This document shows, piece after piece, positions 1 to 30,454 of a stretch of 30,454 nt of DNA; within the stretch, counting starts at the first letter, position 1, and every line of letters begins with the position of its first letter. The notes below the pieces were generated by a model, which had not been told where the DNA came from, searched no databases, and worked only from the letters and a program-made list of their open reading frames with translations. A program made the translations under genes and the position numbers. The DNA comes from a virus: positions 1-30,454 of IMG/VR virus record IMGVR_UViG_3300037042_001224. One strand, written 5' to 3'.

Positions 1-2
1 CC

Positions 3-1193
3 TACACCGGCGACGGCACCAGCGGCATCTACATCTGGGGCGCACAGTTCTCCGACTCCGCAAGCCTTGATCCATACGTCTACAACCCTGCTGCGGCACC
101 GTCTAACACGGCCTACTACGGCCCCCGCTTCGACTACGACCCTGTGACTCTTGCAGCCAAGGGGCTGCTGATTGAGGAGCAGAGGACGAATTTAGCACTA
201 AACTCAGGCGATGCATTAAGTGGTGGGACTGGTGGTGTGGTCGTTGCTAATCAGATTACGGCACCTGACGGCAGCTTGGCTGATTTCTTTCAAGAGGACA
301 CAAGTAATGGTGAGCATTATGCGGGTGACAGAGCTTTGTCCGTTACTGCTGGAACAACATATACATGGTCGTTTTATGCCAAGCTTGGCTTGACAGGGGG
401 GGCCCGGCGTGTGTGCGTGAGAACTGGTCTTCAAGGCGCAGGAAATGTTATTTTTGATCTTGAAACAGGTGGCAGTACTGTAATTGCACCAGTTGTTTCT
501 TCCGGCATTAGTTCTGCTGGAAATGGCTGGTTTCGTTGCTGGATTGTGTACACAGCAACAGGCACCGGGGTGGCTGTGTTTCGTCAGCAATTAGCACAAG
601 GCGCCAACACTGGTTACACAGGTGACGGCACCTCTGGCCTATTTTTCTGGGGCGCCCAACTGGAAGTTGGGGCATTCCCCACCAGCTACATCCCCACGAC
701 CACAGCCGCAGCAACTCGCGCAGCAGATGTTGCAAGCGTTACGGGGGCTAACTTCTCCAACTGGTATAACCCGGTTGAGGGGACGTTAATTACAACCACG
801 TTAGCGATTAACCAAACATTCCCGCCAAACAGGTACGTCTCCACAATGGATGACGGGACAACAAATAATATCATTGGGGCGTACATTGCCACAGACTTGA
901 ACTCCTCAAGTTTTGTAGTTAACGGCGGTGTCGCTGTGTATCAAGAAGTTATTACAACAGTCAGCAACACGTCGCCAAATAAAATTGCTGTTACATATAA
1001 AGCTAACGACTTTATGTCGGCAGCTAACGGTGTTTTGGGAATCCCTGATACATCTGGCGCAATTCCAGTAGTAAACAAAATTACGTTTGGCAACAGGTCG
1101 GACGGTGCTCGGCCTCTCAACGGCCACATCCGCTCCTTCAAGTACTATCCAACCCGCCTGAGCAACGGCCAACTGCAAACACTTACCAAGTAA
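3..1193 (+). CDS. Tail fibre / receptor-binding protein, C-terminal part (5' end outside window)
   Basis: The reading frame is open from base 3, so the gene begins before the window; the first in-window start (GTG at 144) is internal. The protein is Ser/Thr/Gly-rich with beta-structure and carries two related carbohydrate-binding-like jelly-roll segments. The motif YTGDGTSG-hydrophobic-WGAQ occurs at the left edge (bases 3-47) and again near bases 615-660, each closing a domain. Similar modules (LIEEQRTN, YTWSFYAK, WGAQLEVG..PTSYIPT) are common in phage fibres and head fibres. The last third looks like a concanavalin/laminin-G-type sheet domain ending in FKYYPTRLSN. The stop overlaps the next start (TAATG). 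Role inferred: host-surface binding at the virion exterior. The exact attachment point is unknown because the N-terminus is missing. Confidence 0.75.
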   Translation, partial: YTGDGTSGIYIWGAQFSDSASLDPYVYNPAAAPSNTAYYGPRFDYDPVTLAAKGLLIEEQRTNLALNSGDALSGGTGGVVVANQITAPDGSLADFFQEDTSNGEHYAGDRALSVTAGTTYTWSFYAKLGLTGGARRVCVRTGLQGAGNVIFDLETGGSTVIAPVVSSGISSAGNGWFRCWIVYTATGTGVAVFRQQLAQGANTGYTGDGTSGLFFWGAQLEVGAFPTSYIPTTTAAATRAADVASVTGANFSNWYNPVEGTLITTTLAINQTFPPNRYVSTMDDGTTNNIIGAYIATDLNSSSFVVNGGVAVYQEVITTVSNTSPNKIAVTYKANDFMSAANGVLGIPDTSGAIPVVNKITFGNRSDGARPLNGHIRSFKYYPTRLSNGQLQTLTK

Positions 1194-1465
1194 TGGACAA
1201 GCACCTAAAGTTCAGCAGTAAAGCGGAGGCCGAGTCTGTTTTGTTTGATAAGGTTGATGATGTTTTAGTGCCAAAGTTTGGCTTCTCAATTGATGTTGTT
1301 GGCAGCATCTACAGGCAAACTGGCGTTGTCATTCATTCAGATGGCGGCTCAATCTTTGAGACTGAGCCTGTACCCGGCTGGCACGTCAACGTGCGAGGTG
1401 TTGGCGAAGACGATTTCTGTGAATACGAAGTAGATGTTCAGCAACCTGTTAGGGTCTGGGCTTAA
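1193..1465 (+). CDS. Small hypothetical protein downstream of fibre gene
   Basis: 90 residues, start codon overlapping the fibre stop codon (TAATG), so probably translationally coupled. The sequence is acidic, has no membrane segment or signal peptide, and looks like a compact alpha/beta fold (KFGFSIDVVGSIYRQTG, WHVNVRG). I do not recognise a named family. Short proteins of this kind, directly after a fibre and before a spike gene, are frequent in phages and may be fibre chaperones or minor virion parts; that role is only inferred from position. Real-gene confidence rests on the tight overlap, the full-length open frame and the good ribosome site of the following gene. Confidence 0.65.
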   Translation: MDKHLKFSSKAEAESVLFDKVDDVLVPKFGFSIDVVGSIYRQTGVVIHSDGGSIFETEPVPGWHVNVRGVGEDDFCEYEVDVQQPVRVWA

Positions 1466-1476
1466 AGGAACAAAAA

Positions 1477-2553
1477 ATGGCAGGCGTCAAGATTTCCAAT
1501 CTTCCAGCAGCAACTACACCACTGGCTGGCACTGAGCTTGTCCCGGTGGTGCAGGGCGCAAGCACTGTAAAAGTAAGCGCGGCAAATCTAGGCTCTGTTG
1601 CTAGTTATACGGCAACAGGCACCGGCGCTGTCGTAAGGACGGTTGCCAATAAACTTGGTGAATTTGTAACTCCCCAAGACTTTGGCGCTGTAGGGAATGG
1701 TGTTGCAAACGATAGTACGGCTTGGGATAATTGGGAAAATGCTACCGGAAGCAAGTACATTCCTGCCGGTAGTTATTTAATTTATGGCAATGTAGCAAAG
1801 TACAAAAATGGTACATTTGTAAGTGGAAGTGGTAACACAAATTATTCTTCTGGCTACAATGCTTTTGTTATTGATTTTAATAATGCATCTTATGCAACAA
1901 CAGCCGTAGGCTATTCTGCCGGAGCCAAATGTATTGGGAGTCTTAATTCATTTTTTGGGCAAATAGCAGGATACAACAACACCTCCGGTGCTGCAAATTC
2001 TGCATTTGGGCAGCAATCTTTATATAGTTGCACAACAGGGTCTGATAATACAGCAGTTGGGCAATCTGCTCTGCTCAGTTTGACTACTTTTAATAATTGT
2101 ACAGGCTTGGGTGCAAATTCAGGTGTAACAGCCTCAAATCAAGTGCAACTTGGAAGCTCTTCCACCACCACATACGCCTACGGCGCTGTACAGAATCGTT
2201 CAGATGCGCGCGACAAAGCTGACATTCAAGACACGGTTCTGGGCCTTGATTTCATCAAAACTTTGCGCCCGGTGGACTTCCGGTGGGACTACAGAGAAGA
2301 CTACAACTGGGGCGAGAAAGACGGCAGCAAAAAGCGGTCAAGATTCCATCATGGCTTGATAGCGCAAGAGGTGGCGGTTGCTTGCAGCTTCTTGAACGTG
2401 GATTTTGGCGGGTTCCAAGATCACTCCAAGACTGGCGGAAAAGATGTTTTGTCAATTGGCTACGAAGAATTGATCGGCCCAATGATTAAAGCAATTCAAG
2501 AGTTAACAGCCAAAGTTGAATCTTTGGAAAATCAACTAAGTAATTTGAAGTAA
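1477..2553 (+). CDS. Tail spike with S74-type intramolecular chaperone domain
   Basis: 358 residues, preceded by AAAGGAAC. Residues about 1-60 (ISNLPAATTPLAGTELVPVVQ) form a typical phage spike N-terminal adaptor. Residues about 66-100 carry the pectate-lyase-like start DFGAVGNGVANDSTAW. The middle has YadA-head-like repeats (NSAFGQQSL, NTAVGQSALL, NCTGLGANSG). From NRSDARDKADI to the end is a Peptidase S74 chaperone: the Ser and the Lys five residues later (S-D-A-R-D-K) match the known Ser-Lys self-cleavage dyad. The family's LRPVDFRW, HGLIAQEV and SIGYEELIGPMIKAIQEL blocks and a final coiled coil follow. The chaperone should trimerise the spike and then cut itself off. It is shorter than enzymatic spikes, so it may bind rather than degrade its receptor. 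Confidence 0.88.
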   Translation: MAGVKISNLPAATTPLAGTELVPVVQGASTVKVSAANLGSVASYTATGTGAVVRTVANKLGEFVTPQDFGAVGNGVANDSTAWDNWENATGSKYIPAGSYLIYGNVAKYKNGTFVSGSGNTNYSSGYNAFVIDFNNASYATTAVGYSAGAKCIGSLNSFFGQIAGYNNTSGAANSAFGQQSLYSCTTGSDNTAVGQSALLSLTTFNNCTGLGANSGVTASNQVQLGSSSTTTYAYGAVQNRSDARDKADIQDTVLGLDFIKTLRPVDFRWDYREDYNWGEKDGSKKRSRFHHGLIAQEVAVACSFLNVDFGGFQDHSKTGGKDVLSIGYEELIGPMIKAIQELTAKVESLENQLSNLK

Positions 2554-2565
2554 ACTAAACCCGTA

Positions 2566-2582
2566 CTGGTGCGTTTCACCAG
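2566..2582 (+). other. Short hairpin upstream of scaffold gene
   Basis: CTGGTG-CGTTT-CACCAG forms a perfect 6-bp stem between the spike stop and the scaffold start. It contains the alternative GTG (2569) of the scaffold frame, which argues for the downstream ATG as the true start. No T-run follows, so it is not a clear terminator; a role in mRNA processing or start selection is possible. Confidence 0.4.
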
Positions 2583-2601
2583 GGATTCTCAGGAATCAAC
2601 C

Positions 2602-3378
2602 ATGACAGAAGAAGTGCAAATCTCAGCGGAAGTGCCCGCGCCAGAACTGGAAGCTACGGCAGCCCCAGAAACTGAAGTTATTCAGCCGGAAGAAAAGCCA
2701 GCGGAAGCAAGCAAGACCTTCACACAAGAAGAACTTGATGCGGCCATTGGTAAGCGCCTTGCTCGTGAGCAACGCAAATGGGAAAGAGAACAATCGCAGC
2801 GTGCGGCTCAGGCCCAAGCGCAGCGTGTGCCGGTGGATATCCCGCCTGCGGATCAGTTTGAGTCGGTTGAAGCGTATGCTGATGCATTGGCAACGCGCAA
2901 AGCCGAGGAGCTGCTTCGTAGCCGTGAAAGTCAACGGCAGCAACAGGAAGTTCTCAGCGCCTATCATGATCGTGAAGAAGATGCTCGCGGAAAGTATGAT
3001 GACTTTGAACAAGTCGCATACAACCCCAAGCTCCCAGTCACAACCGTGATGGCAGAAGCGATTCAATATTCTGATGTAGGCCCAGACATTGCCTATTTCT
3101 TGGGGTCAAACCCAAAGGAAGCTGAACGCATCTCTCGTTTGACGCCTTACGCGCAGGCAAAAGAAATCGGTAGGCTGGAGGCCAAGTTGGCTGATAGTCC
3201 ACCTGTTAAGAAAACTTCGAGCGCTCCAACCCCGATTACGCCTGTGACTGCCCGCACAACGGGAAGTCCTGCTTACGATACAACTGACCCGCGTTCTACT
3301 AAGACTATGACGACGAGCCAATGGATTGAGGCAGAAGAGCAGCGTATGAGGAAAAAGTTGGAAACACGATACCGCTAA
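2602..3378 (+). CDS. Capsid scaffolding protein
   Basis: 258 residues from the ATG at 2602, chosen because AGGA lies seven bases upstream; a GTG at 2569 would add 11 residues but lies in a hairpin. The protein is highly charged and low in hydrophobic residues. The N-terminal third is an acidic Glu/Pro/Ala stretch, then KTFTQEELDAAIGKRLAREQ opens a long Gln/Arg/Glu-rich coiled coil to about residue 130. The C-terminal end is basic (QRMRKKLETRYR), as expected for a helix that binds the inside of the coat shell. The gene directly precedes the coat gene, the standard scaffold position. Expected role: template for procapsid assembly, released before DNA packaging. No protease motif is visible. Confidence 0.88.
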   Translation: MTEEVQISAEVPAPELEATAAPETEVIQPEEKPAEASKTFTQEELDAAIGKRLAREQRKWEREQSQRAAQAQAQRVPVDIPPADQFESVEAYADALATRKAEELLRSRESQRQQQEVLSAYHDREEDARGKYDDFEQVAYNPKLPVTTVMAEAIQYSDVGPDIAYFLGSNPKEAERISRLTPYAQAKEIGRLEAKLADSPPVKKTSSAPTPITPVTARTTGSPAYDTTDPRSTKTMTTSQWIEAEEQRMRKKLETRYR

Positions 3379-3400
3379 TCACTTCTAAAGGAAATTTGCT

Positions 3401-4612
3401 GTGGCAAATAACATTCTTACCATTGATATGATCACCCGGAAAGCTCTCCAGATTCTGGAGAACAACTTGGTGCTCACCCGTAACGTCAACCGTCAGTACG
3501 ACGACAGCTTTGCTGTTGAAGGTGCCAAGATCGGTTCTACCCTGCGTATCCGCCTGCCTGACCGCGCTCTGGTGACCGACGGTGCAGCCCTGCAAGTTCA
3601 GGACGACAACGAGCAATCCACGACCCTGGCTGTTGATTCGCAAAAGCACATTGGTGTTAACTTCACCTCCGCTGAACTCACCATGCAATTGGATGACTTC
3701 GCAGAGCGTGTTCTGAAGCCTCGCGTTAGCCAACTGGCTGCCGCTATTGATGCTGACGTTGCCAACTCCTACAAGCAGATCTACTCTTCTGTTGGTACCC
3801 CTGGCACGACCCCTGGAACCTCTTTGGTTCTGCTGCAAGCCCAGCAAAAGCTGAACGAGAACGCAGCCGGTATGAGCCCCCGTTATGCCACCGTCAACCC
3901 TGCCGCCAACGCAGGTTTGGTTGAAGGCTTGAAGGGTTTGTTCAACCCAGGCGATGTCATTTCTAAGCAGTTCAAGAATGGCATGATGGGCACGGGCGTT
4001 TTGGGCTACGACGAGATCAATATGTCTCAGTCTATTGCCAGCCACACGACTGGCGTGACTCCTACGGCTCCTATCGTTGCCGCTGGTTCCACGTTCAGCC
4101 AAGGCGCTACCTCGATTAACATCACCTTCACCAGCGGTTCGCCTACCTTCAAGGTCGGTGACGTGTTCACAATCGCTAACGTGTTTGCTGTTAACCCCCA
4201 GACCCGTCAATCGACCGGCGCACTGCAACAGTTCACCGTGACTGCTGACGTGTCCGTGTCTGCTGGCACCTCTGCAACCCTGAGCGTCTCGCCTGCCATC
4301 TTCACCTCGGCCAATGCTTTGGCTACCGTGAATGCATTCCCGGCTGCCAGCGCCGCTCTGACGTTCCTCGGCGGCTCTGCTACCGGCTACGCTCAGAACT
4401 TGGTGTACCACAAGGATGCGATCACCTTCGCAACCGCCGATCTGTTGCTGCCCCAAGGTGTGGATATGGCTTCCCGCCAAGTTCACAACGGCATTTCGAT
4501 GCGTATTGTTCGTCAATACGACATTAACAATGACCGTATGCCTTGCCGTATTGACGTTCTGTACGGTTACAAGGTCATTCGTCCTGCGATGGCTTGCCGT
4601 ATCTGGGGCTAA
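3401..4612 (+). CDS. Major capsid protein, P22 coat type (HK97 fold)
   Basis: 403 residues starting at GTG (3401) with AAAGGAAA upstream. N-terminal ILTIDMITRKALQILENNLVLTRNVNRQYDD and GSTLRIRLPDR, then the DFAERVLKPRVSQLAAAID helix, fit the P22 gp5 coat family. Residues about 225-310 (SINITFTSGSPTFKVGDVFTIANV to TATLSVSPAIF) resemble the beta-barrel insertion domain typical of P22-like coats, and LVYHKDAITFATADLLLP is a conserved C-terminal strand region. The length is close to P22 coat (about 430). It follows the scaffold gene by 22 bases. GC- and C-ending codons look more frequent here than in neighbouring genes, as expected for a highly expressed structural gene. Confidence in identity is high. 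Confidence 0.93.
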   Translation: MANNILTIDMITRKALQILENNLVLTRNVNRQYDDSFAVEGAKIGSTLRIRLPDRALVTDGAALQVQDDNEQSTTLAVDSQKHIGVNFTSAELTMQLDDFAERVLKPRVSQLAAAIDADVANSYKQIYSSVGTPGTTPGTSLVLLQAQQKLNENAAGMSPRYATVNPAANAGLVEGLKGLFNPGDVISKQFKNGMMGTGVLGYDEINMSQSIASHTTGVTPTAPIVAAGSTFSQGATSINITFTSGSPTFKVGDVFTIANVFAVNPQTRQSTGALQQFTVTADVSVSAGTSATLSVSPAIFTSANALATVNAFPAASAALTFLGGSATGYAQNLVYHKDAITFATADLLLPQGVDMASRQVHNGISMRIVRQYDINNDRMPCRIDVLYGYKVIRPAMACRIWG

Positions 4613-4619
4613 CGTATAT

Positions 4620-4650
4620 AAGGGGCTTCGGCCCCTTCTTGTAACTTTTT
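4620..4650 (+). terminator. Probable intrinsic terminator after coat gene
   Basis: AGGGGC-TTCG-GCCCCT is a GC-rich stem with a stable UUCG tetraloop, followed a few bases later by a T-run (TAACTTTTTT). The T-run does not abut the stem, so termination is probably partial. That could raise coat mRNA level relative to the downstream genes. Confidence 0.65.
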
Positions 4651-4663
4651 TAAGGAAAATATC

Positions 4664-5065
4664 ATGCCTCTTCCATCAGTCGGTGGTGGTTTTCAAATTG
4701 GTGACGGTAATCTCAATGAGATTTTCTTGGGCGAAATGGCTGACCCCCAGACCGCAACCGCAACTGCAACGCTGACCGCTGCGCAAGTTACGGGTGGTGT
4801 GTTGGTTGCCAACCCCAGCACGACCGCTGCTTCTTACACTCTGCCCACCGTGGCATTGACCGAAGCTGTTCTCACGAACGCCAAAGTTGGTTCTACGTTT
4901 GAACTGGCCTTGGTCAATCTGGGCACCAGCTCTGGTGCAGTCACTGTGCTGGTTGGCACTGGCTGGACGATTGTTGGTAACGCTGTTGTTGCCGTCACCT
5001 CGTCTGCTCGCTTCCTTGCTCGCAAGAGTGACGTTAGCGCTTGGGTTCTGTACCGCGTTGCCTAA
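4664..5065 (+). CDS. Putative capsid decoration / minor head protein
   Basis: 133 residues with AAGGAAAA upstream. Almost entirely small, Thr/Val/Ala-rich beta-structure: ATLTAAQVTGGVLVANPSTT, SYTLPTVALTEAVL, GSTFELALVNLGTSSGAVTVLVGTGWTIVG and a final strand ending SAWVLYRVA. No Cys, membrane segment or enzymatic motif. The position directly after the coat and its terminator, and the compact sheet composition, suggest a capsid-surface decoration or head-fibre knob protein. I recall similar hypothetical proteins beside coat genes but no characterised homologue. An alternative is a minor protein of the neck. Confidence 0.65.
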   Translation: MPLPSVGGGFQIGDGNLNEIFLGEMADPQTATATATLTAAQVTGGVLVANPSTTAASYTLPTVALTEAVLTNAKVGSTFELALVNLGTSSGAVTVLVGTGWTIVGNAVVAVTSSARFLARKSDVSAWVLYRVA

Positions 5066-5074
5066 GTAGTAAAA

Positions 5075-5100
5075 GCCCTGCGCCAGCAATGGCGTGGGGC
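5075..5100 (+). other. Intercistronic hairpin with GNRA loop
   Basis: GCCCTGCGCCA-GCAA-TGGCGTGGGGC forms an 11-bp stem (two G-U pairs) closed by a GCAA tetraloop, seven bases before the next start codon. There is no T-run and no Shine-Dalgarno in the remaining seven bases, though the GTGGGG side of the stem could serve weakly. It could limit translation of the following gene or protect the upstream mRNA. Confidence 0.5.
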
Positions 5101-5107
5101 ACTTATC

Positions 5108-5308
5108 ATGCCTATGATCTATCTCAAGCATCCACAGCACGGCTCAAAGATTGCAAGCCTTGACATTGAGGCGCAAGAAGATGAACGTAACGGCTGGGTG
5201 CGTTATACTCACGATACGCCTTCTTTGTCTGAAGATGCGGCTCCCGTGAATGAACTGGAAGTTAAGCGTCGGGGACGACCCCCTAAGACACAAACGCAAG
5301 GAGCGTAA
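5108..5308 (+). CDS. Small hypothetical protein with AT-hook-like basic tail
   Basis: 66 residues. The N-terminal half (MPMIYLKHPQHGSKIA) looks like a small beta hairpin, the middle is acidic, and the C-terminus has VKRRGRPPKTQTQG, which contains the R-G-R-P core of an AT-hook. Such short proteins with RRGRPPK tails often sit between coat and adaptor genes in podoviruses; their role is not known to me. DNA contact during packaging or in the neck is a plausible inference. An internal Met at 5114 could also be the start. The next gene begins three bases after the stop, with AAGGAG just before. Confidence 0.65.
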   Translation: MPMIYLKHPQHGSKIASLDIEAQEDERNGWVRYTHDTPSLSEDAAPVNELEVKRRGRPPKTQTQGA

Positions 5309-5311
5309 GAA

Positions 5312-6022
5312 ATGGCATCAGCCGGTGAAATTATCAACTCAGCACTCCGGCTGATTGGGGTAATCGCTGAAGGCGAAACACCCTCGCCTGAGACGTCTAA
5401 AGACGCGCTTGCTGCCATGAATCAGATGATTGATTCGTGGAACACCGAACGTCTGATGATCTACAACACCCAGGATCAAGTGTTCACTTGGCCTGCGGAT
5501 GAAATCCAGCGGCACCTTGGCCCAACTGGTGACTTTGTTGGCAATCGTCCCGTCCTGCTGGACGATTCCACCTACTTCCGTGATCCAACGACAAACGTGT
5601 CGTTCGGTATCAAAATGATTAACCAGCAGCAATATGACGGCATTGCTGTGAAGACGGTGACCTCTACTTATCCACAGGTGATGTGGGTAAACATGGAGTT
5701 CCCCAATATCCAGATGACGGTCTACCCAAAACCCACCCGGGCGTTGGAATGGCACTTCATCTCGGTGGATGAGTTGGTTCAGCCTGCTACGCTGGCAACG
5801 ACTTTATACCTGCCGCCAGGCTATCTTCGTGCGTTCAAGTACAACTTGGCCTGCGAGATTGCACCAGAGTTTGGCGTTGAGCCTTCGCCTACAGTCAACC
5901 GTATCGCAATGACTTCCAAGCGGAATCTGAAGCGGGTCAACAACCCTGAAGACCTGATGAGCTTGCCTTATCCGATTGTTGCGACGAGGCAGAGGTTTAA
6001 TGTTTTTGCTGGGAATTATTGA
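5312..6022 (+). CDS. Head-to-tail adaptor, P22 gp4 (tail accessory factor) family
   Basis: 236 residues with AAGGAG ahead of the ATG. The N-terminus A-GEIINSALRLIGVIAEGETPSPE...AAMNQMIDSWNTERLMIY is the signature of the P22 tail accessory factor/gp11-like adaptor family, which forms the dodecameric ring below the portal. The middle is a beta-rich extension, and FKYNLACEIAPEFGVEPSPTVNRIA is the conserved C-terminal helix region. It is longer than P22 gp4 (166) but within the wider family. It sits between coat and the gp10-like gene, as in P22. The stop overlaps the next ATG (TGATG), indicating coupled translation. Confidence 0.9.
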   Translation: MASAGEIINSALRLIGVIAEGETPSPETSKDALAAMNQMIDSWNTERLMIYNTQDQVFTWPADEIQRHLGPTGDFVGNRPVLLDDSTYFRDPTTNVSFGIKMINQQQYDGIAVKTVTSTYPQVMWVNMEFPNIQMTVYPKPTRALEWHFISVDELVQPATLATTLYLPPGYLRAFKYNLACEIAPEFGVEPSPTVNRIAMTSKRNLKRVNNPEDLMSLPYPIVATRQRFNVFAGNY

Positions 6023-6267
6023 TGCTGATTGCGCTTGACTACGACAAGACATACACCGCAGATCCGGTGTTGTGGGATGACTTTATTCAGTCGGCGCAAG
6101 ATCGCGGCCACACCGTAAAGATTGTCACCATGCGTAGGCCTGACGAAATAGTTAACGACGTTCCAATTGAAATTGTTTACACAAGCCGGAAAGCTAAAGC
6201 GTCCTATGTCAAAGCAGACATTTGGATTGACGATAGCCCGCAGTGGGTGTACCAGGATTCTCTATGA
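6022..6267 (+). CDS. Mini-HAD superfamily hydrolase-like protein
   Basis: 81 residues from the ATG at 6022, which overlaps the adaptor stop (TGATG); an in-frame TTG at 6019 is less likely. HAD motifs are visible in order: motif I L-D-Y-D-K-T (nucleophile D6, acid D8), motif II Thr in KIVTMR (about 36), a Lys-rich stretch RKAKASYVK standing for motif III, and motif IV W-I-D-D-S (D70, D71). The cap domain is missing, so this is a bare, very small core. The family removes phosphate from small molecules or from polynucleotide ends. Lying with overlaps on both sides between two neck genes, it is probably expressed late. Its substrate is unknown, and a structural role cannot be excluded. Confidence 0.8.
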   Translation: MLIALDYDKTYTADPVLWDDFIQSAQDRGHTVKIVTMRRPDEIVNDVPIEIVYTSRKAKASYVKADIWIDDSPQWVYQDSL

Positions 6268-7805
6268 AGACCCCCATTCTCGGCCAAGCATATGTAGCCA
6301 GATCCGTTAACGAGGCGGTGAATCGTCTCGTCAACATGTTCCCCGAGATCGTGCCTGACGGGGGCAAGGAACCTGCGTTTTTCATGCGGGCGCCCGGGTT
6401 GCGTAGGCTTGCGACAATTGGGACTGGGCCAGTTCGTGGCTTGTGGGCCTTTGGCGGCTATGCCTATGTTGTCAGTGGACAAACTGTGTATAAGTTATCC
6501 ACAGATTGGACGTACACGTCAATTGGCACTGTGTCGGGTACTGGGCCTGTCAGCATGTCGGACAACGGCGGCGTTCTTTTTATCGCTTGTAACGGGCCAA
6601 GTTACACTTATTTTTCATTGACTGGGGAATTTAACCAGATCACTGACTCAAATTTCCCAGGTGCTTCGGTTGTTGGATACCTTGATGGGTATTTTGTCTT
6701 TATTGAACCAAACACCCAACGGGTTAGCGTCGTCTCAAGTTTGCTTCCATCAGGATACATTTATCCACTTGTCTTTGACGCGACAGATTTTGCAAGTACA
6801 GAAGGTTCCCCAGATCTATTGGTGTCAATGATTATTGACCATCGAGAGGTTTGGCTGTTTGGTTCCAACTCGGTTGAGGTCTGGTATGACGCTGGACTGA
6901 CTGATTTCCCATTGCAACGCATTCAAGGTGCGTTTAATGAGATAGGCTGTGCCGCTGTTGCATCTGTAGCCAAGTTGGACAATTCCATCTTCTGGCTGGG
7001 CTCTGACGCTCGCGGCAATGGCATTGTTTACAAGGCTAACGGCTACACGGGACAGCGCATTTCTACCCATGCAATTGAGTACGCAATTGCGAGCTATGAC
7101 ACCATCTCTGATGCAGTTGCCTACACGTACCAGCAAGAAGGCCACCCTTTCTATGTGCTGACCTTCCCATCGGCCAATCGGACGTGGGTGTACGACGTAT
7201 CCACCCAGGCTTGGCATGAGCGGGCTGGCTTCTATAACGGCAACTTCATCAGGCACCGATCCAACTGTCAGATGAACTTCAACGGTGAAGTTATCGTTGG
7301 CGACTTTGAGGATGGCCGGATCTACGCCTTTGATTTGGACGTGTACTCGGATGACGGCGCAGTTCAGAAATGGCTCAGGTCTTGGAGAGCGTTAGACACT
7401 GGCAAAAACAACCTGAAACGTACTGCTCATCATTCGTTGCAACTTGATTGTGAGGCTGGAGTTGGTCTGAACGGTATTGATCCGCTTGAAGAAATCCAAC
7501 TGGCAACCGAATCCGGTTTTGAATTGCTTACAGAAACCAGCGGTGATTTGCTTGCCAATACGCCTACGACAGTCGGGGCAGAACCATCAGTGGCTTTGCG
7601 TTGGTCAGATGACGGCGGACACACCTGGGGTAACTACCATAACCGCAGCATGGGTCGCATTGGTGAGTTCAACAAGCGTGTCATATGGCTAAGGTTAGGC
7701 ATGACGCAAAGGCTGCGTGACCGTGTTTATGAAGTTTCCGGCACAGATCCGGTTAGGATATCTATCATGGGCGCAGAACTGCTTGTGAGTGGCACCAATG
7801 CTTGA
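6264..7805 (+). CDS. Packaged-DNA stabilisation protein, P22 gp10 family
   Basis: 513 residues from the ATG at 6264, which overlaps the HAD stop (ATGA); a GTG 21 bases upstream is less likely. The N-terminus T-PILGQAYVARSVNEAVNRLVNMFPE and the repeated beta-propeller-like segments (GLWAFGGYAYVVSGQTVYKL, WLFGSNSVEVWYDAG, NRTWVYDVSTQAWHER, VGDFEDGRIYAFD) match the gp10 tail-hub family. Length is close to P22 gp10 (472). It forms the hexameric hub below gp4 that plugs the head after packaging and holds the needle and spikes. The order gp4-gp10-needle is retained, apart from the inserted HAD gene. Confidence 0.9.
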   Translation: MKTPILGQAYVARSVNEAVNRLVNMFPEIVPDGGKEPAFFMRAPGLRRLATIGTGPVRGLWAFGGYAYVVSGQTVYKLSTDWTYTSIGTVSGTGPVSMSDNGGVLFIACNGPSYTYFSLTGEFNQITDSNFPGASVVGYLDGYFVFIEPNTQRVSVVSSLLPSGYIYPLVFDATDFASTEGSPDLLVSMIIDHREVWLFGSNSVEVWYDAGLTDFPLQRIQGAFNEIGCAAVASVAKLDNSIFWLGSDARGNGIVYKANGYTGQRISTHAIEYAIASYDTISDAVAYTYQQEGHPFYVLTFPSANRTWVYDVSTQAWHERAGFYNGNFIRHRSNCQMNFNGEVIVGDFEDGRIYAFDLDVYSDDGAVQKWLRSWRALDTGKNNLKRTAHHSLQLDCEAGVGLNGIDPLEEIQLATESGFELLTETSGDLLANTPTTVGAEPSVALRWSDDGGHTWGNYHNRSMGRIGEFNKRVIWLRLGMTQRLRDRVYEVSGTDPVRISIMGAELLVSGTNA

Positions 7806-8703
7806 TATCACCAACATTCCACCACCTAGAGTTCCGCTCATTGACGAGCGAAGCGGGTTAATGTCGCGTGAGTGGTATCGGTTCTTTTTGAACTTGTTCC
7901 GTCTGACTGGAGGCGGGACAAATGACCTTACGCTAAGTGACCTTCAGTTGGCGCCGCAGGCACAGGTTGATTTTGGAGATCTAAACGACTCATACGATCA
8001 GGCTCAGTTGTCGTATCTGCCTGAACAAATCAACTCGCTACAGAGCGAACTTAACTCGTTAAAGTTGGGCGAAGTCACATATTTGGACTCGTATGCTGAC
8101 TTCATGCAATCGGAGCTTGATGCACTAAAAGTGTCTCAATCAGCATACCCAAATGCTTGCATTGAGCAGATGCAGTCGGATCTGAACGGGTTGAAGATGG
8201 CCCCCAAGCCATTGGAGACCCATCCAATTCCGTATGGCGCATTCTTTGATACGACTACTCAAACCGGCTCAACGACTACCGCAACGACGATAACTTTCAA
8301 TAGCACTGATATCACCAGTGGTGTCTATGTCGGCGCACCCACATCGCGCATTTATGTGAACGAGGCTGGGGTGTACAACTTTCAGTTCAGTTTGCAATTG
8401 GAGAACACCACATCAACGCAAGGAGATGTGAATATCTGGTTCAGAGTCAACGGCACTGATGCCGCAGGCTCAAACGGACTGGTGTGGGTTCCAGGGAAGC
8501 ACGCTGGTGGCGATGGGCACATCATCATTGGGTGGAACTTTTTTGTTCCTCTTGCTGCTGGCAATTATGTTGAGCTTGTGTGGCTGCCATCGGCAACTAC
8601 GATCACAATCAAAAACTATGCTTCTGTTGTTGGCCCGCCTGCAATACCATCAACCTATTCCGCAATCCTGACTGCGTTTAAAGTCAATCTTACAACGGGT
8701 TAA
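7798..8703 (+). CDS. Probable tail needle with jelly-roll tip (gp26 position)
   Basis: 301 residues from the ATG at 7798, overlapping the upstream gene by eight bases. The N-terminus LDITNIPPPRVPLIDERSGLMSREWYRFFLNLF is a conserved virion-docking segment in many podoviruses. Residues about 75-135 hold three heptad-like coiled-coil stretches (EQINSLQSELNSLKLG, DFMQSELDALKVS, EQMQSDLNGLKM). From about 145 on is a C1q/TNF-like jelly roll (GVYVGAPTSRIYVNEAGVYNFQFSLQLE, WFRVNG, YVELVWLPS). The place after gp10 equals P22 gp26, and Sf6's needle also ends in a TNF-like knob, so a needle that plugs the tail and touches the host is a reasonable inference. A short fibre is the alternative. Confidence 0.72.
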   Translation: MLDITNIPPPRVPLIDERSGLMSREWYRFFLNLFRLTGGGTNDLTLSDLQLAPQAQVDFGDLNDSYDQAQLSYLPEQINSLQSELNSLKLGEVTYLDSYADFMQSELDALKVSQSAYPNACIEQMQSDLNGLKMAPKPLETHPIPYGAFFDTTTQTGSTTTATTITFNSTDITSGVYVGAPTSRIYVNEAGVYNFQFSLQLENTTSTQGDVNIWFRVNGTDAAGSNGLVWVPGKHAGGDGHIIIGWNFFVPLAAGNYVELVWLPSATTITIKNYASVVGPPAIPSTYSAILTAFKVNLTTG

Positions 8704-8705
8704 AA

Positions 8706-10115
8706 ATGGCCTCACTCACCCCAAGCCCAAAGATGCAATTCTTCACTGCCAGCGGAATCCCGCTGGTTGGGGGAAGGCTGTACACATACGCGGCAGGCAC
8801 AACCACCCCGCTTGCTACTTACACGGACTCCACCGGCACCTCGGCCAACACCAACCCTGTCATCCTTGACTCGCGCGGGGAAGCAAGCGTTTGGCTGGCA
8901 AACAGCTTGTATAAGTTTGAGCTCAGAGACAGCGTTGACGCTTTAATCTGGACTTCGGACAACATTGGGAATGCCAGCTCGTACACCGGGACTGGCGCAA
9001 TTGTTTTGTCAAATGGCGCGACAATCACATCAGCCACGATCGCATCGTCAACTCTAAATTCTCCGACGATCAATTCAGCGACGTTGACTTCGGCAACTTT
9101 AAACTCAGCAACATTGAACTCCCCCACGTTGGTTTCTACCAACCTTGGAACGCCGACTGCGGGTGTGCTTACAAATGCCACAGGTTTGCCTTTGTCGGCT
9201 GGAACGACAGGATCTTTGCCAACTGCAAGACTTGCAAATGCAGGTTCCGAGCTCGGGATGCGCAACCGCGTGATAAACGGGAACATGCAAGTTGCGCAAC
9301 GGGGAACAAGTTTTAGCGGGTCTCCGTTGAATGGATACACAGTTGATAGATGGCGTATTGACAGAACAGGCACTGGGTCTACAACCGTCACAAGGTCTGC
9401 TAACTTTAGCTACGGCGGCAACTATGTTGTTGACGTTTCTGGCTCATATGCTCCAGGAGAATTCCAAGACTTTAAGCATCGCATTGAGTTTCTTAACTGC
9501 GCTGACCTAGTTGGGAAAAGTGTAACGCTTAGCTTCTGGGCATCTGGCAGCACAACAGTCGGAAGCCTGACTCATACAGTGTTTTTGAATTATGCAAACA
9601 CGTCAAACAATTTTGCAGCAACAACAAACATTGGCTCAAATTCCATATCCATAACACCCACAGCCACGCTGTTTACATTTACCTTTACCAATCTTCCAGT
9701 AGGCGCGTCCAACGGACTTGAGATTGTTTTTAGATCTGCGCAAAGTGTGGCAACTGGGACCGCTACTTTGAGCATTAGCTCTGTTCAGCTTGAAGAAGGA
9801 TCTACCGCTACGCCTTTTGAATATGTTGACGTTACAACGCAACAATCTAGGTGCCAGCGGTATTTTACGACGTCATCTTTTTATCTTGCTAGGTATGTGA
9901 ATGGCGGACAGACTTTTGCGGGGGGGACAATTTTTAACAAGGTAACAAGCAGACTAACATCACCGGCCGTTACGCTTTCAGGCATTGTGTATTCTTTGTG
10001 TTCTGGGGCTTCTGTATCTAACATTACTTCGGATTCTTTTGTGGTAAACGCTACAACATCATCCAACGCGGAAGCAACTGTTAGCGCAACGTACACGGTA
10101 GATGCTGAACTTTAA
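8706..10115 (+). CDS. Tail fibre with virion-binding N-terminus and pentapeptide-like repeat
   Basis: 469 residues. Residues about 10-75 (MQFFTASGIPLVGGRLYTYAAGTTTPLATYTDS, VILDSRGEASVWL, YKFELRD) form a head/tail-binding module also found on other phage spikes. Residues 109-148 are eight five-residue repeats of the form S-[AP]-T-[LI]-x, likely a narrow beta-helix shaft. After a flexible Gly/Thr linker, RNRVINGNMQVAQRGTSF...YTVDRWR opens a carbohydrate-binding-like domain ending in VQLEEGSTATPFEYVD. QSRCQRYF and a final sheet domain close the protein. It starts two bases after the needle stop. Predicted role: host receptor binding. It is a second fibre beyond the genes at the left edge. Confidence 0.82.
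   Translation: MASLTPSPKMQFFTASGIPLVGGRLYTYAAGTTTPLATYTDSTGTSANTNPVILDSRGEASVWLANSLYKFELRDSVDALIWTSDNIGNASSYTGTGAIVLSNGATITSATIASSTLNSPTINSATLTSATLNSATLNSPTLVSTNLGTPTAGVLTNATGLPLSAGTTGSLPTARLANAGSELGMRNRVINGNMQVAQRGTSFSGSPLNGYTVDRWRIDRTGTGSTTVTRSANFSYGGNYVVDVSGSYAPGEFQDFKHRIEFLNCADLVGKSVTLSFWASGSTTVGSLTHTVFLNYANTSNNFAATTNIGSNSISITPTATLFTFTFTNLPVGASNGLEIVFRSAQSVATGTATLSISSVQLEEGSTATPFEYVDVTTQQSRCQRYFTTSSFYLARYVNGGQTFAGGTIFNKVTSRLTSPAVTLSGIVYSLCSGASVSNITSDSFVVNATTSSNAEATVSATYTVDAEL
9030..9149 (+). repeat. Coding repeat: eight five-codon units in fibre shaft
   Basis: Eight units of 15 bases encode S-[AP]-T-[LI]-x (SATIA, SSTLN, SPTIN, SATLT, SATLN, SATLN, SPTLV, STNLG). The copies differ at third codon positions, so the protein rather than the DNA repeat is conserved. 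Such runs form beta-helical shafts and can change length by recombination. Confidence 0.7.
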
Positions 10116-10144
10116 AACAATTCACTAGAGCAAAAGGCAGCACA

Positions 10145-10315
10145 ATGCTGAAATCAAAAACGATGTGGTTCTCCGCAGTCTTGGCGATGTTGTCGGTTGC
10201 TCAAGGCTTTCTGGTGCAGATTCCAATGTCGCCGGAGGCTCAGGGATTGGCTGGTGCGGTAATCGCTGCGATTGTGGCGTACCTGCGCACCCAGACTGTT
10301 TCACCTCTTCGCTAA
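10145..10315 (+). CDS. Small membrane protein, holin-like
   Basis: 56 residues, below the usual 60-residue cutoff, with AAGGCAGC just upstream and a full frame from ATG to TAA. The N-terminus is basic (MLKSK), followed by two likely membrane helices (MWFSAVLAMLSVAQGFLV and GLAGAVIAAIVAYL) joined by a short turn with Pro and Glu, and a short polar tail RTQTVSPLR. Small two-helix proteins of this type are common among phage late genes and some are holins. It lies far from the lysozyme, where two further membrane proteins are encoded, so a virion membrane or lysis-accessory role is equally possible. Confidence 0.75.
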   Translation: MLKSKTMWFSAVLAMLSVAQGFLVQIPMSPEAQGLAGAVIAAIVAYLRTQTVSPLR

Positions 10316-10330
10316 AAGAAGGAGCATAAA

Positions 10331-10666
10331 TTGACCGTTACCGTAAAAGTCCTGATCCCAGGCAAAATTGCTGAAGCTACGCAAACCACGCAGTACAACG
10401 CTACCAACGTCACAACCATCATTGATAAGTTTACTGCCACGAACTACAACACGGCGGCAGCGACAATCAGCGTAAACTTGGTCACAAGCGGCGATACTTC
10501 AGGAAATCAAAACTTGATTACCAAGACCAAGACGCTGCAACCGGCTGAGGTGTACACCTTCCCAGAGCTGGTTGGGCATGTGCTCAACCCCGGCGGGTTC
10601 ATCTCCACCGTTGCCGGAACTGCTGCAACGATCAACATTCGGGCTAGTGGACGGGAAGTTACATGA
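10331..10666 (+). CDS. Hypothetical virion-associated beta protein (TTG start)
   Basis: 111 residues starting at TTG (10331), supported by AAGGAG six bases before it; no ATG gives a comparable start. The protein is mostly beta-strand with many Thr/Asn and no Cys: VTVKVLIPGKIAEATQTTQYN, TIIDKFTATNYNTAAATISVNLVTSGD, LQPAEVYTFPELVGHVLNPGGFISTVAG, INIRASGREVT. I recall closely similar small proteins in many podoviruses beside ejection-protein genes, none with a known role. The fold resembles a small immunoglobulin-like or decoration domain. Its stop overlaps the next start (ATGA). Confidence 0.7.
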   Translation: MTVTVKVLIPGKIAEATQTTQYNATNVTTIIDKFTATNYNTAAATISVNLVTSGDTSGNQNLITKTKTLQPAEVYTFPELVGHVLNPGGFISTVAGTAATINIRASGREVT

Positions 10667-11004
10667 TCGAACACCATTTTAGTTCTGGCGTATACGCTAA
10701 AGAGACTCGCATGCCTGCTGGGAGTTGGCTGGTTCAGCACGCGCACCTGCACGACCATTTATCCATTTTGGCGAGCGGGTCTGTGGAACTGATGGTAGAC
10801 GATAAAACTTCTGTACTACATGCCCCTGCCTGCCTGACAATTGAGGCAGGCAAGCATCATGGCGTGAGGTCGTTGACGGACGTGGTTTGGTATTGCATCC
10901 ATGCCACCGACTGCACTGATGAGGATGAAGTTGACAATGTGCTTATTGCGGCAGTAAATGAAGCCGTTGCGCTTGAACTGGCGCAGAAACTAAAAGGGGA
11001 TTGA
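10663..11004 (+). CDS. Cupin-domain protein
   Basis: 113 residues, start overlapping the previous stop (ATGA). The central part is a small cupin barrel. Motif 1 is Q-H-A-H-L-H-D-H (H26, H28, H32), followed by LSILASGSVELMVDD. Motif 2 is PACLTIEAGKHHGV with His at 65/66. The usual motif-1 Glu is replaced by His, so metal binding by three or four His is likely but altered. The C-terminal 35 residues are an acidic helix. Cupins bind metals and small molecules or sugars. In this phage gene block the protein could be a virion part or modify a surface sugar; neither is shown. Confidence 0.8.
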   Translation: MIEHHFSSGVYAKETRMPAGSWLVQHAHLHDHLSILASGSVELMVDDKTSVLHAPACLTIEAGKHHGVRSLTDVVWYCIHATDCTDEDEVDNVLIAAVNEAVALELAQKLKGD

Positions 11005-11005
11005 T

Positions 11006-11998
11006 ATGCCTGCATGGATCATAGGGGGCGGCTCAGTTGTAAGTGCATTGATTGGCGCTGATGCTTCAAGCGATGCCGCAGCAGCTCAAGCAGCGTCAGC
11101 GGATCGTGCTGCGCAGCTCCAGAAGGAAATGTTTGAGAAGCAAATCTCCTTGCAGGAGCCATTCCGCCAGGCGGGTCTGACCGCCCAGCAGCGGTACATG
11201 AACATGCTTGGCCTGCAAGGTCAGGCGCCAACGGCTCGTTCTGAGGCTGAGATTCGTAATGCTTTGGCTTCTCAATACATGCGAGGAGACGCAGGCGGCA
11301 GATATGAGAATGTAATCGGGCAAGGCGATCAGGGGGATTCAGTAAGATGGATTCCAGGAAGCGGCACCCTAGACGAAGCCGGCCTAAGCGCAGCCATCCA
11401 AGCGGAAATTGCTAAAGATCAAGCGGCGCAGCAAGCCTATCAAGCCGAAAGGCAAGCGCCCGGGTTTGGAAAATACGCCCGTGACTTTGGCATGGAGGAT
11501 TTCCAGCAAGACCCGGGTTATGCCTTCCGTATGAGCGAAGGCTTGAAGGCGCTGGATAGGCAAGCAGCAGCCCGAGGGGGGCTTATCTCTGGTGCGGCTC
11601 TGAAGGGTGCCCAGCGATTCGGCCAAAATGAGGCTTCTCAAGAATACATGAATGCCTTTAATCGCTACCAGACCAATAGATCCAATCAGCTTCAGCCGAT
11701 GGAATCATTGATGAGGACAAGTCAAACCTCAGCCAATACGCTTGGCACTGCGGCTGGGAACTATGCACAAGGCGCTGGTGAGGCTTACATGGGCGCAGGC
11801 AATGCCCGTGCTTCTGGGTACATTGGCGGCGCCAATGCGTTGACTGGTGCCCTGAATCAAGGGTTGAACATGTATGGGGATCAGCAGTACTTGAATAGGA
11901 TGAGGCCACAAGGGGGTGGGGTAGGCGCTCAAGTCGGCAGTTCCGTGTCCTACCTTCCTGATGATCGCGACATTGGGATCGGCGGGTCGTGGACATAA
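11006..11998 (+). CDS. Internal virion / DNA ejection protein (gp7-like position)
   Basis: 330 residues preceded by AAAAGGGGA. The N-terminus has a short hydrophobic stretch (AWIIGGGSVVSALIGA), then an Ala/Gln helix AAAAQAASADRAAQLQKEMFEKQ. The middle has DPGYAFRMSEGLKALDRQAAARGGLISGAALKGAQRFGQ, a block typical of phage DNA-transfer proteins. The C-terminal half is Gly/Ala/Asn-rich and low in complexity (TLGTAAGNYAQGAGEAYMGAGNARASG). By order after the needle and fibre genes it corresponds to P22 gp7, one of three proteins ejected with the DNA to make a channel through the cell envelope. Identity is by position and composition. Confidence 0.78.
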   Translation: MPAWIIGGGSVVSALIGADASSDAAAAQAASADRAAQLQKEMFEKQISLQEPFRQAGLTAQQRYMNMLGLQGQAPTARSEAEIRNALASQYMRGDAGGRYENVIGQGDQGDSVRWIPGSGTLDEAGLSAAIQAEIAKDQAAQQAYQAERQAPGFGKYARDFGMEDFQQDPGYAFRMSEGLKALDRQAAARGGLISGAALKGAQRFGQNEASQEYMNAFNRYQTNRSNQLQPMESLMRTSQTSANTLGTAAGNYAQGAGEAYMGAGNARASGYIGGANALTGALNQGLNMYGDQQYLNRMRPQGGGVGAQVGSSVSYLPDDRDIGIGGSWT

Positions 11999-12015
11999 TT
12001 ATATAAAGGTTAATC

Positions 12016-13410
12016 ATGCCAATTGATCCAAGAATCGCAATGGGCTTCCAGCCCACCGTACAGCTTGAGTCCCCTCTGAACCGGCTTGCTAAGTTTCAGC
12101 AGATCGAGAGCGGGCAGCGAGCCAATGAACTTGCCAATATGCAAATGCAGGAGTATCAGCGCGGCTTGCGGGAGCAGGAAGGGCTGAGGAACTATCTTGC
12201 TGGCAGCCCTGATCTTGCATCTCCAAAAGGTCAGTCTGAACTCATGCGGTATGGTCAAGCAGGCGCTGGGTTTGCTAAGACAATAGCCGAAAGAGCCAGC
12301 GAACAAGCCAAGTTGCTGGAAACCAAAGCAAAAACTGAATCCTCTCAATTTGACTTGAGTAGAAAACGACTTGCCGCTGGATATCAAGCAGTCTCATCCG
12401 CTAAGAGTGGCGCTGATGTAATTGCCGCACTGGATGATGGCGTAAGGCAAGGTTACTTCTCGCAACAACAAGCAGATGCGCAGAAGGCTGAACTTGCTGG
12501 CCTGCAAACAATGCCTGAGTTCCAACAATGGCAGCAAAAAAAGCTCCAAGGATTAATGTCGGCTGAGAAGCAGTTAGAAATGTCAATGCCTAAGCCGCGC
12601 GAAGTGAAGCGCGCGGACGGGAGCATTATTTTCTTGGATGAAAATCCAAACAGCCAAACATTTAAGCAAGAGGTTTTGCCGTCTCAGGCCCCGGGCATGA
12701 CCCCTGCTCAAATTGAGCAAAACAAAATCGCACAAGGCCAACTTGCGGTATCTCAAGGTCAATTGCGTGTTTCTCAACAAAGAGCAATCAGAGAGGAAGA
12801 CCCAGCATTCCAGCAACTAATGTCTAATGCTAGGGCAACTGGAGAGGCAATAGCCAAAGGCGACATTGGAGCAGTGCAGGCGTTGCCAAAAATAATCACT
12901 CGGGCTGAAGAAGGCCTGCGATTGATTGACGAAATGATTGGCAAACGCGATTCAAAAACCAGAAAGCTACTTTCAGGCGAGAAAGCACACCCTGGTTTTC
13001 AAAACGCTGTTGGTGCAACTTGGCTGCCCGGTGCCAGACTTGTTCATGGCACTGACGCAGCAAGTTTTATGGCGCGTTTTGACCAGATCCAAGGCGCTTC
13101 ATTTCTTGAGGCATTTGAGTCTCTTAAAGGTGGTGGCGCTATTACTGAGAAAGAAGGCACAAAAGCCACCAGCGCAATCAATCGCATGTCCATAGCAACA
13201 AACGAAAAAGAATTTATTCAAGCGGCTATGGATTTGCAATCAGTAATTCGCAACGGCGTTGAAAAAGCAAGGTCTAAGGCGGATCGTACTGGCGTTGGAC
13301 AAATCCCATTGCCGTCTGCTGGAGGCGCTAGGCCAATATCCCAAGGCCCAGCAAGCCCGTTGCCACCTAGCTCGTCCGGCAACGTAATTGATTTTGGGAG
13401 CCTCAAATAA
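12016..13410 (+). CDS. Internal virion / DNA ejection protein (gp20-like position)
   Basis: 464 residues with AAAGGT upstream. Mostly helical and Gln/Ala/Glu-rich: a coiled-coil first half (RANELANMQMQEYQRGLREQE, ASEQAKLLETKAKTE), a central Q-rich linker (AQIEQNKIAQGQLAVSQGQLRVSQQ), and a conserved C-terminal block FDQIQGASFLEAFESLKGGGAITEKEGTKATSAINRMS followed by a Pro/Ser-rich tail. This block recurs in phage internal proteins I have seen. The length is near P22 gp20 (471) and the gene occupies the same position. Expected to be packed inside the head and ejected. Stop and next start overlap (TAATG). Confidence 0.78.
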   Translation: MPIDPRIAMGFQPTVQLESPLNRLAKFQQIESGQRANELANMQMQEYQRGLREQEGLRNYLAGSPDLASPKGQSELMRYGQAGAGFAKTIAERASEQAKLLETKAKTESSQFDLSRKRLAAGYQAVSSAKSGADVIAALDDGVRQGYFSQQQADAQKAELAGLQTMPEFQQWQQKKLQGLMSAEKQLEMSMPKPREVKRADGSIIFLDENPNSQTFKQEVLPSQAPGMTPAQIEQNKIAQGQLAVSQGQLRVSQQRAIREEDPAFQQLMSNARATGEAIAKGDIGAVQALPKIITRAEEGLRLIDEMIGKRDSKTRKLLSGEKAHPGFQNAVGATWLPGARLVHGTDAASFMARFDQIQGASFLEAFESLKGGGAITEKEGTKATSAINRMSIATNEKEFIQAAMDLQSVIRNGVEKARSKADRTGVGQIPLPSAGGARPISQGPASPLPPSSSGNVIDFGSLK

Positions 13411-15629
13411 TGGATGTTCGTCTGCCAGATGGAACAGTTATCAGGGGCGTGCCCGATGGCATGAGCAAGGCTGATCTTACGGCCAAGTTGCAGGCTAACG
13501 GGTACGATGTAAGCAAACTTGCGCCAACGACTGAGCCGCAAGAAGTTGCGCCTAGTGAAGGAATGCCTTCACAAAAACGTTTTGATTACGCAAGTTCTAC
13601 TCTTGAAGAAAGACGCGCCGCAAGAAAAGCTGGAATACAAGCATCTAAAGATTTCAGAGCTGGTATGGTAACTGCTGTCCCGGAAATTGGAACTAACATA
13701 CTAGGCATAATTCCTGGCGGAGAACGGGCTCAACAATCAATTTCCAACTTGATTGCGGGAGTGCCAAGCGATGTGCCATTTGAACCAAATGCTGGAAGGC
13801 AGGCAATACGCTCTCTTGCGCAAGACGTAACCGGCGGAGATCCCAACTCTCCAATGGCTTCATTTGCCAGAACAGGCACACAAATTGGCTTGACTCTTGG
13901 CGCTCCCGGTGCGGCGGCTAGAACGTTGCAACTTGGGGCAAAAGCTGTTCCGGCAGCATCAAAGTTCCTGACCCCAGTGGCAACGGCGGTTGAATCCGGT
14001 GGGTTTGGCGCCAATGTAGCTGGCAATAGACTTGCAGACTTGGCACTTCGCGGTTTAGGCGGAGGAATTTCTGGTGCTGCGAGCATGGCTCCGATTGATT
14101 CAGAAAGCATCGGGCTTGGCGCTGGGTTTGGCGCTGCGTTACCAACAATTGTTAGACCCATTGCAGGTGCTTACAAAGCAGTTGCCCCTTGGGTCAAAGA
14201 CTTGTTTGATTCTCAACTAAAGGCAGCAAACATTGCTCGGCAGGCAGCGGGTCCAGAACTGGCGGCAATTCAACAAGCTGCACGTGTTGCGCCATCAACT
14301 GAAACAGCAGCCCAAGCCGTTGCCGGAGTTGATCGGGCGCAGATCCAGTCGTTGGGTGCCGCAGTTGAAAAAAGAGATGCATCCAATGCTTTGCGTAGAA
14401 ATCTAGAGCAACAAACTGCTGTTGAGGAAAACGCACTTACTCGCATGGCAGGCGGCCCAACTCAGACAGCCGCTATGCAAGAGGCCGAACGGATGAAGGC
14501 GGCTCTCAATGCGCAAACTGGCCCAATGCGTGAACAGGCTATTGGCGGAGCAAACAAGACAACCGCTACAGTTCAAAAAGCAGAAGAGATATCTAAGAGA
14601 GGCCGTGAGTTCGGCGTTCCTCCTGGAGAATCTAACGCCTATTTGTACCCGCCTGGGTCTACAGAGCGTGAGGTTGCTTTGGCGACTGCAAAGAGTGCGG
14701 AAGATCGTATTGCCTCCATCAAGGCTGCTGGTCTTGAGCCTTTGAACGTCAACGGTATGGTGTCCAGCATTGAAAAGAAATTGAGCACTCCAGACATTGG
14801 CATTCCTGATTTGAATGCAAAAGCATTGAACAATGTTGCTTCCAAGCTCAGGGAATGGTCTGACAAGAACGGAGTTATTACTGGTGAGGCTCTGTACGCC
14901 ATTAGGAAGAGTGCGATCAATGACGTGATTGATGCACTGATGCCGAATGCATCACAAAGCGCAAAGAATGCCCGCGCTGCCAGCGTCATGACTGAAGTCA
15001 AGCCAATGATTGACAACGCAATTGAAAAGGCAGGCGGCAAAGGATGGAAAGATTACTTGCAGACCTACGAAATGGGTATGCGAGGAATTGACCAGACCAA
15101 GATGGCTGCGCAGTTGATGGATCTCTATAGGACAAACAAGCCTGGGTTTGCGAAGCTTGTTGGAGGGAACGATACTGCCGCTGTAGAGGCAATCTTTGGC
15201 CCCGGAAGCTACGACATTGTTAAGGAAATGGGGTCAAAGATTGAGAATCTTCGCCCTATTGCTGCAAACATTGAGCGTACAGAACGGATGGGCACATTGG
15301 CTCAGGCGGGTGAGACCGATCTGCAAGCAATAATTAAGGCCAACACCTCAGGCTTTCGGATTCCATCTTTTGTTCCAAAGTCTACGGTCCCCAACGCTGT
15401 TTTGGCGGAGATGCAGAGCAGATTGAGCACCAAGGTGCTGGACCAATTGGAACGAGGCTTCCAATCTGGCGCAAGCCTGAACGAACTTCTTTCCAAGGTT
15501 CCAACTCAACACCGTGACTTTGTTGCTCGCGCTATCATGCGCTCAATGGAATCAATGGGTGGTGCAAGGAATCTGCCTGCAAACATGCTGGCACCATCCA
15601 ACCAGAACGCACTAAGTCAAAACCAGTAA
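13410..15629 (+). CDS. Large internal virion / DNA ejection protein (gp16-like position)
   Basis: 739 residues, start overlapping the upstream stop. Residues 1-35 (VRLPDGTVIRGVPDGMSKADLTAKLQANGYD) are a small module often found at the N-terminus of phage ejection and tape-like proteins. Residues about 75-260 are Gly/Ala-rich with several hydrophobic stretches (GTQIGLTLGAPGAAARTLQLG, GLGAGFGAALPTIVRPIAGAYKAV) that could enter a membrane. The rest is a long helical Ala/Glu/Lys region. The third ejection gene in a row, it matches P22 gp16 by position and is larger (609 in P22). No lytic transglycosylase motif is evident, so peptidoglycan opening may rest on other proteins. Confidence 0.78.
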   Translation: MDVRLPDGTVIRGVPDGMSKADLTAKLQANGYDVSKLAPTTEPQEVAPSEGMPSQKRFDYASSTLEERRAARKAGIQASKDFRAGMVTAVPEIGTNILGIIPGGERAQQSISNLIAGVPSDVPFEPNAGRQAIRSLAQDVTGGDPNSPMASFARTGTQIGLTLGAPGAAARTLQLGAKAVPAASKFLTPVATAVESGGFGANVAGNRLADLALRGLGGGISGAASMAPIDSESIGLGAGFGAALPTIVRPIAGAYKAVAPWVKDLFDSQLKAANIARQAAGPELAAIQQAARVAPSTETAAQAVAGVDRAQIQSLGAAVEKRDASNALRRNLEQQTAVEENALTRMAGGPTQTAAMQEAERMKAALNAQTGPMREQAIGGANKTTATVQKAEEISKRGREFGVPPGESNAYLYPPGSTEREVALATAKSAEDRIASIKAAGLEPLNVNGMVSSIEKKLSTPDIGIPDLNAKALNNVASKLREWSDKNGVITGEALYAIRKSAINDVIDALMPNASQSAKNARAASVMTEVKPMIDNAIEKAGGKGWKDYLQTYEMGMRGIDQTKMAAQLMDLYRTNKPGFAKLVGGNDTAAVEAIFGPGSYDIVKEMGSKIENLRPIAANIERTERMGTLAQAGETDLQAIIKANTSGFRIPSFVPKSTVPNAVLAEMQSRLSTKVLDQLERGFQSGASLNELLSKVPTQHRDFVARAIMRSMESMGGARNLPANMLAPSNQNALSQNQ

Positions 15630-15641
15630 CAGGACCCAACC

Positions 15642-15866
15642 ATGGAATCTCAATTCATCTTCAACATTGCCGTCAGCGTTGCCGGCTTCTTCGGTGGTTG
15701 GATCTTAAGCCACATCTACCGGGCCATTGAACGTTTAGACACTGACATCAGAAACATGCCAGCCCGGTATGTGCGACGGGATGACTACAGAGATGATATG
15801 GGTGAAATAAAGGCGCTGCTGGGCAAGATCAGCGACAAATTGGATCACAAGGTAGATAAACCATAA
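15642..15866 (+). CDS. Small single-pass membrane protein of lysis cassette
   Basis: 74 residues with CAGGAC upstream. One N-terminal membrane helix (FIFNIAVSVAGFFGGWILSHIY) is followed by a charged coiled coil (RAIERLDTDIRNMP, RRDDYRDDMGEIKALLGKISDKLDHKVD). Similar proteins regularly sit immediately before a holin and endolysin in phages; a holin, an antiholin or a pore regulator are all possible. The stop overlaps the next ATG (TAATG), so the two membrane proteins are made together. Confidence 0.72.
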   Translation: MESQFIFNIAVSVAGFFGGWILSHIYRAIERLDTDIRNMPARYVRRDDYRDDMGEIKALLGKISDKLDHKVDKP

Positions 15867-16381
15867 TGCTTACGCTCATCAGCACCATTTGCTCATTCTT
15901 GGCTGGCGGCTTGCCAAAGTTCTTGGACTTCCTCCAAGATCGAAACGACAAGCGGCAGGAACTTGAGTTGACTAGGATGCAGATTGAGCGTGAGTTGCAA
16001 TTGCGCAAACTGGGTTTTGACGCCCAGGCCAAGTTGGAGGAAATACGAAGTGTGCAACTTGAAATGGAAGCAGCCAATCAGCAGATTCAGGCCCGCATCG
16101 GTGCCCAAGTTGAGGAAACCAAATCCATCTACGCACACGATGTGGCCTTGCAAGACGGAACCAGCGCATGGGTCAGGAATCTACGCGCTAGTGTCAGGCC
16201 CGCGATAACTTACGGCTTCTTTCTGCTCTTGGTCTTGATTGACATTGGACTATTCGTGCATGGCGTGAGGGTTGGCGCCTCGTTTGACGCTCTGGCCGTG
16301 CAGCTCTGGGACGAAGGCACTCAGGCGCTGTTTGCCTCGATCATAGCCTTCCATTTCGGTGGTAGAGCCTTCGGGAAATGA
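15866..16381 (+). CDS. Holin-like protein, resembles GTA-holin three-helix family
   Basis: 171 residues. An N-terminal hydrophobic helix (LISTICSFLAGGLPKFLDFL) is followed by a long charged coiled coil rich in Glu, Gln and Arg (about 28-95). Then come two membrane helices around RPAITYGFFLLLVLIDIGLFV and ALFASIIAFHFGGRAF. The RP-TY motif and the FHFGGRAFGK end resemble the three-transmembrane holin family known from gene transfer agents. It lies directly upstream of the lysozyme with an ATGA overlap. Predicted role: permeabilises the inner membrane to release the endolysin. The long coiled coil is larger than usual. Confidence 0.8.
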   Translation: MLTLISTICSFLAGGLPKFLDFLQDRNDKRQELELTRMQIERELQLRKLGFDAQAKLEEIRSVQLEMEAANQQIQARIGAQVEETKSIYAHDVALQDGTSAWVRNLRASVRPAITYGFFLLLVLIDIGLFVHGVRVGASFDALAVQLWDEGTQALFASIIAFHFGGRAFGK

Positions 16382-16881
16382 AGATCTCCAAGGCAGGGAT
16401 TGACCTCATCAAACACTTTGAGGGAGTCCGGCTCAAGCCCTATAAGTGCCCTGCGCTGCTCTGGACTGTTGGCGTTGGGCACGTGCTATACCATGATGAG
16501 CATTACCTCTCAATGGATGGGCGACGGCATTTCCCGCTGAAGCCGGAGCATAAACGTAGTTTCACCGAGACTGAAGTCAATGAACTTTTACGAGACGACC
16601 TTTATCGTTTTGAATCGGGCGTGGAAAGACTATGTGGAGCAAACCTGCCGCAATGTCAATTTGATGCTCTGGTTAGCTTCGCCTTCAACCTCGGATTGGG
16701 TGCGTTGCAAAGATCAACCCTCAAAGCAAAACTGACCCGAGGCGACATTCAAGGCGCAGCGGATCAGTTCCTTAGGTTTAGCAAAGCAGGTGGCAAAGTC
16801 TTACCAGGCTTGCTTAGGCGAAGAGTTGCTGAGAGAGTCTTATTTTTAAGCCTGCAAGAAAAGCCCAAAAAAGACCAATAA
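16378..16881 (+). CDS. Endolysin, GH24 phage lysozyme
   Basis: 167 residues. The active-site region is clear: HFEG (E15), C24 nine residues later and T30 six further on, then WTVGVGH, i.e. the T4-lysozyme E-8-D/C-5-T triad with Cys in place of Asp. LVSFAFNLGLGALQRSTL and the C-terminal GLLRRRVAERVLFL are conserved in the family. It cleaves the MurNAc-GlcNAc bond in peptidoglycan. No signal peptide or SAR membrane anchor is seen, so it depends on the holin. The start overlaps the holin stop (ATGA). Its 3' end overlaps the convergent small gene by 36 bases. Confidence 0.93.
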   Translation: MKISKAGIDLIKHFEGVRLKPYKCPALLWTVGVGHVLYHDEHYLSMDGRRHFPLKPEHKRSFTETEVNELLRDDLYRFESGVERLCGANLPQCQFDALVSFAFNLGLGALQRSTLKAKLTRGDIQGAADQFLRFSKAGGKVLPGLLRRRVAERVLFLSLQEKPKKDQ

Positions 16882-16986
16882 GGTAAATCCAAAAACTATA
16901 AGCCAAGCAATGATTGCCAGCATACGGGCCTCAAAAGACCTGTCGCAGTTGCAACTCCTGCCTTGGTAACAATTGTTGCAGCTCAT
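16846..16986 (-). CDS. Cys-rich single-pass membrane micro-protein
   Basis: 46 residues, last gene of the leftward operon, start overlapping the DUF6378-like stop (ATGA). The N-terminal 20 residues hold four Cys in a compact pattern (MSCNNCYQGRSCNCDRS), the CxxC..GR.CxC type common to tiny phage and plasmid proteins. A strong membrane helix follows (MLAIIAWLIVFGFTLLVFFG). The topology suggests a cytoplasmic or periplasmic metal-binding knob on a membrane anchor. Its function is unknown; candidates are superinfection exclusion or lysis timing, since it lies tail-to-tail with the lysozyme. It is easily missed because of its size and its overlap with the endolysin. Confidence 0.7.
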   Translation of the reverse strand: MSCNNCYQGRSCNCDRSFEARMLAIIAWLIVFGFTLLVFFGLFLQA

Positions 16987-17258
16987 ATTTCTTGCCCTTG
17001 TAAGCGTTTTGCCACCAACTGAGCGTACCCAGCTATGTCAATCCAGTTGTCGTCGTAGTTCTCATCGCCATTTACGATCCTGGCAATCTTGTGGCAAATC
17101 ATATCCAAGGCTTCCTGCTGGTCTGCTTGGAGCAGCTTGCCTCGGCGCTTAAGATGGATGTTGATTGTGAATTTAAGGTCTTGAGAGACCTCAGCGTGTT
17201 TGGCAAAGACCCCGTACCGGCTGCCTCGTTCCTGCAATGTCTCGTCAATGTCTGCCAC
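16983..17258 (-). CDS. DUF6378-like small phage protein
   Basis: 91 residues from a GTG start with AAGGAAAA upstream. The pattern ETLQERGSRYGVFAKHAEVSQDLK, QQEALDMICHKIARIVNGDENYDDNWIDIAGYAQLV is a widespread phage family I recall as DUF6378. All-helical, with conserved His/Glu/Asp residues (EALDMICHKIARI, NWIDIAGY) reminiscent of MazG-type nucleotide pyrophosphohydrolases; a nucleotide-handling role is therefore possible but not established. It overlaps the start of the next gene downstream and the end of the 55-residue gene upstream. Confidence 0.8.
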   Translation of the reverse strand: MADIDETLQERGSRYGVFAKHAEVSQDLKFTINIHLKRRGKLLQADQQEALDMICHKIARIVNGDENYDDNWIDIAGYAQLVAKRLQGQEI

Positions 17259-17412
17259 GGGTTTTCCTTTTGATTGATTCTGCCAATAGCCAACGGGCTC
17301 CGAGCATTCTTACCGCTCTGACCCACTGGCGCTGATTGTGCCGGTTCTGACTGCGCGGCACTGTCTGTACATTCCACAACTGTCGAACAAGTTTTAAAGC
17401 AGTTGTGTTCAT
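17245..17412 (-). CDS. Small basic protein
   Basis: 55 residues, start overlapping the preceding stop (ATGA at 17409-17412) and end overlapping the DUF6378-like gene by 14 bases, so it sits exactly in an otherwise empty slot. Very basic: ALKLVRQLWNVQTVPRSQNR, then NQRQWVRAVRMLGARWLLAE and KRKTRGRH at the end. Repeated Trp and Arg on helices suggest nucleic-acid or membrane-surface binding. I recall similar VPRS..RHNQ..WV.SVRMLG peptides in phage operons, uncharacterised. Too short for standard thresholds; the double overlap is the main evidence. Confidence 0.68.
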   Translation of the reverse strand: MNTTALKLVRQLWNVQTVPRSQNRHNQRQWVRAVRMLGARWLLAESIKRKTRGRH

Positions 17413-17768
17413 AAATGCCTGTATTTGATCGGTGTGCCAAGCTGAAATACGCTGTTCACCCTTTTTGATTTCTTTGCCTTGTACCTGCGTTGGTTTTCGG
17501 CGGGGGATGGTACTGGCGCAGGCTTGTCTTTCTTGTCACCAATGGCGTAAATCGCTCTCGGATACCGTCTAGCGCCCTCTGCGTCTTGAACCCATCCGTA
17601 AATGTAAACACGTTTGGGCTTTGTCACGCTGGCCTTCATGAGACGGCCAAGAATTGCTCCGCTCTTGATTTTTGTTGTCCCAATTGCGGCGCATATTTCA
17701 ACCGTTGTCATTGGCCCAAGTTCTGCCAGCGCCTTGAGCATCTCCTCGCCTCGACCCCTTTTTTTCAT
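17409..17768 (-). CDS. Winged-helix DNA-binding-like protein
   Basis: 119 residues from the ATG at 17768, selected because it overlaps the upstream stop (ATGA); an ATG 15 bases further up would overlap more. The first 50 residues, GRGEEMLKALAELGPMTTVE plus AAIGTTKIKSGAILGRLMKA, read as a winged helix-turn-helix, and VYIYGWVQDAEGARRYPRAIYAIGDK is the wing. The tail is Lys/Arg-rich (ENQRRYKAKKSKRVN). Similar proteins occur in phage early operons. A role as transcription regulator or DNA-bound accessory factor is inferred. Confidence 0.72.
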   Translation of the reverse strand: MKKRGRGEEMLKALAELGPMTTVEICAAIGTTKIKSGAILGRLMKASVTKPKRVYIYGWVQDAEGARRYPRAIYAIGDKKDKPAPVPSPAENQRRYKAKKSKRVNSVFQLGTPIKYRHL

Positions 17769-18235
17769 TTCCAGACTCCCCATAGATCGTTGCTTGTTGG
17801 CTTCGGTGCCTTGGACTTAACCGGCTTTGGTTCTAACTTCTTTTCTTCTGCCTTTTCTTTTGCTTTTCGTAACTTCTGAATTTCCTGCAATTCCTTGCGA
17901 GCGGCCAGCACCCTTTTCTGCTCGGACAAGAGAACCTCTATCACCTCGGCGGGGGTCTTTGTCTTATCCGGGTTGGCCACTTCTAGCCATTCCCGCAAAT
18001 GCCGAATGATGATGACAACGCGATTGACCTTGATCCTGCCTCCGCCAAGCGGGGGGCCGTCGGCCCTGCGGCCTCTGGCGAACTTGTTTTCCCCCAGCAA
18101 AATGCAATCCCACCGAATGCTTGGGTAAAGCCGCTCTAAGCAATTGATCTCAATCGTTGGCCCCTCGCCTGGCGCCCAAGTCAGCAATGCCTGGTGAAGC
18201 AAATGATTCACGTGAAACTTTTTACGCTCTGCCAT
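17765..18235 (-). CDS. Hypothetical early protein with Lys-rich tail
   Basis: 156 residues from the ATG at 18235 (GGGAAAA just upstream); the longer frame to 18271 adds a Pro-rich stretch and lacks a ribosome site. The N-terminal two thirds look globular (KFHVNHLLHQALLTW, IEINCLERLYPSIRWDCILLGENKFARGRRADG, VVIIIRHLREWLEV). The last 60 residues are a charged helix with repeated Lys/Glu/Ala ending in a Pro/Lys segment and DLWGVWK. I do not recognise a family. The terminal tryptophan-containing tip after a flexible linker resembles a protein-interaction tail. Confidence 0.65.
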   Translation of the reverse strand: MAERKKFHVNHLLHQALLTWAPGEGPTIEINCLERLYPSIRWDCILLGENKFARGRRADGPPLGGGRIKVNRVVIIIRHLREWLEVANPDKTKTPAEVIEVLLSEQKRVLAARKELQEIQKLRKAKEKAEEKKLEPKPVKSKAPKPTSNDLWGVWK

Positions 18236-18301
18236 ATGTTTTCCCAAAAATGGCGGGGGCGCTGGGCGCACCCAGCTTACCTCTACGAGACCCCCAAAAA
18301 C

Positions 18302-18547
18302 TTACAGCATCTTGTCAATTATTTTTTCCAGAATGGAGTTGCGATGTTCAATGATGTACTTGCCAACTTGCTCGGCAGTCATTTTGTTCAAGTCAAACTG
18401 CTCGCAGGCCCAGAGCACTTCACCGCCGTCAATGGCATTGTTGTCCATAGCCTCAAGAGCGTATGACCTTATCTCTTCGTAAGCGGCCTCGTTTGCTTCT
18501 TGGCGCTTGAAATAATTGTTCAGATCGGTGTCGTTGGAGCAAAACAT
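18302..18547 (-). CDS. Small acidic hypothetical protein
   Basis: 81 residues with GGAAGGA upstream of the ATG. Helical and acidic: DLNNYFKRQEANEAAYEEIRS, YALEAMDNNAI, then LNKMTAEQVGKYIIEHRNSILEKIIDKML. No motif I recognise. It is the first gene after a candidate sigma70-type promoter (18584-18612), so the distal part of the operon may be boosted from here. Function unknown. Confidence 0.65.
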   Translation of the reverse strand: MFCSNDTDLNNYFKRQEANEAAYEEIRSYALEAMDNNAIDGGEVLWACEQFDLNKMTAEQVGKYIIEHRNSILEKIIDKML

Positions 18548-18583
18548 TTGGAGTCCTTCCGGTCGTTTGGTTGCGATGTGTGT

Positions 18584-18612
18584 ATTGTGCAGAGACTACA
18601 TTGCATTGTCAA
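18584..18612 (-). promoter_or_regulatory. Candidate internal sigma70 promoter
   Basis: On the minus strand TTGACA (18612-18607), a 17-base spacer and CACAAT (18589-18584). The -35 is perfect; the -10 is fair. It overlaps the end of the 167-residue gene and points at the 81-residue gene about 37 bases away, where the operon has a rare non-overlapping junction. Confidence 0.5.
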
Positions 18613-19099
18613 TTACTTTATGAAAAGGCTTTACAACAACGTCGTTTTCCCGCCCTCTCCCGGCTAGCAGCTCACGCATTCTTGCTTCTGTCTTGATGTG
18701 ACATTGCAACATCGTCCTGGCGGGAAGGGTGCGGATTGCTTCTGCGTAGTCCTCCAGCACAGCTCGGATAGCGGCAATGCCTTCGCCATTCAGCCTCAAG
18801 ACTTTGTGCGTCTTGTATCGCTCTCCAGCCTCTGCTAGGGCCCTTACAGCGTCATTCAGTAGCCCGCTAGCATCTAAGCACGCGCCCATTTCCGTCAAGG
18901 TCTCCATCATGTTCACAGCATCTGAGCAAGCGATCCAATCATGGAAAGTTGGATTCTCAGACTGTTCTAGCGACCTCAGCCCCTCGTACATCCTCAGCAG
19001 TTGCCACTGTTGTTTTGCTGCTGGCATCGGATCTGTGCCGCTTGCCATCAACATATCCCAGTGCGTGTAAGTCGCTCTTGCTTGCTTATGCTTTCTCAT
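18596..19099 (-). CDS. Helical hypothetical early protein
   Basis: 167 residues from the ATG at 19099, which overlaps the VRR-NUC gene by 14 bases. The N-terminus is basic (RKHKQARATYTHWDMLM) and the rest helical and Ala/Leu/Glu-rich: WQLLRMYEGLRSLEQSENPT, DWIACSDAVNMMETLTEMGA, ALAEAGERYKTHKVLRLNGEGIAAIRAVLEDYAEAIRTLP. I recall similar proteins in beta- and gammaproteobacterial phages and islands, without known function. The same 14-base overlap spacing is used at two other junctions of this operon. Confidence 0.68.
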   Translation of the reverse strand: MRKHKQARATYTHWDMLMASGTDPMPAAKQQWQLLRMYEGLRSLEQSENPTFHDWIACSDAVNMMETLTEMGACLDASGLLNDAVRALAEAGERYKTHKVLRLNGEGIAAIRAVLEDYAEAIRTLPARTMLQCHIKTEARMRELLAGRGRENDVVVKPFHKVIDNAM

Positions 19100-19436
19100 T
19101 TTTGAACCCCATGATTTGATTCTTTGCATCCTCGGCGCCTTTGCTGACGATGACAAGGTGCCCCACTCCGCGCAGGTAGGCTATCCAGTCCGTTTGCTCT
19201 GGGCTGACAACACCACCTTTCTGGCGCTTCATCTCAACCCACATCAGCCATTCGGGGATGAAAAGATCCGGCACCCCAGATGTAACGCCCTCCACCTTGA
19301 GCCTAGCGGCTGTTGTTATGCTTCTGGCGCCCCCGTTCGGGATGGCAAAGATCCGGACGCCTTTGTGAGTCTGACGAAACCACTTCACAAATTCGCGCTG
19401 TTCAAAGTGCTCGCTGGGTGTGTCATTCTTCGCCAT
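19086..19436 (-). CDS. VRR-NUC domain nuclease
   Basis: 116 residues. Motifs of the VRR-NUC branch of the PD-(D/E)XK fold appear in order: an N-terminal Glu/Gln helix (EHFEQREFVKWFRQ), IPNGG, GVTSGVPDLFIPE (the catalytic Asp), VEMKRQKG (Glu-x-Lys) and SPEQTDWIAYLRGVGH (Gln/His). The stand-alone size is typical of phage versions. The family includes structure-specific nucleases such as the FAN1 nuclease domain and Holliday-junction-cleaving phage enzymes. Here it probably trims branched DNA during recombination or packaging, in the operon with the helicase and Fe-S nuclease. Confidence 0.88.
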   Translation of the reverse strand: MAKNDTPSEHFEQREFVKWFRQTHKGVRIFAIPNGGARSITTAARLKVEGVTSGVPDLFIPEWLMWVEMKRQKGGVVSPEQTDWIAYLRGVGHLVIVSKGAEDAKNQIMGFKNEKA

Positions 19437-19590
19437 TGATTGCTTTCTGAATCCGTTCTAGTTTCATCTTAAGGTCAACGACCTCATACAGAATCTCACG
19501 ATATCCGACCCAAGCTTTTTCTGCGCGCTCTCTTTCTGCCTCCAGCAAGCGGGACAAGCGGTCAAACTGGTGTCGTTCTTGTTTGTTCAT
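19423..19590 (-). CDS. Small coiled-coil protein
   Basis: 55 residues filling the gap between the Cys-rich protein gene and the VRR-NUC gene. The start overlaps the upstream stop (TGATG at 19588-19592) and the end overlaps VRR-NUC by 14 bases. Almost wholly one charged helix: QERHQFDRLSRLLEAERERA, then YREILYEVVDLKMKLERIQKAI. Heptad spacing suggests a coiled coil, perhaps a partner of the adjacent nuclease; function unknown. Confidence 0.68.
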   Translation of the reverse strand: MNKQERHQFDRLSRLLEAERERAEKAWVGYREILYEVVDLKMKLERIQKAINGEE

Positions 19591-19781
19591 CAAAATGGAA
19601 CCTCCTCAGTCCACTCGGGGCACTCGTTGAATGACTGGGTGAATTCGTTTGGCGGCTGCAAGTCAAACAACGCACACCAGCCCACCTCGTTGTAGTTGTC
19701 GCAGGTGTGACAGCACCTCGGCACGGGCTCTTTTTTTCTGGCTCTGAAAAGAATTACAGCTTGTGGTTCTGGCGGTCTCAT
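19590..19781 (-). CDS. Small Cys-rich (zinc-binding-like) protein
   Basis: 63 residues from the ATG at 19781, which overlaps the helicase stop (ATGA); a GTG two codons upstream is possible. After a basic start (ILFRARKKEPVPR) comes C-C-x2-C, WC eight residues on, and a final Cys near ECPEW before EEVPF. This four-Cys layout suggests one metal ion. The same arrangement ends the upstream Fe-S nuclease, so the gene is a stand-alone version of that mini-domain. Role unknown, probably DNA or protein contact in the recombination module. Confidence 0.75.
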   Translation of the reverse strand: MRPPEPQAVILFRARKKEPVPRCCHTCDNYNEVGWCALFDLQPPNEFTQSFNECPEWTEEVPF

Positions 19782-21361
19782 TTCCACTCCCTTCGGATTA
19801 CTCTGAAGAATTTGCCATCCTTTTTGTATTCAACCAAGGCGGGAGGACGTGAGCCCGCCATTGATTTCACTGCTTCATCTAGTCCTTGCGCATTCGTTTC
19901 GACCCCCGCTTGCCTGGCAATCGTCACAAAAGTCTGAGCGGCCTTCTGACCTGCGTAACCGTCGTGCAACACCGGCAGGTACTCAGTCACCGGCGGATCG
20001 CTCAGGCCCCCGTAATACGTCACGGCGAGCATTTCCTTTCCACTTGTGCGGCCTAAGTGTTTGCGCCAGTTCCAACTCGTTACCTCCAGTTCCAGCCCCT
20101 GGATGCCCATAATGTCATCCATGTGCAAAACCAGCTCCTTCTTCGCTGGCGGCGGGAATTCGTGACCGCAGGCCGGGCACTTCAACGCCGATATCGCACA
20201 AAGCTCATCGCAGTTCTCACATACTTTGACGGGTGCGTCACCCTCCCCTGAACCCGCTTTCTTAGGTGGCTGCACGTTGGTTATCGGGCCATGCGTACTC
20301 ACCACACCGGCGAAATCAAGCACCAGGCAATGGTCAGTGTGGCTCTTTGGTCTCATGCCTCGGCCTGCCATTTGAACGTAAAGGCTTGCCGACATGGTCG
20401 GGCGCAACATGGCAATCAGGTCAATGTCCGGGTAGTCAAAGCCTGTCGTAAGCACGTTGGCGTTTGTCAATGCTCGGATCTCTCCGGCTTTGTAACGGGC
20501 CAGAATGCTTTCGCGCTCTGCCTTCGGCGTCTCACCTGTTACACACTCCGCGGTGATGCCATAAGCGATTAGCGTGTCTGCAACCGCCTGGGCGTGCTTA
20601 ACCCCGGCGCAGAAAAACAGCCACGCCTTACGATCACCCGCCAAATTAACGACTTCTTTAACAGCAGAAATATTGTTCAAGTCTGTATTAACAGCGGCTT
20701 GAAGCTCTGCCTCGATGTACTCCCCACCCCTCTTGTGTACGCCTGTCGTATCAAGTTTTGCGTCTGTCACTTTGCTGCGGAGCTTGGACAGGTGCCCCTT
20801 GTGAACCAACTCCTCGATGCTTACGGGTTCAATCAGATCATCAAAGATAGCGGGCTTGTCCGTGATTAGGCCGTGACCTAGACGGTAGGGCGTGGCAGTA
20901 AGCCCCACCACTCGCATTGCCGGGTTGATAGCTTTCAGCTCGGCCAGCAATGTCCGATAGCCCCCCTCGTCCTTGTGGTTCACAAGATGGCACTCATCAA
21001 TCAGCACAATGTCAATGTGGCCCAGCTCCTTTGACTTTGTGCGTACTGACTGTATCCCGGCAAAAGTAATGGGCTCGCCAAGTTGCTTCTTTCCTATGCT
21101 TGCGCTATAAATACCCATTGGCGCCCCAGGCCAATGGAGTCTCATTTTCTCCGCGTTTTGCTCAATCAACTCTTTCACATGGGTGAGCATCAAAACCCGG
21201 GTCTCGGGCCATTTCTGCAATGCGTCTTTGCACAGAGCCGCAACGATGTGGCTCTTTCCTGAGCCGGTTGGAAGCACTAGACAAGGATTGCCTTCGTTGC
21301 CCGCCTCAAACCAACTGTAGAGTTGATCGATTGCCTTTTGTTGGTAGTCACGGAGCATCAT
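19778..21361 (-). CDS. SF2 DNA helicase with zinc ribbon
   Basis: 527 residues. N-terminal LRDYQQKAIDQLYSWF Q-motif-like region, Walker A PTGSGKS (31-37), DECH (122-125), TATP (155-158), a second RecA-like lobe with WLFFCAG, TNANVLTTGFDYPDID, and arginine-finger motif QMAGRGMRP (330-338). A four-Cys zinc ribbon CENC...CPAC (381-398) and a C-terminal accessory region (ELEVTSWNWRKHLGR to FRVIRREWK) follow. This is the phage form of the SSL2/RadD-like COG1061 helicases, which remodel branched DNA. Its start overlaps the stop of the Fe-S nuclease, so the two may act together on recombination intermediates. Confidence 0.92.
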   Translation of the reverse strand: MMLRDYQQKAIDQLYSWFEAGNEGNPCLVLPTGSGKSHIVAALCKDALQKWPETRVLMLTHVKELIEQNAEKMRLHWPGAPMGIYSASIGKKQLGEPITFAGIQSVRTKSKELGHIDIVLIDECHLVNHKDEGGYRTLLAELKAINPAMRVVGLTATPYRLGHGLITDKPAIFDDLIEPVSIEELVHKGHLSKLRSKVTDAKLDTTGVHKRGGEYIEAELQAAVNTDLNNISAVKEVVNLAGDRKAWLFFCAGVKHAQAVADTLIAYGITAECVTGETPKAERESILARYKAGEIRALTNANVLTTGFDYPDIDLIAMLRPTMSASLYVQMAGRGMRPKSHTDHCLVLDFAGVVSTHGPITNVQPPKKAGSGEGDAPVKVCENCDELCAISALKCPACGHEFPPPAKKELVLHMDDIMGIQGLELEVTSWNWRKHLGRTSGKEMLAVTYYGGLSDPPVTEYLPVLHDGYAGQKAAQTFVTIARQAGVETNAQGLDEAVKSMAGSRPPALVEYKKDGKFFRVIRREWK

Positions 21362-22383
21362 CCCGTCACCCTAGACCCCGGCCATTCAGACCTAAGTTTC
21401 TGAACTGCTTCATCTGCACAAGCCTCGGCATTAGCCAACAGTTCCTTGCTTGAGTAAACACCATCGCCCGGCTCTCCGTTAGCCATCTTCTTGCCGCCGA
21501 TCAGATATATTGGTTGCCAGCTGTGCGAATCCCAATCTGTTTGAACAGGCCAAGGCACTAGGTCAGGGTGCAGTACATGCGACTCACACCCTGCATGTTG
21601 TGCTTCAACCGGAATCAGGTCATCCCATCGTGCGCAGTGCCATGTTGAATCACTCAGCGCAGAAGAGTGGGCGCATGTGCGGCAATTGACTTGCTTCGTT
21701 GTCTTGCTTCCAAAGCATTGATCGTGGCCCGGGCAGTACTTGCATTCGTACCACGTCGGATCCGCGCTCAAAGGCTCCGGCATCCGGTCAGACAATGCAA
21801 TCCTGCGGCCCTTGTCCACCAACTTCTGAGCTGCTGATTTGTCTAATGCAATCCGCTCTGTGTGAATGCGGTCATCGTCTTTGCACACTGCCACGTACAA
21901 CGCCCACTCTAGACCAGTGCCCAGCATGTACGCTTGCATCTGAGCCCAATGCATAGGCTTTGCGTCTCGTACGCCCTTATTACGCAGGTCATTGAAAGAC
22001 TTCAGCGAGTGCGTTTTGAACTCTGCGATGTGGGGGATTCTTTCTGCCCCAGGCACGCCCTTTTCAATCCGAGCATCAAGAGACCCAGAAACATGCGCCC
22101 CAAAATCAACGCGGCTCTGACCCGCCGAGGGAGTCCGAACATCAAGCCCAATAGCCCGTAAATCACTGATAATTTGCTGTTCTTCATTGTGACCCCGGCG
22201 AAATAACCGCAACATGCGGCCTGAAAACTTCTCAACCACTGCCCAACGAAACGACAGCCACAGCCACCTATCGCACTTGTGGCCCAGCATAGAGGCGCCC
22301 AAGTGGGGCCGAGGTTTTTCTTCGCGCTCCTCGTGTACAACGTCAATCAAAGTTGGTATAGAATCTATATCGAAGTTTTGCAT
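21358..22383 (-). CDS. PD-(D/E)XK exonuclease with Fe-S cluster cysteines (Cas4/AddB-like)
   Basis: 341 residues from the ATG at 22383 (GGAGA seven bases upstream); the longer frame would run through the upstream hairpins. The core reads RGHNEEQQIISDL (Glu helix), SGSLDARI (Asp at 103), IAEFKTH (Glu121-x-Lys123) and HWAQMQAYM (Gln). A lone Cys at 37 (GHKCDRW) and C-x2-C-x5-C late in the protein (ECKYCPGHDQC) match the four-Cys Fe-S staple of Cas4 and AddB nucleases. A further Cys cluster (CRTC..WHC..GCESH) lies near the C-terminus. Expected role: 5'-3' resection that gives single strands to the annealing proteins. Confidence 0.86.
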   Translation of the reverse strand: MQNFDIDSIPTLIDVVHEEREEKPRPHLGASMLGHKCDRWLWLSFRWAVVEKFSGRMLRLFRRGHNEEQQIISDLRAIGLDVRTPSAGQSRVDFGAHVSGSLDARIEKGVPGAERIPHIAEFKTHSLKSFNDLRNKGVRDAKPMHWAQMQAYMLGTGLEWALYVAVCKDDDRIHTERIALDKSAAQKLVDKGRRIALSDRMPEPLSADPTWYECKYCPGHDQCFGSKTTKQVNCRTCAHSSALSDSTWHCARWDDLIPVEAQHAGCESHVLHPDLVPWPVQTDWDSHSWQPIYLIGGKKMANGEPGDGVYSSKELLANAEACADEAVQKLRSEWPGSRVTG

Positions 22384-22399
22384 GTGCGTGTCTCCATTT

Positions 22400-22415
22400 C
22401 TGCCCCCGAAGGCAG
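22400..22415 (-). promoter_or_regulatory. Hairpin before nuclease ribosome site
   Basis: CTGCC/GGCAG stem with a six-base loop, ending a few bases before the GGAGA ribosome site of the nuclease gene. Together with the larger hairpin at 22424-22441 it makes the only structured junction in this otherwise overlapping part of the operon, so nuclease translation may be limited here. Confidence 0.4.
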
Positions 22416-22423
22416 TTGCCATT

Positions 22424-22449
22424 GCCCCTCTTACGAGGGGCTTTTTTTT
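22424..22449 (+). terminator. Strong intrinsic terminator facing against the operon
   Basis: GCCCCTC-TTAC-GAGGGGC followed directly by eight T on the + strand: a textbook Rho-independent terminator. The flanking genes are on the - strand, where the same hairpin is preceded by A8 and has no U-run after it. It would therefore stop rightward (antisense) transcription. Confidence 0.75.
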
Positions 22450-22451
22450 GC

Positions 22452-22931
22452 TTACTTCTTAGCCCAAGGAGGCGCAGCCTTGGCGCTCGCGGGCGCGGCA
22501 GGTGCAGCAGTTGGAAGGCTTGATACTGAGCCAGAAGCGGCTTTGAACCCCTTCACTTCATTGCGCTCGCCGTATTTGTCATCGTCCTTGACATCAAGCT
22601 TAATGACGAGACTGCCGCCGATGAGTTGATCGGTATCCGTGACACGAGCCAAGCCGATGGCGCGCATGATGTCGCCAAGTTGCTGACGTCCAATCTCCTC
22701 AGCCTTCGGGTTGGGATTCTTGATATTGAGGTTGCCAAAGATCACGCGCCCCTGGTGAGTTGGGCCGGTAATGCTGTACTTGATAGCGATGTACTCGCCG
22801 GTCCCGGCCTTGGTCTCCTTGACTTCGGCGCCACTTATCGTTGCCGAGTACAAGCCAGCAGGCAGAACGCTGTAGTCTTTTGATGCTTGTGGGAGTTCAG
22901 AAACGTCGAATGATTGTGAGAGAAATGCCAT
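22452..22931 (-). CDS. DUF669-family ssDNA-binding-like protein
   Basis: 159 residues with AAGGAAA upstream. FDVSELPQASKDYSVLPAGLYSATISGAEVKETKAGTGEYIAIKYSI, QGRVIFGNLNIKNPNPKAEEIGRQQLGDIMRAIG is the DUF669 pattern, a small beta protein encoded beside phage recombinases and thought to act as their single-strand-binding partner. The core is followed by a flexible Ala/Pro tail (TAAPAAPASAKAAPPWAKK) resembling the disordered tail of SSBs, but basic rather than acidic at its end. With the Sak4-like ATPase seven genes upstream in the operon it likely coats ssDNA for annealing. Confidence 0.85.
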   Translation of the reverse strand: MAFLSQSFDVSELPQASKDYSVLPAGLYSATISGAEVKETKAGTGEYIAIKYSITGPTHQGRVIFGNLNIKNPNPKAEEIGRQQLGDIMRAIGLARVTDTDQLIGGSLVIKLDVKDDDKYGERNEVKGFKAASGSVSSLPTAAPAAPASAKAAPPWAKK

Positions 22932-22933
22932 GA

Positions 22934-23332
22934 TTATTTCCTTGTGATAGTGAAAGACGCCCTAGAGGCCGTGGTGGTGATAGCCTCAAGCAGAGGCCCG
23001 GTGATAGATTCGTGCGCCGACTTCCAAGCAGCCTGATTGATTTCGGGCTTCCATCTGAAGAGACTTGAGAGGTGTTCGGTCAGACCGGCTTCCCCTGCGA
23101 GAGTCTGTAGCTTATCAGCATTTACCTTGCGGTCAAGGCGCCCAGAGACCTTTATTTCGTACATCCCGGCAAGCTCGGTCTTGGTGCCCTCCAAGTTCTC
23201 TGGGATGCCCAGGCACTGGATAAGTTGATCCTCAATCTTTCGGCGGCGGTCTGTTGCTGCCTTCTCCTCAATCTTTGCTGCTTCCCACTGGGAGGCCAAA
23301 AATAGAGCGTCGGTTTTGATGAAGATGGTCAT
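22934..23332 (-). CDS. DUF7173-like early protein
   Basis: 132 residues with GGAGGA directly before the ATG, which overlaps the previous stop (ATGA). LASQWEAAKIEEKAATDRRRKIEDQLIQCLGIPENLEGTKTEL resembles a recurring phage family (I recall DUF7173) found next to DUF669 and recombinase genes. The first half is a helical hairpin with several Arg and Glu; the second half (YEIKVSGRLDRKVNADKLQTLA, LFRWKPEINQAAWKS) is mixed alpha/beta. Function unknown; the constant gene neighbourhood suggests a recombination accessory protein. Confidence 0.72.
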   Translation of the reverse strand: MTIFIKTDALFLASQWEAAKIEEKAATDRRRKIEDQLIQCLGIPENLEGTKTELAGMYEIKVSGRLDRKVNADKLQTLAGEAGLTEHLSSLFRWKPEINQAAWKSAHESITGPLLEAITTTASRASFTITRK

Positions 23333-23496
23333 TCCTCCTCCCCCAGTTTTTCCAACTCTTCTTGAAGCGCGGCCAAAGCCCTGAAGTGTTCGCGGTGCCC
23401 TTGCTCTACGTAGTCGTCATCTCCTTCTCTGGGGGAAGGTTTTGACTGCTTAAGGGCACTGATTGCCATTAGCAGGGCTTGTTTTAGTTCGGTCAT
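23329..23496 (-). CDS. Small acidic helical protein
   Basis: 55 residues with AAAGGAG upstream. Both ends overlap neighbours by ATGA, which fixes the frame. LKQALLMAISALKQSKPSPRE is followed by an acidic loop (GDDDYVEQGH) and a helix REHFRALAALQEELEKLGEEE. The charge pattern could mimic DNA or fit a partner protein. Function unknown. It is below common length cutoffs. Confidence 0.7.
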   Translation of the reverse strand: MTELKQALLMAISALKQSKPSPREGDDDYVEQGHREHFRALAALQEELEKLGEEE

Positions 23497-23666
23497 TTCT
23501 CACTCCTTTCTTTGTTCGCAAGTTCACATATCTTTTCAGCAAGCAAATCAGTAGTTTGTTCTCTTCCCTGCCACGTCACGATGCAGATTTCTCCACCATC
23601 ATCAACTATTCGAACATGCATACAACTTGCAATGTTTGATTTGTTTGCCGGTGCCCACTTACTCAT
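23493..23666 (-). CDS. Small hypothetical protein
   Basis: 57 residues, start and stop both in ATGA overlaps. It looks like a small beta sheet plus helix: SCMHVRIVDDGGEICIVTW, then REQTTDLLAEKICELANKERSEK. Two Cys are present without a metal-site pattern. No family recognised. The tight coupling shows it is expressed with its neighbours. Confidence 0.68.
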   Translation of the reverse strand: MSKWAPANKSNIASCMHVRIVDDGGEICIVTWQGREQTTDLLAEKICELANKERSEK

Positions 23667-23896
23667 TCCTTCCCCCTTGCTTTAATTTCGTCAACTATGT
23701 ACTTGACTACATACCAGTCCAAATCCCCGGCGTAGCAGTCTTCTTTATACGCTTCTGCCACTTTTGCACACGCTTCGCGCTCGGCAGCAGCTACTAGGGC
23801 GGCAAAGCGTTCTAGTTCCATGATCACGGCTGGCATTGTCATGTCGAAACCCATTTCGGCTATACGCGCCATGCGGATGATGTCGTCTTTTGTCAT
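23663..23896 (-). CDS. Small helical early protein of a common phage type
   Basis: 77 residues with ATGA overlaps at both ends. MTKDDIIRMARIAEMGFDM, then ELERFAALVAAAEREACAKVAE and DWYVVKYIVDEIKARGK. The ERFAALVAAAEREACAKV block recurs, sometimes as a tail on other proteins, in many phage early genes. No catalytic residues are evident. Probably a helical adaptor; function not known to me. Confidence 0.75.
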   Translation of the reverse strand: MTKDDIIRMARIAEMGFDMTMPAVIMELERFAALVAAAEREACAKVAEAYKEDCYAGDLDWYVVKYIVDEIKARGKE

Positions 23897-24309
23897 TCCT
23901 CACCCCCGATCCCATGTGCTCGCTCGATTGCTCTGGCAAAAATCCGGGCATCAGTCATGCCCCCGATCGCCCATTCTTTGTCGTTCACGCAGCAATATGC
24001 TTCGACCAACTGCTCATCCGTCAGCGGCTTGCGCTGGGGTGGGGCGGTGTAGAGGGGTAGCGCTCGGTGGTCTTGCGTAAAGTCTTTCGGGTTGGCGGTC
24101 ACGAATGCGGATGTGCCGTCTTGTGTGTAGACCATCCACGCCACCGGCTGGTGACTATCTGAACAGTCACTAGGTACTGTTTGAATTGCCAGCGCTGTGC
24201 GAACAACACCCATGGCTTTTTTTAGAAAGTGAGATGGATAAGCGGTTTGTGCTTCTTCAAGCTCCAAAGCCTCCAGCGCCAACTTTGCGGCTTCTCTTAA
24301 TGTCGTCAT
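23893..24309 (-). CDS. Early protein with common phage helical and beta modules
   Basis: 138 residues from the ATG at 24309, which overlaps the Sak4-like stop (ATGA). An N-terminal helix TLREAAKLALEALELEEAQT, a middle beta module QPVAWMVYTQDGTSAFVTANPK, the block ALPLYTAPPQRKPLTDEQLVEAY, and a C-terminal helix DARIFARAIERAHGIGG. The PVAWM..PLYTAPP..KPLTDEQ module is repeated across unrelated phage proteins. No enzymatic motif. It appears to be a mosaic adaptor protein. Confidence 0.75.
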   Translation of the reverse strand: MTTLREAAKLALEALELEEAQTAYPSHFLKKAMGVVRTALAIQTVPSDCSDSHQPVAWMVYTQDGTSAFVTANPKDFTQDHRALPLYTAPPQRKPLTDEQLVEAYCCVNDKEWAIGGMTDARIFARAIERAHGIGGEE

Positions 24310-24983
24310 ACTTCCCCCCCAATCTTTGCAATAACAGCCCCCAGATCCGGCCCTTCCCACGCGCCCAGCTTGCCAGAACGATCCTTGGCTAACCAAGCCC
24401 CATCCCCGTCGCACATCAGGGCACGCTGAGTATTGCCATCCGCGTCGCGCTCAACTCGAAGGGCCAAAACTTCGTCATAAAAATAAGGGAGAGATTGGCC
24501 AGTTTTGTTACCCGGCATGCTAGGGGAATACAGAACTTTGCCCATTTCATCCTGAGTTTTTTCTAACTTAGCTGTCATCAGAACGTGGCGGCCTGGCAGG
24601 TCACGGAATGCCCGGATGACGTCAGCCATCTGTTCCTGCATGCTGCCGTATGCTGCGCGTGGGTCTTTGTTGTGCTTTTTCTCATAGTTCAGCACCACCT
24701 CGGCAATTTCGCTGATCGAGTCAATCGCCACTGACTGGAAGCCTTTAGCTTCATCCGACTTTGTGAGCCACTCGTAAGCCTCTCTGAGAGCATCCATTGA
24801 GCTGATCTCAATGAATGGCACATCGGCACCGGCGATTGAGAGCAAGCCGCCTTCGGCCGATAGCACTACAGGGCTGGGCAGGGTGGGAATAAGGGAAGTT
24901 TTGCCTGCGCCACTTTGTCCGTATACGAGCAATTTCACGCCAGAAGCGGCAAGTGATTTTGTGGATTTGAGGTTAATAGCCAT
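24306..24983 (-). CDS. Sak4-like RecA-family ATPase (AAA_24)
   Basis: 225 residues. Walker A G-Q-S-G-A-G-K-T (22-29) and Walker B VAIDSI (Asp at 88) flank an EGG-containing loop. GRHVLMTAKLEKTQDEMGKVLYSPSMPG and YFYDEVLALRVERDADGNTQRAL follow, the usual phage AAA_24 order. This family equals the Sak4 group: a shortened RecA core that anneals single strands with help from a phage SSB. DUF669, the nuclease and the helicase in the same operon fit. No RecA C-terminal domain is present. The ATG is preceded by AAGAAAAC, a modest ribosome site. Confidence 0.88.
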   Translation of the reverse strand: MAINLKSTKSLAASGVKLLVYGQSGAGKTSLIPTLPSPVVLSAEGGLLSIAGADVPFIEISSMDALREAYEWLTKSDEAKGFQSVAIDSISEIAEVVLNYEKKHNKDPRAAYGSMQEQMADVIRAFRDLPGRHVLMTAKLEKTQDEMGKVLYSPSMPGNKTGQSLPYFYDEVLALRVERDADGNTQRALMCDGDGAWLAKDRSGKLGAWEGPDLGAVIAKIGGEV

Positions 24984-24992
24984 GATGTTTTC

Positions 24993-25100
24993 TTAAAAAG
25001 GCGCCGGGGGCGCGGGTGGTAGGGGTTCCTGGCGGAACGGGGTAGCGGGGGGCCTTGGCAAGGCCACTCCCTTGTATGTGGGGAACGGCCAGTGCTTCAT
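24993..25100 (-). CDS. Proline-rich micro-protein (35 residues)
   Basis: The start overlaps the upstream stop (ATGA at 25097-25100) and the frame fills the gap up to ten bases before the Sak4-like gene. A third of the residues are Pro: MKHWPFPTYKGVALPRPP, then TPFRQEPLPPAPPAPF. No folded domain expected. It may act as a short linear motif or as a leader whose translation couples the two neighbours. No sizeable space would remain unexplained if it is real, but codon bias alone could create a Pro-rich frame here. Confidence 0.5.
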   Translation of the reverse strand: MKHWPFPTYKGVALPRPPATPFRQEPLPPAPPAPF

Positions 25101-25375
25101 TTAGACGTAGTCTTCACAGAGTAAACCGCCGTTATTTTGGTGTGGACTGCTACCACATCGGACCCGATGCCCTGGGAGGCGCATAGGGCCTTCCAGTCCG
25201 TTACGGACCGGTTTGACTCAACAACCGTGGATCTGAACAGCACGCCATCGTGCACTCCGCCAGCTTCGCGCATGGCGGCCTTGATGGTCTCGGCTTTTGC
25301 ATCAAGGATAGAAATCTCAGCCAACAGAGCACCCAATTGATCGGCTTGGGTCAGTTGCAGGTCATTGTTTTTCAT
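25097..25375 (-). CDS. First gene of leftward operon; small helical protein
   Basis: 92 residues from the ATG at 25375, chosen because GGAGATAGAC precedes it; a GTG at 25396 lies inside the untranslated leader. Helical first half (QLTQADQLGALLAEISILDAKAETIKAAMREAGG), then LFRSTVVESNRSVTDWKALC and VVAVHTKITAVYSVKT. I recall this layout as a frequent uncharacterised phage early protein. It is the first product of the strong promoter at 25427-25455, so it should be abundant early. Confidence 0.75.
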   Translation of the reverse strand: MKNNDLQLTQADQLGALLAEISILDAKAETIKAAMREAGGVHDGVLFRSTVVESNRSVTDWKALCASQGIGSDVVAVHTKITAVYSVKTTSK

Positions 25376-25426
25376 GTCTATCTCCGTATGTCGCACCGTC
25401 AGGGGATCTGTTCGTGCGATGGGTGT

Positions 25427-25455
25427 ACTTTACGGGGTGTTTGTTAATTTGTCAA
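25427..25455 (-). promoter_or_regulatory. Strong sigma70 promoter of leftward early operon
   Basis: On the minus strand TTGACA (25455-25450), a 17-base spacer and TAAAGT (25432-25427), about 50 bases ahead of the 92-residue gene. The whole -35 and spacer lie inside a long inverted repeat (next entry), so it is likely repressible. Confidence 0.82.
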
Positions 25456-25462
25456 CACCCCG
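25433..25462. promoter_or_regulatory. Operator candidate O1: 9-bp inverted repeat over promoter
   Basis: CGGGGTGTT and AACACCCCG are perfect inverted arms with 12 bases between. Together they cover the -35 and spacer of the leftward promoter. The right half, TGTCAACACCCC, recurs exactly at 25733-25744 in the divergent promoter region, so one repressor could bind both places. Confidence 0.65.
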
Positions 25463-25468
25463 CGCGCA

Positions 25469-25654
25469 TTAAAATGCTACATCATCAATTTTGCAATGCA
25501 CCCAGTCTCTGGCCCACTCTAGTGCGTCTAGCATGCAGTCGCAGGTACCGATCAGGGTAGAGCGGGCGGGGTAGTCTGATGACCAGATCAGAACGTAATC
25601 GCCCACCGTCGAGGCGTACACTTTATAGAAGCCTTCTTGATAAATCAGTTCCAT
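25469..25654 (-). CDS. Small immediate-early hypothetical protein
   Basis: 61 residues with GGAGACAGC before the ATG and its own divergent promoter (25709-25738). MELIYQEGFYKVYASTVGDYVLIWSSDYP is a beta-rich start; ALEWARDWVHCKIDDVAF is a helix. No motif recognised. It is the first leftward gene after the control region and precedes the operator-covered second promoter, a place often used by early regulators or anti-host factors. Function unknown. Confidence 0.7.
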   Translation of the reverse strand: MELIYQEGFYKVYASTVGDYVLIWSSDYPARSTLIGTCDCMLDALEWARDWVHCKIDDVAF

Positions 25655-25703
25655 TTTGCTGTCTCCGTTTGGCTGCTTCGTCGGGGAATCCGTTCAAGCA
25701 GTG

Positions 25704-25733
25704 TTGACACTATAGTTCAGTCGGGCGTATCAT
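25704..25733 (+). promoter_or_regulatory. Rightward divergent promoter
   Basis: TTGACA (25704-25709), an 18-base spacer, TATCAT (25728-25733). It faces the HTH gene and the Prim-Pol operon. Its -10 touches the -35 of the leftward promoter, so only one polymerase can bind at a time. Confidence 0.7.
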
Positions 25734-25738
25734 GTCAA
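25709..25738 (-). promoter_or_regulatory. Leftward divergent promoter
   Basis: On the minus strand TTGACA (25738-25733), an 18-base spacer, TATAGT (25714-25709), facing the 61-residue gene. It occupies almost the same DNA as the rightward promoter, in the opposite direction, and probably starts near 25701. Confidence 0.75.
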
Positions 25739-25767
25739 CACCCCAACGCAACTTTTTTAACAACAAC

Positions 25768-25956
25768 ATGCTTACACTTGAATTGATACGCGCACAGCTT
25801 CAGGATCGGCGTCTGACTGTCATTTCTGAGAAGACTGGCCTGCATCCGAACACTCTGAGGGACATTCGCAACAATGCTGATTGCAATCCGTCTCACCGGG
25901 TGTTGGCGGCGCTGAGTGACTATTTGACAAATAGCGCAAAAGCAGTGCTTTCCTGA
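25768..25956 (+). CDS. Cro-like helix-turn-helix regulator
   Basis: 62 residues from the ATG at 25768. An ATG at 25732 would add 12 residues but lies inside the promoter -10 box and cannot be in the promoter's own transcript. LTLELIRAQLQDRRLTVISEKTGLHPNTLRDIRNN is a helix-turn-helix with the turn in SEKTGLHPN, and SHRVLAALSDYLTN is the last helix, as in small phage XRE/Cro proteins. No Shine-Dalgarno is visible, suggesting weak translation. Placed at the divergent promoters, it is the natural candidate for binding the TGTCAACAC boxes and switching between leftward and rightward genes. Confidence 0.82.
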   Translation: MLTLELIRAQLQDRRLTVISEKTGLHPNTLRDIRNNADCNPSHRVLAALSDYLTNSAKAVLS

Positions 25957-26012
25957 TTGCGTTGTCTCTCTTATCCTGTTAAGGTTTGTATGCCAACCAG
26001 TTAACGTGTGCC

Positions 26013-26100
26013 CCTAGGTGGGGGCTGGGACCCGTACACGCGGGTGAGGTTGGCGCTTCGCCCAGCCTCCACCTAGGTGCTGAATTCAGAAAGCGCCAAC
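26013..26100 (+). promoter_or_regulatory. Structured leader RNA with predicted pseudoknot
   Basis: Stem 1: CCTAGGTGGGGGCTGGG (26013-26029) pairs with CCCAGCCTCCACCTAGG (26061-26077), 17 pairs with one G-U. Its loop holds a small hairpin ACCCG/CGGGT (26030-26034 with 26041-26045) and GTTGGCGCTT (26049-26058). The latter is exactly complementary to AAGCGCCAAC (26091-26100), outside stem 1 and touching the ATG at 26102. Pairing both makes an H-type pseudoknot that would cover the start site. No Shine-Dalgarno is visible there. It may be a cis-regulatory RNA or a binding site for a phage protein. Confidence 0.65.
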
Positions 26101-26101
26101 C

Positions 26102-26320
26102 ATGTCCGTATCAATTATTCCTGCCGCTCCAGGCACTTTTGCAATTTGTCAACGGAGCCACCACGACACCAGAGAGCGATCTCCTGAGCTTGTCATTGCT
26201 TGGCAAATTTATAGCGATCACGACCAAGAAGATTTGGGCGCTTTGTCGGTAACTCCGATTGGCGTGGATGGTCGAATTTGCAATTTAATTCGCGTTGTTC
26301 AAGGAGGATCAAATGGGTGA
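26102..26320 (+). CDS. Small hypothetical protein upstream of primase
   Basis: 72 residues; MSVSIIPAAPGTFAICQ is a start I recall from small phage proteins that precede replication genes. The rest is beta-rich (SPELVIAWQIYSDHDQE, LSVTPIGVDGRICNLIRVVQGG). It ends inside the first codons of the primase gene (8-base overlap), and its last codons contain the primase's AAGGAGG site, so primase translation is probably coupled to it. The start lies at the edge of the predicted pseudoknot. Function unknown. Confidence 0.7.
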   Translation: MSVSIIPAAPGTFAICQRSHHDTRERSPELVIAWQIYSDHDQEDLGALSVTPIGVDGRICNLIRVVQGGSNG

Positions 26321-28214
26321 TCCATCCAAAAAGCTTGAAGCGGCTCTCACATATGCTTCGTGGGGCTGGAAAGTTCTTCCGGTTGTCCCCAACGGCAAAG
26401 TTCCAGCGACAGCGCACGGCGTACACGACGCGACGGACGATCCGGACCAGATCCGGGCGTGGTTCACATCAAACCCAGACTTAAACATTGGCGTAGCGGC
26501 AGGACAGGCCTCCGGTCTTGTTGTGTACGACATTGACCCGCGCAACGGTGGCCAAGACAGTTGGGACGAGTGGACAGCAAAGCACGGCCAACTGCCCGAC
26601 GGGATCACAGCCTTAACAGCAGGCGGTGGCTATCACTATCTTGCTGCGTACCAAGACGGCATAAAGTCTTGCAAGCTGCTGGACGGCGTGGACTTGCTTT
26701 CAAATGGACGGTACTTTGTAGCGTACCCGTCTGAAATTGAAGGCAAGACGTATCAATGGGAGGCATCAAGCGACCCGTTCGACGGCGTGGGGCCAGTCAG
26801 CATTCCGCCGGAATGGCTTGCATCAATGATGCCGACTAGGAAAGAGCGAACAGCCTCGAATGATTCGTCAATCATCAAGGGCAATCGCAACTCGGGCCTG
26901 ACCAGCCTAGCTGGTGCAATGCGTTCTTATGGTATGAGTGAAGCTGAAATCTTGGCAGCTCTTAGCGTAGCGAATGAGACTCGCTGTGAGATCCCATTGC
27001 CCAGCTCGGAAATCCGGCAGATTGCTCGGTCGGTCTCTCGGTACGAGCCAAACAGCGACGTTGCCAGCTCGGTTGCGTTAGGGTCAGAAGCCGCTGAATC
27101 TTTGCTTGAGAATTTGGATGCAAAATCACCCGCCGAAGATTGGCTAGTCCCTGCTGACGACTACTGCGCCCAACCAGCCCCAATCTCATGGCTAGTGAAG
27201 CGCTGGGTACAGGATCAGGCCCTAGTAATGGTTCACGGGCCCAGCGGCGGCGGAAAGACTTTTGTTGTTTTAGACTGGTGCCTGCGCATAGCCAGCAGCA
27301 CCCCCGAATGGGCAGCTCAAAAGGTGAAGCCCGGCAAGGTTGTTTATCTAGCAGGCGAAGGCCACCACGGCCTGCGCAGTCGCATAGCCGCCTGGAAGCA
27401 TCACCACCAGGCCGGCCCCCTTCAGATGTGGCTAAGCAAGGCAGGGTGCGACCTGAATACGACCGATGGCTACAGAAAAGTAGCCGACTCAATCAAGGCA
27501 ATTCAAATCCTACCCAGCGTCATCGTCATTGACACCCTCCATCGTTTCCTTCTCGGAGACGAAAACAGCGCCCAGGATGCCAAGACAATGCTAGATGCCT
27601 GCGCCAACCTGATGCGCGAGTTCGACTGCACAGTCATCCTCGTTCACCACACGGGTGTTTCAGACGAAGCCCAGCACCGAGCCCGAGGCAGCTCAGCATG
27701 GAAAGGCGCCTTAGATATTGAAATCAGCATCGTCCCAGCAAAAGAAAAAGCGCCCATGCAGATCGTCCAACGGAAAAGCAAAGATGCAGAACTGGCTACA
27801 ACTATCCACGCCATGCTGCATCAAGTTGAGATCCCAGGGTGGATGGATGAAGACGGCCAACCAATTACCAGCGCCATAGTTGATTTGGTTGATGCCCCAG
27901 TTAATGAGTCAATCAAAGATGACAAATTAAGCAGGCATAGAAAGTTATTTGAGAATGCTTGGGCTGCAACTGGGTCAGAGGAAAGGGGTGGCAAACCATA
28001 TATGAGTAGATCAGGGTTTATGCAATACCTTGTTGATAAACTTGAATTAACCGAAGCATCGGCAGCGGTCTACACTAAGCCATCGGCCAAAGGCAAGCCA
28101 ATTTCTGAGCTGCTCTTAGGCAAAACCATTGACCATTTCGAGCATGGCTGGATTGTGGTGGACATCGTACAGGGGGACTCTATGTTGCTTTCGGCTTCAA
28201 AAAGGAGAAGGTAA
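26313..28214 (+). CDS. Primase-polymerase / RepA-type helicase fusion
   Basis: 633 residues from the ATG at 26313 (AAGGAGG five bases upstream). Residues about 1-170 are a Prim-Pol domain: GWKVLPVVPNGKVP, catalytic D73-x-D75 in YDIDPRNGG, GGGYHY (His108) and GRYFVAYPSEIEG. Residues about 185-245 (GNRNSGLTSLAGAMRSYGMSEAEI, SSEIRQIARSV) form a primase C-terminal linker domain. From about 290 is a RecA-fold helicase of the AAA_25/RepA type: Walker A GPSGGGKT (309-316), YLAGEG, Walker B SVIVIDTLHR, ILVHHTG and RGSSAWKGALD. The last 110 residues are probably an interaction domain. One protein could prime, extend and unwind at the origin. Confidence 0.93.
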   Translation: MGDPSKKLEAALTYASWGWKVLPVVPNGKVPATAHGVHDATDDPDQIRAWFTSNPDLNIGVAAGQASGLVVYDIDPRNGGQDSWDEWTAKHGQLPDGITALTAGGGYHYLAAYQDGIKSCKLLDGVDLLSNGRYFVAYPSEIEGKTYQWEASSDPFDGVGPVSIPPEWLASMMPTRKERTASNDSSIIKGNRNSGLTSLAGAMRSYGMSEAEILAALSVANETRCEIPLPSSEIRQIARSVSRYEPNSDVASSVALGSEAAESLLENLDAKSPAEDWLVPADDYCAQPAPISWLVKRWVQDQALVMVHGPSGGGKTFVVLDWCLRIASSTPEWAAQKVKPGKVVYLAGEGHHGLRSRIAAWKHHHQAGPLQMWLSKAGCDLNTTDGYRKVADSIKAIQILPSVIVIDTLHRFLLGDENSAQDAKTMLDACANLMREFDCTVILVHHTGVSDEAQHRARGSSAWKGALDIEISIVPAKEKAPMQIVQRKSKDAELATTIHAMLHQVEIPGWMDEDGQPITSAIVDLVDAPVNESIKDDKLSRHRKLFENAWAATGSEERGGKPYMSRSGFMQYLVDKLELTEASAAVYTKPSAKGKPISELLLGKTIDHFEHGWIVVDIVQGDSMLLSASKRRR

Positions 28215-28217
28215 CAA

Positions 28218-28320
28218 GGGAACTTTTAGGGAACTGTTCCGTTGTTCCCTTTTGTGACAAAACTAACAATTAGGGGAACGGAACGGAACTACTACCTTAA
28301 GGTAGTTCCCGTAGTTCCCC
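28218..28320. repeat. GGAAC/GTTCC repeat cluster with central palindrome
   Basis: Nine GGAAC or GTTCC pentamers within about 100 bases: GGAAC at 28219, 28230, 28275, 28280 and 28285; GTTCC at 28236, 28244, 28305 and 28314. Three GGAAC stand in tandem at 28275-28289. The 16-bp perfect palindrome ACTACCTTAAGGTAGT (28291-28306) lies in the middle of an imperfect inverted repeat (GGGGAAC...GTTCCCC). Iteron-like order directly after the replicase gene suggests a replication origin or a repressor site; a terminator is unlikely because no T-run follows. Confidence 0.68.
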
Positions 28321-28373
28321 TGTTTGTGGAGCGGTTCGTTACCGATTGATTAACTAAGTTAGGAGGCACTAAC

Positions 28374-28853
28374 ATGGATGATGGGATTGAAACATCGGGA
28401 CAAGAAAGTTCAAGAAGGGGTGGTGCGAGGCCGGGAGCGGGTCAGCCTCCGCTTTGTCCGACTGACGAAGAGCGCGAGATGGTCGAGAAGCTTTCGGGCT
28501 TTGGCTTGCAGCAAGAGAGCATCGCTGCGATGGTGCGCGATGGTATTCACGTTGATACCTTGCGCACCCATTTCAAAAGAGAATTGGAATTAGGTCGGGC
28601 CAAGGCGCATGGGAAAATAGGTAAGACTCTATTCGATAAGGCGATGGCTGGCGATACTGGCAGTCTTATATGGTGGACTAAAACCCAAATGAGATGGGCA
28701 GAAACTCAAAAGCATGAAATAGTACACACGGGTATTAGTATTAATGATGCGCTTGAGGCTGCCAAGGCTCGGCTGATTGCTGGCGACGTGATCGATGCGA
28801 CGATCGTAGAGCCTCGCAAGCTCGAAGACGGGTCAGGGCAGGGGGAGACGTAA
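28374..28853 (+). CDS. terS: Terminase small subunit
   Basis: 159 residues with a perfect AGGAGG seven bases before the ATG. The N-terminus GGARPGAGQPPL is a frequent start of small terminases. A helix-turn-helix follows (EREMVEKLSGFGLQQESIAAMVRDGIHVDTLRTHFKREL), then a helical assembly region FDKAMAGDTGSLIWWTKTQMRWAE that occurs in many TerS proteins. The tail is acidic. It recognises the packaging site and recruits TerL. TerL does not follow directly: about 1.5 kb of minus-strand genes lie between the two. Confidence 0.85.
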   Translation: MDDGIETSGQESSRRGGARPGAGQPPLCPTDEEREMVEKLSGFGLQQESIAAMVRDGIHVDTLRTHFKRELELGRAKAHGKIGKTLFDKAMAGDTGSLIWWTKTQMRWAETQKHEIVHTGISINDALEAAKARLIAGDVIDATIVEPRKLEDGSGQGET

Positions 28854-28854
28854 A

Positions 28855-28876
28855 AAAAGGCCCCTGGGGGCCTTTT
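28855..28876. terminator. Bidirectional terminator between convergent genes
   Basis: AAAAGGCCCC-TG-GGGGCCTTTT is a perfect 10-bp inverted repeat with A-run and T-run on either side, right after terS and before the minus-strand cassette end. It should stop transcription from both directions. Confidence 0.8.
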
Positions 28877-28891
28877 GGTGAGTCTGGTGGG

Positions 28892-29074
28892 TCATTTTGA
28901 GTTGGCGCTGTATCTGTCGAGCAGCACCCAGGCCTTGAAGACCTTGTGTTGATCGACGTTCGGCATCGAGCCGATCTCGCGTGCCAGGGCGAGCAGAGCT
29001 GCCATCGCTTGGGTGTAGGTTGGCAGGTTGGCCTCGGCCAGCAGGCGATCGGCCTCGAGGATGGTGGGGTTCAT
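28892..29074 (-). CDS. Small helical protein, last gene of antisense cassette
   Basis: 60 residues from the ATG at 29074, which overlaps the zinc-ribbon stop (ATGA). All helical: MNPTILEADRLLAEANLPTY, QAMAALLALAREIGSMPNVDQHKVFKAWVLLDRYSA. No motif recognised. It ends 15 bases before the shared terminator. Function unknown. Confidence 0.7.
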   Translation of the reverse strand: MNPTILEADRLLAEANLPTYTQAMAALLALAREIGSMPNVDQHKVFKAWVLLDRYSANSK

Positions 29075-29238
29075 TTGGCCCCCCCGATCTTTCCGAGGTA
29101 GTACGCGGTGTCGCCCAGGAGCGTCCAGCGATAGCCACACCCTGTGCACCCCAGTCGGCGTCGTTTAACGCCGTGGCGGGGGCTGTGGCGCGTTTCTAGC
29201 ACCCTTGCGGGTGCCTGGCACTTCGGGCAGTAACTCAT
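29071..29238 (-). CDS. Small zinc-ribbon protein
   Basis: 55 residues from the ATG at 29238, which overlaps the stop of the micro-membrane protein (TGATG). Two knuckles, CPKC (MSYCPKCQAPARVLETRHS) and CTGC (KRRRLGCTGCGYRW), form a zinc ribbon of the type seen in NrdR and other nucleic-acid-binding ribbons. The short C-terminal tail is YYLGKIGGAK. A DNA- or RNA-binding regulator is plausible, though the domain is too small to name a target. Confidence 0.75.
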   Translation of the reverse strand: MSYCPKCQAPARVLETRHSPRHGVKRRRLGCTGCGYRWTLLGDTAYYLGKIGGAK

Positions 29239-29309
29239 CAGAAGTACCACCCAAGAACGAGGCCGCCGATGATGCCCAAAGCCATGGCGAATAGGATGTC
29301 TTGTTTCAT
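29238..29309 (-). CDS. 23-residue single-pass membrane micro-protein
   Basis: AAAGGAG lies seven bases before the ATG, a better ribosome site than most genes here. The start overlaps the upstream stop (ATGA) and the stop overlaps the zinc-ribbon start (TGATG). After MKQD it is one hydrophobic Gly-rich helix (ILFAMALGIIGGLVLGWYF), enough for a single membrane span. It could change membrane properties or regulate a host membrane protein; function unknown. The ribosome site and overlaps are the evidence, since length alone cannot be. Confidence 0.65.
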   Translation of the reverse strand: MKQDILFAMALGIIGGLVLGWYF

Positions 29310-29509
29310 GCTTGGCTCCTTTCTTGTGCCAGCTTGGCAGACTTGGCGGCGCGAAGAATGTTCCATGCCTCAATATGGGCAGCTTTGGCGGCATCTAATG
29401 ATGACTTGTGTGGATAGGATGGCGAAATTACTGCCATCAGATCCTTGGTGAATGCGTACACCTCTTTGGCAGTGCGGTGGTATTCGGCAAGGGCTTGGTT
29501 GTAGTTCAT
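29306..29509 (-). CDS. Small helical protein of antisense cassette
   Basis: 67 residues from the ATG at 29509; the longer frame enters the intercistronic hairpin. MNYNQALAEYHRTAKEVYAF, then SSLDAAKAAHIEAWNILRAA: a charged, Ala-rich helical protein without a motif I recognise. The stop overlaps the micro-membrane gene (ATGA), so it is made in a fixed ratio with it. Function unknown. Confidence 0.68.
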   Translation of the reverse strand: MNYNQALAEYHRTAKEVYAFTKDLMAVISPSYPHKSSLDAAKAAHIEAWNILRAAKSAKLAQERSQA

Positions 29510-29520
29510 TCTGTGCTTTC

Positions 29521-29542
29521 GTTGATGGGGCCGTAGCCCCAG
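29521..29542 (-). repeat. Intercistronic hairpin, copy 1
   Basis: GGGGC-CGTA-GCCCC with GTTGAT on one side and AG on the other, in the gap between the 91- and 67-residue genes. It matches copy 2 (29842-29863) at 20 of 22 positions. No T-run, so more likely an mRNA-processing or stability element than a terminator. Confidence 0.65.
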
Positions 29543-29547
29543 GGAGC

Positions 29548-29823
29548 TTAAATCACCCACGGCTTACGCCACGGGTCGCCCCCCTTCACTATGTATGGGG
29601 CACACCCCCCTTTGTAGGCGCTGGGAGGGTGCGCCGTTGCGTTATAGAGCAGCCCCCTAATTTCCTCTTCAAGGAAGAGGCGGTATTCCCCGCGTGACTC
29701 ACTGGCACGCGTTGCCAGTGCGTTGGCTTTTGCGACTAGGGCAAAAGCCCCCGCCTCGTGGCAGGTGGGGCCGAGGGTGTCGGCGTCGGCTGGGAAAACG
29801 ATATCGAATTGATTTGTGCGCAT
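29548..29823 (-). CDS. Hypothetical protein of antisense cassette
   Basis: 91 residues with AGGAGATAGACAC before the ATG. MRTNQFDIVFPADADTLGPT, CHEAGAFALVAKANALATRASESRGEYRLFLEEEIRGLLY is a helical middle, and the C-terminus is a Gly/Pro-rich loop with a Cys and several Trp (YKGGCAPYIVKGGDPWRKPWVI). No recognised family. It shares its GGAGATAGA leader with the next upstream cassette gene and with the first gene of the leftward operon. Confidence 0.65.
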   Translation of the reverse strand: MRTNQFDIVFPADADTLGPTCHEAGAFALVAKANALATRASESRGEYRLFLEEEIRGLLYNATAHPPSAYKGGCAPYIVKGGDPWRKPWVI

Positions 29824-29841
29824 GTGTCTATCTCCTGTTAG

Positions 29842-29863
29842 GTTGATGGGGCCGGAGCCCCTG
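29842..29863 (-). repeat. Intercistronic hairpin, copy 2
   Basis: GGGGC-CGGA-GCCCC with the same GTTGAT flank as copy 1, between the 72- and 91-residue genes. Two differences from copy 1, one in the loop and one outside the stem, leave the stem intact. Confidence 0.65.
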
Positions 29864-29868
29864 GGTGG

Positions 29869-30087
29869 TTAACTGCCAATTGTCTCGATGAGGTCCCGCT
29901 CCATCCCAAAGTACCCGACCCTCTCTGGTGCGTCTCTGAATATTTCGACCATCCTCCATCCTTCGGCGATGGCCTGAGCTGCGGCTTTCCTTGCGGCGCC
30001 CAGTGTCTTGTAGGCGTCATAGAACTTTGTGTGGGGGTATCCAGGAAAGCCGTAAAGTTGGATGGCGTAGTAGCGTGTTGCGTTCAT
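29869..30087 (-). CDS. First gene of antisense cassette; small alpha/beta protein
   Basis: 72 residues from the ATG at 30087 (AGGAGATAGAGAA upstream); the longer open frame lacks a ribosome site. MNATRYYAIQLYGFPGYPHTK, DAYKTLGAARKAAAQAIAEGWRMVEIFRDAPE, and a C-terminal VGYFGMERDLIETIGS. A beta strand, helix, strand order with a helical middle fits a small RNA- or peptide-binding fold, but no family is recognised. Nearest the divergent leader of terL, it would be the first translated gene of the cassette. Confidence 0.68.
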   Translation of the reverse strand: MNATRYYAIQLYGFPGYPHTKFYDAYKTLGAARKAAAQAIAEGWRMVEIFRDAPERVGYFGMERDLIETIGS

Positions 30088-30215
30088 TTCTCTATCTCCT
30101 AGTTTGTTGCTGCGCGGTTCGGGTGTCGTGTTGCGCAGTGATGTAAATGTACACCAGATATAGCGTCTGTGCACTAGGGAAAACACTAGGTTGTTAAATT
30201 GTTGATAGCGTAGCT

Positions 30216-30267
30216 CCCACCCAGCGCACCCACCCAGCGCACCCACCCCATGCCTATGCCTATGCCT
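30216..30267. repeat. Short tandem repeats in terL leader region
   Basis: CCCACCCAGCGCA twice plus a partial copy (30216-30248), then ATGCCT three times (30250-30267). The C-rich strand is the + strand. They could be replication-slippage products or protein-binding sites near a packaging region. Confidence 0.7.
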
Positions 30268-30355
30268 AACTCGGCTTAGATCGAGGGGGGGGTAGGGCCC
30301 TGCACCGCCGGTCAAGCTGGGGGTAGGACCCACACCAATTTTTTATTTTTAATTT

Positions 30356-30373
30356 TTAGTTATCATTAACTAA
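30356..30373 (+). promoter_or_regulatory. Dyad TTAGTTA-TCAT-TAACTAA before terL
   Basis: A perfect 7-bp inverted repeat that contains TATCAT, a possible -10 box, after an AT-rich run; the -35 is poor. The half TTAACTAA also occurs at 28350-28357 just before the terS ribosome site. Confidence 0.4.
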
Positions 30374-30393
30374 CTCACACTACATTCACCTCC

Positions 30394-30454
30394 ATGCAAA
30401 CCCCCATCTACAAGCCCAAAGAAGAGCAGGAGCTGATGTCGCTTATCTGGAGCT
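30394..30454 (+). CDS. terL: Terminase large subunit, N-terminal fragment
   Basis: Only the first 20 codons are in the window: MQTPIYKPKEEQELMSLIWS. This start resembles TerL N-termini I recall from betaproteobacterial podoviruses (xPKEEQELMSLIW, followed outside the window by the region before Walker A). The gene order terS-cassette-terL supports it. No Shine-Dalgarno precedes the ATG; instead the sequence is CACCTCC, which is the 16S anti-SD sequence itself. Partial, so identity is provisional. Confidence 0.65.
   Translation, partial: MQTPIYKPKEEQELMSLIWS

Follow-up and report, generated by a model that had tools for sequence, protein, structure and literature searches.

Sequence comparison identifies a site in the window analysed here, the 30,454 nucleotides at positions 1 to 30,454 of IMG/VR virus record IMGVR_UViG_3300037042_001224, as one member of an uncatalogued family of folded RNAs found in many uncultured phages. 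The family RNA occupies the beginning of an mRNA as far as the start codon of an operon for DNA replication enzymes, and it looks like a built-in switch. In the window, bases 25992-26101 probably make up the whole 5' untranslated region of an mRNA of the phage, in the form of a conserved structured RNA. The structure and the position of the element are well supported, while the transcription start, the switching and the direction of switching are what we infer from them. The family covaries strongly and is placed at the replication operons of uncultured phages of diverse kinds, which encode at least three types of primase/helicase downstream of it. Should the proposed switch operate, DNA phages would set the dosage of their replication enzymes by the loop-competition logic of plasmid copy-number control, inside a single RNA. 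Rather more tentatively, the family may represent a new class of RNA switch in phages, perhaps a riboswitch or an RNA that senses a protein, in which the first 7-8 nt of the mRNA compete with the bases before an AUG that lacks a Shine-Dalgarno (SD) sequence for a loop containing UUGGCG. Such a class would be the counterpart, probably of independent origin, of the pseudoknots of plasmid replication control, and would control primase/helicase synthesis without an antisense RNA.

The comparison is based on 36 parsed leaders of the same architecture, all from one collection of uncultivated viral contigs (IMG/VR). They form 14 groups at 90% identity and seven at 80%, a relatedness that the permutation statistics given below ignore; the most diverged leaders checked are 66-71% identical to that of the window. 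The order of elements begins with a -10-like box, 6-8 nt, GCCAA(A)CC (the 5' strand of a pairing termed P0), a spacer, the 5' strand of a pseudoknot PK1, the 5' strand of a long stem P1 and an inner hairpin P2 with the 3' strand of PK1 in its loop. There follow G(G)(U)UUGGCGnnUU (the 3' strand of P0 and the 5' strand of a further pseudoknot helix, PK2), the 3' strand of P1, usually a U-rich stretch with GAAAG, then nnCGCCAA (the 3' strand of PK2) and the AUG. An earlier note on this DNA had described a pseudoknot leader ahead of a replication operon, and that observation as a whole is confirmed, the element being larger than described. Over the 374 bases from 25957 to 26330 the window folds better than most shuffles (z -2.24).

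Boundaries and folded core of the leader

The predicted 5' end of the RNA, which the earlier note had missed, lies at about 25992 and is placed by a promoter-like extended -10 element on the + strand, TGTTAAGGT (25977-25985). The copy in the window is a weak match to the consensus; most relatives have TGCTAMAGT. The box stands at a constant position in 35 of the 36 leaders, L288 being without it, and since the 5' boundary thus falls 6-8 nt past it, transcription probably starts at the first base of the element. A conserved TTTAC is found about 10 nt before the -10-like hexamer in most members, which is not normal -35 spacing. Farther upstream, promoter-like TTGACA sites overlap on the two strands (25704-25738); they precede a small HTH gene (25732-25956) and probably constitute the divergent regulatory switch of the phage.

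The 3' boundary, which is the AUG, is also constant among the leaders compared. At the ATG at 26102 the absence of an SD sequence, already remarked on, is borne out by a best anti-SD pairing of -0.1 kcal/mol, against -5 to -11 kcal/mol for many other genes in the window and -10.7 kcal/mol at the Prim-Pol start at 26313. Across the family the leader AUG is likewise without a clear SD, and the window's other genes mostly have one.

Comparison establishes the helices of the core. The 17-bp stem with one G-U pair and the 5-bp hairpin in its loop that had been seen in the window are both present. The stem, P1, pairs CCTAGGTGGGGGCTGGG (26013-26029) with CCCAGCCTCCACCTAGG (26061-26077), both on the + strand; 16 of its 17 pairs have changed on both sides, and 99.1% of cells are paired. 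The hairpin pairs CCCGU with GCGGG (26031-26035/26040-26044) and corresponds to P2 of the family, which in the window reads CCCG-TACACG-CGGG (26031-26044, + strand) and in which 4/4 pairs show two-sided changes. Together P1 and P2 have 99.3% of cells paired and two-sided changes in 20 of 21 pairs, as high as in none of 500 shuffles, in an alignment that was fitted to the proposed structure and so favours it; a model-free parse gives the same stems, and sliding the partner strand destroys the signal. Across the family P1 measures 16-23 bp and admits many G-U pairs, as an RNA helix should. When 25957-26330 was subjected to 200 simple shuffles, the longest stem enclosing a loop of 30-60 bases averaged 9.3 bp and never exceeded 16. 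The calculated stability of P1 is -31 to -47 kcal/mol, and it should therefore form in either state of the RNA.

A second pseudoknot, PK1, had gone unnoticed. Its 5' strand, CGTGTG (26005-26010, + strand), pairs with 26035-26040 in the loop of P2, and it is formed in every member despite six core types (CGUGU/ACACG, UGUCC/GGACA, UGUGU/ACACA, CGAGU/ACUCG, ACCUA/UAGGU and CCUGU/ACAGG). Covariation of PK1, PK2 and P0 was computed on 13 distinct strand combinations. The five core pairs of PK1 are formed in all of them and all five change on both sides; 65/65 cells are paired and 0/2000 permutations are as good, although some of this pairing is built in, because the strands were chosen as the best complement in each sequence, and shuffled 5' tails match the observed score in 1%. 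The linkers are short, PK1 being separated from P1 by 2 nt in leaders of the window class and P1 from PK2 by 5-13 nt in most leaders, which makes it uncertain that all the helices coexist; by our own estimate, coexistence would require P2 to bend back alongside P1 or the base of P1 to fray.

Two strands in competition for one loop

The loop of P1 had been reported to contain ten bases exactly complementary to those just before the ATG. The complementarity is indeed exact, but it extends over 11 bp, with GGTTGGCGCTT (26048-26058) pairing to AAGCGCCAACC (26091-26101), both on the + strand, and ends directly at the ATG. UUGGCG is found inside the P1 loop in every leader. In this helix, PK2, 93.4% of cells are paired, 3/7 scored pairs have two-sided changes, and no permutation in 2000 did as well; its types include GGCGCUU/AAGCGCC, GGCGACU/AGUCGCC and GGCGCUG/CAGCGCC, and it is imperfect in L266, L273, L281, L286, L293 and L101. 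The earlier note had named a lack of covariation among relatives as a result that would refute its two helices; in the relatives compared here both of them covary.

A third long-range pairing, P0, was absent from that earlier picture and competes with PK2. It joins GCCAACC, the predicted first bases of the transcript (25992-25998, + strand), to 26048-26054, that is, to part of the PK2 5' strand. GCCA opens the predicted transcript in 36/36 leaders. The pairing is found in 96.9% of cells and was equalled in 1/2000 permutations, its covariation being weaker than that of PK1 and PK2 and consisting of G-U wobbles where the strand has varied and of one indel, by which AA or AAA in the 5' strand matches UU or UUU in the partner; P0 is poor in L288. 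The matched change in length, from GCCAACC/GGUUGGC to GCCAAACC/GGUUUGGC, supports P0 separately from PK2. The two helices share UUGGC and so cannot form together. Moreover, each has its own specific changes, the third U matching only the 5' strand and the bases after GGCG only the 3' strand, and the retention of both pairings in this manner has the logic of a two-state switch. Their duplex energies are similar (means of -13.7 and -15.5 kcal/mol), and prefixes of the window RNA of 62-75 nt fold with P0, before P1 can form. The comparison supports the earlier proposal that RNA structure gates translation; with a competitor at the 5' end, a switch between two states seems likelier than plain blocking.

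Two other interpretations of these repeats and helices were rejected. The GCCAACC repeat might have flanked a mobile insertion, but it consists of the strands of P0 and PK2 and is kept by pairing. The order of helices is superficially like that of an HDV-like ribozyme, from which the leader departs in a P0-P1 region that is too short and in the lack of an Rfam match.

On balance we consider it likely that the leader is a two-state translational switch. The core would consist of P1, P2 and PK1, which joins the 5' tail to the P2 loop, and the strand G(G)(U)UUGGCGnnUU in the P1 loop would be occupied either by the 5' end of the RNA, forming P0, or by the bases before the AUG, forming PK2. With PK2 formed the bases before the AUG would be locked in a helix and ribosomes could not start; with P0 formed, as could happen first during transcription, the start would be free. 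The reason for assigning the closed state to PK2 is that it extends to the AUG and thus into the ribosome footprint. The preference between states may be set through action on the P1/P2/PK1 core; neither a ligand nor a protein or antisense partner was found. Initiation at the first cistron would then carry ribosomes into the overlapping primase/helicase gene, and in this way the switch would set the synthesis of replication enzymes.

Alternative readings and known counterparts

The same RNA could also work with the opposite sign, PK2 (UUGGCG:CGCCAA) being the active state that aids the start and P0 an inhibitory competitor. This is unlikely but is a serious rival, because in plasmid ColIb-P9 a pseudoknot is the switch for translation of repZ, and the target loop there contains UUGGCG. 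The phage leaders have UUGGCG and CGCCAA ahead of a replication gene, as the plasmid does (titles of references 9, 18 and 19 listed in PMC10724649), and translation of the timP toxin mRNA also needs a pseudoknot that involves its 5' stem-loop (PMC11228461). However, PK2 in the phage leader is flush with the AUG or within a few bases of it, and so inside the ribosome footprint, and no SD is present that it could expose, which favours PK2 as the closed state.

In the replication-control RNAs of IncIalpha (ColIb-P9 repZ), IncB, IncL/M and IncFII (R1 CopT/CopA) plasmids, UUGGCG is in the loop of a stem-loop, a CGCCAA pseudoknot partner lies upstream of the controlled start, there is competition for the loop, and a leader cistron is coupled to the replication gene. 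The phage leaders share the target loop (36/36) and the pseudoknot partner (CGCCA before the AUG in 32/36, with PK2 covarying). They differ in that the competitor is the RNA's own 5' end, and in that their pseudoknot precedes the AUG of the leader cistron whereas that of the plasmids is upstream of the rep SD; they also have the additional P2 and PK1, different replication proteins and no Rfam match. In the 170 nt that follow P1, the best sigma-70-like score on the opposite strand was no better than in shuffles (maximum 8/12), and antisense control of the phage leader was rejected for lack of such a promoter signal, although a promoter of unusual type could have escaped this scoring. No initiator of the RepA/RepZ type was found downstream, where Prim-Pol/AAA_25, PriCT_2/AAA_25 or D5_N proteins are encoded instead.

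The nearest functional analogues are the IncI/IncFII replication-control leaders and timP. A riboswitch-type two-state platform is plausible. Like the phage leader, timP mRNA has mutually exclusive 5'-UTR conformations, a long-range pairing supported by covariation and a ribosome binding site sequestered in one state (PMC11228461). Unlike it, timP has a pseudoknot formed between two stem-loops and required for translation, and timP is a bacterial toxin gene, unrelated in sequence, with an antisense RNA, TimR. The autoregulatory pseudoknot of T4 gene 32 is another phage leader pseudoknot that lies upstream of a replication gene and controls its translation; it is, however, a small pseudoknot of the H type, located 67 nt before the start and bound by gp32, and neither a competing 5' strand nor a second pseudoknot is described there (PMC3014915).

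It is less probable still, indeed rather doubtful, that P1 serves mainly as a substrate for RNase III, cleavage of its 16-23 bp of near-perfect double strand of free sequence yielding a short-leader mRNA that is translated or decays. P1 is kept long and nearly free of bulges while its sequence varies, as this explanation would have it, but the conservation of P0, PK1, PK2 and UUGGCG would be left unexplained. A transcription attenuator, in which P1 and a U run form an intrinsic terminator and the other pairings act as antiterminators, is very unlikely: in diverged members P1 is often followed closely by 3-6 U, but there is no such run in the window, where UGCUGAAUUCAG follows the stem, or in its close relatives (UGCUUCAG), a terminator scan finds none, and the conserved boundary is the AUG, not a U run. 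That the element acts as DNA, for instance as a replication origin or an operator with inverted repeats, is hardly credible even though a long inverted repeat adjoins the replication genes, given how exactly the element fills the space from the -10-like box to the AUG, the abundant G-U pairs of P1 and wobble-only changes of P0, and the conserved SD-less start. Scarcely any more probable is a split ribosome binding site, in which the pseudoknot would bring an SD (GAGG beside UUGGCG, GAGGUUGGCGC in the window and close relatives) to the AUG, much as hairpins do in T4 genes 25 and 38, where RNA structure lies between a distant SD-like sequence and the AUG (PMC3014915), since the family as a whole does not conserve the SD-like sequence and the loss of GAGG in diverged L276 (ACGG), L281 (TTGG), L292 (GTCGG) and L288 (AAGAG) contradicts it as a general mechanism.

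Distribution of the leader and the genes around it

Among relatives of the Prim-Pol/helicase in IMG/VR, the leader is nearly unchanged in some contigs and absent in L005-L010, which have in its place a Cro-like gene with an SD-like sequence. In L005-L007, just upstream of the helicase operon, GCCAAC is retained near the predicted transcription start and is followed by the Cro-like gene, as if the leader had been exchanged. Patterns derived from the leader DNA were matched upstream of quite different genes. A route independent of leader DNA used as query a 57-aa protein that is encoded just upstream in many contigs; a diverged leader lay close by at nearly every locus recovered, and at most of them it followed that gene directly. 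One further pattern scan added two members.

The 57-aa protein is encoded directly upstream of most leaders (for example in L098, where the gene ends 28 nt upstream of the leader at 10014; alignment A3). It is confidently predicted to be a small beta-barrel (pLDDT 91.7) with weak, SH3/KOW/Tudor-like matches in PDB, and on this model it is possibly a nucleic-acid binder. No homologue was seen in the window, so this candidate trigger in many members could serve the whole family only if the record of the window were incomplete. The protein had no match in phages and Burkholderiales, nor did the leader in records of isolate phages and plasmids. Bacterial genomes (sampled species of Burkholderiales and wider Gammaproteobacteria, under strict filters) gave no leader in searches with blastn, which can miss diverged members. 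The earlier statement that the element belongs to no known riboswitch class agrees with Rfam 15, in which no family matches: the window gave no gathering match and the window stretch only chance-level matches at E up to 10, and six diverged loci only chance-level matches at E up to 1. In the open-licence literature no description of the element was found.

Two contigs contain additional leader-like sequences. In L098, 4829-4927 on the - strand has a leader-like stem with GGGGGAG in the loop and ends shortly before the likely start of the phage DNA polymerase; it scored 32.9 bits with the first model, R1, only, was absent from the matches of the broader model, and was not counted as a second copy per phage. 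In L097 (6.5 kb) a partial leader (1-32) and a full one (1091-1198) stand in facing orientation at a distance of 1 kb and have different primase starts; the contig may be an assembly chimera.

The link to a replication operon that had been proposed holds throughout, the next gene being or resembling a primase/helicase in 32 of 32 scorable contigs; in three representatives the families are Prim-Pol with AAA_25, PriCT_2 with AAA_25, and D5_N. In the window the first cistron (26102-26320, + strand) starts without an SD and encodes 72 aa of the IIPAAPG family, with the same N-terminus in L085 and L089 and a related one in L280 and L291. It overlaps by 8 nt the start of the coupled Prim-Pol/PriCT-1/AAA_25 primase-helicase (26313-28214, + strand; Pfam PF09250, PF08708 and PF13481), which has the strong SD noted above. 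First cistrons vary across the family from 9 to 596 aa and are unrelated in sequence, comprising minicistrons of 9-11 aa with little shared sequence, a length of 24 aa, proteins of 64-106 aa, and long genes of 237-596 aa, some of them for DNA methyltransferases. In spite of this, comparison shows that their stop overlaps the primase/helicase start by 1, 4 (in most) or 8 nt in all 32 contigs scored, a count that leaves out three contigs ending too early and L293, whose next frame the script did not resolve. Translational coupling is the best explanation for such short overlapping minicistrons. In L276 (from 2143 and 2148) and L278 (from 2551 and 2556) the leader is followed by two long overlapping frames with starts 5 nt apart. 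One encodes a cytosine methyltransferase-like protein (308/340 aa) and the second (314/346 aa), alike in both contigs, overlaps the primase start; they are a possible fully overlapping gene pair.
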